NCBI GenBank assembly: GCA_002749535.1 | Contig: MZZL01000398.1 | Coordinates: forward strand, 124,001 to 188,000 | From: Apophysomyces variabilis | Lineage: Eukaryota; Mucoromycota; Mucoromycetes; Mucorales; Mucoraceae | DNA: 64,000 nt | Direction: 5' to 3' | In this document: positions 1-64,000 of the stretch, in pieces | Layout of the letters: every line of letters starts with the position of its first letter | How positions within the stretch are numbered: position 1 is the first letter of the stretch | Translations under genes and position numbers: made by a program | The notes under the pieces: generated by a model | What the model was told of the DNA's origin: nothing | Seen by the model: the letters and a program-made list of their open reading frames with translations, nothing else | The model's database searches: none

Positions 1-2150
1 GCAGCTGGGAGTGTCTCTTGAAGCAAAGTCATATCACCATTAAAGTCATAAGCTAAATCCTTAAATGTTAGCACTTGCACGGTGCAGTACCAAAACGCTT
101 TACCTAACTTGATAGCTGATTTGTTCTCAAACATTTGCTTAAGAATAGTCTCGGCTAAACTCAATAGTCCAGTGTTAGTGGGCTCGCGCAGAGTCTTAAA
201 GTCCAGCAGGAAGGCATGGCCTAGATCTGTCGCAATCTGCATCAAGGCTGTTCGTGGTTTGGATCTAGCAAATTGCGGTACCCATTCGGTATCAAGCCCA
301 AAGACACGAGATTGCGTTAGGGCGACGTATAGTTCTCGAAGACTCGTATCGTTATCAACCACCTTACACTGGACTTCGGGTGGCACGCAATAGTATCTCT
401 GTTTCAAGGTTAAAGGGCTATTTGGCCGTTTGCCTGGTGATAGTGTGCTTCGATGGGGAGAGATCTGTTCACCCCTAATGATTCCGACAAGACGGCTATG
501 CAGAGGCAGTGCATTGTAACGACAGTAAAACTCCTGCTGACCGAGTACGCTAGCGAAATACGCAGGTGCCACAGGATCGCCGATATCAATCAATTCTTTG
601 ACCGTTAGCTTAGCCAGGGCTGGATCTTCTTTCGCTACCAGCTCTATTAAACCGTTGTAATTCGAACTGGCTGCAATTGAGAAATCATTTTCCTCTGCCT
701 GCTGATGCACTCGCTTAAAGATGAGATGTCGTAAGGATGCATATCTTTGAGAGAGCCATATAAAGTAATACTCCTGTTCAAGTGTTTCAGTGTCTTGCGC
801 GATTTTCGTTCCGCAGTGCACTAAATCTCTTTGGAATGATCGTTCGTGCAGCCTTGAAAGAGGTTGGATGTGATGATCTTCAGTAGTGATCTGGAGACGT
901 TCTGGTTCACACATCAGCTCAAAAACAAACACACCCAATATGCTTCGCTCACTTACCTTCTGTTACAATACCAAGTGATCCCGCATAATTAAACCTTAGT
1001 TGAAGATTGATGAAACGCAGTAGATCTCGCTGTAGCTCTTGCTGGTTTTCGACATATGTTGGAAGCAAACCTCCCTGGCCTACCATGAACAGTTGGTCCG
1101 CCAGACGTCGAACAGGGAACTTATAATATAGATTGAGTTTACGAATGCATGCCACTGCTTCATTGTAGTTGGCATGCCTCAGCAGAAGTTCGCATAATTT
1201 GACGCCCTCATCCTCGCATTCGCCACCTTTGCACAGCAAATTTTTCAGTGCGTAGGCATCAATAGCATAATATACCAAAAGAGGAGAAGAAATCGTATCG
1301 ATCATTCCAATACATGCGTTTTGGTGCTCACGCCCCAACTTGTATCGGTTGGCAACCTCAGGTAGTATGTCCATTAACTCTGCAAGTGTGATAGTTTCAA
1401 CAGCAACCTCATCTTCGTCATCCTCATCTTCATCCTCTTCCTCTTCGCTGTCATCAAAGGAGATTAAGTTTGGTTCATTGTTCCGTGCTGGGCTATCCTC
1501 GGCAAACGAGATCAGATCTTGCTCTTCAACCACTTTGGGTTTCTCCATAGGTGGCGTTGTTAAGAACTTCTCTAAGGCGTTGCAGACGGCTTGTGCAAGT
1601 AGACGTCGAAACTTAGTGGTCATATCTTTGTTACTGCTGTGATTCTCGAAGTAGGTTCCTATTTCAAACAACAATTGCTGCGGAAATGTCAGTTAATGAA
1701 AGACAAGAAGCGCTGAAAGTATGAAATTACCTGAACGAAAATACAGGGATCGGGAGTTTCATGCAACTGATCTGCCAACCGCGCTTCCAGATTAAAGCTT
1801 GAAGTTTCAATCTCTCGAATACGAATGTAAGTCTCTGCGTTTTTGTACACGCCTACTATCCTTGCCACGAGCTGTTCGCTATCCATTCTCACGCAGAGAT
1901 CGTGTAGCTCTTCGAACGTTAGGTATTCCAAAGACTGAGTCTTTTTATGCTCTGTTGGTGGAGGTGTAGGCAATGGTAGCCTTTGGCTTCTCGGAATGGC
2001 AGCATGCAGTTGTCGAAAACCTGCAGGGGCGATGGTAGGCTTCGGTCGTCGCTTGTAAGAAGGTGTTGATGCTTGTTTCGCAGTTTCTAGGGCAGTCGAC
2101 GTAACCTCCCACTCTTCATCCGAAGAATCTGTATCATTGTCCACCATCAT
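1..2150 (-). CDS. Mut-7/EXD3-like 3'-5' exonuclease, 3'-truncated by window start
   Basis: Predicted exons are 2150-1731, 1677-957 and 901 to beyond 1, with GT-AG introns of 53 and 55 nt that keep the frame. The first part is acidic and Ser/Glu-rich (a Glu/Asp run near 1400-1450), followed by a helical region. The start of a DEDD-type exonuclease domain is seen at about 300-1, with the motif GLDTEW carrying the first Asp and Glu, then ALMQIAT and FLLDF. This order, a long helical N-terminus followed by a 3'-5' exonuclease domain, is that of the Mut-7/Nibbler/EXD3 family, which trims RNA 3' ends in animals. The remaining catalytic acids and the C-terminus lie outside the window, so activity cannot be judged. 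Start chosen at the first of two adjacent ATGs (2150, 2147). The exonuclease domain is firm; the exact subfamily is inferred from architecture. Confidence 0.72.
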
Positions 2151-3243
2151 CGACGTGATTGGTGCCTAACGAGGATGACGTGCAGGTTGAAAGCGGCAGC
2201 CATCAAACTTGCGGAGCTTGGTTACGGAGTTTTCGCCCAAAACTGTTGTGAAATCGGAGAACTAAAAAGATTTCAGGTCCTTCAACAATGAAATGAAATC
2301 ATGTATCTCTTTCAACACTCCGCATTTACTGGTTTTCGCAAAATAATTAGGGCCGCTCCACACTACTTTTGCGCCAATGAATAGCATCACTTTGAGCTTA
2401 GATGACAAGTCTTAAGCTAATCTATTACCGTAACAGAGCGCTCAAGGTTAATAGTAAAAAAGAGAACGTGCTTTTACTGTGTATAGTTCAAATCTTGCTT
2501 AGGTCTAACATAACAACAGGATAGCATCATCTTATTGCTTTACTGATGATATTCATTGGATGGAGCAGGACGACAAAAACAAATTGATTGGTCACTGCTG
2601 CTGTATTTTCGCAACATATGTTGGCTGAAGGTTATTTTACGTGGTTAAATAGCCGTATATGCATTAGCTGATGATGAGTAACATTTGAATGAGAACGTAT
2701 ATTCTCCATTGCATTCCCTATTTCTGTTTCATACGGTGCATTCTTGGGCTATAAACTGTCAATCTATACCGATTGGATGTTGCACTACAAGTACCTTGTG
2801 TGCAAGTCATCCGGTTTTGAATTGGTATCAGATCTCTTTACAATTCCTCTTTTTATACGTGCCATATTACACTGTATGAGCAGTTGATATTGAATAGACA
2901 AACTTAATTGTCATTATCTGTTGCTTAAGAGTATGATGCAATCCATCCTCACGATGCTTTTGGATAAGACACCATAACGATCTTTGAGACATGTTCCTTC
3001 TATATAATCCACTGGATTACTAACGTTTCTTCTCGATAAACCATAGACATCTTCGAACTGTAACCTGCATAGTATCATCAACTCGTATTATGCTACTTGT
3101 TTTTTTTCAGGTCGATTTATTAACGGAGCAAAAACCGCTTTTTATGTAGACTCCTTAACCAGAGTTTATTGTTCATTAAAGATTGATAATTTGAGATCTA
3201 GATTTTATAGTTAGTTAAACCTCTTGTAGCTTTGCTAGAACTA
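2151..3243. other. Intergenic stretch, no supported gene
   Basis: About 1.1 kb of AT-rich DNA between two minus-strand genes. It should hold the promoter of the exonuclease gene and the 3' end of the SANT/U-box gene. A short open frame at 2685-2879 (+) has no recognisable content. Confidence 0.5.
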
Positions 3244-5334
3244 TTACCTGTATTCCTCGATGTTCTCATGAGTCAAAATAACTAAAGCGTCATTAGCTAG
3301 TGGCACATATATACAGCGAAGTAACATACCAAGATCGCGCTTTGTCATAGGATTCTTGGTCAACGGACAAATATTCTTTTTGCCTTCCCAATTCGTTAGA
3401 CAACGCACCCAACTATCATATCTGATTGTCATAAACTTAGTAAAATGAATCCTAAATTCTCATTTCCTTACCCCATCACGTGGCCATATTTGGAAATCGC
3501 AGGTTTGACGACTTCATCAAGTGTGATGGGATCTATAAAGCCAGGCAAAGGATTGTCGGCGTTGCAATTATCGTCGCTTTCCAGTTCATCCTCTTCCTGG
3601 TTAGTGTCTTCATTGTTTCCACTGCTGGTTTCAGCAGTTTCCGTTCTCGCACGAGTTCTCCTTGTGGATCGGCTACTGACAGTATAAGTCCCAGAATCAT
3701 CATTGTAGTCTTCAAAGTCATCAGGTTCGTCATCGTCGCTATCCCAGCCTCGAGTACGCCTCTTTCGTTTCTTAGTTGCCTTTTTATCTCCGCTAGGTGA
3801 TGCCCTGCTTCTCGTGCCTGATGTACTTGAAGAAGCACGACCAGTCCCGTGTTTACTATGCGTACGGAAAGTCTTTTCCACTTGCCCATCCGCTGTTTTC
3901 TTGTCAAACAGATAGTGTGCTTTACCCTTTGCATCAAGGACATAGTTTGGATCATTGACTTCACCGGTTTCAACCAAAAGTCGATAAAAATTGGAGCACT
4001 AGACGTAGGACGGATAAGGCTCGCAACATAATACAGCAAAGTATTTAGGGCGTACCTGATAACCAACGCGACCGGGAACCTTCATTGCAAATATTCCCCA
4101 CTGCCCATTGGCTCCAACCTCTTCCAGTCGTTCAAAGAAAATTTTTCGTTCCTCTTCGCTCCATTGTCCTTTGCGTTGAACCTCACCAGGTGCATTGAAT
4201 CGATAATAATAACTGTTAGGGTTTTGATCGATCATTTGGTATGCACGAATGCGAGCTTGAGACCATCCTTCAAATGCTTTTTCAGGGTCTACCGTGTTTT
4301 CTTGTATCTGCTTTAAAGCATCGTCCAGTGCCAAACGCCCACCCATACGGTATTGTCTGGTGGCAGTACATCGTCAAAAAACACCTGACCAAGTACAACA
4401 TGTCTAAAGCACCACTTACTTCTTTGCTGTATCGTTCGTTGTCTTCTTCAATGTTTCCGAACGCTTTTTCAGCAATTGCTGGTATGCTGCTTGTTGTTCT
4501 TCATTCATCATATTGCCTAAACGCAGCAAAACTATTAGAAAGTATTGTCATAAAATCAGCGCATACATGTGTTCTCTACTTCTGGGGCATGCTTTGTGGC
4601 TATGATCTTGCGAATGCCAAGCAGGTACCCGGCCTGCGTCAGTCGATAGATTACCTCATCCTTCATTCATCAATTAGATCAAGAACGGATATTATGCACA
4701 ATATTTATAACAAACCTCGTCATGGCCACAATCGATAAGCATTTCATCGATTTCTTCACTTGTAAGGTAATCGTACATTGCTTTGATTTTTTTTGACTTG
4801 CGTGCCTTTTCTCTGCGCTCAAATTCAGCAAATTGGCGTTGCTGGAGAGCCACACGTTTCTGAATGATATCTCTCTCTGACTCCGTCACTTCTTCTCCAA
4901 ACACGTTTTCCTTGCGGACGGTTTCTATCTGCTCGCTAGCATATGATGTTAGTAGCTCTAGATCATCGCAAAGAAAGTCAAACCTTTCATCTCGCGAAAG
5001 CTTGAAAGGCTCGAAATCCGATTCGATGTATTCTTCAACCACTTGTTTAACCTCGCGCAGTCTTGCCTAAACATCACAATGAGTACGGAATGACTGTGTC
5101 AATGTAACTGACAAGCAAGGGTTGGATTTTCACACAGACAGGAACAGGACTGCATCTCCAATGAGATCGCTTTTTGCAATTAGTGCTTAGATCTGCAAAT
5201 GCTGTAATTAGTTTTCACTAGAATACTGTCGCATTCTGTAATGCTTGCACATTCAGGATTTACTTGCCTTCTTTGATGAACTTGGACACCAATTTCTCTT
5301 CTTCAGGTGTCGATTGTTTTTTGGCGCGAACCAT
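3244..5334 (-). CDS. SANT/Myb-like and U-box domain protein
   Basis: Multi-exon gene read from an ATG at 5334. Visible coding blocks are about 5334-5266, 5069-4720, 4346-4050, 3977-3470 and 3420-3244; the joins in the 5070-5265 part are uncertain. In order: a charged N-terminal helical region with a coiled-coil-like segment (about 5040-4720); a SANT/Myb-like helix-turn-helix (about 4190-4060, beginning KGQWSEEERKIFFERLEEV); a basic, Ser-rich and acidic linker (3900-3600); and a C-terminal U-box-like fold with FIDPITLDEVVKPAIS, YGHVMGYDSW and NICPLTKNPMTKRDL. U-boxes are E2-binding folds of ubiquitin ligases, here without zinc-binding Cys pairs. A chromatin or nuclear ubiquitin-ligase role is inferred from the domain pair. 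I do not recognise a specific orthologue. The stop codon falls at a GTAA that could also be a donor site, so the C-terminus may be longer. Confidence 0.6.
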
Positions 5335-5709
5335 CCTCGAAAAGGCAATTACAAAACGCGTCTTGTTTGATTCACCGCCGCTTTTGGTTATTCGGAAAAC
5401 GGAGTCACGCAGCACGAAGAGGTCATATCCTGACCCTATCCAGACCTCTAAGTCGCGTATTTACGCGTCTATTATTTTAGATGGTATTACTTTATCAAGA
5501 ATGTTTCCACAACATCTCATTGCTGTTAAGTTTTTGTGAGCAGGGCAAATCATATGAAACGCAGCGAGAACTTTTGTCGCCAGTGTATCTAATACAGCCA
5601 GCAAAAAGGTATGAGCTTGCTTTCCATTGTTGCTTAAGTATGAAATACTGCTATTAACACGTGCATTTCTTTTAAAGGCGAACAGACAGCTTTCAATGTA
5701 TTCAAAGAT

Positions 5710-7788
5710 TTAGCGGCGTTGTGAATACACATGCGCAAAAGCACGTGTGGCAGCGCGCTTCAACTTAGACTGGGCACTCTTAACATCGTCTACAGAGTTC
5801 TGATCAGCAGATATATCCATAAGCTCCATCGCTTCAGCAAGGGCACTCTCAATTGCTTCACGGTCACCACGTCTAAGTTTCATGTTGACGTTAGGATCCG
5901 AAATTTGGCTCTCGACCTGATAAAGGTAGGATTCAAGCTCCTGCTTGGCCTGTACAATGGCTTCGCGTTTTTTGTCTGATTCCGCATTAATGGCAGCATC
6001 GTTGACCATGCGTTCAATCTCAGCTGCAGAAAGACGTGTGGAGTTCGATATCGTCACATCTGCTGTACGACCAGTAGTTTTGTCCTTGGCAGTAACTTTC
6101 AGAATTCCGTTTGCATCAAGGTCAAATGTACACAAAAGTTCCGGTGTGCCACGTGGCGCCGGAATAAGCCCACTTAGAGAGAATTCGCCCAAAAGATTGT
6201 TTTCCTTTGTAAGAAGTCGCTCTCCTTCGTAGACCGGAAAAGTAACTGTAGTCTGATTATCTGCAGACGTAGTGAACACCTTTGTTTTCTGGCATGGAAT
6301 AGACGAGTTACGAGGTACAACTATTGCCATGATACCGCCTTGCATTTCAACCCCAAGGGAGAGTGGTACAACGTCCAATAATAGTAAATCCTGTGTCTTT
6401 TCGTTTCCGGCCTGATTGGTAAGTACTGCTGCCTGTACAGCAGCACCATAGGCAACAGCTTCATCAGGGTTGATTGACTTGTTGAGCTCCTTTCCACTGA
6501 ATATGTCTTGAAGAAGAGATTGGATTTTCGGAATACGAGTCGATCCTCCAACAAGTACAATCTCATTGATATCTTTCTTATCAACTTTCGCATCCTTCAA
6601 AACGCGTTCAACGGGTTCAACAGTCTTTTGGAAGCTTATCGAATTGATCTCCTCGAATTTAGCCCGTGTGATATTGGACTGGAAATCGATTCCTTCGAAC
6701 AGCGAATCTACTTCAACTGTGGTCTGAGTTAAAGATGATAATGTACGCTTGGCACGCTCAGAAGCTGAGCGAAGACGTCGTAGTGCACGTGCATCGGAAG
6801 AGATGTCTTTCTTGTGCTTCCGCTTGATCTCCTGGACAAAGTGATTAACAAGAGCATTATCGAAATCTTCTCCGCCCAAATGTGTGTTTCCAGCGGTAGC
6901 CTTGACAGCGAACACTCCACCTGATATTGTTAAGAGTGATACGTCGAAAGTCCCTCCACCAAGATCAAAAATCAGGACATTGCGTTCTTTTGCGTTCTTG
7001 TCATCCAGCCCGTAGGCAATGGCTAATGTCCACAATGTTACTATTTCCAAAAGCTATTTACAACTGTCACAGCATACCAGCTGCTGTCGGCTCGTTAATA
7101 ATACGCAAAACATCCAATCCAGCAATTGTACCAGCGTCTTTGGTAGCTTGACGCTGACCTGCAAGAGTAAGGTTATTAATCAAGGATTTTTATGATGGAA
7201 ACGGTACTACATACTGTCATTGAAGTACGCGGGTACAGTGACCACTGCTTTGGACACCTTTTTCCCTAATTTTGCCTCTGCAATCTCTTTCATCTTGATC
7301 AAAACCATGGACGAGATTTCTAATATCACGTCACAGATAAATTACGCCTTCATTGTTGTTTTCTGCTTCATTTACCTTGAGGAGAATAGAGTTTGGTCTC
7401 TCCTTCAAAATCCACTTGAACAAATGGATTTTCGTTCTGCTCTACCACGGTGAATGGCCAATTCTTCATGTCAGCCTTGACTTCAGGATCGTCAAAACGG
7501 CGACCTATCAGTCGCTTGGCATCAAAGACGGTGTTCTTTGGATTCATAGCAGCTTGATTTTTAGCAGCATCCCCAACTAAACGCTCGTTTTCAGAGAAGG
7601 CAACATACGAAGGAGTCGTTCTATTTCCCTGTTCATTGGCAATGATTTCAACACGTTCAGACTCCCAGACGCCCACGCAAGAATATCTGTAAAACGTAAG
7701 CTAGTAAAACATGTATGACCTTATACTCTTACGATGCTTACGTAGTGCCTAAATCAATGCCAATAGCACCCTCGTACTCAACAGACAT
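5710..7788 (-). CDS. Hsp70 chaperone lacking the EEVD tail (Ssb-like C-terminus)
   Basis: Starts at ATG 7788 with [18 protein letters not shown], the ATP-binding phosphate-1 motif, and ends at TAA 5710. Short introns interrupt the 5' half (around 7680-7735, 7320-7370, 7160-7210 and 7040-7090); the last exon is long. Hsp70 signatures seen: [14 protein letters not shown] and [14 protein letters not shown], then the substrate-binding domain and a helical lid. The protein ends [19 protein letters not shown], without the EEVD motif that cytosolic Ssa/Hsc70 proteins use to bind TPR co-chaperones. The ending and several lid features resemble ribosome-associated Ssb proteins, but the ATPase part reads closer to Ssa. 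Function as an ATP-driven folding chaperone is certain from family; assignment to Ssb rather than a divergent cytosolic Hsp70 is tentative. Confidence 0.93.
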
Positions 7789-7962
7789 GATATATAAAGG
7801 AAGAAAACGTAGAAAAGCAAAAAGAGAGAAACAAGGGAAAAGAAGGGATTTTTTTACTTTCTGCATGACAGGATTTTGAAGCATTAGGTTTCATGTTAGG
7901 CTCCGCTTCAACCTTTCTTGGTGGTTGTTGTTTCCGGACCTGCCGGAACTGCCTCCGTGCTT

Positions 7963-8806
7963 TTAATCAAAAAGTGGGGTATCTTTTCTGGTATATGCAT
8001 GAACCAAGGTCTTCTGCCGTACTTCCTTTAACTCCTCTTGAGTTTTCGCTAGTGCTTCTGCTAATCTGTCTACGTGAAGGCGCGCTTCCTCGAGTTCCGC
8101 CTTCAACTTTTGATTCTCCATTAATAATCTATAGTTTTGTTGCATCCAAACTAATGCCTCTTCTATGTTTGCGAGAGGATCCAGACGCTTGCATGGCGTA
8201 TGAGCCCAAGTTTTAGGAAAAAGAGAGGGAAGATCGATGACACTTAGTGATTTCTCTTTGCGTAATGATCTATCCGAATAGATACTGTCGGTATCGTCTG
8301 TTGATGTGGTTGACGTGCTTGTATATGATTCAATCTGTATACAGGTCCCGCTTGTTTACTATGCATATGTAGTTCATGATGGGAACTTACCGCATTAAGC
8401 ATTTCCGGTTCAGTTAAATAACATTCAGTTGGACTATAGCAGAGTATTCACAAGAGTCAGCAAGTAAAGATACAGCCCAATTGATCCAATTGGGTTGCAG
8501 CTTTTGTTCCACTTACACACCTGCTTTTTCTACTACCGGGCTGAAGTATTGATGAGGACCTTGCGACACAAGCCTGTCCATGAGGGTTTTCTAAATTAAT
8601 TCGTACTGTATTCGATCGTTGAGGCAAAGATGGGTTTGTTTTGACATGTCGGTCCTTGTCACCATCTGTCAATACGTTCAGACTTCTGCGACGTTCTTGG
8701 TACTTTCTAAGCTAAGCATATGTAAGACGCGATTCTTGTGTTGAATTAAGTCTCTTACTCTTTGTTTCCCCACCGTTAAGAGTTCTTCTCGTGAGATTGG
8801 ATTCAT
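7963..8806 (-). CDS. Small coiled-coil protein, GM130-like N-terminal motif
   Basis: Four predicted exons: 8806 to about 8764, about 8711-8536, about 8431-8391 and about 8334-7963, with GT-AG introns that preserve the frame. An open frame continues upstream to 8863, but only from a TTG, so ATG 8806 is the start. The N-terminus reads ISREELLTVGKQRLRKYQERR, a Lys/Arg-rich helix of the type found at the start of golgins such as GM130 (KLxxxKxKLREYQ). A Ser/Thr-rich middle follows. The C-terminal roughly 60 residues form a predicted coiled coil (ENQKLKAELEEARLHVDRL). The gene lies upstream of the Hsp70 gene on the same strand. A Golgi-tether or scaffold role is only suggested by the short motif. 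Confidence 0.55.
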
Positions 8807-8863
8807 ACTAAGCTGAACATCAAGCCCTTTTTTGTTTGGCAGTTCGAGAATCAGGAAGGACAA

Positions 8864-9503
8864 AAAAAATAAAGTTTGTTATGGAACGTTTTCATTGAAA
8901 CTACGCCATTACGGGAGATTGAATCTTCAAAGGAAAAATTCCGAAGACATTAAGGGGTTATATTAAATCAAGGATGGTCCATTGAGCACCAGTATTATTC
9001 CCAAGTGAAAAGAAAGCAGCATGATGTATTGTCTGAATTATCTGATAGAATAAGAACTTTAAAAGGCTGGTCTATCTGGTAATCATTCGTATCCCATCAA
9101 AGCCAGCATCCCTTCTCTTACATTGCAATGCCTACTTTAAATGATACCTCAGTAATTTTGGGATGCTCAATATTTCGACTAATTTACACTAAGAGTGCAG
9201 TACTTGTACGGTGGCTACGTAAATGGAAGACTTTATTCATTAATTACCGTATTAATTTAATTATAGACAGAAAGTTCCATTGCTAAAGTATGATTTCATA
9301 TTGTTATAAGTAGCCACGTAGCGTAAACTGATCCCTACAGCATAGCTTTCCACTTTTGACCGATGTACAGCGACTTGAAAACTTTTCAAAGTCCGTAATA
9401 CGTGCAAAGTCTGTGACGTATAATGAACAAAACCCCGATAAGATTTTTAGTGGAAATTTGTCACTTCCATCCTCGTTTTTCTTCTTTGTTTCCCGTAAAA
9501 CAC
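8864..9503. other. Divergent intergenic region, no supported gene
   Basis: AT-rich DNA between the divergent coiled-coil (-) and nucleoside diphosphate kinase (+) genes, so it should hold both promoters. I see no RNA gene or repeat in it. Confidence 0.5.
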
Positions 9504-10476
9504 ATGTTCGCCCGCTCTGTCGCTCGTTTTGGTAAGCAAAAGATATGCAAATAATGGAGTACGATTAACCTTTGCCTGTCTAATAGCTCGCCCAGCTGCT
9601 TCTACTGTGAAGGGTACGCGTTAATTTTATCTTCTGAAACTGCTTGCTAGAGAGAAATTAAAACCCTCTTACCATTGTTGTCAGCTCGCTCCTATGCTAC
9701 CGCAAGCCGTGCTACCGCTGCTGCTGGATCCCGCTTGACTGCTTTTGCCACTGCTGGTGCTGTCGCCGCTGGTGCCGCTTCGTACGCTTATTTCCAGAGT
9801 ATGCTCAAAACAACTTTTTACTTTGCAAGATAATAGCTCATCATAATATTTAGACGTCAACACCCCCATCTCGGCCGATGCCAAGCCTATTGCTGGTGTT
9901 AAGTAAGTAGCACGCGATAGATAGCAGTTGACTGACATCCTGTGGAAGGGGCTCCTTCAATGAGCGTACTTTCATCGCTGTCAAGGTATGGAATGATAAA
10001 TTAAACGAGGTGTCAGGATCTGACGAAAATATTTCTAGCCCGATGGTGTTCAACGTGGTTTGGTCGGTAAGATCATCACCCGCTTCGAAGAGCGTGGCTA
10101 CAAGCTCGTCGGTCTTAAGGCTGTCGTTCCCTCCAAGGCCCTTGCTGAGGAGCATTATGCCGACCTTAAGGGACGACCTTTCTTCAATGGTCTAGTGGAC
10201 TACATGACCAACGGTGCCGCTCCTGTCATTGCCATGGTTTGGGAAGGAAAGGATGTCATCCGCCAAGGTCGTGCCATGATTGGTGCCACCAATCCTCTGG
10301 AGGCCGCCCCTGGAACCATCCGCGGTCAGTACACTATCTCTGTTGGAAGAAACGTTATCCACGGCTCCGACTCCTATGAATCCGCTACCAAGGAAATCGG
10401 TTTGTGGTTCGGTAAGGCCGGTGAACTTATCGAATGGGATGCCAAGATCGCTTCGTGGGTCTTCAGTGACAACTAA
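9504..10476 (+). CDS. Nucleoside diphosphate kinase, mitochondrial
   Basis: Starts at ATG 9504 and ends with TAA at 10474-10476. Several short introns split the first third; the last exon begins near 10040. The N-terminus ([18 protein letters not shown], then Arg/Ala/Ser-rich) is a typical mitochondrial presequence, followed by an Ala-rich hydrophobic stretch ([18 protein letters not shown]) that may be a membrane anchor. The catalytic domain begins [19 protein letters not shown] and contains [12 protein letters not shown], the nucleotide-binding region [17 protein letters not shown] and the active-site His in NVIHGSDS. The enzyme moves the terminal phosphate from ATP to other NDPs through phospho-His. 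All expected catalytic positions seen are present. The presequence and hydrophobic segment point to the inner membrane or intermembrane space, as for the long fungal and animal mitochondrial NDPKs. Confidence 0.95.
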
Positions 10477-10914
10477 GGCAATAGCTCAACATTAGAAATG
10501 CTTCTTAGAGCTGATTAAAACTAGTGTTTTGTACGAATAATAAAGAACTCTGTTAGCAAGTCATGCTGGGATAGATTATGTTTGGAACGTTCAATTCGAG
10601 CGTGGTGTCTAATTGTCGAGTTTCATTGGTTGTGGAAGCTCTTTCATCTCTGCTTATGGAGCTCTAGCCAGTCCATTATATACGGACGCAGAGTGTATGT
10701 CCGTATATGCATTTACGCTGTTATTTTGCAATATAGACTAACTATCAGCGTAAGGAGATATCACATATTTACTGAGTTTAACCTGGCTATCACTTGTCGC
10801 TTGTTGGTTTTCTGCTAATTAACAAAGAGTCGCTAGGAGAATTTCACCATCATACATAAGAATGGCAAAAATTCGAAAGCGGGAATAGATAATATAAGAC
10901 GAGATCTTATGTAT

Positions 10915-12856
10915 TTACATGTATTTGTATAAATGCAACTCGTTATCTGTCAAGACCGCCAATAGAGTATCGTTTCCGACACGACTGTACTTAATGTCTA
11001 TGATAGGTTTTTCCACCGGTATTATCTGTGCAATGTCGTGTTGATCCCGCAATATCACCTATTCCACAACAGTAAGTTTTATCGAATCGTACCATACGCG
11101 TTTTTTGTACGCACCGAACTCGTTTCCTCATTAGGCAAGCAAACGATTTGCTTCTGATCCAGCAGGAAGTGACAGGTACGTGCCATGGTCTTTTGATGAT
11201 GTATACTTTCAAACGACCAACTGGTCTTAAATGAATGATTTTCAAATATGCCGACTATGTGTTTGGTTGAAACGCTGTTTCGCAAAGAAATCAGTAATGA
11301 GGAATTTGCATCATCAAGCGATAGACAGAAAGGCCTGTATCCTAGAGTGGCTGTTAATAGAATTGCTCAGACTCGTAGTTAAATATACCATCGTCTTCGA
11401 TCGGAAAAAGCAATTGTTTCGCTTCATTTTCCTGCATGCTCCATACATATGAATGTTTTATGTCAGAGCAAAAGATGGTCCTACTACGTTCTGTTGATTG
11501 TACGGCCAGAGAGTGTAATGGAACTCCACTGGTGATATGGCTACTGCACAGGCGATGTAGATAAGCATTGGTGTTACGGGTATCATAAACCATGACGGTA
11601 TTGTTAGCTAATCCGCAATACAATATATTGGAGTTTCTGTTGTCAAATGCGCAGGACCAGCCCGCAGTTTCTAAAGAGTATCTGCAAAGCCATTAGCTCT
11701 CTAAACTTCTTACTCACTACCTTACTCTTGTACCGTGCAACCATTGCTTGCAGATGTAAGCTTTAGCGTCTTATCTAAAGACGTTGAGAGAATAAAGTCC
11801 GTGTGTAGCGGAGAACATTTGATATCGCGCACAAGAGCTTTGTGTGTAGCGATGTTGGCACGGTTATGGATATCTTGAAGGCTCACTTTTTGTATTCCAT
11901 GAGCTTGATTGGTATGTTTCATTGACAGAAACAGAGTTTCGCTGTATGGATTTATAGCCATGACACGCGCCACATTTCTCTTCAAAAATGATCATTCATT
12001 AAGTCGCTACTATCGGTACTGCTACTTACTTGTTCCGATAGTGAAATAGAACCGAGATTCCTAAATATTTTCCTAGTTGGTTCAGCTATATCCTTTGCAA
12101 CTGATGGTATTTTAGGTATCATCAGCCTATCATATTGTCTTAACACATAAAGCCATTGTTCTGCATTGCATTACCGTGCTTTGAGCGCGGTGTACTCTTC
12201 TGAGATTCTCGCCAGTTCTCTTTTACGCATGTTAAGAGCCAATTTCATGTTATCCAATGTCTTTTGTTGGGCGACAAGAGTAGTTTCTGCGGCATCAAGC
12301 TCTGTGCGTAGCTTTGTGATTTCTGTTGTATCCAGAGCTGCAATCTTAATTGGATGAATTGGCCTGATGTCGCCTTTTTTAGCAGGCTTTCTAAGTGATA
12401 GAAATAAAACGCGCGTTCTTTCATAACTGACATTCTTACGTGCATAATGGACAAGGGGCAGATGCGTTGGCAGTAAAGTTCGTTTTCGTCTTTAGCCAAT
12501 TCACTATGCAACTGTCTAGTAATGAGTAGCTGTCCTACCCGATATTTAGTTCGTTCTTGCCTTTCTCCAAACAGATGCCCGCACTTTAAAGATACTAGGC
12601 GATGAGCACCTTTGGCAACCCAATTTTCTGAACATATACAGCATTGCATTTGTGTATCCTCATCACTTTCTGACTCATTGTCGGTAATCGGTTCAGGTTC
12701 CTTTCGTTTACCGAGTATAACCTCTGATCTGTCTTGATCAATAAAGGTCGGCGTCAAACCCTGCCGTTGATCGCCTGAACCAAGAGAATTAGTCACGTCA
12801 TGTCCATGTTTCCTTGGTGAATGACAGGCATCGCGTTGTTGTGGCTCTTCATTCAT
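10915..12856 (-). CDS. RFWD3-like E3 ubiquitin ligase (RING, coiled coil, WD40)
   Basis: ATG at 12856 (an upstream extension begins only at TTG); TAA at 10915-10917. Acidic N-terminus, then a RING finger starting MQCCICSENWVAKGAHRLVSL and KCGHLFG, continued after an intron by a CIVNWL segment and CPLC. A coiled coil follows (about 12350-12180), then WD40-like repeats (ARVMAINPYSETLFLS, HKALVRDIKCSPLHTDFILS, TVMVYDTRN, and a last blade ending GNDTLLAVLTDNELHLYKYM). RING, coiled coil and WD40 in this order is the RFWD3 architecture. RFWD3 ubiquitinates RPA and RAD51 at stalled replication forks and interstrand crosslinks in animals; a DNA-repair role here is inferred from that. At least six short introns are implied; exact joins in the WD40 part are approximate. 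Confidence 0.8.
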
Positions 12857-13375
12857 ATCCAAAGGATCGAAAGAAAAGGAAAATTTGGATATAATGTGAC
12901 TTTTCCGTCGAAGCTAATGAATATCTTCATTCGACGCCAGTTGCATATGAAGCACATCAGGCATTTGTTTGTTATTGTTACCGAAGCGCATATCCTTCTT
13001 ACGAAATACGCCCACAGCCAGTATACTGTGCATTTAGGTCATCCGCTACAGCAAAGCAGTTTGCAAGATCGTAGAGTAACGAACATCTTCTCTATATTTG
13101 ATGATATAGCATCAGTAACCCATAGATCCATCAATTCCATCATTCAACAGTGTAAGTGAACCCTATATCACCGTTCGTATAAGCATTATACTGCAGAGAA
13201 TACTATCAGGTATAACTATTTTCTCTTTCTTTGATTTTGTTATATGCAACATCAATGTTTTTCCCAGGAATATGGTATGTCGAGGTAATCTCGCGTGTAA
13301 TTTACCGAGGCTGTTCTGCTGATCTAGGGAATCAACCTGCTAGGAAAATGCGTCCATCTGAAGTTTGCAAGCTAT
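12857..13375. other. Intergenic stretch, no supported gene
   Basis: About 520 bp between the RFWD3-like gene and the 3' end of the otubain gene, both on the minus strand. Open frames here (12821-13159 and 13231-13425, +) show no domain or codon signal. Confidence 0.5.
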
Positions 13376-14441
13376 TTACTGGCGCTCATAGAGAAGATCA
13401 TAATGACCTTTACAAGGCGTGTTAAACGATTTTGTTTCCAGCGCACAAACAGCTTACCTGGTCGATAAATCAACCGCAGAGGTTTCGAATCCTTATTACT
13501 CTCGACTGGCCAGAATTCGTGTACAGCAGCCACACTATCTGCACTACCATCAAGATAAACAACTTGTACTGGCACGTCCAACGCCTTTGTTAATGCAATG
13601 ATCTGAAGATGATCAGATTCTCTCCCAAAAGCTTCAACGTGCATAGAGCAGAACTCATCGATCGATATCATTTCAACAACCAAGAATGGCTCATATTCTG
13701 CTGCATGGATCCGCAAGTATGCGGAGGCAACAAAACGTAAATACATCACGATTGCATTGCTGATCTCCTCTGATTGAAAGTTCGCTAAAAAAATGTCCTC
13801 CTCGAAAGCGTAACTAGGCAGCCGTTCAAATTGTTCCAAAGCAACTTCGTAAAAATCCTCATAAGCAAGTTTCTGAAAACCGCCCAGCTCCAGAAGGTTC
13901 TCTGTTGACTTGATCTTAGCCAGTGCTGCTTTGTATTTATCGTTATCACGTAGCAGGCTCTCGAACCATGCAAAAGCAAATGCTAGCAATTTTTTTCTTA
14001 ACTAAAGAACATCACCACTATTCACTCCTTGTTTACCTCTAAAAAAGCAGTTGCCTAGTTGAAATAGCCAAAACCATAGAAGACACAGCATCGGTTTATA
14101 ACAAGATCAATAAAAGACCGAAGTGGCGCACTTACCATCTCCGCGGCATCGACGAATTTTGTCGTGTCTTTCACTAAGATTCTATCCTTCAATATAAGCA
14201 AAAGTAGCCCATAGTAGATACGTTCTTTTCCACCTTTATCTTTCGCAAAAAGGGAGTGTTGCCTTTGAATTCTTCCTCCAGTTTTGAAATAGGTTCAGTT
14301 TGACAGACTAAAGGTATCTAAATGCCACCGTCAAGATTTGACATTTTACGATTAGCTAAATACCTTTTGTGCTTCTTCATCCTTTATCCTTTGTTCAAAT
14401 TCAAGGATTTGTTCGTCAGTCAACTCAGGTTCTGTTGCCAT
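13376..14441 (-). CDS. Otubain (OTUB1-type deubiquitinase, peptidase C65)
   Basis: Begins at ATG 14441 (MATEPELTDEQILEFEQRI) and ends at TAA 13376-13378. The joined exons give the hallmark CRGDGNCFFRAFAFAWFESL, split by an intron inside the motif with a tiny exon of 18 nt (about 14060-14043) coding NCFFR. This supplies the catalytic Asp and Cys. The catalytic His lies in the final short exon, IYRPGHYDLLYERQ, reached by an intron from about 13436 to 13401. Length, about 270 residues, matches the family. Otubains remove Lys48-linked ubiquitin chains and can inhibit E2 enzymes. One predicted intron has the unusual donor GTGGAA near 14230. The gene is divergent from the HSBP1-like gene, with 132 bp between the two ATGs. 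An extra in-frame ATG at 14588 would run into that neighbour and is rejected. Confidence 0.92.
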
Positions 14442-14573
14442 TGGAGTTTTGCAGGAAACAGAGAAGTTAATAGGCCACGAACACAGCCGTACCCGCTCAT
14501 ATACCCGATACAAAGTCACGGCGCGGCAGAGAGTTGAAGGTACGTACTTTCCCTCTTTGTCTTTTGCATAAGG

Positions 14574-14974
14574 ATGGCCACTGAACAAACATCATCGTCA
14601 ACAACCAATGCAGATGAACTTTCAGCTTATGTATGGATATACCGTTAATAATGCCTGTCTACTTACCTATTCTGTTCCGTATAATAGATAGATTCCGTCA
14701 TTGAGAAATTGGTATCCTTAGGTCAAAAATACCCGTTTGCTAATACCTCGTTATAGCAATCCAAAATTGACAATGTCTGTACGCAAATGAATGAGAAACG
14801 TACGTATGACTTGAGCACATTATATGTGAAGAATAGCTAATTACCGAAATAGTCGATGACATGGGTAGTCGGGTGGATGCGCTCCAACGAAGTCTTAACG
14901 AGGTTGTCAAGAAGGTGGAAGAAGGAAGCCCTACCAAAGAAGATATGGTTGCAGCAGCGGATAACGACGTGTGA
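14574..14974 (+). CDS. HSBP1-like coiled-coil protein
   Basis: Four small exons join in frame: ATG 14574 to about 14624, a 24-nt exon near 14690-14713, about 14757-14799, and about 14849-14974 ending in TGA. None is long enough to stand out alone, so this gene is easily missed. The product is about 80 residues: a Ser/Thr-rich start, then a continuous coiled coil (LSAYIDSVIEKLQSKID, then LDDMGSRVDALQRSLNEVV), the pattern of heat shock factor binding protein 1. HSBP1 is a small trimeric coiled coil that binds and damps trimeric heat shock factor in animals. The heptad region with IDxMxxRIDxLE spacing supports the assignment; regulation of Hsf here is inferred. It shares a divergent promoter with otubain. 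Confidence 0.72.
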
Positions 14975-15597
14975 AACAAGTTAGCCGACCATATTCCTGT
15001 CCAGACGGAAGGATGGATTTTGTAGGAAGATGACATGTAGAATGTTTGACACGTTTTTCTGGTTACAGATAGTATAGAAAAAGGACCTGAGCTAACGCCC
15101 GTTTGAGGCTGCTCTTTTTATATCGGGTTTGATTAGATGTTTGGCTGATCATATTCATTAAATGGAATCAGAAGCTTTCGATTGTGAACTGTGTTTTATC
15201 TACGTATTGCCAATTGATCCATTCAAGTGAATGCTGATACGACAATGCTGTTGAGGTATGACTTTCTTTTAAAAATTAAAGTTGCACCTAGCAATTCACT
15301 TGGCGTATTTTCGAACCTGGGCTTGACACTAACAAATCACATTAACTGTCGTGCTATAAGAGTTCGAATTGACCAATTTTACATACCTGCCAGAAAACTG
15401 ACGATGCCATACCCCATGTCCCCGCTAAGCGAATGCCAGATGGATATACAAATTTTTAATTCCAATGGCCTGCGACTTTGATTTTTGTAGTTTGTTAAAT
15501 CACTTTTGGGGTATTTGTAACGAGGTGGAAGTGCAGAATCATGAAGGGGAGACACATAAACAGGAAAAGCTGCATTGAAGCCAAGAAAGGACTTCAA

Positions 15598-15865
15598 TTA
15601 AAGCGAATAGGGTTATGTTTATCTTCATACGGAGCCGTGCCTGTCTGTCTTTCAACAACGACCTTTCTGTAAATATCTAGCAAGTTAAATGTTGGCTGCG
15701 CAGAAGAGAGAAATTGCCATTAGCATGAATCACATTAACAGCTCTGTAACAATTTCCCAAGTTGTAGAAATCCAAAAATTGATGCTCCGATTCATATGAA
15801 CGAAGTCTTGTAGTGAGTCCCAAAGGCAGGTTTTCCATATAGCGATTGCCTCCATTGCGTTCCAT
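15598..15865 (-). CDS. Small unknown protein, two exons
   Basis: Two exons joined by a GT-AG intron (about 15740-15696) give an open frame of about 75 residues from ATG 15865, or from the second ATG at 15838 (MENLPLGLTTRL), to a TAA near 15598. The product is soluble and moderately charged (FLDFYNLGNCYRAPTFNLLD, then YRKVVVERQTGTAPYED). I do not recognise it. The first ATG overlaps the VPS52 ATG on the opposite strand, so either this gene starts at 15838 or the two coding regions overlap by 2 nt. Further coding-like sequence with a splice acceptor follows at 15560-15400 and may be an alternative 3' part. Moderate to low confidence. Confidence 0.35.
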
Positions 15866-18800
15866 GAGCTATGCCACCAAAACTACCATCACTGTGGACG
15901 AACCACTTGTCCCAGAAAATACCTTACTGTCTCAAAACGAAAGCAATGTGTCGAACATTGTCAATGCAAATGTTCATGGTGTCAACAACTCAGCACCGTG
16001 CACTCCTGCCCTGAAAGAATTAGACTTACTTCTAGAGAAGGCCAGATTATCTCCAGATTCAAACGACCCGGTAAGCGATCAACCATATTACCTGTTCGCT
16101 CACTTATACCATTCTTAAAGTCATTGGAAGAGAGCGACGACAAAAAGATTCACTTGGATGAAGATTGGGATTTCGATCACATTACGTTTGACGAGGTTGA
16201 TGGTATATAACACTACCGTCGAAAGAATGCGATGCTCACACGCGACATACTATAAGATAGGATATCTGCGTTTCAGGAGGATGAGTTCGTCAGTCAGGCG
16301 TTGGAGAATGGTATGGATCTGAGAGAATATGCTCGGCAAATCGAGAACGAAAAAGCATCCATGCAAAAACAACTGGAGAATGACTGTGAGTACTTATGAT
16401 GATATCATTCGATAGTATGCTTATGTATACATTGGTTGACTGTTGCTGTTAGATGTTCAGCACGTCCAATCCTTTGTTGACCTTCATTCTGAGATCGAGG
16501 TAGCTGATAAGCAGCATTGTTTGAAGTAGCTAATGTTTGGTTCCAATTAGTCGTGCGATGCGGTACTCGGTCGGATGGAAGAATTACTTAATATTTTTCA
16601 AAGTGATTTGGGAAATATCAGCGGCGAGATTCAAAACTTGCAGGAGCGTTCATCGCACATGAGTGTGAGGTTAAAGAACAGGAAGGTAAGGGAATCTCAC
16701 TACCGGCCAGTGGGGAGATATTGATCTTCCGTAGGCTGTGGAAGGAAAGTTGGGAAAGACTCTTCAAGGCATGGTGATACCACCCTATGTCATTAAGTAC
16801 GGTTATCATAAACATAGATGCGAATGTTCTTAAATGTGGTTGTTATAGAAAGATTACAGAAGGAGAAGTAGACGAGGCATGGTTACAATATTTATTGGCC
16901 ATTAACAAGCAGATGCGATTTGTAAAAGCAAATCAAAACCGTCCGATCAAGGCATTACGCAACGTTGGCCCTGAGCTGGAAAAATTAAGACTAAGAGCTG
17001 CCATCACCATTCGCGACTTTTTCATTTCCCGTATACACTCCCTGTGTGTACCGAACACTAATATTCAGATTATGCAGCAATCAGTCTTTTTAAAGTACAA
17101 AGAGCTCCATATGTTTGTCTTGGAACGACATCAAGAAGCTGCCATCGAAATTAGACAGAATTATATTAATACCCTGCGATGGTATTTCCATAATCACTTT
17201 GAACGTTACAGCAAAGGTCTTGGAAAGTTGCAGGTATATGCTAGTTGATGGAATACATCTACTAACAGATAACTACTATAGGCTGTAGCTGCGGATAAGA
17301 CTGATCTCATCGGTGTCGAAGAAAACATGCGTAAAAGTAAGTGGCAAGAGGTTCGAAGCAGGTAGATTTTCAACATATTATATTAGGCGGTATATTTAGT
17401 GGCAATAAAGTCACGCTAAAAGATAAGACCAATGTATTTGCTTTGGGTGACCGTATCGATGCATTGAGAATGCACGATTCCGGAGTGATTTTAGTACATG
17501 TCGCCGAAGACAAGGACCAGGTATGGATTGCTTTAGTTTCTCAGGCTAATGTAGTGATTCCAACTACTCTGATAGAAATATCAATTTGAGCAGCTCTTCA
17601 GGAGCTTCAACTCGGCCCTGATCGATAATGCCAGTTCGGAATACCTATTTATCTATGAGTTTTTCTCAAGAGATACCAATTCCGCCGCGGATACAGCCAA
17701 AACTATATTCCAGCATATTTTTGAAGCTACCGAAAAAGTTGGCCTGGTACGTTGCATGACTGTTGGTAATATTACCTGAAATTAAATTATCAGGACAGAA
17801 CTTCACGAAAACATGTGTTGATAATTCTTACGATGCTGTCGGTATTCTATTGTGTATCCGGATTAATACACAACTGGCGCTCGAGCTCCAGCGTCGTCGT
17901 GTACCGGCGTTGGAAGGATACACAAATTCAACCAATATGTTGCTATGGCCTCGGTTTCAACATGTAATGACTTTGCACATTGAAAGCATAAAGAAGATGT
18001 CGAATAGCAAGTCTGTGTTGAGCGCAGTTAAAGATATTCACCCACATCATGTAAGTTGCTTAGTCCTTGAATATATGGACCTAATCATGAGTATAGATCA
18101 CACGACGTTACGCAGAATTTGCAGCATCGTTGCTGATTCTAAATGAAGGATACGATGATGCGATCTTGATCAATAGGTATATATTATTGTTTGTATCTGT
18201 GTAGTTATAATTAACGCGCCAATAAGTGTGAAAAAGCTACGGAATGAATTCGAAGGCTTGCTGGCTCGAATGTCGAACGAGATACAAGACATCACTCGGC
18301 GTATAGCATTTCTAATCAATAACTATGACTTGATTATTTCAGTGTTTCAGGTAAGTTAAACTGGTAAGTAATGATAAAGGCACTCATTAAAACGATAAAT
18401 TATAGGAAGCACATAGTCGCGCTTTAGACAACGAATTGGATCATGTCAAACAGCTTTTGTCCATCCATATCTCGGCATTTGTAGACCATCAGTTGACACC
18501 CTATTTCGGAGATATTGTAAAGTCTGTTCAACAGGCAGAGCAGGCAAGGAAAGAAATAGATAGAGGTACGCGATTGGTTATGGAAATGAGTGAGATTTAA
18601 GACTTTTGACTAGGGGAACTTGTACGAATTTGCAAACATTTCGCTCAAACTTGGCGACAATCACTTACAGCGATCAACAGCTCTGTTGTTCAATATTTTT
18701 CTAATTTCAAAAATGGCACGACGGTCCTGCATGCGGTCTTAGGGCAACTGATTGTGTATTATACGAAATTTCTTGATCTACTGGAAAAGCGCAATCTTAG

Positions 18801-18867
18801 TGACGTCCATCCCGTGGATGTGCAGACATTGATGGTAGAGATTAAAAAATTCAGAAGCACCTTTTAA
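15864..18867 (+). CDS. VPS52: VPS52, GARP/EARP tethering complex subunit
   Basis: ATG 15864 (MSYATKTTITVDEPLVPENT) to TAA 18865-18867, in about twelve exons separated by short introns. The N-terminal half is helical and coiled-coil. The diagnostic part is C-terminal: DNSYDAVGILLCIRINTQLA, then RRVPALEGYT, LLWPRFQHVMTLHIESIKKM, INNYDLIISVF, HQLTPYFGDIVKSVQQAEQA, YFSNFKNGTTVLHAVLGQLI and a final MVEIKKFRSTF. These follow the Vps52/Sac2 family order. Vps52 is part of the GARP and EARP complexes that tether endosome-derived vesicles at the trans-Golgi and recycling endosomes. Exon edges in the middle (16200-17300) are approximate. Confidence 0.9.
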
Positions 18868-20071
18868 TATCCTTTATTACGTCATGTAACCTTCTTAACG
18901 TATTGTTTGCTCACGTAAAAAATAAAGTGGGTATAAACTATCTAAAATCAGTAATACCAAATCTTGAAACGCAGACAGGGATTCACTTGGAAAATAGTGT
19001 GTTAAATTTGTGGGTATGGATTGCATTACCCAGCAGTGTATTGAAATCTTGCGTGGTTATTTCGTGTGCATTTAAACTTTTTGCCACGGTAAACTTAAGC
19101 GATACGCTATTTCATAGAACCAATGAATTGAGGAGCTCTAGGTCGATCAAACGCCATTTTATCAGATTGTTTTCGGAGTTGAGATGATTAGAAATACCCC
19201 AGCACAAAATTATCAGATCCTATTTTCCGTTTTTGATTGGATGTAAGGGGAAAGCAAAGACGTGTTTGGTAAACGCCGTTGGGACGGAAACAGGAATAGG
19301 GGATCTAGCCCGTAAAGATTGTGAAACACAGAAACTTCTGTCATAGGATCACATGTTTCTTGCGTACAACACCGACGCTGTCCCCAGCCCCGTTCAAGGG
19401 TGGAAATGAGTTATCAGATTTTCTTTATTTTTGGGAAGTTTCCTCCTCCTAACTTACATTGCAATTGCTTTACATTGTTTTATACATGTCATACTACATG
19501 TTAGTCTATGCTAATGTAAAGCCAAGTATAATATGAGGGTAAGGAAGAAATGGAGAAAAGCGAAACAAGGGTACCCAAGAATGTACGATGATGAACACAA
19601 AATTATCAGATCTTTTTTACTGTTTCCCCGTGTCAAGTCTGCAGGGTAGCACAATGCATGGCGAAGGACCCAAAAGATCTGATAAATCATCACCGTACTT
19701 TTAAACTTGTGTCACCCACAGTTTTTCCTTACACTCACACGACGACTTCTTACAAAGAGAATGGAAACATCTTTATCCCCAATAACAACAGTATATTCTA
19801 TCCGTACTTTCAATTTGTTATTGGCGTTTGCAAAGTGACACCTTACACTTGTGAAAGTAAGAGGAACATCAAGCGGAGTCAAAAGATCTGATAACGAATT
19901 CCTAGAAGCTAAGATGAGCGGGAAAAATGGGTTATTGTCTTACCGACCCCCCTGGCCGCCGAACTCCCCCGCAAAACTATAAATACGAGGCTGTCCCTAC
20001 GCACCCTATTCCTACATACACATCGTCCTCTACCTCATTGTTATCATCATTATTACTATATATATCTAATC
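18868..20071. promoter_or_regulatory. Upstream region of the PPR gene with repeated GATA-like motifs and TATA box
   Basis: No gene is supported here. Five copies of TTATCAGAT or its reverse complement occur, near 19209-19218, 19411-19419, 19602-19611, 19676-19685 and 19885-19894. Two of them share the 17-nt string CACAAAATTATCAGATC, and others form opposed AAAAGATCTGATAA copies. TTATC/GATAA is the core site of fungal GATA factors. A TATA box (CTATAAATAC) lies at about 19978-19987, some 90 bp before the PPR start codon. A factor binding these sites is an inference. Confidence 0.45.
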
Positions 20072-23000
20072 ATGCACACAAAAACTACAAAGCCTATGTT
20101 CGCCAACCCCTCAATGATTGTCCATAATAAGTCCAACCGTCGCCGTTCTTCTGCAGACCGTTCGGTGAACAAGAAGTATTCGAGACCTACTACACCTCAA
20201 AGCCCTACAACAGCAAAATGGAACGATCATGCTACGATTGACCTCCCCACACCACCTCCTTCGCCAAACATTTCCTCTCAAAAACCATCCACCTCGTCAT
20301 CAAACACAATCGATAAGAACCATCGGATCCTCTCCGCCAAAAGGGATGGTAATTTGAAGTTGGTGATGCAAGAATTTGCAGCACTGAAAAGACAAGGTCT
20401 CGGTCTGACAAATCATACTTATAACTTGGTCCTGGACGCTCATGCTACTCTTCGTCGTGAGGGTACACCATTGACCAACATGCTTAAAGGTAAAAAGCGT
20501 CTCCTGTCTATTAAGTCAGTTTACTTACTGTATTACTCTGTAGTTTACGATGAGATGTTGCAACTATCGGTCAGTCCTAATAAGCATACATATACTATAT
20601 TGCTGCGAACCCTGTGTCGACGTGATGTGGAGGTGCAGAAGACAGTGGCCATGCTAAGGCGCCAGAACGCGCGCATAGGTACACAAGCTAATGACGATAT
20701 GGCGGCGCTGGAAGCCGAAGCAAATATTGTCAAGGCCATGAACATCTTCCGCCAGGCGCTCCAGGATAAGCATGTTGAGGAACTTGAAGTCGAAATTTTC
20801 AACCAACTCTTACGGGTACTCTCTCACTATGGCAACACCCTGGACTCCCTGTGTGTCTATCAGCAGCTAGAGCTTTCTCCCAGTACTGCTCCCAATTCTG
20901 CAACCTTTGCTGCACTTATCAACCTTTTTGGTCGTGCTGGAGATATCCAATCTGCTTTGGGCTATTTCAAGAAATACTCCGACTTAAAGGATGCCATGGG
21001 ACCTCATGATGCTTCGTACGTATATAATGCCTTGGTTGACTGCCATCTCAAGTGTGGCCAACTGGATGGTGCTCTACGTGTACTGGAAAAAGATATGGTG
21101 ACCGATGGAATCAAACTTACCATCATTCCCTACAATTCGGTCATCCGTCATTACTGCGCTCAGGGAGAGATGGCCAAAGCGCGTTTGCTGATCGAAAGGC
21201 TATTGGAAGATGATCAACTGCCCCAACCTGATGCAAGTAGCTATGGCCCCATCTTATCCGCTTATTGTCAATCCCAGGAGTTTGCACCTGCCCAAGAAAT
21301 GTATTCCAAGTTGGTCAAGACGGATATTGCCAAGGCCTATGGAAATTTGGCCAATTTCGCTTTACTTTGCCTTGCCAATGGACACCGGGGCAAGGCCCTC
21401 ACGGTGGTCAGTGATATGCGTACCGCAGGCTTAGAACCAGACGCAAGGCTTTCTGAACGCATCATTCGCAGCTTCTCTCAAGCAGGCGAAGTGTCCCAAG
21501 CTATTGAAGCACTGAAGGCTATCCTGCGAAGCATGTCCTCTCGTTCAATGGCCAAAGGCGCCGATCTCTTGGTGGACCTGGCTCACGAACTTATTAAGAA
21601 CGCCGAGTTCTCCCAAACGCTTTCTGTGGTACGAGCAATGGCACCCCTCTGCATTTCCATTCCTTCTACATTGGGCAAGGCGTTGATCGATAGTTATCTG
21701 GTTGCACAAGATACGGAAGCCCTCACCGGACCGGATTACAATACTATCGGAGAGGCAGCCTTAGGGTGCCACACGACCACCGGTGGTGACCAATCTCGCT
21801 TCGGTGCAGTAGTCTTCCGACTGTTACAAGATATGCGTCAAGCTGCCGTGCTTCCATCTGCAAATCTCACAGTGCGAATCCTTACTCACTTGCAACACCA
21901 AAGCGAATCTGAGGTGGAGGCTGAGTGGAAGAAGACTTTGGAACTTGTGCAAGACGGCGTTCATGAAACAGCAGGAGCAACTTCACCACGCTCACTGACC
22001 AGTGAATCGGAGATGGCATCGAATGAAGTCATGAAGTCAGTGATGCGCGGACATGCAGATATGGCAACACAGATCCTGGAGGAGCAAATCATTAATCGTG
22101 GTTTGATACCCCATCCTGAGGCGTTACGAGATGCCATTGCCTTGGCTGGCAAGCAAGGACACCTCGAAGCTGCTGTGACCATGTACAGTCTTTGTATTGG
22201 TGCTTACAAGAACCTTGAACCACAAACACGGCAAGATCGAGCGGTCTATATGGCTACCAACTCGGTCCTGATTGGTTATGCGCAGCAAGGAGACATGGTC
22301 CAGGCCAAAAAGTACTACGACGAGATCAAGAAGATGGGTCAATACCCGGACGGCAACGGTTATGCAAGTCTTCTCCTGGGTAGTGCCAAATGTACCACGG
22401 ATGAAGCGATGGATGCCTTGATCATTTATGATGAAGCCAAACGACACAGTGTCAAGCCTACCACCTTTTTCTATAATGTTATCATCTCCAAATTGGCCAA
22501 GGCGCGCAAGCTTGACTCGGCTTTGTATCTCTTTGAAGAAATGCGTCAGTTCAAGATCCCGCCCAATTCGATTACTTATGGTGCCATCATTTCGGCTTGT
22601 GTTCGTGCTGGTTCCGAAGGACACGCTCGACGACTCTTTTCCGAAATGCTATCCTCTCCTTCTTATCAGCCTCGTGTGGGACCCTTCAACAACATGATGC
22701 AATTTTACGTGCGTCAACAGCCCGATCGCGAACGTGTCCTAGAGTACTTTTCCGAATTACGCCGACGCCATATCCGCCCGTCTCCTCACACTTACAAACT
22801 TCTGATGGAGGCATACGCAAGCATGGCTCCCTTTAATATGCCGACTGCTCACCGCATGCTCAGTGAGATGGAACGTCGCGATCGCATTCGACCCCAGGCT
22901 ACCCATTATGCAACGCTGATCTATGCTTATGGTACTCTTCAACGCGATGTCCAAAGTGCTGAACGCGTGTTCGAGGAAATGAACAAGGCCAATATAAAAC

Positions 23001-23371
23001 CAGACGAGGCTGTCTATCAAGCAATACTGGATACCTATATCAGCAACGACGACAATCTTGGCCGGGCCGAGGAACTTTATCAGCAAATGCTTAAGCGTAT
23101 CGATCGAAGTGGTTCGCCTTACATCGAAAACCTGTTCATTCGTGGTTATGGACAGAAAGGACAAGTCAAGGAAGCCCGTAAAATGTTTGATGCCATGTCC
23201 GATGACAAGCTTTGCAAACATGCGATCGTACGCGAGCCGAGTACTTATGAAGCCATGGTTCGCGCTTATCTTGATAACAATATGGTATTCGAAGCCAAGG
23301 AAGTGCTTGATCTCATGCTTCAACGCGAGTTCCCTGAAAAGGTGGTGGCCACTGTAGCTGACCTGTTGTAA
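20072..23371 (+). CDS. Large pentatricopeptide repeat (PPR) protein
   Basis: One long open frame from ATG 20072 to TAA 23369-23371. It contains a predicted 54-nt intron at 20490-20543 (GTAAAAAG to CTGTAG) that carries no stop codon and keeps the frame; spliced, the protein is about 1081 residues, with KVYDEMLQL restored across the join. The N-terminus is basic and Ser/Thr/Pro-rich, consistent with a mitochondrial presequence. The rest is built of roughly 35-residue helical repeats typical of PPR proteins, for example FFYNVIISKLAKARKLDSAL, YGAIISACVRAGSEGHARRL and YATLIYAYGTLQRDVQSAER. PPR proteins bind single-stranded RNA in organelles and act in processing, stability or translation. No catalytic SMR or DYW domain is seen. 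The RNA target is unknown. Confidence 0.93.
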   Translation: MHTKTTKPMFANPSMIVHNKSNRRRSSADRSVNKKYSRPTTPQSPTTAKWNDHATIDLPTPPPSPNISSQKPSTSSSNTIDKNHRILSAKRDGNLKLVMQEFAALKRQGLGLTNHTYNLVLDAHATLRREGTPLTNMLKGKKRLLSIKSVYLLYYSVVYDEMLQLSVSPNKHTYTILLRTLCRRDVEVQKTVAMLRRQNARIGTQANDDMAALEAEANIVKAMNIFRQALQDKHVEELEVEIFNQLLRVLSHYGNTLDSLCVYQQLELSPSTAPNSATFAALINLFGRAGDIQSALGYFKKYSDLKDAMGPHDASYVYNALVDCHLKCGQLDGALRVLEKDMVTDGIKLTIIPYNSVIRHYCAQGEMAKARLLIERLLEDDQLPQPDASSYGPILSAYCQSQEFAPAQEMYSKLVKTDIAKAYGNLANFALLCLANGHRGKALTVVSDMRTAGLEPDARLSERIIRSFSQAGEVSQAIEALKAILRSMSSRSMAKGADLLVDLAHELIKNAEFSQTLSVVRAMAPLCISIPSTLGKALIDSYLVAQDTEALTGPDYNTIGEAALGCHTTTGGDQSRFGAVVFRLLQDMRQAAVLPSANLTVRILTHLQHQSESEVEAEWKKTLELVQDGVHETAGATSPRSLTSESEMASNEVMKSVMRGHADMATQILEEQIINRGLIPHPEALRDAIALAGKQGHLEAAVTMYSLCIGAYKNLEPQTRQDRAVYMATNSVLIGYAQQGDMVQAKKYYDEIKKMGQYPDGNGYASLLLGSAKCTTDEAMDALIIYDEAKRHSVKPTTFFYNVIISKLAKARKLDSALYLFEEMRQFKIPPNSITYGAIISACVRAGSEGHARRLFSEMLSSPSYQPRVGPFNNMMQFYVRQQPDRERVLEYFSELRRRHIRPSPHTYKLLMEAYASMAPFNMPTAHRMLSEMERRDRIRPQATHYATLIYAYGTLQRDVQSAERVFEEMNKANIKPDEAVYQAILDTYISNDDNLGRAEELYQQMLKRIDRSGSPYIENLFIRGYGQKGQVKEARKMFDAMSDDKLCKHAIVREPSTYEAMVRAYLDNNMVFEAKEVLDLMLQREFPEKVVATVADLL

Positions 23372-24296
23372 AGCTCTACCATAAATTTATTCTTTATACA
23401 ATTGTACATAGTTTATCATTTTCTCCTCGTATATAAAACTCGTATTAAACAAAAAATCTATGCTAGAATTTTGTCTGTGGTGTGTCTGTCTGCATCTATG
23501 CGTACCGTATGAAGCCAAAAAAGTCAAAGCTGCGCATAAAAATAGGCCGTGAAATCACCCTGTGTCTTCAAGAGCTTGACTCTGTGTTTCAATAGGGAAC
23601 CTCTTGGGAGGGCATAAAGTCCATGGCCATGGGCAAGTTGAATGGATGATACAGTGACCTCATCTTTGACCCTTAAACTACAGGAGACGGTAAGCAATGT
23701 GTAGTTGTTACTAGTAACTCATCCCTAATCTTTGAAGCACTAAATTATTGCTGTTGTAAAAAACATCGCATTGGGTTCATATTGTTAAGGGCATTTGCGA
23801 TAAACAGTGGGTTAGTCCTTCATTTAGCGATGCTTCATAAACACAGTTCATATAGAACAATAACATAGATTGTAGTCAATAAATGCTAAGTGTGTATAAG
23901 TACTCTATGAATAGTCTCTAACGTAAGATACAAGTTTCTAACATGGAAGGGAGTAAGATCCAACAAGTGGGTGCAGTAAAGCGATTTGCCCTTTTTCCCC
24001 GTTTAAACCGATCAATTGGCGACAACCAACGCAACGACGCCGTTTGAAATACCATATCCTTATTTGATATTCCAAAAAAAAAAAATCTTGATTCTTCCTT
24101 CTTCCCGCCCTTCCTATCTCTCTCTCTTTTGGGGAGTGCATGTGTGTGTTGTATACCAGCAAACTAGAAACTCTGTGAATCATATAGTGTAAACCTACTT
24201 GACGTTACGTGCAAAACAACGGTACGTCCCTTCATCTGAAAAGATGAAAATCTTGGCCTGAAAGAAGGAGATGAAAGCTTACATTCTATAACAGAC
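23372..24296. other. Intergenic stretch, no supported gene
   Basis: About 0.9 kb between two plus-strand genes, with a short A run (about 24074-24085) and a TC-rich tract near 24115-24130. It should hold the PPR terminator and the ArfGAP promoter. A minus-strand frame at 23938-24183 has no recognisable content. Confidence 0.5.
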
Positions 24297-25893
24297 ATGG
24301 CTGCCGAATACAAGCAAAAACTTTACGAAATTCAGCGGAGAGGAGAAAATCGGGCCTGCTTTGATTGCGGAGCACCTAACCCTCAATGGGCAAGTGTTTC
24401 TTATGGCATCTTTATCTGTCTAGACTGTTCGGGAACCCATCGTTCGTTTGGCGTCCATATCAGGTACCCTTAGTGATGATATTCGGAAAGCGCTTTAAGC
24501 AAGGTTATCAGTTTTGTTCGTTCGATTAGTATGGACAAATGGTTTGACGACCAGCTGAAAAAGATGGATGTAAGCAGCCTTCTATTTTACGGAGAAAGTA
24601 GAATGGCTGATCTGACCTCTGAAACAATTAGATTGGTGGCAATGAGAAGGCAAAGGCCTTTTTCGAGTCCCAGCCAGATTACTCGCCCAATATGAGTATG
24701 CAACAGAAGTATAATAGTCATTTTGCCTCGCTATACCGTGAAAAGGTGAAGAAAATGGCGTCATCGTTATTGAATAAGATCAACTAAAAAAGAAAGCTAA
24801 AATTAGCTGGCAGCCGAGGCAGAAGGTCGCACTTGGACTCCTTCACCCAATGCCGCTTCCTCTACTAAGCGTCTAGCATCGACAACAACAACAGCATCGA
24901 CACGTTCGCTCAACAATCTTGGAACACAGCGCAGCGGCTCATCGTCGACGCTACACTCGGGAATGGGTAGATCGTCGCCTTCCGGAAATGGCTCTACAAA
25001 CGGTTTCGGTAGCGACAGCCTTTCTTCAGCAGGCGGCATTAACAGCGATAAGGCTCGAAACGAAGCATATTTCAGTCGACTCGGTAGCGAAAACGAAAAA
25101 CGTCCCGAGTAAGCTTGAGATGGAAAAAAAAGTAACGATTCTGACATTGTTATCAGCTATTTGCCACCTAGTCAAGGAGGAAAATACACTGGGTTTGGTA
25201 ATCCGGCATGTAAGCAGATAATTTTGATGGAAGGCCCTAGTAACTAAATGATAATGTTGGACTAGTTGACTATAAGAAAGACACTTCCAGTACGCCGGAT
25301 TTGAATGATTTAATAAACGACCCGATGCAGGCGCTTAGCAAGGGCTGGTCCTTACTTTCCAGTGGGATGGAGGAATTGGGTAAGGCCGCCGCAGAAGGTG
25401 CCCGCTTGGCAGCGCAAGGTGCAGGTCATCTGGGACGATACGCCAGCGAAAACTATGTTCAGCCGGCTGCGAGCCATATAAACGATCCGAATTTCAGGAA
25501 TAACGTAAGTAGTTATGTCAGTTCGTTTACGCAAAAGGTAGGGAATATGAAGGGATGGGTTTATGGGCACGGCAAAAGCTAATTAACTCGAATTAGACCC
25601 AAAGCTTCTACAATAATTTGGACATGAACAATCCTCTTTCTCTTCGAACATCTTCCATGTCCAGTTCAAACCATATTTATGACCAAGATCACAACGATGG
25701 CGACTTTTTCAACAATACCATCTCCTCTTTGCAAAAGGAGAATAGTCCTGCCGGTTCCAGAAGTGCATCTCCTGGTTTGAATGGCTACGGCTCTGCTGCC
25801 TCATCCAATACCACCAGAGCAAGAAAATCGCTTCGAGACAGCAAAAAGCAGTCGGGCAAAAATGATTCGGATGATGAGTGGGGTTCATGGTAG
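24297..25893 (+). CDS. ArfGAP1/Gcs1-type Arf GTPase-activating protein
   Basis: ATG 24297 ([16 protein letters not shown]) to TAG 25891-25893, in several exons with short introns. The N-terminal ArfGAP zinc finger is complete, C-x2-C-x16-C-x2-[11 protein letters not shown] and [17 protein letters not shown], and the Arg just after the last Cys pair is the arginine finger. The following exon has [12 protein letters not shown] and a [10 protein letters not shown] helix. The C-terminal part is Ser/Thr/Gly-rich with an amphipathic stretch ([18 protein letters not shown]) resembling the ALPS lipid-packing motifs of ArfGAP1, and it ends in an acidic DDEWGSW. The protein stimulates GTP hydrolysis on Arf1 at the Golgi during COPI traffic. 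ALPS identification is inference from residue pattern. Confidence 0.93.
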
Positions 25894-26863
25894 ACTGAAA
25901 AGGACACCTAACTAACTAGATCCAAAAATTTATCTATTTCGTATTTTTTCTTACAATAACTCATACGCATTCAAAACGAGATAATAAGGAAATGATTCTG
26001 AGTTTTGCGTTAAAGCCACAGAGCTATCAAGGGCATATTGAGCACATAGATTATGGGACACTTGCTTGCACTTCTTCCAAAAATAAGCGCAAAAGTGCCT
26101 TGCGAACCTTGGTCTACCGGTATGCTCTTTGATAAATCATAGCTGCGATTTTAGTTAGCTTAATCGCTTTTATTTCCTTGCGAGATTGCTCCTATCACCT
26201 TATACAAGGTAATCAATAATAGTACTATTTTCTCATAAAACACAGATATAATAGATTGAATAATGCTAGGTCTAGTTTTAGCTTCATATGATATCCATTT
26301 CTATAGTTTCGGAATAATTTGACTTAACAAAATTTACTACGTTTGATTCCAACTGCTTAATCCGGGAAGGCATATGGTAGTTGCCACAAAAAGTTTGACG
26401 ACTTAGCAGTTGCACAACACCCTGTAACTCTATATCCCTTGTTAGCATGCTGAATTATTCGACATTTGCGACATGGTGCTTCTACATAACAATATACATA
26501 GAAAATGGGAGCAGCTTTAAGCAGATATTTAATCTATGCTCTGTTTGATGATAGTAAAATCTCCGTCGACCATATTAGGGTTTCAGAACAAAGCAATGGT
26601 GACACAACTGGGGCAGTACCTGTTGCATACTTGGTACCTAACTCTACTGATTTGTTCCTGCAACTACAATCATAGGATTGAGTGCTGAACTGCTTACTAA
26701 GTAATCCAAAATCAGAAACTTGACATTATTGTCTAACTAGGAATCCAGTTTCACCCACATCAAAGGTGATAAATTGCGGTAAGAATTTTTGTTGCATTGA
26801 TTTGTTTACTCAGCCAAGACGCGACTGTTCGCCCCTCTCAAGTCGTTTCCTGTCGCTTTCAAT
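25894..26863. other. Intergenic stretch, no supported gene
   Basis: About 0.97 kb of AT-rich sequence between the ArfGAP and RNase III-like genes. I see no coding frame, RNA gene or repeat in it. Confidence 0.5.
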
Positions 26864-27921
26864 ATGAATCAATCGGCCGATATCAACCAGATTGCAGCGC
26901 TTAGATCATATGTTCTAGCCATGTTTACACATGTAGCTGGTACAGATGGAAGACCCCTCGACATGTCAAGGATCGTGGATGAATACGTTCAGCTATTCCT
27001 GCCTGACATTTACGATGTCCGAGTCGACAAACGCAAGGTTAGATCTAACAATGTCTTATACAAGAGTTCCTGACATTGTATTCAATAGCATATCGCATTT
27101 CTTGGTGAAAACACATTGCATTACACTCTCGCAGCATACTTGATAATTCGATTCCCAGACGTCTCCGAAGATATAATGGTGAACATGAAGAATGCAATCA
27201 CCAATGATGAGATTGCCCGGTTGATAGGAGCACAGCTATGCGTGACAGACCACTTAGTAGGCATGACAGATATGGACGCGATAGAGAAAGTTGTCTATAG
27301 TATTATTGGGTACAATAGTTTCGACAAGGTTCTTTGAGAGAGGCACGCTTATTGTTATATGATAGACTGACGTGTGTCCACTTTGGCAGTCAAGTTGTCA
27401 ACTCCTTTCTATCACCCATACTCGATGAAACCTGCGCTACACCTCTCAGAAAACTGCCACGAAAAATCCAAGCAGAGTTAGGCTTGCGAGCGAAAAATAA
27501 CCAAGGACCAGTATACCAATTCAATCAAATGTTGGCCGATGCAAATGGTGGTCAAACTGTGCAATATGCAAATGTTTCACCAGATGCAAGACTGCAAGTA
27601 GCTTGGAGCGCAAGAGTGATATACCAACTGGCATCGGGAGCACCATACTTTGAACACACTCGTATAGCTGTTAGCAAAAAAGCGGCAAGAGAAATAGCAA
27701 TCAGAGATATTCTGCAGTATTACGAGAATAACCCTGGAGACTATCATATGCATCAAGTTGTTCCGGAACACCAGATCTCACACCAACCGACAGTACTACG
27801 AATAGAAGTTTCAGATACGTTGAATGATCAGCAACAAACGCAACAGAGAACGAGTATGGTAGAGGATGTGGATTTAGAAAATCTATTATTAGGGCGTTTT
27901 TCAGAAATGAAAACAGAATGA
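26864..27921 (+). CDS. RNase III-like protein with degenerate catalytic site plus dsRNA-binding domain
   Basis: Three exons, 26864-27037, 27089-27309 and 27390-27921, with GT-AG introns that keep the frame, give 308 residues. The fold follows bacterial RNase III: HIAFLGENTLHYTLAAYLI aligns with the signature ERLEFLGDSVL, then LIIRFPDVSE and NDEIARLIGAQLCV, and a second motif region VVYSIIG. A dsRBD-like domain follows (about residues 165-250) ending in the typical KKAAREIAIRDIL helix. The four catalytic acids are not conserved: Ala61 replaces the first Glu, Glu65 replaces Asp, and Lys125 and Tyr128 stand where Asp and Glu are expected. No Dicer helicase or PAZ part is present. Two readings fit: a mitochondrial ribosomal protein mL44 relative, or an atypical mucoralean RNase III such as R3B2 of the non-canonical RNAi pathway. 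The lack of an obvious presequence weakens the first. Confidence 0.72.
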
Positions 27922-28454
27922 ATTTCTATAGAGGATATTAAAGCGCATAAAGTCTTCAATATGGAGTAAAATCAGATTCTTGTTCTCGCAAGGACAGGCA
28001 TTGCAGAGTTATATCGGGAATAATAGCAAGAAAACCAAAAAAAAAGCTGGTATAAGTTACATATGTGCAAAGGATCAGTTTGCCACGGAAGTCTTAAACA
28101 TGGAAATGATTTAAAGAAAAATAGCGGATGCATAGATACTCTTTGCCTGAGAATTACCAGTAGATACCACTGTTGAACTTGGCAACGCAATGTCAAGCAT
28201 GTTGCTTGTACCGGCTACATTTAAAGATTAGATTTATGTACCGTTTTAAGAATAACTCTAGATATTTGCTTCTTATAGCAATAGGACCACACTTTTTTGC
28301 TGGTACCGATGATGACAATGCAAGGTATGGCGACGGGTGCAGTGCCTATTGGAACCAATAGGATGTCCGCTCCATTCACGTTTCCAGTGCGGGGAGTGAA
28401 TGGCGTTTGCTGAACCTTTGTCAGTTCCTTTGAACGATCTGCCCCAAACAGAGG
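27922..28454. other. Intergenic stretch, no supported gene
   Basis: About 530 bp between two plus-strand genes. Short opposed open frames at 28173-28538 overlap the start of the next gene and carry no domain. Confidence 0.5.
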
Positions 28455-29948
28455 ATGCTGAAAGCAAAAGCTTTGTTTGACTGCAATGCAGACAACGATG
28501 GTGAGATTTCGTTCAAAGAAGGGGACATTCTCGTGCAAGTGAAGAAATCAGCAGAAGACGGCTGGTACGAAGGACGCGTGGAAGGCACCACCAATCATGG
28601 TTTGTTCCCCTACAATTACGTTGAACTGATACACACGACCGATTTCCCTGTCAAGAGTGCACCACCAATACATGATGCTTTTGAAGCAGCCATCACGAAA
28701 TCCTCACCTAAATTCACTAAATCCAGACCACCAGCAGTGGGACCAAAACCGATTCAATTCAGCACCCAAACACCATTCAAATCAACGAGCCCAACGGAAG
28801 AAGTCAAGCTGACGCGGCTTTTCCCGACACTTCAATCGACCGACGCACGAACAGCACCACCTAACGCAGCTCTTCTGCCAACAGCCACCAAACCCAAACT
28901 GGAGGATGTGGAAGAGGACGAAGGATATCAGCTGGTCAAACCTTCACAGATACGCCAACAGAATATCGATAGTTCGAATCGCGGTACAGCTCAGAAACAG
29001 CCACGACGAGAACTATCGCTTCCGCAACTGACTGGTCATCCTGCGCCACGTTTACCCACAAGACCTGCATTAAGGGCAGGCCACCGGTCAAAGCCAGCAA
29101 CACCGACAAAACCAGCAGAAATAAAGGAAGATGAGAAGGACAATAGTAATAAGGAGTCTGACGTATCTGCGCGACCTATGCCACCTGCTTTGAAGCCTAA
29201 ACCAACAACACCAGTCCTTCCACCACGACCAAACAAGATGAGGAGCGTATCTAATCCACCTCTGCCTCGGTCAGCAAAGCCGCTTTTCTTTGCATCCGAA
29301 AACAATAACAACAACAACAATGTCAATAACGATAATGATAACGATAATAAATCCGCTACCTTGGGTTCTTCATCTCAAATGAAAAATGTACTGCCAGCGA
29401 CAATAACCAGGCCGGCGGAGGATGAAAATATAAAACCATCTTCCCTGCGAGCTCGCGCCATGTCGACAACAGCAGCGCCGGCGGGCCTGGCATATAAGCA
29501 AGATGAATTTATCAAGTTGAGCTTGATTCATGGTAGTAAACCGGGCAAAGTACCATCCCCTTCATCCTCCTCTCCATCCTCCTCCTCACCCTCGTCTCGG
29601 CCAACACCACCTAGCCTTCCGCATCGAGCACGTGAACCTATGCATCTACCGAACCAAAAAAAGCCTGCCCCTCGGCCACCGCCGTCAAGGCAACCTAAGA
29701 TAGACGTCGCCGCTAAGATGCGTTACGAAGACTTATTCGAGGCAATTCATGATGACGGTTTCGTCGATGGAAGCACTACAAGGATCGTTTGGTGTAGAAG
29801 TCGGCTACCTGACGATATTTTAGCACGCGTCTGGCGAGAATGCGACCCCAAAAAACAAGGCTTATTGGATAAACAAGCTTTTGTTTTAGGTATGAGTAGG
29901 ATAGACGAATTATTGCAAAATTCGCTACAAACCGTGATAAAGAAATAG
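28455..29948 (+). CDS. SH3 and EH domain adaptor protein
   Basis: Single open frame of 497 residues from ATG 28455. Residues about 1-58 form an SH3 domain (KALFDCNADNDGEISFKEGD, then DGWYEGRVEG and GLFPYNYVEL, with the ALFDC, W and PxNYV positions in place). The middle 350 residues are Pro/Ser/Lys-rich and disordered, with PxxP and polyproline stretches and an Asn/Asp run near 29303-29350. The C-terminus (about residues 418-490) is an EH domain: YEDLFEAIHDDGFVDG, then LPDDILARVWRECDPKKQG and FVLGMSRID. The Trp that binds NPF peptides is kept, but the calcium loop is degenerate. SH3 plus EH suggests an endocytic or actin-patch adaptor, as with Pan1, Ede1 or intersectin-type proteins. I do not recognise a specific orthologue. 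Confidence 0.85.
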   Translation: MLKAKALFDCNADNDGEISFKEGDILVQVKKSAEDGWYEGRVEGTTNHGLFPYNYVELIHTTDFPVKSAPPIHDAFEAAITKSSPKFTKSRPPAVGPKPIQFSTQTPFKSTSPTEEVKLTRLFPTLQSTDARTAPPNAALLPTATKPKLEDVEEDEGYQLVKPSQIRQQNIDSSNRGTAQKQPRRELSLPQLTGHPAPRLPTRPALRAGHRSKPATPTKPAEIKEDEKDNSNKESDVSARPMPPALKPKPTTPVLPPRPNKMRSVSNPPLPRSAKPLFFASENNNNNNNVNNDNDNDNKSATLGSSSQMKNVLPATITRPAEDENIKPSSLRARAMSTTAAPAGLAYKQDEFIKLSLIHGSKPGKVPSPSSSSPSSSSPSSRPTPPSLPHRAREPMHLPNQKKPAPRPPPSRQPKIDVAAKMRYEDLFEAIHDDGFVDGSTTRIVWCRSRLPDDILARVWRECDPKKQGLLDKQAFVLGMSRIDELLQNSLQTVIKK

Positions 29949-30727
29949 CAAATCTCGCCTACTGTCCTTTTCTGCTGTGCCCATTTAGCGCAGCAAAAAT
30001 CGAAAGATTCATGCAGTCTCCTTACAATTATACACTGTCGCTTATTGAGTTTCTGTGGTTGTCATAGTTATTTTGACTTTATTGACGAAACTCAGAACGC
30101 TAAAGTTAGATGACCTTTAGTAAAACACAGCCTCTCAATCATTTATTTGCGTCCATTTCATTATATTCCGCGCTGATGCATAGGATAGATTCGCGCTCTT
30201 GAATATCTATTTTGCTTCAGTATAGATAATGACCTATGCGTTGGGTTGAAGATGCGTAATGGCTGCAAGCTGTCCTCTTTGGCTTCAGTTCGGAAATGCT
30301 GCCTTCCTTCCATCTATCATCCCTGTACACAAAAAGGCGATACTGTCGTTTATCACATCAATATATTTACTGTATTATGCATCTTTGATTCATGGAAAGT
30401 TCAATGAACAGTATCTCCTCATGGCGCATACGCGTGTAGATGCCTCTGCATCATACATGATCAGTTCCATCCCATCAAACGATTTTACGAGCATCCATAT
30501 ATTTCTTCCCAGCGTGAAAGTGGTTCTCCTTTTTTTTCTCCAAGAGGCAAGACCACATTTCAACATAGCGCAAAGCAATATTCAATAAAGAGCAACAGGT
30601 AGTAAAAAGACTCCATTATCATGGACCATTAGTCCTCTACAAGCAAAGGTTGAATACCAGATTCAAATGGTGTATAAAATATTGAATAATCTATGGATCG
30701 ATCTGCCCGATCCTGTACATTAATATT
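29949..30727. other. Convergent intergenic region, no supported gene
   Basis: About 0.78 kb between convergent genes. A 109-codon frame at 30259-30588 (+) and an antisense one share the region; neither has a recognisable domain, so neither is called. Confidence 0.5.
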
Positions 30728-32588
30728 CTAATGGAATGAGTTTTTACGTGTCTTGACTTGAATATACAATTGAATAGGCCGCCGTAACGCCCGACTAATT
30801 TGAGTTCGTGCGTTTTCCACAACTCGGTTGATAACCATGCCGTTGGCACCAATGACAATCTTTAGCTGACTTTCTCTTTCTACATAAATGTTTTGATCGA
30901 TACGAAGCGTACCATTCTCTAACTCTGTCCACCCGACATTTTCCTATCCACCCATTCAGTAAATTAAGCAAAACAAACCAAACCTGTCTTCAGCTTACCT
31001 GTTTTAACATGTAAGGGATATACTGATGCAACCTCTTGAAGAATTCGACACGAATCAATTCCTCGACTCTTTTAAGAGGTGGCATCTCACACGTTTGCTC
31101 CGCGGGATAGATCCAAGGCTTCGGTTGGCAGTAGTTGAAAAGTGTAGACTATCAGATCTCACCATGAGTTGCTACTGTAAACTGCGCTGCTCATTCCTTT
31201 GTGTCGGAAAGCACAACAATTACCTTGGTTTCATCCATATTTACATCGTTGATGGCGGATACGTATAACACGTTTTTAATGAAAGGGTAAGAGGACTGAT
31301 ACCTCAGCACCACATCCTGCAGTTTTGTATAATCATGGTCCAGCAAATCCATCTATTGCCAGATGCCTGTGAATATGCCCAAATCAATCACTTTCAAATA
31401 CCAACCTTATTAAAAATCAAAGTTGCAGGGGTCTCCATGTCTTTAAGACGGGAGAGTAGAAAGTCTTCGGTTGTCCTAGAGCTTGGAGTCAATGCCCATG
31501 GACCATCGACAACAATGGCAACTGGTCAACACATGAGTAATCAAGCTGTAAAACAAGTAGCGGTACATACTATGGTCAGCTTCATCCAGAGTTCGCCAGG
31601 CCGCAGTTGCCAACGTACGATTCATTTTTGCGTGCCTATTATCGGGTATTACACCAGGTGTGTCCAAAAATACCTGCAAAATACCAACACCATCCGTTTA
31701 ACTTAGTCCTTCCCTGTGCGCTGTTCGACTTACCACCTGATTGTTACCCTGTGATAGAACAGCAAGTACTCTCTCACGAGTAGTATGCGCTTTAGATGAC
31801 ACTACAGATACCTAAACAACCGATACAAGTATATTAGACCCTCATGTACTGCTAATCATGCATCTTGCCTACCTCTTCTCCAACAAGACTATTGACAAGC
31901 GTAGATTTCCCCGCGTTGGCAGCACCGATAACTGCTACTTTCAATAGATGCGGATTCTCTGGTTGAATAACTTTTGTAGAGACCTTGATTAATCTTTCGG
32001 TGAGACCTATACTCGTCACAAGATAATCGACCGTCAATGACTACTCGTTTGAGAGATAGCCTTCTGTGGCTTACTTGCTGGTCGCATCGCTTTAGGTCGA
32101 TTCTGAAGCATTTCCTGCACAGCTTTATCGTTCAGAGTCTCTGTCAAATCCCCAATATCTTTCATTCTTTGTCTTGTTTTTTTTTCTTCAGATTCTGCTT
32201 CTGCAGGCGGTTTCAGCTGCAACTGTCGGTATATACGCATTTCCGATTCGTCCTCTGGTAATGATAGGTCTCTTTTTTTATTCTGGCGATACTCTGCGGG
32301 AAAGTAATCGGTAACAGAGGGAATGGGATCAGGTATGCTGTCTACAGTTTGTGAAGCAAGACCAGCTACATGCCATTTGTCACGGTTTGTCTGGCCAGGA
32401 TTCACTGTTGATAATGCGTGCGTCCTTCGCGGCGGCAACTTGCTATCCGATCTAGGTCTAATAAGATCCGCCGGGATTCCAGACTTTCTGATCTCCGGAG
32501 GCTTTGTTCTAAGCGGTGGAAGTTTGGTACCTTCTTTCGGCGAGATCAGATCGAGGGGAACGCCTGCACGTTGCTTTGCACGCTGCAT
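30728..32588 (-). CDS. Era-like GTPase (mitochondrial ERAL1 type)
   Basis: From ATG 32588 (MQRAKQRAGVPLDLISPKEG) to TAG 30728-30730, in about seven exons. A basic, Pro-rich N-terminal extension of about 170 residues precedes the GTPase domain. G1 is GAANAGKSTLVN, G3 is FLDTPGV and G4 is NKVD (about 31410). The C-terminal KH-type domain contains QLKIVIGANGMVINRVVENA and ends PIQLYIQVKTRKNSF, matching the GxxG loop and the last strand of Era proteins. Era/ERAL1 binds the 3' end of small-subunit rRNA and helps assemble the ribosomal small subunit; mitochondria in eukaryotes. The visible start is not a strong presequence, so an upstream exon could exist (a GTATGC donor-like site and an ATG lie just upstream). 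Confidence 0.88.
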
Positions 32589-32953
32589 GATCGCATACGA
32601 TCGAGCTCGCGGGCAGAGCAGCCATTCTTATTTGCTCCGTGTTAGCATTACGATCACATTATTCCATTTTGGCTTGTATACCTTTTCGGAAACATGCCGA
32701 GGCACACCGATCCAAATTAGCTAGACGCAGCATGAGTGTATTGAGGGACAAGGACAGCGTTTTGTCGGGGAAAACGAAGGTTTTTGGGACCCTCCAAAAC
32801 AGAATTTTTAAATTCATATCCAATCAAACGGAAGAGAACTTTCACGCAACAATCGAGAGAAATGCGAAGCTCTATAAAAAACAAACATAATGAATATGTT
32901 ATCCGATGCTCTATATAAACACTCTAGCTCTCATTGAACTTTTGGGTGGCTAG

Positions 32954-33241
32954 ATGGTTGAATGGTCAGCTGCCGCTATGACCGTAGACTCAACTACTTG
33001 GTTGCTCAATGACTCGTTGCCTAGCAATTTGATAGTCTGGCACACAGTAAGATATCCAGACAAGTGCTCAAGCGAAACACTCACCATTCGTCTGAGCTGT
33101 TTTGTTCGCATCCCCGTTTTCTTAACTGCGGTGAGCCCTACGTTGAGCTTCTATCGCATCCTTTCCAACGGTACCCAATTGGGTCCTTTTGTCACTGTTA
33201 CCATGATCAACAATAAGACTCAGCAAAAAAATGAACAATAG
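32954..33241 (+). CDS. Possible small unknown protein with TATA box
   Basis: A 95-codon frame from ATG 32954. Its only support is a good TATA box (CTATATAAAC) at about 32911-32920, roughly 40 bp before the ATG, with a pyrimidine-rich stretch between. The product has no recognisable domain. A GTAAGA donor-like site inside it (about 33048) suggests that the real product might be spliced. It lies between the divergent Era gene and the 3' end of the ING gene. Weak call. Confidence 0.25.
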   Translation: MVEWSAAAMTVDSTTWLLNDSLPSNLIVWHTVRYPDKCSSETLTIRLSCFVRIPVFLTAVSPTLSFYRILSNGTQLGPFVTVTMINNKTQQKNEQ

Positions 33242-33341
33242 GATGATCTGTGCGCTCAGTCATCTTCCTTTCTTTAAAATCAAACAAGTTTATCATATTT
33301 ACAAGTATAAAACAGAGACACAGAAACAAAATAACGTGCAA

Positions 33342-34420
33342 TTAGGTCAATGTGATGGATTCCTTTTTCCGTTTCATCTTTTTGTTCATTCCTTCTTTCT
33401 TCTTTTCCGCTAGACAATCGTCACAATACCATGCACCTTTCGGAGGAGCATCCAAACCCACGCACTCCATATGGAACCATTCATATGGGCAATGCTATCG
33501 TAATTCATTCAATCTCTGTAGTCCTCGCTACGGAACCATCGTAATTTGTATTTACCTCTCCATCGCAGGCCACCATTTCTCCGTAGGATACCTGTCGGCA
33601 GAAGCAGTATAATGGCTCGTCTCCGCTCTCATCCACACTTTCTTTCCTTTTGCGTTTACGTTGCTGTCTTTGAGCTCTTATAGCCTCGTAGTATGCCTCA
33701 TCGTCATCCGCCTCATCCTCCTTTCCCTCCTCCTCTTCTTCCTCCTCCTCTTCCTCCTCATAAGATCCTAACAGTTTTCACTACATTAATTAACAAATCA
33801 CGGTCAGATAACCCTACTTTTTCGTCGTGATAAATTGGAACTGGAACGATCCAACGGGTCGAGATCATGACTTAACCGTCGTAAGTGGCGATCGACCTGA
33901 GTCATGCCGTGAGTCTTTTTTTTTTTGCCTAGTTTGGCGTCATGCCACTATTACCAACTGCAGTGCTTCTTCTGCAAGCTGGATTCTCTCAGTTGCTAGA
34001 TCTTCAAGTTTATCGTAATCACGCTGTATCCGCCGTATGATGGCAGGCTCATGACGTAATATCTTTTGTCGTTTGTCAAGTTCTTGATGAAACCACTGTC
34101 GATGGATCTTCGCCAAGTCATGTTGCTGGGCATTTACCCGGTTTTCAAGACCTGGTACAGGTAGAGTATAAACATAATTATATTTGAAGAATAAACATAG
34201 AATATGACGAAATAATGAACAGTTATCTTTTTTCTTGCCTTGGCCTTGTTCATTTAGATTTTGAATTTCTGCCCAATGATATGCTATCTCACTCGGAAGA
34301 TTCTCTAAGCCTGCCGGGGTCATCAATTCAGAAACTTGATAGCATTTATCAGTTGACTCAACTGTGAATATAATCTTGTAAGTAACGTCCGCTATCCTGT
34401 TGGATATCAGCATGATCCAT
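33342..34420 (-). CDS. ING-family PHD finger protein
   Basis: Starts at ATG 34420 and ends at TAA 33342-33344. Splicing of the first intron (about 34361-34312) gives YLQDYIHSLENLPSEIAYHW, the ING N-terminal helix; an alternative ATG at 34413 lacks this match. The N-terminal coiled region continues to about 33960 (DKLEDLATERIQLAEEALQL). A Glu-rich stretch at 33700-33765 and a basic KRKRKE tract follow. The C-terminal PHD finger has CFCRQVSYGEMVAC, EWFHMECVGL and WYCDDC, which together supply the Cys4-His-Cys3 ligands. ING proteins bind histone H3 trimethyl-Lys4 and belong to histone acetyltransferase (NuA4, NuA3) or deacetylase (Rpd3L) complexes. Which complex applies cannot be told from sequence alone. 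Confidence 0.88.
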
Positions 34421-34762
34421 CTTAAGCAAAGAAAGCGGAAGAAGAAAAAGAACACATCTCTATGGTGCTTTCCCTCCGGAGCACAGAAATAGAAAATTGG
34501 ATTTGAAACTCAAATTGCAGCGGAACCATTGATGCTCTTGCAACTATCCTTCTTTTGCTCATAAGTCGGTTTAATCAGCACTATCAAGACGAAAAAACTC
34601 CTCACTCTTATTCCATATGAACTTACCTGACAATACTAAGTCATGGCTTTCATCTGTAATAGAAAAAAGTAATGTGTATAATTATCGTATATTCGTATAT
34701 TGACATACGAGCTTGCAGGAATCCATTAATTGTGTAAAGAGAACTAAAGTAAAGGTATATAT
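34421..34762. other. Short intergenic stretch
   Basis: About 340 bp between two minus-strand genes. It holds the ING promoter and the F-box gene 3' end; nothing else is seen. Confidence 0.5.
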
Positions 34763-37284
34763 TTAAAATGTGGCACTTCGTAGTATGCCCTGCCGGCTGG
34801 TAACCACCACGCTCCCTCCTACCACGTTTACGTCAATTCCCTTCACATGACGCTGAGACCCAAAACCCGTTGATGATGCTGCGATATTATCCACCTTTCC
34901 GATTACCTCTCCAGTCTCTATATCCATGACTGTCACCTTCCCTTCCTCTGTAAGTAGGAAGAGCGATGTACGAAGTACGTTGTAAGCTGTATATTTCACA
35001 GGCATATCCGTGTCCTCTACACTTCTGCTGTCGAACGTATGGACTAAAATCATGGATTGAAAGTTATCCGGCGGAGAGTACGGTAGATCAAAGGGAGGAA
35101 GTCTCTTGTGATACTCATCTCTTGTAGAAGGATGGTCCATTTCTCGCAGCATCTGTACGGCAAGGCACTTCAGCTTTTGGGGTCCACGTTTCCACCAGTA
35201 AAAGTGATTTGTCCAATCTCTTCCTTTATAGACATAACCATTACTTTCGTCCATTAATGGATCCCAGTTAACCCGCAATAAATAAGATATATCCCAAACT
35301 TTGATTTCAAGTTTATCATTTTTATCATCCCCAACAGCAATAAGTCGTAGGCCATGTCGCGCCAAGTCTTCCTTGCATGGATATGTGGTGACTGACCAAA
35401 AAGGTGGTAATACCATAGTCGATTCCAAACCCCACGGTCGCGGAACCGACATATCGTCGTCATCATCGTCATCATCCAGAAAGAATCCATCGTCATCTTC
35501 AAAATCTGGCATATTGTCGTCTTCCCCTACAGTTGTGTGTGACCAGTGATCCATCCGTTCTACTGGTGCGACCAAGTTCTCCACGTTCTGCACGCACGAG
35601 GCAGCATCAGACTGTGATTTCCAAGGAAGAACTCCGACTTTCACACCAAACCGCCAGTCATAAAGCGTCAATTCATCCTTCTTATAGCTTCCAACGCACA
35701 CCAAGTGGTTTAAATGAGGTGGATATCGAAAATGGATTATACAGCTGACTTTTTGGCCCAGATGAACAGTGGTGACCACGCTTGCTGGTACAACGTCTTC
35801 TTCAAACTCTTCTATTGGTGTCTGAAATGAATCTTCCGCCTTGAAACATCGTTCATACCCATCCCAAATCAACAGTACTTTGGATGGATCGAGTATGTTA
35901 GGATGACCGCGAATATCGAAGCGGATCAGCTGCCCATACCCGTGAATAGGCTCGAAAGTTGGTCCAACAATTAGCATGAATACAGTATGCTCCGAATCAT
36001 ACTCCGCATGTCTAGGGGAGACTACACGCATCCACTCTCGAAGGCGACCTGTTTTCTGATCCGGAATCCATTGATCGCCATCATTGGATTGAGCCCAAGA
36101 TATGTCTGAAAAGAAAAAGATCTCTCTTCCTACAAAATCCCCGTCAACGTTGAGATGGGCTACGCATTGCGTATCGCCATTATCAAATAGTCGGTATATC
36201 AGCACAACACGCCAGGTATCCACCCTATCCTCACTGTCGGCTTCATCATTATCTGGGAATCCAATGGCTAGAGTAAATAGTCGAACCTTTTCCGTTTCAG
36301 ACATGCGAATCGTCTGTAGCCCAGTGATCTGACAGGAGGTTTCTGCGGGAGATAAGCAAACATCGAATTCACGCACAAGGCGCCAAGAGGGGTATTCCCA
36401 AAAGAGAATCTTGTGCTCTGATCGCCGTAGCCTCCCAAACGCATCCAGAGGTCCCTTGCGATGTTTGCCTGTGGCAACAATTCCCTTATTTGTAACTCGA
36501 TCAATATCTGCAACCAGTGGGTCTTGTATCCGAAAAGCTGGAGGATAATATCGCGTGCTGCAGTCAGCAAATGGGTCTTCTATTAATCTAGGTAGTGGAT
36601 CATTGCCTGACATTTCATTATGTGCGTCTCGAAGTAGCCGATCGAGGCTATTGGGTGTAAAAGAATCCATGGGAAAATCAATATCACTGGGCATAGTGAT
36701 ACTTGTCAGAGACGATGTAGATGGAATACTGGGAATATTTTCATGATTGGAAGATGATGATAAGGACGGTTCTGTACGTAAGGCGAAGTTCGATAACGAA
36801 GGGGATCGTTGTCGACAAGCTGCTTTGTTTGAGGGAGTGCTATGCATATGTTCTTGTTGCTGGGTCATATCTTGATCTCTGAGCTTACGTTTCCGGCCAG
36901 GTGTTCGCAAGCTAAGCGAAGAGACCTGATTTTCCGGGGCTGTTTCATCTGATACGAATGCGAATGAGAAGGACTTTGCCCGACGATTCTGCTGTTCGAC
37001 ATGTATGACATAGTCTCTCCAGTCAATGAGAGGTGCTGATCTTGCATATGATACTTGACTCGCCCAAGTTGGATAATTGGTGTGGAATACGTGATGCCAC
37101 ATGCACAAGTCATCCACAATTCTATGCCAGGCATGCCGCGGAATGAGTTGTGCTATAGCTTGTCTTCAAACATTGCAAACCTTTTGAACCTGCGACAGAC
37201 AGCTTCTAATCTGAGGAGACTCGTGACATCCACTGCAACTAACTTGAATATATGCAGCAATATCTCGTCTGGTAATCGGTCCAT
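34763..37284 (-). CDS. F-box protein with a probable beta-propeller
   Basis: Starts at ATG 37284 (MDRLPDEILLHIFKLVAVD). One 68-nt intron (about 37184-37117) joins EAVCRR to IVDDLCMWHHVF and so completes the F-box (about residues 1-55). Without it the F-box is broken by a stop. The remaining 780 residues are one exon. They include a low-complexity Ser-rich stretch with KRKLRDQD and a large region of WD/propeller-like blades, for example LNHLVCVGSYKKDELTLYDW, GLRLIAVGDDKNDKLEIKVW and LFLLTEEGKVTVMDIETGEV. An Asp run lies at about 35460-35480. F-box proteins carry substrates to SCF (Skp1-cullin) ubiquitin ligases. The substrate is unknown. The propeller is inferred from repeat-like motifs, not from clear GH-WD units. 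Confidence 0.78.
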
Positions 37285-38100
37285 TACGCAGTTCAAATAA
37301 AGAGTGGAAGAAAAAATGAACCATTTGCCCCGACTGCCCGATGGCCCGAATATCCTTGCCGAGCTCTGGTAACATGTCTGCGGGGGGCCAACTGAATTAA
37401 TTTTCTCTTCTTTTTTGGAAGGGACTTTAAACTACAACCACGGTAGTACGAGCAGAAAACCTAGTTAAGCAGTAATAGTACCTTGTTAACGCAATAAAAA
37501 AAGAAGTAAATATAGATCCTATCATAGTTTAGTTTGTAAGACACAGAGAAAATAAGCGGCTGGAGACAGATTGTGTTTTGAATGAGTTTATGCATTATTT
37601 ACGTTACCTCTCCAAAGGATTCGTTAGAAGAAGGCTCGCTGGGCATACTACGCGGATAACAAACATTTGACAGGCAGTCTAGGTTTGACATGGATACGAT
37701 GGTCTTGCTGTAAGTTTTTGAAAGGTAAGGGCTCTGGAACATAGTTGTCATTACGAAATTATAAGGAGTAGAGGCTGCCTTGTTGGAAAAAGAATCATAT
37801 CTATACAGATTCTGTAGAACTTGCAGGCTGAGCTTCAATGGTATCGCTTTTTATGGATAAGGCGACAATGGTAAAGCAAGCATCGCTAATCTGAGAGGAC
37901 GAAAATTCAAGTGTTATTAACAAGAAAACACTTAATTAAAGAATATGTGCACTGACATATGCTCTCTGTCTTTTGCTTTTCAATTGCAAGACCTGAAGGG
38001 TTGCAATGAATTTTTGGAGGTACGTTACCCGAGGGGTACTTTCGTCACACCTGTCATAAACGCGCTGTAATTAGTCCACCAGTTTCTTTCTTGACCAAGT
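37285..38100. other. Intergenic stretch, no supported gene
   Basis: About 0.8 kb upstream of the F-box gene. A 79-codon minus-strand frame at 37599-37838 has no recognisable domain and no splice context that I could build on. Confidence 0.5.
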
Positions 38101-38118
38101 TTTTGGAGAGGCACTTAT

Positions 38119-38330
38119 ACACACACTGTCTTTTTCGTTTTAATCGCTGTAAAGAAAGCGAGGCCCAAAGGGCCGAGTCTAATTCTTGGAGAGACGCGTG
38201 CACGTACGGACATACACGTACGCATATTCACATATACACACTGTGTCTTTTTGTGATAATCGGTGAAAAAAAAGCGAGGCACAAAGGGATGAGCCCAATT
38301 CTTGGAGAGACACATGCACATATACGTACA
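38119..38330. repeat. Two-copy imperfect direct repeat (about 115-bp period)
   Basis: Copies at about 38121-38205 and 38237-38320 share CACACTGT, an AATCG(C/G)TG(T/A)AA block, AAAGCGAGGC, CAAAGGG, and AATTCTTGGAGAGAC followed by a CA/TG-rich tail. A shorter third trace (TTGGAGAGGCACTTATAC) lies at about 38103-38120. The copies differ by scattered substitutions, so they are old. Confidence 0.7.
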
Positions 38331-38537
38331 CTCTTTATTTTTAATTTCTGATTTGTATTTACCAGAACCTTCATGGCTTTGATCTGCATGCCGAGTTCTT
38401 TTAGAATGTTGGTGATGACCGTGTCCCACCAGGTATGTACTCTTCTATCAAATGCACCTCATCATTTTCTCACTTATTTATGCAGTTCCAGATTCTGCTA
38501 TATTCCCCTCAACCTTCAGTGGTGCATACCTGGGTCA

Positions 38538-38786
38538 AACGTCGATAACCTTATTGCCGCTATATACCACCCAGTACTCAATGCAATCCCTCCCATTGAT
38601 ACCCAACTTCTTACTGATCGTGCTATCCTTACACCGAAAAATCGCCACGTAGACATGATCAACAATATTATCACCAATTTATTCCTAGGAACGAGCCGCG
38701 CTTACAACAGCGCTGATACTGTTGTCGAACGCGAACATCAGAATCAAGTGCCTGTAGACTTTTTAGATTCACTATCATTTGCAGGT
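38538..38786 (+). pseudogene. Helitron/PIF1-like helicase remnant
   Basis: In one frame the stretch reads VDNLIAAIYHPVLNAIP, then LLTDRAILTPKNRHVDMINN, then LFLGTSRAYNSADTV and VDFLDSLSFAG. This is the conserved C-terminal block of PIF1-type helicases carried by Helitron transposons (YL..RAIL.P.N..V..IN, a Pro/Leu-Gly, Y.S.D, and P.EFLNSL). Only about 80 residues are present. No Walker A or B motif or Rep domain is seen, and the frame ends within 85 bp. It is a decayed fragment of a Helitron or of a helicase gene next to the direct repeat. Confidence 0.65.
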
Positions 38787-38870
38787 AACTTCTATCTACT
38801 GTTCACCAATTCAAATACCGTTTCTTCATCATTTGTAGAGAGTTTCAAAATGAACTCCAGGTTGTCATAG

Positions 38871-40081
38871 GTAGTAGTTTACATATTTGAAAATTAGCGA
38901 GAAAGGAAACTGCTGCATTAAGGAGGTACTTTGAAAAAAAAGAGGTATGCGTAAGTATCATAGTATTTTTCACTCTGTTTACGCTTCTTCATCTTACACT
39001 CTTGATAAGAATCAATTGTTTGCTTTTCTATCATGCCATTTTGCCCTTCATGCTTTGGAACTGACCATGCTCTGTCAACCAGTAGGTTATGTCGAGCTAA
39101 CCCTGCTAATCTATTATAAATAGCAGAACAATCATAAAGGCTGAAAAAGATCACATTGCGTGTGTCACAAGATTGATTTTCACTTAATAGCAACATATCT
39201 TTTAGATATGGTTATCTGTTCAAAAAATGGGGGACATCAGGACAATGAGTTGTCTTTTTTTTTTTTTTTTTTGGTTTCAGATACAGCAAATCAAAGCAGT
39301 CATTATCAATCACGGTTTGCATAAATGTCGTCCCTTCTTTTCCCATCACTTTAACTCTATTTAACCGGGATGTGTTCCCTCAAGAAAAGAAGACATCCCC
39401 GTTTGCCTTCAGGAAATATATTCATGGCAGCGCCATCCATTCAAGGATTGATTCTCTACTTTGCGCAAGGTAAGTATCCACCATTAGCTCATGATTAACA
39501 TAGCTTATGCAAAGTGAAATAGATGATTCATGTATCAAGGAAAATAGCGATATGCTTCACTGTATGAGGATAGTGGAAAGGACAGGGACACGCATCAGGT
39601 ATTTTGCATTCACCCAGTTTCGTTTTTCAAACTGACATCCTATTACCATTAGACGACAACAGACCCAGTCGAAGTCTTAGGATTTCAGAGGGTGCTACTT
39701 ACACCGCCAGTGCAGACTTGCTCGATTATATATTCAAAGCAAGATCTACGATGAGCGCTTAATTCAGTATTGTCAGCATGGGATCTTATTTCAAGATCTG
39801 CCGAATTGTAGTTAGTCTCCCCAATTTTCCCCTTAGTGCTACTGAATGTAAGACTTTAGCACACAGTAACTATTGTACATTTTTACAACTAGTTAGGCAG
39901 ATAAAAGTGTTATATGCCGCTTTAAGTATCGCCCTGTGTTATTGGTTAAGGTTGTTCTTTGGTCGGCGCGTCTTGTCCTCTTCCTCATGTTTCCAACCCT
40001 GGCTTGTTTTTTGCTTATTTTGGGAATTAATCTTTCTTCTGCGGTGACTGCACGGTAGTGTCCGTTTACTGATTGACTATC
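38871..40081. other. Intergenic stretch with T run; possible short spliced frame
   Basis: Contains an 18-nt T run at about 39255-39272. At 39424 an ATG opens a short frame (MAAPSIQGLILYFAQ) ending at a strong GTAAGT donor, followed by two plausible small exons at 39525-39598 and about 39653-39730. No join gave a protein that I recognise, so no gene is called. A minus-strand frame at 38918-39196 is also unrecognised. Confidence 0.4.
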
Positions 40082-41518
40082 ATGGCAGAGAACAAAGACG
40101 ACAAACCTTTTGCAGTACCTGCTCCAAGACCTGCACGTAAACAAGACGAGAATGAGAAAACTGGACAGATCGCACCAACATTTACATATTCGAAACCAAC
40201 GTGGGCCGGAGTAGCCTCATTTGATTATGGATTTGAAGTTCTGAAAGGCGGCATCACTATTGAAAATATCAAATGCCCCAAAAAAGACCACATTACCATC
40301 GGTATGAGAAACCCACAGGCCATATAATGGCTAATTTATGTTTCTAGGTCGATTACCGTTATGCGATGTGCAAATGGAACATCCAGTAGGTTTGATCAGT
40401 TGGTTAGCAGCTCAATGTATGACACTTCAACCATTAGTCGATCTCTCGATATCACGCGATTCTACAGTTCAATGAAGATGGGGATGCATTTTTGTATGAC
40501 CTCAATAGTGCTCATGGCACCAAAATAAATAAGCGGCCAGTTCCTCCACGCGAACATATCCCTCTGCGAGCTGGAGACCAACTACGGTTTGGCGAAAGCA
40601 CTCGCCTATATATTTTTGAGACGGAGAAACCAGAATCGGAGGAACAGTTGATCCAAGAGGAAGAGACTGCAAGACAACACCGTTCGGTACATGCTGCACG
40701 ACAAGCAGCAAAGGCTCAACAAGCGGAAGAGGATGATGGTATTACATGGTAACTTGCGAGGTAGAATGGAACGTCTATACACATTCTCACTTGCATATCA
40801 GGGGTTTCCGGGAGGATGCTGTTGAAGAAGACGAGGAGGATAATAAGGAAGGATTGAGCGAGGAGGCCATGATACTCAATGCAGCAGCAGAAAGAATGGC
40901 AGCCGAGGATGCAAGTAAGCAATTCGCTTAAATATAGAGGTGTAAGCTGAGATGGTTCTAGAACGGCGGAGAGAGGATTTAGAAATCATGTTTGGAGGGA
41001 GCGATAGTGACGAAGACTCATATTACGACCGTACAGGTAGGTGACGCTGGTTCTGCAAAGGAATAGACACTGACTGAATCAATAGCAGGATCTAAACGTA
41101 AAAAGGCGAAGAAACAAGAAAAAGCTGAAACACATGATCAGCTTCTTGCGAAGAAGCAGAAGGCTGAAGCAAGAATGCAAGCACTACAACGTGAAATTGA
41201 ACGTAGGGAAAAAGAAGGTAACGATGCGCCATGTGCATGGATCATCGTATCTTATGTTTTGACAGATGCGGAAGCTAAGAAATCGGCCCAAGCAGAGGTA
41301 GAAGAGGAAGATCTTGATGCGTACATGAATAAGTTAGACAAAGTGCCTGAGAACAAAGTATCGGTATACAGTTTGAAAAAGGAACTGCAACAGCTTAAAA
41401 AGGTTAGACAAGCCGTAGGCTACAGGAAACGATTTTCTTTTAACTTTTTGCATAATAGAATCATGATCGCCTGGAGAAGCTTGTAAAGTTAACCAAACCA
41501 TCAGATATTCTAAGTTAA
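40082..41518 (+). CDS. Kanadaptin-like FHA domain protein (SLC4A1AP family)
   Basis: ATG 40082 to TAA 41516-41518, in about six exons. After a Pro-rich start the protein has YSKPTWAGVASFDYGFEVLK and a complete FHA domain (about residues 65-160): ITIGRLPLCDVQMEHPSISR with the phosphothreonine-binding Arg and Ser, then YDLNSAHGTKINKRPVPP and LRAGDQLRFGESTRLYIF. The C-terminal half is a charged coiled coil (KSAQAEVEEEDLDAYMNKL) ending DRLEKLVKLTKPSDILS. FHA, then acidic and helical parts, is the kanadaptin architecture. Human kanadaptin is a nuclear protein linked to spliceosomes. Fungal function is not established here. Its stop codon overlaps that of the convergent Nudix gene. Confidence 0.85.
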
Positions 41519-42346
41519 AGCATTTTATGCTCTGCCAAATATTCCAACGCCATCCAGGTCGTTTGGACACTTGGCAACATGACCTGTCCACGTGTAATAA
41601 ACTTCTTGATATCGGGTATGTCAACGTCTTGCATTACTTCAATGCATTCTTCCGCGTCGCGTGCTCTCGGCTGGTGATCAGTATGAGGATCTAGACAAAG
41701 ATAAGGCACGAAGCGATTTCTGCCCCACTTTAGTTCGCTGATGCCATCTTGTTGGTCTTCAGGCAAAAGGCAGATCCACTTCCCGCCAGTGAGCCGAGCT
41801 TCTTCCGACAACTCATGCTGTGCCGACTGAAGAGGGCTACAGGAAGTTCGTGAACCGACTGGATTTTATAGCTTAACTGTCACTTACCTGCTATGTTTTC
41901 TGCGATCGTACGATCCTGCAACACAGGAATATTTCTAGCGCGCTAGAATAAATATACGGTGAATAGTTGGTCTAACAAACCCACCACTTCGTTCGTTCCT
42001 TGCGCATATTCCTTTAAGATGCAGGTTGTTTTCTTATTGTTACATCAAATGTTAGACAATAACGGCTGTGCTGCTACAGTAAACTAAGGTTTTACCTTGG
42101 CTGAGTCGAATGTAAACACAGTGACAAAGGTTGGATAAGGTGTGTTATGTCCAACCACGTCCCATTCGACGACACGGCCATCACTAAATCGAGTCTTACG
42201 ATTCCATACGGTGATGAAACTTTTCGCTGTTTATTAATTCGGCATGATGATGATGGAGGAGATGCGTACTGTTTATAGGCTATCGTTTCGCTCAAGATCT
42301 CGGCAGCTGTGCCCCGGGTGTTGATATCAAGTGACAGATCAGACAT
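41515..42346 (-). CDS. Nudix-like hydrolase family protein
   Basis: ATG 42346 (MSDLSLDINTRGTAAEIL) to TAA 41515-41517. Coding blocks are seen at 42346 to about 42265, about 42220-42097, about 42040-41990, about 41950-41890 and about 41825-41515; the first join is uncertain. The second block reads SFITVWNRKTRFSDGRVVEW, then HNTPYPTFVTVFTFDSAK, a beta-strand pattern like that of ADP-sugar pyrophosphatases. The Nudix box region gives ELSEEARLTGGKWICL, which keeps the metal-binding Glu-Glu but shows His where the usual Arg precedes the first Glu. Nudix enzymes cleave nucleoside diphosphates linked to another group. The substrate is unknown, and the altered box position leaves activity open. Confidence 0.65.
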
Positions 42347-42427
42347 ATGGAACAAAGGGACGGGGAAAGGGCTGGGCTCATTTTAATCACAGATTAAGTA
42401 CGTCGGTCTATTGATATTTGCTATAGT

Positions 42428-43199
42428 CTAAACTGGTTTCTGGCCGAAGTCAAGAAGCTGAAAGCCGTTTTTGGGTACTGATCTCCGAGATCTGCAGTGT
42501 CTTGTGATTGTCTGTGAAAAGCTCGTGCTTGTCGAATGGGAAGTATCTAGACATCTGACGATGTTTTTGTCAAATATCATCTGCAACTTTATCCATATTG
42601 ACGTATATACCCGAAAAGAGCGACACAGCTCTATGACAACCCCTTGCTCTACTAATGCGGTAAGTGAACTCAGTAACCTGAACAATGGCCTGTCAATGCC
42701 GTAATAAACATATAAGGCACTGAACTGGTGAATGTCCATCAGCGCCAATTAGCTAAATTCACTGTTATTGAAAGCAGCTGTTGGTCAAGTTTTGTATTAT
42801 GAATGGCAGCTGTGATCTCAGCCATTACAAATACAGAGTAGCCAATAGGACAAGTGTTGGCCAACTATCTAAGGCGGATCAACCGTACATACGCGCAATG
42901 CATGTTTCTGACCAAAAGCAATTATGACCTATTACCTTAATTAGGAGTTTATGCAATGCCGTGGGAAGCAGGCCAATTGCAGCAAGCAAAGATATATAAG
43001 GCCTTTCCGTTATATCAGGAATTGGCAAAATGTGAGCATTCAGTCTACGGAGGTCTTTGATATGAAGACTTCCGAAGAAGGTTGTGCTGTTCATAGTTTG
43101 GACAGGAATAAAAACACAGACAAGTAAATCAGCTTTACATCTAACGATACACTTGCCCAATGCAGGTATAAAAAGACTATCATGAACCGTATAAATCAT
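42428..43199 (-). CDS. Unknown protein, three predicted exons
   Basis: Exon 1 from ATG 43199 to a GTAATA donor near 42938 (MIYTVHDSLFIPALGKCIVR onward to HKLLIK). Exon 2, about 42860-42760, reads LANTCPIGYSVFVMAEITAA. Exon 3, from about 42725, runs to TAG 42428 (SALYVYYGIDRPLFRLLSSL onward). All junctions are phase 0 GT-AG, and the joined frame is about 235 residues with no stop. Residue use is hydrophobic and globular. I do not recognise the family. The gene is upstream of the Nudix gene on the same strand. The joins rest on frame alone, so confidence is limited. Confidence 0.4.
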
Positions 43200-43730
43200 G
43201 AATAGATCAATATGCTATAGAAGAACAAGTTGAGGTCATAGATTGTTTTGCTGAAGGGATGAAGTCTCTTTCTTTATCTTTCTCTCTGTGTGTGTATGGG
43301 CATATGGAAAAATGGATAGTGAAGCCACGTTGAGTTTGGTGGATCCATATAACTTAAAGAATATGAAGGAATAGATAGCAATGAAGTATGACAAGGTGAT
43401 ATGAACTGCAACCTAGAAATGGGCTATTGTTATTTTGCAAAGATGGATGATGGTAAGGTAACAAAAGGGGAGCAAGTAGTTATGTAGAGTTGTCTCTCTA
43501 TTATGAAACCATAGCGCAAGAGAGAGCGGGCCGCGTGACACAAAGAATATAAACGCACCCTTTATTTTTATGCCATCTGAAATAAGATATTTCTTTCTCC
43601 CTCCAACCTTTCTTTTCTTTTGACTTTATTCCAAACAACGAAGAGAAAACCCTTCTTCACTTAACTAAACCCGCTTCACTCTTCCCTTTACTATCAACCC
43701 TTCTCAACTACCTTACTCATCTGCCAAATC
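43200..43730. promoter_or_regulatory. PSP1 gene promoter region
   Basis: Gene-free stretch holding a TATA-like AATATAAACGC at about 43547-43557 and a long pyrimidine-rich tract (43590-43720) just before the PSP1 ATG, the usual layout of a fungal promoter and 5' leader. No other feature is seen. Confidence 0.4.
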
Positions 43731-45520
43731 ATGTCTCGATCGAATCATACAACAACAACCGTATGTTTCCCCCATCTACAATGAATCAAAACCTCATGAC
43801 AAACTGACTTGTTTATTCTTTCTATATCCTCTCTCATTATAGCTCTTCTCAAACGACGATGGCCAAGATGACGCGGGATCCTCATCGGTTACAAACTCAC
43901 CACACTCAACTCATTGGAAAACCTTTGGTAGTCCCCCAAGAAGAAGAACGAGCTTGCATCCAAACGTATCTTCTGCTATCGATTCTCGCCCGGCTTCCTC
44001 CTCTGTTGACCCTTTCACTCGTCCACAAGATTATGCCTTCCCTCCCATTCGCAGAAACTCAGCCGTGAGCACCGCCACGGTCGATAAATGGGCCACGCCA
44101 CCTCCTTGGTCAACCCAATCATCCCAGCTGTTCCATGACGATGACAACTGGCGACCACCCTCTTCTTCATCTTCCTCCTTCAGCGATTATCCAGATATTG
44201 CTTCGGTCCCAATGCTACCGGAAGTATCGGTGGAACCATTCTTTCGTGAACAGAGAAGTATGTCGTACACCGTGGGTCATGACGACTGGCCAAGATATGT
44301 ATCACAGCAGCAACAGTTGGATACGATGCAGGAGGAAGATGAAACGCTTACTGCCATGGAAGAAGAAATGCTCCTTGCAGCTCGTTTCCGTGCACGATCC
44401 AAATCATCCGCAGCTGCCTTTGATATCTGGAATCCTGGAATGGACGATTCACGATCTTGGATGCACTTAGCAAACCGTCGACGCTCTCTTGCTGCTACAC
44501 AACAAAGCGGTCTCACTGGTTATGGCTACAACCCATTGTATTCAAACATGTCTGCAGGTGATCGGGAGCGGTTAGGCTCGCTTGGTAGACGGTTGTCTCT
44601 CTCCCCAGCACCCGATAAATTACGAAATGATAATAGGTAAACTAGCAATGTGACAATGACCAAATTACTCACCAATCCATAGTCCCTTGGCTTTGTTAAA
44701 CCAAAGACGACATTCTCTGGCAGGCCCTGCGATATTGTTAAATGACTCCGTAGATACGCTAGCAAGCGGTTTAGAAGATTTGGCGATTGGTGAAAGACCA
44801 GCGCAGCTTCAGCAGCAGCAACAGAATGAACCATTATTAGAAGGCATGGGAAAAGGCGTGCGTCTGGATGCATTGCCGAACGATGTCACGTTTTTTGTAA
44901 TTGAGTTCAAAGGTGGGCGATCCGACATCTTCTACAGTCAGCCAGGTCCGAAACGAGGGGATTTGGTGATTGTAGAAGCCGATCGTGGCCATGATCTTGG
45001 AAAGGTGACATTGGACAATGTTAGTCGACAACAATTGATCATGATACACGAACAACAACTACAACAACAACAACAAAGCGAGAAGACTGACTCGGAAGAG
45101 GCACCAAAAAGGAAGGACATTTATGTCAAACGTATCTTCCGTCTGGCGCGACCGGATGAAGTGGCGATGCTAATGACAAAGAGTCAGGATGAAGCAAAGG
45201 CATTAATGGTGTGTCAAAGCAAAGTCAGGGCAAAGAAGCTAAACATGCAGGTGGTGGATGCTGAGTACCAATGGTATGCTGCAATCTATAAAGTCGCAAT
45301 GATTCTTATTTGTGTTAATCAGGGATCGACGTAAGTTGACCTTTTACTTCGTCGCCGAACGACGCGTAGACTTCCGAGAGTTGGTACGAGAACTCTTTAA
45401 ATTGTATAAGACAAGAATATGGATGTAAGTTGATCTTGTCACACCAAAAGGAAAAGGAAAAAGGGAAAGCTGACCCAGAGTCCGGATAGGTGTGCCGTCA
45501 GTTCCAGAAAAACCATATGA
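43731..45520 (+). CDS. PSP1 domain protein
   Basis: ATG 43731 to TGA 45518-45520. Five exons: a 30-nt first exon ([10 protein letters not shown]), then about 43843-44638, 44684-45273, about 45323-45425, and a last exon from about 45490 giving [11 protein letters not shown]. The N-terminal 400 residues are Ser/Pro/Gln-rich and disordered. The C-terminal PSP1 domain contains [53 protein letters not shown] and [20 protein letters not shown]. It ends RIWMCAV, restored only by splicing the last intron. PSP1 in yeast was found as a suppressor of DNA polymerase alpha mutations and is a P-body/stress-granule-related protein; bacterial relatives (YaaT/RicT) aid RNA processing. A role in RNA metabolism is inference. 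Confidence 0.88.
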
Positions 45521-47805
45521 AGCCAAACTACCAATATACAAATATAGACACGATATATTTGCATCCCGATGTATGATGATTCAGCCATTTTAACAACAAG
45601 ACAAACTTACAATGGTCCGTTGCACTTAACCATCAATAGATAGAAATCCGTTTCTCTGATGTACCACTCATACCAGTTTTTTACAAAAAGCGAGCTATGG
45701 TATCAATTAAAGTTATAAAAGATTTTTTTGGGATTATCGACAGGTTCATGCATCTTATTGCGTCAAGCGGGTGAATCTTCAGATAGACGCATGGCTATAT
45801 GACCTTTGCATACAATGATTCCGTCATTGACTGTAGCACACTAGGGAATAAGCGTGTACTAATACAGGTATACTAAAACCGTAGCAAAAAATAATTACTA
45901 TGGTAGCGGACAGACGAGCTAAGGACGTTTTATACATCTACTGCTCATGTTGCTTCTGCACCCATTCTGTGCATTTCATAACGGTTGCACCAAATATTCA
46001 AATTCAGCTGTGTTTCAGATGCGTGCACAAAGAAAGCACAGTGCAAAAGTTTAGATTTCCGCCATGTTGGCATAGAAAGAGATCCTTACTTGCTGTTCCA
46101 TTTTTATAGTTTGTCGAGCATAATTCAGATTGCTGTAGAATAGATTTTGCATCTAACAAGAAGGGAAATTCAGACTATCAAGCATACGCCGCTAGTAAAT
46201 TTAGTGACACAGGATAAGAAAGCTGTTGTCGAACCATATCATGAAAACGCTGTCAAAAAAAGCAAAGTAGATTAGTATAGTTAAAACTGTAATCCGGGAG
46301 ACGTAAATACAGTTCAATCATCATACTACATATGCGATGGAGCAAATGGAAACACTTTGATTATATGGCCGAATCCATCCTGTTGATGAACGTTATGTAC
46401 ACCAACTGCAAAGGTACAATGACTCGAGAACTGTAGTCCTCTACAACAACCTACGAAGAGAATAACAATTACTTTCAGAGCTTTTTTATAAGCGCCCAGT
46501 TGTTGTTGCTGTTAACTCATTGCTACAGTTACGATCGCTTGTACCACACAATCAACGGTTAATCTCCCAATTTTGATCCCAGATTTGAGACAAATGCCGT
46601 TTCAGCGATCGACGGTCCGATGGTCAAAACGAACAAAATGAGGAACCATCTTGACATAACGAGTTAAGCTAGACAGAAAACTTTAACTGATCTGACGGTA
46701 TATGGAGCATACTTTGGTCTAGCAGAGAATCGGCCAGCCAGTTGACACAGATTAGATGTGCATCCGAACACCTAAATCGTAAAATATCACTGCCTTGAAC
46801 AGTATGCACTCACATGTGACAGTCAAGTACCGATTCTTCGAGATTCCTGAATTTTTCTATGCTTGTCACACGCTCACGAGCCCTATCCATATGCTGAGAG
46901 TTGGTTATTTGTTTAGATGCTAATCTGTAATGGGCCAGATAATTCCCCGTGACCATAATTCACCTCATTTGATGTTTAAGCTTTGACAGGATTAGTAGCT
47001 ATAAAGCAGCTGCAGTCTACGCAAGTTCATTCATTCAAAAAGACCAAGTATATGTAGTCTTGCCTGCCGAATATGGATCTCTTTATTGATTTTCTTTCTT
47101 GTACACTGTAACTTCCTGTCTGATAGCTTTATTTACAAATCACATGTTATTTGCTTCTACCTTTACCGGCAGAATAATAGCACGCATCTTCGAAAGAAAA
47201 GAACAGCGGTCCGAAAAGCCTCCCCTCTTTCAGAAGACCCTTGATTTCACTATGTACTATTGGGAATTGGCGTTTTTCTTAGCTCGTAGTAGATGGTGAT
47301 TGTTGTAGAGATTACTCTCCCAACCATAGATCACCTTCCAGGAATCGGTCCACTGTTGGCGCCAGAAACCTTGGTAACTTTGATTTGCCCATGACAACAT
47401 TTATGATTGAATGACATTGAAACTTCCAACAACACGTAAAGAAATTGAGTTCCTCTAAACAAGTGATATTAATTTTAAAAAATAAAAAAAGAAGTCATTT
47501 CTCCTTTGGGATTAGATATATTATGCCCCACCGCTATGAAAACCTGGTAAATTACTAGGATTGAACAAATATAGTTAAATAAACTTGAAGCTTTTTCCTG
47601 ATATAGAGGGAAGTCCGTAATGTTCTCAACAGTTCATATCACTCAGACTGTAAGGTCCAAAAGCAACGGGTATGAGAATTGTCGGAGAATCAGAGCGCGC
47701 ACTTTCAGACACGTGATGATTTTGCAATTGATTCCTATGCACCCAAAAGAAGGGTTTTTTCTTTCTGGTCATTTGCTCTTTTCTGTTGTATTGTTCTTTT
47801 TTGTT
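45521..47805. other. Long intergenic region, no supported gene
   Basis: About 2.3 kb, the longest gene-free stretch in the window. Short plus-strand frames at 45900-46109 and 47099-47299 have no domain or splice context. It precedes the GATA-factor gene, so part of it is probably an extended promoter. The last 50 bp before the GATA ATG are T-rich. No repeat, RNA gene or transposon signature was recognised. Confidence 0.5.
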
Positions 47806-49228
47806 ATGGAGAAACCCACAAAACCGTTGGACCTTATTCCTTTAGATAAGTCTGTAGAAACGCTTGTGGAAGGTGGACTGTGGATCCCTCCAGCACCCAG
47901 TGTTGCCAGTGTCGTGTTGACTGAGTCTTTGTTTCCTTCAACGAAACAAAATGATAGAAATATGAAAAAAGAAGATCCATTATCAACTCAAATTTGGCGT
48001 CTCTATACAAAAGCAAAGGATACATTACCCGATGCATCTCGCCTAGAAAATCTGACCTGGAGAATGATGGCTATGAAGCTCAAAAAGAAGACGAAAGACA
48101 AATCGCACGGTCCCTGCTCCGAACCATCCAGTTCACAAGGCTTAAGACCTATTCACATTATAGCACCTAAGCATATCAGCACATCCCTATCTTCTTCTTC
48201 GTCCTCACCCTCTTCGACTTCTTCTCCTCTTGATTCCAACGTAATAACTCGTTCGGCCTGTCTCCCTCCCGGACTAACAAGACTTCCCCTCTTCCTTAGT
48301 CTACGATGGCTCTATCGTGGGGAACAAACAGTATCACCATCCCTGTGGACCTTCCATTAGAAAAAGCTCAGGATGCATCTGCTTATTCACCCGGCTTGTC
48401 AGACATGTACTTTCCACTACAGCAACAATTCCAAAACTTAATGGTTCATTCTACTTCACCTACCTCAGCCGATGTTGAGGAGCACTCACCCATCACTAAC
48501 CCTGGAGCGTTGAGTTTTGAAGATATCCTTACCTTATATTATACCAATCCTTCACAACCACCACCAACTCTGTCCTCTGTGGCACCGTCGTCGGGCGATG
48601 TTTCAGCATCATCACTCGTCCACACTTCAAATGAACCTCCGTCTGACACTGATTCGTTAATCAATCAGACTGTACGACTTCGCGGTAAGTAAAAAAAAAA
48701 CAAAAAAATATTTTTCTGTGCGTGTCCGAATATCAAAAAAGACACCTGGCTTACTGAAAAAAAACATCAGAAACCAACGCCGGGGTTATGACTTGCACTA
48801 ATTGTGAGACAACCACTACACCGCTATGGAGACGAGACCCTGAGGGTCAACCGCTTTGTAATGCATGTGGCCTGTTTCTTAGGCTACATGGTGTCGTTCG
48901 ACCGCTTCGCTTGAAAACCGATGTGATTAAGAAGCGAAACCGTGCGGGCAGTAGCATAAATACAGCAGCCAATAAGCGCTCCAATCTTGTTATTGCACCA
49001 ATGGAAAAAACACCGGCACGAGCAACTTCGCTTAAAAAGCGGCAACGCTCTATCAATGAAAAAGAATGGCAGATCGAAACTTGTAACATGACATCTAGCA
49101 GCCGTAGCGCACCTAGTTACTCTTGGATGACGATGCAGACTAGTTGCTCTTCGTCGTCCGCAACCGTGCCTCAACAAATGGCAGGGCCAATACAAGAGCT
49201 AGGCGCTTCCTTTCACCAACATAATTAA
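47806..49228 (+). CDS. AreA/Gaf1-like GATA zinc-finger transcription factor
   Basis: Exons 47806-48240, 48300-48684 and 48771-49228 (introns 59 and 86 nt) give about 425 residues. Residues about 76-95 read [20 protein letters not shown], the short N-terminal block (DUF1752) shared by AreA/Nit2-type nitrogen regulators. A Ser/Pro-rich middle follows. A single GATA finger begins at Cys282: [20 protein letters not shown] and [17 protein letters not shown], spaced C-x2-C-x17-C-x2-C, with a basic tail [14 protein letters not shown]. AreA proteins switch on use of secondary nitrogen sources. The start at 47806 was chosen because the upstream in-frame extension (to 47620) is a hydrophobic translation of a T-rich leader. 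The C-terminal repressor-binding residues of AreA are not obvious. Confidence 0.9.
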
Positions 49229-50897
49229 CTTTATGATTGACCGTAACAAAAACAAAGCAACTAATAAAATGTGGCGGGTACCACGAAATCAAAAAATCTA
49301 TGTCTCTTTTCCAATCTTTCCATTATCGCAGAAGCTTTCTTAGTATTCAGGATGTTGTCAAGTAGAATGCGATTAACAGGAGAATGTTTTGTCTGAGCTT
49401 TCGTAGTATTAGTCTGAAGGTCTTAATCATGCAAGCTTTCTCTTCTAAGTTCTGTTATTGACAATCTGTATCAACTGCTAGGACTGTTATCAATGATAGA
49501 TTTGAAGACGGTACGATGCTTTTTGGTTAAGAAGTCATAAGGGTTTGGCGCTCTTGCCAAATTTCATTGGTTGCAACAAGCCGGATCTGCATACTTGCAA
49601 TCAACCCAGGTTGTCATAGATGTCCGATAATGGACAAATACTGCTTCAAGTTAGTTTTTGCTTGCATCACATCCATCAAATAAGCTCGGTGTTCATACTC
49701 TCCATATGTTATAGGCAGTTTTACACCCCTGATCCATATCAGTTGTTGAACTGAAAATGCTCTACGGATAACACGAGAATCGATAGTCTGCAGTGGGAAA
49801 GAGACTAGTACGAATCGACTAACGCACTTGTTTTCTTCTAATGGCGGATCAGTGTCCTTTAACATAGCGTGATCTTGACTGTAGAGAAAGAAATCCCGAA
49901 ACATCCGTTGTCAACTCTTTTACTACGCTAGCTCGTGGTCATCATTTCGGTTTCTATACATAAAATAGTATGAATATGATTCTTATGGTTTACAACCCGA
50001 TATTTACGGACAATAATACCCTTCCAGATGAGGTCGTCTCCAGAGCCATTTCCTTTCGGCTGGAACTGATCCCTACAGCCACAATATAGTAAGCTTAATT
50101 TAATGTTTATTTGGACCCCTGCACATCGTGATTCGTAATGAAACCGTAAGCATTATACGAGCAGAGCAAGTCTACACTACGGTTGTCGCAAAAGAAATTG
50201 GCCAGGCCTTGGGAGCCGTCTGGAAGCCGTTGGTATGCACCACATCAATTTAGTAGCGGAAAACCAAGGCTTACGCGAATTGTGCTTTTGGAAGACATCG
50301 TCATAAGATGCGGTCATAAATTTGATTTCAACTGCTTTGCTCCTTATCCTCCAACGCCCGATCTCAAATACATTCTCGCTTTCTGAAGTCAAGATACTAT
50401 CGTTTTGACTGGAGTTGCCTTCAAAAACTTTGATGCGCACGAAGAATGGCCTTGAAACACATAAAGACTTGATTATTCGGGTAATAGACTTGCTCCAGCT
50501 TTTTTTTTCTTTCTTTCACTCGTAGCCGGTCTCTACGCGCATGAAGAAATTTGTAAGTACCCATTGGTAGAATGAAAAATTGGATACACCACAAGATGTG
50601 TATTTTAGGTTGTTCATTTTACGTTAGTGTCACTATAACGCTAGTTCTGAGGACCTTAAATTGCCCACAATATTTCTTAGCCTGATTTTGACGTACCAAA
50701 ACAATAAAAGAGAAACACAAGATACTTATTGCAGCCGAGAAGTAAACTATAATATTTTCTTTCCTTCTCTTTACCTTCTTGAAGTATTAGGGTACTTATT
50801 TTGATTGGTGCCAAATTTGGAGAAAACAATAATAAAACAAAAATTTTAGCACAACCGGAGAAAGAGAAGCAAAACAATTATTATCTTCTTTTCGGAA
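49229..50897. other. Long intergenic region, no supported gene
   Basis: About 1.7 kb. A 96-codon minus-strand frame with ATG 49904 (ending LKQYLSIIGHL at 49614) and an 87-codon one at 50177-50440 look somewhat protein-like but have no recognisable domain; they could be relics. The rest is AT-rich, with a T-rich leader before the next gene. Confidence 0.45.
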
Positions 50898-52823
50898 ATG
50901 GAATACTACAAATTCTCACCGCGATATGGTTACGATATCGACGAAGATGAGGAAGAGGAAGATGAGGACTACGATATCTATGACAGCTATTACCCTCGCA
51001 TATTGCAACGACACCACAAAGAGATGTTACAACGGCGTCGGCGGAGACAATACCCTTCTCCTTCGATGGAAAATGAAGACGAGGATGATCAACCAACACA
51101 TTTTAATTGGCGAGTGCCACGATATTCCGTAACAGAAAGTAGACATCTTCAACGGCGCCCAGTGTCTTACTACTACGATGAGGACCTCTATTCTGCCCCG
51201 CTCGATGAAGAAGAGGAAGAAGAAGAAACTGAATATGACCATGACACAGCGCACTTTTATCCGCCGTCTGCTTGGCCAGCTGTACCTGCAACAGATGGAT
51301 TATCCAAACCTACCCGACCGTATCTAGCTCGCTCTCTTAGCGATAGCCGTCAGCGCTTTTCACGTCGTCGAAATAACGTTTCATCCGGGTTAAGGCGCTC
51401 GAATTCAGCATCCTCAGCTCCAACGCATAATGACTTTAGCCGAAAGCATGTCCCCTTTCGAACTGCTAGTCAGCCCGGATCACCAGACGAAACAGATGAA
51501 GAAGAAACAGACAACAGCAATGATGGACCGAGGCTACCACCACAGCGCCGTCGGTCGTTGCATGCTATGCCTCCTCCACCGCCCATGCAGGATCAACTAC
51601 GAAGAAGACGCTCCATGTTCGAACCATCCTTGGCGATGCCTCTGCCCACGCCATCAGGAAGTGGTCTGGTGAATGGGGTTATGAGTCCCTCTGGAGGATC
51701 GAGTACTTCTCCTGCGACACCTTGGCTATCGCCTCATGCTCTGACTCCCAGCTTTCCCCACCCAATACCTGGCAGCTATCTAGGATCCCGACCACCACCT
51801 CCACCACCTCCCCCTCCTTTTCCGCCCGTGCCAATGCCGTTGGCAATGATGTCCGGGCCGGGAGGCCTCCAACGTCCACCTATGCCCATTCCAATGCCCA
51901 TAGGATTTCCATGGGGTACGGGTCAACATGCACCACACCCCACGCCGTTTCCACCTCCCATGATGGGTGGCCCGTTATGGGATGCAGCTGCTCGAATGGG
52001 CGCATCGGAACATGGAGAACAAACTCAAGCTCAAACTCAAGCTCAGGCTCAGCAAGCCGACGCGGGCGAAGTAAACACTGTTTCTGTAGAAGAATCTGCC
52101 GGTGCACGAGAAACTGCTGCTGCTGAGACCACTGTGACACCAGATCGTGATAATCGTAATAATAGCAATCCTGCTTTAGCAAATGCACAATCCCTGGTTC
52201 AGCCTTCCATTCAGCGACGTCGCTCTCTATTTGGTGGACTCTTTGGTGGTAGCGGTCCTGCTGCTGCTGCGGCTACCGGGGGAACGGCTGCTAAACGAAT
52301 GGTACATGATACCTTTCGTCAGGACCCGTCCACGTTTGTTTCTGTAGATGCACCACAAAACCCTGCTCTACAAAACGGGCTAGGTCGAAAACTTTCTAGA
52401 AGGGCGCAACAATTCAAACAGTTGAGCACGGTATGGTGTTATCGACCTCGCCATATCCCCGACGATGGTTCGCAACGCGTATGGGTAGCATTCAGTATCC
52501 AAAACCAATATAAACTAGACAAAGCGGCCTACACCCTGCGGAGTCAAGGTGCAGCACGCAACCATCAGCTATCGGTCACACTAGACAAAGAGGAGAAACT
52601 ACCGGGTACTGTGTTTGTTATGCCTGCTAGCGGTGTGGCCTACCACTTTCCTAGCCTCTTTTCTTCGAATCGAGAAGAGCTAGAAGTTGCTTGTTTCCCT
52701 GCTCATGAGAGCAATCTGGTATTACGTCCTGTAGCTTCACCAGAAACACCAACCATCTCCTCTCCTAGCAGCAATGCTTCTACACGCGTGGCCTCACGTA
52801 TCTTTGGTTCAATGTTTGGATAG
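50898..52823 (+). CDS. Large disordered protein with conserved-looking C-terminal domain
   Basis: Single-exon frame of 641 residues from ATG 50898. The N-terminal 480 residues are low-complexity: acidic runs (DEDEEEEDEDYDIYDSYY), repeated Arg-Arg-Arg-Ser patches that look like kinase sites (RRRSL and RRRSM, four or more times), a long polyproline stretch near 51797-51830, and a Gln-Ala-Gln-Thr run near 52022-52055. The last 150 residues look folded: VWCYRPRHIPDDGSQRVWV, then AFSIQNQYKLDKAAYTL and KLPGTVFVMPASGVAYHF. The Trp-Cys-Tyr plus later Trp and Tyr-Leu spacing faintly resembles a WWE domain, but this is not secure. The RRRS pattern suggests regulation by a basophilic kinase such as PKA (inference). 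Family unknown. Confidence 0.75.
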   Translation: MEYYKFSPRYGYDIDEDEEEEDEDYDIYDSYYPRILQRHHKEMLQRRRRRQYPSPSMENEDEDDQPTHFNWRVPRYSVTESRHLQRRPVSYYYDEDLYSAPLDEEEEEEETEYDHDTAHFYPPSAWPAVPATDGLSKPTRPYLARSLSDSRQRFSRRRNNVSSGLRRSNSASSAPTHNDFSRKHVPFRTASQPGSPDETDEEETDNSNDGPRLPPQRRRSLHAMPPPPPMQDQLRRRRSMFEPSLAMPLPTPSGSGLVNGVMSPSGGSSTSPATPWLSPHALTPSFPHPIPGSYLGSRPPPPPPPPPFPPVPMPLAMMSGPGGLQRPPMPIPMPIGFPWGTGQHAPHPTPFPPPMMGGPLWDAAARMGASEHGEQTQAQTQAQAQQADAGEVNTVSVEESAGARETAAAETTVTPDRDNRNNSNPALANAQSLVQPSIQRRRSLFGGLFGGSGPAAAAATGGTAAKRMVHDTFRQDPSTFVSVDAPQNPALQNGLGRKLSRRAQQFKQLSTVWCYRPRHIPDDGSQRVWVAFSIQNQYKLDKAAYTLRSQGAARNHQLSVTLDKEEKLPGTVFVMPASGVAYHFPSLFSSNREELEVACFPAHESNLVLRPVASPETPTISSPSSNASTRVASRIFGSMFG

Positions 52824-54014
52824 TCCGGCTATTCTTTCTTTTTTTTTCTTTTCTCTACATAAAATACGGCAAGCATTGGATAATTTGTTTTGTTTTCTGC
52901 TATTCATAGAACCGGACTTGCTTCTTCTGGTTTTCTTTTTTCTACCATGTACGACTATTGCCAACTGGGCTGTGAGAAAAAAAAAATAGCAATAAGCTGA
53001 ACGGGTAAGCAAACCCCGTGATATTCATGTTGGATCGTGTGAATGCCTGACTCGACATGATCTCCTTGAGATCTATCGATATCATATTAACTAGAAGTAG
53101 ATGGGCCATTTTATGTAAGCTAATCATCAACTATGCACTCCATGATGAAACCGTTATAACGGGTTGTATCACGTCTTAGAATTAATAACCTTATCTGATC
53201 TCTAAGCGCGCTTTCTGACAACAATGGCTATTTTAGTCGGATTGGGGTCAGGGTCTTTATGGAATCGAACAGATTCGCTTAGTTCGTAAAATGTGTGATC
53301 AGCCCTTCTGCATCATCTTTATGAAACAATTTTGGTTAGAATGTCCTCGGATGGTTTTAAATGGTCTAGACAGACACACATGTTCAGGGCTCAGATAAAC
53401 CACTTTAGCAAATATTAGCGGTGACCGGACTTGGTCCACTATTTTCCTTCCCCCCCCACCGCTCTCTTTACCGCCTCAGCCCAACTGCCAAAAAGAAACA
53501 AAAAGAGGCACATTTTACTTCATAAATTTTCTGCTAATGCAGGATTGATAGACCAAATAGTTTATCGATTGCTAATATCTTATTTTAATCACGTATTAAT
53601 GGTTCGAGAACGGTGAGCGGGGAACATCCTCCGCTTGGTTTCATGTTTTACAACGTTTTCATGAAAATGAAATAGCGATCAAACCTAGTTTATGCGCGCA
53701 TTTAGTAGGCCAACCATATATCCCGGAGCAGGTCTCTGGTAATGGAAATGAATGGTTGAGCCACTAGCCTTAAAATTTTTTTGGGACTATCCATCTCTTT
53801 TTCGTCCTCGGGTATGGCACAAAGAAGTACTCCGACCTAAACTGAGCAACAAAAACAACGGAGTGATGATACACAACCTTTGCTGTGGGACGTATGTTGC
53901 GTTATTTTAGCTGCGGCCAGAGATGGTGGCAAGTGGCGGTTAACTTATAAATACGGGCAATGTTCTTTTGCTAACAATTCAAGTCAAACATCTCTTTTCC
54001 TCTTTGTCAAAAAC
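52824..54014. promoter_or_regulatory. Intergenic region and promoter of the isocyanide synthase gene
   Basis: About 1.2 kb without a supported gene. A TATA box (CTTATAAATACGG) lies at about 53944-53956, some 60 bp before the ATG at 54015, closely like that of the PPR gene (CTATAAATACGAGG). A run of nine C at about 53450-53458 is the only simple repeat. Nothing else is recognised. Confidence 0.4.
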
Positions 54015-55335
54015 ATGGTCTCTCCCGTTGCCGCTGAATGTCAGAACACAACTAGTCTCTTTGGTCAACTAGCTGAGAAGATCCCAAAGACACAAGGTAT
54101 ACATATACATATATACATACATATGAGCTTTTTCTTCATTTTGTAATGGAAAGATTCTTATACTATTGTACTTTCTAGAGGTGGACGTCCAGGACCTCAC
54201 GGAGTTACTGAACAAGAAATTGATCAGCCAAGATCAAGATCAATCCTCTGCAAGCTCGCCTCAATCCCTTTCCTCGTCAAGCTCTACTAGTATTGCTTCG
54301 CTTCAGTCGGATGCCATGGTCTCCTTTGTTACTAAGGACCTCTGCTGCCCTACGCCTGAGGTGTGCGCTCCAGTTCTATCACGGTTTGTTAGCCATTTCG
54401 ATGAGAAATTACGATATCATTACCGTGACCCGGCATTGGATCGCTTCTTGGAGCATGGTCAGTTTGGTTTTGCTCGCAAGGTCCATGGTTATGTCTGCGC
54501 CTCTAAAAAGATCCTTATGGTCCTCCCTGCTTTCCCGTGCAAATCCCCTAACCCTCGAACCAAGGTGCTTGGCGAGCTTCCCGATCGTACCGAGGAAATA
54601 GCCATTGCCAAGATGAACACGTTCTGCTCTGAAGTAGCTGAGTACTATGCACCCGGTGCAGAGTTGACCATTGTCAGCGACGGTCGTGTCTTTGCCGATC
54701 TTGTGGGCGTTCCAGATCATCTGGTGACAGAATACAATGACTTCTTGCAGAACGTTATGTTCAAGGACCGTCCTCGCCACATTGTCTATCGTTCACTGGA
54801 TGACCATCTTAGCAACGGTGAAGTCCAAGAGATCCATCAAGCATCTGAGCACGACCAACGTCGAGCTGGTCTGATGGAAGCATTCAAGAACGAAAAGGAA
54901 GGCAACTCTCTGGTCAAGGTTGGATTTGTCCGGTATTTGATGGAAGACCGTATCTGGCCTGAAACCATGAGTAAGAGTCAGATCAAGAAGGTCTGCAGAG
55001 AAACAGCCGATCGAATGATCCAGCGTAATGTGGCATTCTCTCGATTGTGTGAGCATTACTATCCCGATCATGTTCGCTTGTCCATCCACGCCTATGACAG
55101 CTCTGGTCCCAAATACCCCATTCAGATTGCTCCTAACCATGGAGGACCCACACCATGGCACTCCGTTGCCGTCGAATTGGCTAATGGCGAAACATGGTTT
55201 GTGAAACGTTCCGTTGCCGACAGTCTGGTCTCTCAAGGTCATCTCGAGCTGTACAACCATCAAGTATTCCAGCGGCCCTGGGCGTATCGTCAAATCACAA
55301 ACGACATTTTAGACATGAAGAAGATTGTAGCATAG
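54015..55335 (+). CDS. Isocyanide synthase, DIT1/PvcA family
   Basis: Exon 1 from ATG 54015 codes MVSPVAAECQNTTSLFGQLA and ends at a GTATAC donor near 54097. The intron is full of ATACAT repeats and ends TTTCTAG near 54178; exon 2 runs to TAG 55335. About 412 residues. Family features: GQFGFARKVHGYVCASKKIL, LPAFPCKSPNP, ELTIVSDGRVFADLVGVPD, RLSIHAYDSSGPKYPIQIAP and TPWHSVAVELANGETWFVKR. These include the conserved SDG(R)VF, HxYD and TPWH elements. PvcA/IsnA enzymes make an isonitrile from the amino group of Tyr or Trp using ribulose-5-phosphate; yeast Dit1 makes the formyl-tyrosine precursor of the spore-wall dityrosine. No P450 (DIT2), oxygenase or transporter neighbour is present, so the product cannot be told. 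Confidence 0.92.
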
Positions 55336-56793
55336 TTTTGTAAATTTTCCCTTTTTTTTCCTCCTTTTTTTGTTCCCTTGCATACACTATAAAGATACGC
55401 TTTCCCATTGAAGCCAACAATAAAAAATAACAAACAGTTTGATACATACGACCAATGACTTAGTTGCGGATGATATAGCGCGGAGACATTGCCGTGGCTA
55501 CTTGGACACTTTCTTTAATGCAGATGATTTAACTCCTAGGAAATACCGCGACCATTTTTTCTCCGAGCAAAAAAGCCAATAATTCCAGAACGCAGCCAAT
55601 GTTCGCGGTCTAAAAGATCCATGGGGCGATTGGGGGGAACGCATTGACACATTCGCTCCGTCGATCCGTCGGACTCTCAATGCAGAATGAGATGCTGCAT
55701 GCATATAAAGAAAAACATCATCCCAAAAGCGTAGTTTGTAGAAAACCGGGGACACGCACCAATCCGTTCCAAATATTTGGACTATTAGATCGGAATTACT
55801 TCTTACATTGAACCTGTAGAAGAAGCCACAGCCTATTCCTTTATTGACAGATTAAATCCCCGTCGCGTTACCTGATCCCGCTGGTGGCTGTGCTTCCACA
55901 GTTATTGGCTAAGATTGAACGGACGTATCGATCTGTGCTGCATTTCCATATATTGACCTTCTTGCTGCTAGGTTAATGGATCTCTATATTTAGAAAAGAA
56001 AGAAAAGGCACTGTTTCCCAAGTTCATATTTCATAAATGACAATAACTACTGCTAACAAGAAAAAGGGATCTAGGCTAACTCCGCTACAAGAGTAACAAG
56101 TACTTACACTGCGTGCTCTCTTTCTCTCTGAGACAGGTAAACTGCTCCCTAAAACTTTCATACAAAGAAAATGTTTAAAGGAAAAGAATACCATGATAAT
56201 GGCAACAAAAAGGAGAGATTGAGGAGTCTATCCAGGATATCATCAGAACAATGAATATGAATTTGCAAGTAAGGAAATGAAAAAGGCAAACATGTTACTT
56301 ATTGCGGTCAGATTGGGTGTTTCTTCTTGCCACCTTGTAAACGATCAATACTGGAGTATGGCAAGCAGCTCTTTGATCACCTTCTCATCAATTTCCAGCA
56401 GTGCTTTTTCTTTGACCTGTGTCTATGTTAGTTTAAATAAAATGATCCCTTTTTTGCATAAAATATGCTTCTATGATGCTAATGTATCTGCGTGGACGAT
56501 GTTGCCATGCTTCGTTCTATATTCCATTGTCTGCTACCAAACTACGTGTAGTTTTCTCTTTGGCGGAAGTTATTCTGTAGTCTAAGTTGTCCAGCATCTT
56601 CCTTCTCCATAATCAATATAAAGTGCCTGAGAGGCTGTTTCAAGTGTTTTACGTCTTGCTCTCGTATTTTAACATTGTATGAGTGGCAAAGGGACTATGA
56701 CACCTATCAATTTTGCTCCTGTCACAAACTCCGAAGAAACGGTGAGGCCAGTGCAAGTACAACCGTTATTGTTTCTGAAGCATACGCATAATC
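55336..56793. other. Intergenic region, no supported gene
   Basis: About 1.46 kb. Short frames at 55498-55755 (-) and 56277-56585 (+) have no domain; the latter is rich in hydrophobic residues but has no splice or start context. No RNA gene or transposon end is recognised. Confidence 0.5.
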
Positions 56794-57654
56794 ATGAAAA
56801 ACGTCCTCATCGGCGCTACTGGTAGCGTAGCAAGCATCAAAATCCCAGAGCTAGTTCAACTTTTTAAAAAGGTAAAGAAACACTCAATAGCATACGGATT
56901 AGTCATCGTGTCAAATCTGTCCAGCATGATGTCCATCTTAAAGTGATCCGAACTGAAGCAGCGGGATACTTTTTTGACGATGCGCTAGTTAACGCGGAAG
57001 TACATACAGACAGCCAAGAATGGAAAGTAAGTGAATAGATATATCTCGTTCACCGGTAAAAGCAGTTTTTCATGAAATCCCCAAAAGATGTGGAAGAAGA
57101 AGACAGATCCAGTCTTGCATATTGAGGTATGAAAAGGAATTCCGTACGGTATCTTATTTTATATGCTTATGGTGTTTTCGTAGCTGCGAAACTGGGCAGA
57201 CATTATCGTGATTGCACCATTGGACGCCAATACATTAGCAAAATTGGCCAACGGTCTATGCGACAACCTACTGGTACAGTATGGTGCCAAAAACATAAGA
57301 TTTGACAGTGTATACAATAGACATGCGTTCTACGGGCTTGGGATCCGCGAAAACCGGTGATCGTCTGCCCCGCCATGAATACCCACATGTGGAATCATCC
57401 CTTTACCGCAAAGCATCTCAGCGTCCTTGTGGAAACGCTCCAGTTCAAAACCATCTCGCCCATCAGCAAAAAGTTAGCGTGTGGTGATATAGGTAAACAC
57501 TATTATCAGCGGACAGATATGCAGGGCAAAAGGCTCATCATCAAAAACAGGAATGGGCGCCATGGCAGAGCCTGAAACCATTGTATTGGAAACCATGGCT
57601 GAACTGAAAGAACAAGAAAAGCCAGCGAAACTGACAGACGAAGATTTACTTTAA
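56794..57654 (+). CDS. Phosphopantothenoylcysteine decarboxylase
   Basis: ATG 56794 (MKNVLIGATGSVASIKIPEL) to TAA 57652-57654, in about six short exons. The flavin-binding start GATGSVASIK, the ELRNWADIIVIAPLDANTLA segment (usual form DWADxxVIAPLSANTLAK), VIVCPAMNTHMWNHP (the PAMNTxMW substrate-recognition motif) and LACGDIGMGAMAEPETIV (with the catalytic Cys of the flexible flap) are all present. The second exon of the GDIG motif is joined over an intron at about 57493-57551. The enzyme decarboxylates 4'-phosphopantothenoylcysteine to 4'-phosphopantetheine, the third step from pantothenate to coenzyme A. Length of about 195 residues fits the single-domain type without the long acidic tail of yeast Hal3/Vhs3; only a short charged tail (ELKEQEKPAKLTDEDLL) follows. 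Confidence 0.92.
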
Positions 57655-57778
57655 GCAAATGATTTATTAGACGGTATCTGAACTCTAAAACTCCTCTGTG
57701 ACTCAAATAAAGCGTTAAAATTGTTTCTCAGTCTCAGAGTACCTGTTTCTCTTACCTGAGGCATAGGTCCTGATAACT

Positions 57779-57795
57779 CCTGTCATAGCGACAGG
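57779..57795 (-). other. Hairpin in the 3' flank of the Fanzor gene (possible guide-RNA part)
   Basis: CCTGTC, a 5-nt loop, and GACAGG form a 6-bp perfect stem 150 bp downstream of the Fanzor stop codon. TnpB and Fanzor guide RNAs (omegaRNAs) are usually made from the 3' end of the gene and its flank and are structured. This hairpin is a candidate only: short hairpins occur by chance, and no second stem or boundary was identified. Confidence 0.25.
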
Positions 57796-57946
57796 TCCCG
57801 GTTCTCTCAACCTTCATTGTCATAAGAACTATTATCGCAAGGGCAGAACTACTACTTACTCTTCACAGAGCTTCCGAGAAGAATTCACGCACCTTTAACG
57901 TCAGGACACATGATGAATACGCAATAATTATTTGATAGAAGCCGAC

Positions 57947-60900
57947 TTACCAAAAATTGGTGGCGCCGGGAACAAACGGTTTTCCAGCCGAGAATATGCT
58001 GGGGTCAAATGGGGTCAACGTGCTTCTGTTTGCTGATAGGATGTTACTGGCAGATGCCAGACCTATTGCTACAGCCGCTTGAACATCTCTGTTTTGCGTG
58101 GCATGGCCGGACTGGTACGCCGGACAGCAGGGGTTTACGCATTGTGAGGCACCGTTTACTCTCACAGTCTTCCACTGTCTGCTCTTTCTTCGCCGTGCTT
58201 TAGCTCGTTCAACTCGTTCAAAACAGTAGACGCATAACTGGGAACTTCTGTGTTCATTGGTCATGGATACAGGCACATATCGGCGATGACGTTTACGGAG
58301 CCATTTTCCCCCTCGTTTTAAATGTCCTTTCAGACGTAGACCGACTCCAGTTCCTTGAGTGCCGATGGCCATAATCGGTAAAGCCTTTTGGCGCCCATCG
58401 GTCTGTGTCGTCGCTGCAGCCTTAATAAACTTGCGCTCTTGGGCGGCCACTTGATCATAGATGCGATCCGTATACAGTTTTTGTGTGCGCTTTTCATGCT
58501 CTGCCCGATTCGAATGATAGAAAGCTCGCAATTCTCTTCGGCAGTTCCTCTTTACCTACATGTATGTTATTATGAGTTAGAGGCAGAAGGAAGCCGAAGG
58601 ATAATACCGCTTGCGACTCTAAAACTTGCTCCACCGTGGTTGCTGAGGCGGATGATCTTTTCGATAGCGTCTTCTCTGCACTGATAACCGCAGGGTTATT
58701 CTAAAGACAAAGTGAGTCAACCTAAAACTTAGCGGCTATCTTTATCATACCTTTTTCCTCCTCTCTCTTTTTTTGCGAAAACTCCTACATAAGGTTTTCT
58801 CCTCCAGATAACCAGCTGTGATTCTCATCGGCTTAGGAAGCGTAGACATTTCTTTAGGAATAGACACAGGCGTCTGCCCGTCACCAAATTGGCGATTATA
58901 CAGGTCGAAATGTAGACGAGCGCGTTCCATAGTGACCGGCACCGTTGTCGCCAAAGTCCTCAAGCCATAGTCCGTTCCGCCAAAAGTAATAGTCTTCTTG
59001 GGATCCTGCTTGACTTCTTGATGCAGCTCTGAGATGTCCAGAAACTCTGTATTGGCTTCGCAACCTGGGCGATTCCAACTCGCAACTTTACATAGCTTAG
59101 TCTCCTGTTCTTGTTCATCATCTTTTGGTTTCGTCTCTTTGTTCGTTTGTTGCTTCTTCAGAATATCCAGCTGCTATAGTTTCGTTTATTTTCTTGTTTA
59201 GCTAATGCATATGATATTCTTCACTTACCTTCTGATATATGTATCGCAGTCTTCGTTGATCCGCGAGCTGTGACCTTATCTTGCTTAGTTCAGATTGGCT
59301 CTTTGCGCGCTCGAGTTTAGCCGCCTTTAAATCTTTATATATGTCGGTCTGTTTCTGTTTCGCTCTGGAATCATAGATATCGAATTTCTCACTCTTACGC
59401 TTATCGCGGACTTTTCTTCGAGCTACGTCCTTGCTTCTCCGATAACTCTCCATTCGGCTTTCGACGACTTCCTCCCTCTGCCGCAACGCGTTTTTTATCT
59501 GCTTTTCAGCCGACTCCAGAGCTTTCACCCTCTGTTTTGCATCTTCTAATGAGCATGTAATATTGGCGATGTCTAAGCCGGATTTATCTTCAAATTGACT
59601 ACTTGCGCTATCTGCACGCTTTCCTTTCGACTTTTTCTTTCTTTCTTCGTAGTGAGAAGTATCTATAACCCTCCCTTTTTTTACATCACCGTCAATCACG
59701 GCCATTTGATGAGGTGTAATGGTGATTCGCCACCGCGGTTCCAAACCTCGAGTATTGCAAATATGCTTAACTTTTTCTTGATCAAAGAAGGAACCAATCA
59801 CAGCAGATTTGTTCGTACGAGCTTCTCTGATATTGTCGATTGTGCTTCCATCTTCTTTGTATAGATTGAACTTTGCAGAATTGGAACCAAACATCTCATA
59901 CATGGACGCCGCATCGAGAGGTAGAGCATGGATTGAGGCAGGGCTGATAGTTGGGCAGATATTTGCAGTGAACTTGGAATATCCTGTCGCATGAAGAATC
60001 GCATTTGATAACAAAACAAATCGCAAACGAAGAGATATTGCGCTGCTTAATCGACCTTTCGGCACGTATGGTCTAAGTGCGTTTGCAAGTTTCACGACGA
60101 TATCTATCTCGACCTTCTGGAGCTCATCGTTGTCGTTCCATATATCCGACACATCACTAGCTTGTACGTTCCCGTCGATGTCTGTTGACAGCAGTAGTTT
60201 CTTGGTGATAGCTTGGATTCTTATCAACCTTCTTCTGCTGGGTTCTTTCTTCAGTGTCTTTATCTCAACTTCTTCCAACTCGTCCTGTGCCTCTTCGATC
60301 GCTGTTTCTATCGTCTCTTCGATTCCTTCATCATCCATGACACTGATATCGGCTGAAATAGCTAACTTGTCCATATCGCCTCTTGCCTAATTGACGTTTG
60401 TTCAGCTCATATATCAACGTTATGACAAGTAATTCTCACCTCTTCATCTTTTTGATGTGGCTGGTTATCAGCCTTTTTAGGCCTGTACTTTTCCTTTGCC
60501 TGTTTCTCCAGTCGTCTGATTGCTTCGACGCATGACTTCTTCCGCTGCAAAAGATTGGCTCTTTGATTCCCATCCATTTCTATTCCCAAGCGCTTCTCCA
60601 GCCGTCGCAAACTTTTGCGTTCTTGTTTTAGTCTACCTTTTATCTTGCGTCTGCGCCATTCTTTTTTTCTCCGCATCGTTCTGGAGCTCTCTTCCCGCTG
60701 CTTTTCCTTTTCTTGTAGTTTTTTCTCGGTAATTTCCTGAATCTTCTTTTCTCGTTCAGAGGCAAGATTGATCCTGAGCAGGATACGAAGCAAGTGATTA
60801 ATTGATTTGTGGAATAATCCGCCTGCCCACATGTTCTGCAGGTCTGTGGCATACTGCTTCAACTGGAAGTGCATGACGGTGCTTAAGCCTGCAGGTGGTT

Positions 60901-61930
60901 TTGGCAAGTCCTTCAAGCCTTGGTGCTGTAAGGAAGACCAGAAAGATTTTCCTTGAGCTTTGTAGCTTTGTCTTCCAAAATAGTCTGAATGAAGGAACTG
61001 TAGATGTGCTTCGGTAAAGAGGTTTAGGAATTCGTCATTGTGTTTTTTCGGCAAAGCTTTTACATAATTCTTGATGTTATCAGGCATTGGGGCCACAGCT
61101 ATTGCCAATTCTGAGTTCAAAAGTTCTGGATGTCGAATCCACTCTTCATGTATGACATCCAAAACATTAAATGTCTTGCCATCTTGTTGATAGTGCGCTT
61201 GCTTTGACTCTGCATCCAAGACTACCGAGCCGGATGCGTACTTGAGCATGGTTGCATGTACTGCGGTTCCCAGCTCAGAAGCGTAGTTGGTGGCCTGTTC
61301 GGATGTGATAGCAATGGTCTCAAGAAATGTCTGCTTCACTTGATTGTCAAGGTCTTCTCGTAAGATTTTTGATAATCTAACGGAACATGTTCGTATTATT
61401 TCTTTTTCCTCTTTACTGTCGTCATTCACAGTAACTTCTTTGCTGGAACCAGCTTCTTCTACTTCTCCGTGCTCCTCAAGTCTCGCCCGTGCTTCCGCCA
61501 CGGCGTCATTGAAATGAGCTGCAGCGTAATCTCTCCAAAGCTTGCCGATTGATGCTGGCTCAGGATAGTGAAAACAGAGGGTTCTACGAATCGTTCCCCG
61601 TGTTACATTTATTGAGTCATCGGCTTGCTCGAGTGAAGTTCTTGGGACACGATCCGCTTTCTCTAAACGCGTTCGTAGCTCTTGCAGGATTTTGTTGGTT
61701 TTTGCTTGTTTTTCAACTTCTGACTGAAATCTCGCTTTCTTTGCCGTGTTTTTCCTTGGTTTATCCTCAAGTTCTTTTGAAATGATTGTAACTAACTGGT
61801 TCTGAAACACGTCGTGCAAGGCTTCAATCGCCTTGTCCAAGGATATATTTGATTGAATTACTCTCTTTCTTTTGCGTTTGTTTTCTCGTATTTGCGGGTG
61901 CGGTACTTGCATGGCTGACAAACGGAACAT
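57947..61930 (-). CDS. Fanzor (eukaryotic TnpB-like RNA-guided nuclease), apparently intact
   Basis: Five exons (61930-60440, 60386-59229, 59173-58751, 58700-58608, 58555-57947) joined by four 50-55 nt GT-AG introns, all phase 0, give 1257 residues without a stop. The C-terminal third is a TnpB-type RuvC nuclease: RuvC-I in TITFGGTDYGLRTLATTVP (Asp951); a NNPAVISAEKTLS and helical segment typical of Fanzors; a zinc ribbon with CVYC (1163/1166) and QCVNPCCPA (1194, 1198/1199); and RuvC-III in TQNRDVQAAVAIGLA (Asp1212). The RuvC-II Glu is not in the classic place; Glu1156 in MTNEHRSSQLC is a candidate for the displaced Glu reported in Fanzors. The N-terminal 900 residues are Lys/Arg/Glu-rich and helical, far longer than in most Fanzors. 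Alternative start at Met7 (61912). Known Fanzors are RNA-guided DNA endonucleases carried by transposons; no transposase or terminal repeat was seen here. Confidence 0.88.
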
Positions 61931-62847
61931 GTTTTGTTAGTTCAGTTTATGTACATCTCATTCAACGGGAATTCACCTCAAACAACGAAAATATTGTTAT
62001 CATAAGAGAAAGAGCAGTGTAACAATTTCAGTTGTCAATTGGTGAAGTCAGTTCGGCATGATGATCTTGTAACTAGTCTATTTTTAGATGAGCAACTCTG
62101 ACTGGATAAACATTTGAACAAAGAAGTTTCAGGTCTTTTATGTATAGTCATTTGAGGAGGAAACTGAAAATGCATAAAAGCCAAGGCACAGGACAGCAGA
62201 AAATGTTATAATCATTCGTAGGATCAGCTGCAAATGAACCAACAATTAATCTCTGGTCGACTCCAGCTACGAACTTTCTTCTAATAGTATCAGGTTATGG
62301 TATTCAAGACCATGATTAACCTTCATGACTCTGACATTGTATTCAGATCATTGAGTTAGAGTACCGGTGCCTGTCTGAGATATAATTACCAAATCATTAA
62401 CACATGAACTTGTCTGATTCATCCCTGCTGTATTATCTCACGATCGTAGTTCTTATCATATCTATTCAGATATGGAATATACCAAGTATTGTACTAAAGT
62501 ATCAACCATATTTTAGCCTGGTTATCACTCTACTGTTGTCCATTCTATCAGAATTCGACAGAAGAGATGATTTCCCTCTGGATCTCACTCCGCTTGAGTC
62601 TCAGGACTGAGGGAATACCCACTCGGTATTTCGCCAAATGCAACTGTGCAAAAAATTCGGTTCAAGAGTTAAAGCCACTTGGGCGATAGTATCGGTCACA
62701 TCCCACATTCATTGTCCAGGTATTAATGGTTACCGGTGTGTATAGTTTTAATTTTAAAGTAAAAATGCATCTTATCCGGAGCTATGGGAATAAAAAAAAA
62801 ATATACATGAAGTCTATTTGTACAGCAAAATAAAGTGTTTTAGAGGA
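61931..62847. other. 5' flank of the Fanzor gene, no supported gene
   Basis: About 0.9 kb between the Fanzor start and the 3' end of the glycine dehydrogenase gene. I compared it by eye with the 3' flank (57655-57946) and saw no terminal inverted or direct repeat. A 68-codon hydrophobic frame at 62404-62610 (+) could be a small membrane protein but has no other support. Confidence 0.5.
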
Positions 62848-64000
62848 TTAATTTTCAAGGTACTCTTCAGGAGAAGGACAAGTGCAGATCAAGTTACGAT
62901 CGCCATAAGCATCATCTACAGACCATGAGTTAGAAAAGATGAAGACGTTTAAGAATCCGATAATGACTTACCAACTCGAGATACCGATGGCCAGAACTTC
63001 TTCTGGCGAAGATGGGGCATGGGGAACGCTGCAATGTCTCTGCTATATGGCTTGTTCCAGTTGTCGTTCAGCAAAGCATGGATAGAATGGGGAGCGTTGA
63101 CCAGCATGTTATCCTCCTTAGGTAACTTTCCATCAATAACCTGCTGAATCTCGCGACGAATGGAAATCATAGCATCACAGAAGCGATCTAATTCAGCCTT
63201 GCTTTCACTTTCTGTAGGTTCAATCATCAAGGTATTAGCCACGGGCCAGGACATGGTGGGACTATGGAAACCGTAGTCCTGAAGACGCTTAGCCACATCA
63301 ATGGCTTCGATACCGTTGGGCACGAAGGGCCTGATGTCTACGATGAACTCGTGGCCGCACATGCCATTCTCATTGGTATAGAGGATTTCGTAATAAGGAG
63401 CCAATCGACTGGCCATGTAGTTGGCGTTCAGGAGCGCAGCCTTGGTAGCGCTTGTCAGTCCAGGACCACCCATCATTTTCACATAAGCCCAAGAGATAGG
63501 AAGAATGGAGGCTGAACCATAAGGAGCGGCCGATACAGGACCAATGGCATTCTCACCACCAACGGCCACGACGGGATGTCCCGGCAAGAAAGGCGACAAA
63601 TGGGACTTGCAGGCAATAGGGCCCATACCAGGTCCTCCACCGCCGTGAGGGATACAGAAGGTCTTGTGAAGGTTCATGTGGCAAACGTCTGCCCCGATCT
63701 CGGCCGGCTTGGTCAAGCCAATTTGAGCATTCAGGTTGGCACCGTCCATGTAGACCTGTCCTCCATAGCCATGCACGATCTTACAAGCTTCCGCCACGCC
63801 ATGTTCAAAGATACCAAAGGTTGAAGGATACGTAATCATGACCGCTGCCAGACGATCCTTATTCGCTTCCGCCTTAGCCTTCAAATCCGCCATATCCAAA
63901 TTTCCGTCATTATCACACTTTACAATCACCACGTCCATACCCGCCATGGCTGCCGATGCGGGGTTAGTTCCATGTGCAGAGATGGGAATCAGACAAACTG
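62848..64000 (-). CDS. Glycine dehydrogenase (glycine cleavage system P-protein), C-terminal part
   Basis: The 5' part lies beyond the window end; visible coding is 64000-62971 and a last exon about 62917-62848 ([16 protein letters not shown]). [18 protein letters not shown] at the window edge, then [11 protein letters not shown] and [20 protein letters not shown] identify it; the Lys in [15 protein letters not shown] carries pyridoxal phosphate. [50 protein letters not shown] and a last [20 protein letters not shown] follow the family exactly. The enzyme decarboxylates glycine and passes the aminomethyl group to the lipoyl H-protein in the mitochondrial matrix. The codons here are more uniform and GC-richer than in neighbouring genes, as expected for a highly expressed gene. 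Confidence 0.97.

Follow-up and report, generated by a model that had tools for sequence, protein, structure and literature searches.

The 64-kb window, by which we mean the whole stretch of DNA that was analysed, carries on its minus strand an element of ~4.95 kb (57674..62625), with a spacer at its left limit and, at its right, a terminal ATAC. Its boundaries were set by comparison of twelve copies in the same genome and are ambiguous by the few bases of an ATACC(G) direct repeat. The window copy sits ~20 bp past the stop codon (57652-57654) of a flavoprotein gene, presumably of the PPCDC type, whose last part occupies the plus strand at 57181..57654 (PF02441, E 2.7e-6), and it faces the 3' end of a glycine dehydrogenase gene, gcvP, whose C-terminal part (62949..63998, minus strand; PF21478, E 4.6e-58) converges on the other flank. 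About 2.3 kb from the right-hand neighbour gene lies an isocyanide/dityrosine-type biosynthesis gene (54127-55335, plus strand; DIT1_PvcA, PF05141, E 4.9e-69). Two further frames in the window match nothing in Pfam at 1e-5: one of 800 codons at 34763-37165 (minus strand) and one of 657 codons at 50850-52823 (plus strand).

Exon joining establishes that the Fanzor-type gene of the element is real: five exons on the minus strand combine into 1257 residues with no internal stop. Exon 1 (60440..61930) encodes residues 1-497, which comprise an NLS-like KRKRKR, a charged stretch (1-179), a conserved block (180-400) and a further charged stretch. Exon 2 (59229..60386) supplies residues 498-883, with a second conserved block (540-738) and a charged stretch from 739 onwards. 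RuvC-I with D951, in the sequence GTDYGL, is encoded by exon 3 (58751..59173, residues 884-1024); exon 4 (58608..58700, residues 1025-1055) has predicted splice borders; and exon 5 (57947..58555, residues 1056-1257 plus the stop) contains E1156, the zinc ribbon and D1212 of RuvC-III. The four GT-AG introns measure 53, 55, 50 and 52 nt. Several alternative splice choices likewise leave the frame open, so that the exact exon borders, above all those of introns 3 and 4, are predictions; splice dinucleotides and frame are identical in all twelve copies. P0001, an annotated protein of Apophysomyces ossiformis, is collinear with the 1257-residue protein, starts at its residue 7 and ends in a different C-terminal tail of 34 residues. 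A few substitutions separate the two, and none of them is present in the twelve genomic copies. By this protein the genome is that of A. ossiformis, a member of the Mucorales, or of a very near relative. A second family of the genome, with 15 copies known, is 45% identical to the family of the window copy (family 1) over 1189 aligned codons, with 0.44/0.34/0.68 differences per codon position. This third-position excess, together with a profile match to SpuFz1, the Fanzor1 of Spizellomyces punctatus, lifts the gene beyond chance. Taken singly, the exons found no confident match in Pfam or NCBIfam, PF07282 reaching 9.3 bits on the last exon, below the cut-off of 26.3. The genome holds at least 73 PF07282 matches, among which as listed the window copy is absent; searched with the last exon at E 0.01, it gives 135 matches.

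The assignment to the Fanzors rests on the catalytic core. A profile of three families from this genome, searched against PDB sequences, returned a single match, SpuFz1 (8gkh), at E 1.6e-5, and its alignment pairs E1156 with SpuFz1 E541 and D1212 with SpuFz1 D606, both among the metal-binding residues named for SpuFz1 in the available account. When families 2 and 3 are aligned with family 1, D951 falls on the RuvC-I Asp (GVDPG in family 3), E1156 coincides with the Glu that precedes the zinc ribbon, and D1212 takes the RuvC-III position. The motif that Bao and Jurka are cited as giving for the Fanzor/TnpB superfamily, D-X(125-275)-[TS][TS]XX-[C4 zinc finger]-X(5-50)-RD, is present in full: D951, 207 residues, S1159-S1160-Q-L, C1163/C1166/C1194/C1199, 11 residues and R1211-D1212. 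The zinc ribbon is spaced C1163-x2-C1166...C1194-x4-C1199, and the RuvC-II Glu takes the alternative place typical of Fanzors, E1156 standing six residues ahead of the zinc finger at C1163. A first-pass annotation had proposed an intact frame for a Fanzor-type nuclease with D951 and D1212 as the RuvC aspartates and a zinc ribbon behind an unusually long, charged and helical N-terminus, and most of this stands: the frame of 1257 codons is open in twelve of twelve copies, the alignments agree on both aspartates, the zinc-ribbon cysteines are present, and ~900 residues precede the nuclease. The charged character holds for residues 1-179, 401-539 and 739-914, while the conserved blocks 180-400 and 540-738 had been overlooked; E1156, an atypical DYG and the element ends are additions to that account.

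Two fingerprints are absent, and this counts against the Fanzor-type reading. DPG at RuvC-I is described as near exclusive among Fanzors, whereas D951 lies in DYG; the TDG motif that Fanzor1 has in its WED domain is missing before RuvC-I in families 1, 2 and 3. SpuFz1 differs from the present protein in both respects. RuvC-I reads DYG in families 1 and 2 and in the relatives P0002 and P0005, and DPG in family 3 (GVDPG) and P0003 (EDPG). Three Mortierella-group relatives extend as far as RuvC-I, two of them as partial records; GTDYGL stands in two of the three and EDPG in the other, and P0004 stops short of this motif. Other Fanzor1-like fragments of the genome have DPG (L003, L005), NPG (L001) or DPD (L007) at RuvC-I. 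The N-terminal ~900 residues consist of the two blocks set among three poorly conserved stretches with 35-51% charged residues. The blocks are 44% and 54% identical to family 2 and 26-39% identical to the Mortierella-group proteins; neither has a Pfam match above cut-off. Since two of the three Mortierella-group relatives with a RuvC-I likewise have DYG, the long N-terminus is common to an old lineage. Two canonical Fanzor fragments from this genome gave no match to the N-terminal blocks in a thin-profile comparison, which weighs against the explanation that we favour below. Family-3 elements (L094, 1-441) and P0005, a Mortierella relative, bear a similar extra N-terminal region (INIYLF / IRVYLF) that has no Pfam match and was not seen in families 1 and 2. 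Two protein searches listed a single relative among their matches, P0001, the protein itself, and the three-family core profile found at least five proteins, P0001 included; in viral contigs, 29 pattern matches yielded no confirmed relative. In the open-access literature we found no paper combining Fanzor with Mortierella and, among the matches listed, none combining Fanzor with Apophysomyces, which does not prove that either is unpublished.

The element is recently moving, with precise common ends and a preferred target. Exons 1 and 2 each occur twelve times in the genome at 99-100% identity, and DNA comparison places each of the twelve family-1 copies in different flanking DNA. Pairwise comparison of the copies (66 pairs) gives 0-7 bp of difference, 2.3 on average, across a core of 4,857 bp, which leaves out the first ~95 bp, where three copies have small deletions; relative to the window copy, each has 0-3 amino-acid differences. 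Twelve intact copies so close to one another indicate that the element moved recently. The first-pass annotation had noted the absence of a visible transposase and had offered two fates, a recently active element or a domesticated, host-retained nuclease. We found no transposase and no second gene in the element, and the copies speak for the former fate and against the latter. Ten further places keep just the 3' end at 78-90%; seven of these ten gene-less places share one deletion form, in which ~230 nt round the start codon are joined to the last 580 nt. A search for empty sites in the same genome, scoring the best 40 of 199 candidates with a query 9 bases shorter than intended, found none: 24 of the 41 matches were flanks of the copies themselves, the other 17 belonged to a dispersed repeat in which the C79 copy has its left flank, and none runs on into the right flank.

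The ends are exact. With a slash at the boundary, family 1 reads AAATAC/CGAGTGG-GTATTCCC on the left and CAGATAC/C(G) on the right; in the window the left-end core ATAC-CGAGTGG-GTAT lies at 62615..62629 in minus-strand reading, its left ATAC belonging to the target and its spacer and GTAT to the element, and the right end GATAC/CG lies at 57672..57678 on the minus strand, where the element arm ATAC gives way to target. On the left flank, A-A at -6/-5 and A-C at -2/-1 are invariant in the twelve copies (strict ATAC in 10/12); on the right, base 1 is C in 12/12 and base 2 is G in 11/12. A terminal direct repeat results, ATACC strictly at both ends of ten copies and ATACCG in nine, the copies on C79, C95 (3.88 Mb) and C29 (23 kb) deviating from ATACCG. 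Neither terminal inverted repeats nor a target-site duplication was seen in any of the twelve. Family 2 reads (x)TAC or CAC/TATTAGG-GTATAACA on the left in all twelve copies examined and TGTTATAC/T on the right in the ten that were readable, which predicts the circle junction TGTTATAC-TATTAGG-GTATAACA. When right and left ends are joined, inverted arms flank a 7-bp spacer (ATAC/GTAT in family 1, 8 bp in family 2), and family 3 has the same layout at its right end, GATAC-TCCGTCG-GTAT in 6/6 copies examined. Three diverged families thus have ATAC-7bp-GTAT in common as a core, be it at one of their ends or at the junction of a circle. In the window ATAC-N7-GTAT occurs once, at the left end; as other spacings occur 1-5 times, this number is at chance level and the position alone is telling. 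At positions 2-3 of the family-2 left-end spacer, the base is that of the target at four of nine informative sites and that of the element at five; the four make the spacer suited as a crossover overlap, though unproven. In family 1 the element base is present at all but one informative site.

By its position and by analogy with Fanzor loci, the region 57673..57840 (minus strand), which runs off the right end into the flank, may encode a guide RNA, and RNA-guided cleavage would be expected of this Fanzor. A hairpin with loop CGCTATG, CCTGT-CGCTATG-ACAGG (57779..57795, minus strand), ~105 bp before the right end, is a candidate part of the scaffold. Its 12-base core GTCGCTATGACA is kept in 8/10 related 3' ends, and family 2 retains the loop, with two stem pairs in which both partners are replaced (two double base changes). 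Weak folding and unfavourable covariation argue against such an RNA: the region folds no better than shuffled sequence (z -1.27; of 200 shuffles, 20 reach the same stability), and an 11-sequence fold, from which L069, having no hairpin, was left out, has a covariation term of +0.98. Rfam has no match in the 64-kb window.

How, then, might the element move? Our best guess at a mobiliser is a Crypton acting in trans. In the available descriptions, Cryptons and CryptonF have terminal direct repeats of 4-6 bp and no inverted repeats, and tyrosine recombinases cross over at inverted arms round a 6-8 bp spacer; our element likewise has short terminal direct repeats without inverted repeats or duplication. 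It is unlike them in that its arms, 4-5 bp long for family 1 and 8 bp for family 2, fall short of the usual 11-13 bp, and in encoding no recombinase, since no tyrosine-recombinase match falls in its exons; both differences tell against a Crypton. Recombinases of this kind are encoded elsewhere in the genome: GCR1_C, the CryptonF mark, matches 21 places, all over cut-off, and one recombinase, with an NDC10_II match at E 1.9e-7, has tyrosine-recombinase relatives at 26 places. Crypton recombinase genes were not found near most intact copies. Coordinates place a Crypton beside a Fanzor three times, on C78, C10 and C43. On C78 (L099, 1161-1911, minus strand) a CryptonF recombinase with NDC10_II and GCR1_C, broken by stops, lies divergently upstream of a family-3 Fanzor. 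The layout on C10 is the same by coordinates, and on C43 a GCR1_C match lies downstream of the Fanzor. No GCR1_C match was found near the family-3 copies on C27, C79, C95 and C107; the family-1 copy of C84 has one at a distance of ~8 kb. The genome also contains recent copies of retroelements which we take to be DIRS-like (L095-L098), with 1286-codon frames and inverted ends; considered as mobilisers, they were rejected on the two copies of one family, whose ends do not match.

We propose a model to which we give an even chance: a recently active mobile element with one gene, for a long and divergent Fanzor-type nuclease, is moved as a circle by a Crypton recombinase in trans and makes a guide RNA at its 3' end. 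The element would leave as a circle with the junction ATAC-CGAGTGG-GTAT, and a Crypton-type tyrosine recombinase from another locus would insert it by crossover at an AAATACC(G) site of the chromosome; we read the ATAC-7bp-GTAT core as the probable crossover site used in trans. The guide RNA would run from the 3' end of the element into the flank, so that the nuclease could recognise an unoccupied target with the flank as guide and AAATAC as adjacent motif, the putative target signature being AAATACCG. Cutting of this target would favour copying of the element back by repair. Cut-and-copy-back by repair has been proposed for bacterial TnpB. The model has its difficulties: the circle-junction pattern is no commoner in the genome than in a control (24 and 20 matches), and no empty site was found. 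The model can also be widened, tentatively and with clearly less than an even chance of being right, to a whole lineage, long established in Mucorales and Mortierella-group fungi, of Fanzor-type nucleases of exceptional length (~1,250 residues; DYG, alternative Glu, no TDG), partnered with Crypton-type recombinases in trans. The place of insertion would then be determined by the recombinase site ATAC-N7-GTAT, and its target arm, AAATAC for family 1 and TGTAC for family 2, would double as the target-adjacent motif of the nuclease.

Some of the same observations admit other explanations. Were the element a rolling-circle transposon of the Helitron/HUH type, a nickase would cut TAC/C both in the left flank and at the right end, with the 5' hairpin and the TAC terminus as its nick signals, and the Fanzor would be cargo. 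Fanzor1 genes are described in Helitron2 elements that have 5' hairpins and no duplication, and the left end, from the same bases as the proposed crossover core, can fold as an ATACC-GAGTG-GGTAT hairpin. Rolling-circle insertion would also give left-end spacer bases that are mostly the element's own, as at five of nine family-2 sites and at all informative family-1 sites but one. These points weaken the Crypton model, yet we consider the rolling-circle alternative unlikely: the right end bears the same arm rather than the inverted one, inspection by eye recognised no asymmetric inverted repeat with a subterminal 3' hairpin arranged as in Helitron2, and a crossover accounts better for the four target-matching family-2 sites and for a spacer of 7 bp in all three families. 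The lone gene and the burst of copies might alternatively mean that the element is autonomous, with a recombinase or transposase hidden in the two N-terminal blocks that lack a Pfam match. We regard this as distinctly improbable, given that Pfam and NCBIfam contain no recombinase or transposase match to the N-terminus and that a separate Crypton recombinase gene adjoins one related element.

The remaining two possibilities carry little weight. Fanzors of Rhizopus, Phycomyces and Mucor, related Mucorales, have been described as non-autonomous passengers of cut-and-paste (DDE) transposons such as MuDR, but with inverted terminal repeats and 9-bp duplications, and the lack of both in 12/12 copies makes such an origin very improbable here. 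Least credible of all is a domesticated or host-retained gene, for although the long open frame with introns and the conservation of the blocks across Mucoromycota and Mortierella-group fungi would suit one, twelve near-identical copies in unrelated flanks and an insertion between two convergent host genes do not.

As a Fanzor carried by a transposon the element is of an ordinary kind; its size, motif and ends are unusual. Among the closest known systems, the MCi-2 elements described from Mucor circinelloides (Bao and Jurka 2013) are likewise multi-copy Mucorales Fanzor elements without inverted repeats, and one of their subfamilies has a partial Crypton transposase; they differ in target duplications of 11-12 bp, ATAATTNNNN(N), and in variable 5' regions, where our element shows no duplication and 5' ends that are uniform apart from small deletions. 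SpuFz1 resembles family 1 in its RuvC-II Glu, RuvC-III Asp and zinc ribbon and, in the available account, in being multi-copy without a transposase, with 'ghost' loci that keep the 3' end without the protein, like our ten gene-less places; it is about half as long, and its element has inverted repeats. Most Fz1 proteins are reported at 600-700 residues and some at ~800, against 1257 here, and PpFz1 of Parasitella parasitica is described as a Mucorales Fanzor1 with an extra insertion of ~100 residues in RuvC.

What would this element mean for the Fanzors? Its twelve near-identical intact copies provide, within a single genome, a natural series of predicted guides with their targets, which makes guide RNA, target-adjacent motif and mobility directly testable. 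The DYG lineage breaks the stated Fanzor fingerprint yet keeps the alternative Glu. If the ends are indeed tyrosine-recombinase sites, an RNA-guided nuclease would stand beside a class of recombinases for which the available accounts describe only uncertain Fanzor cases.
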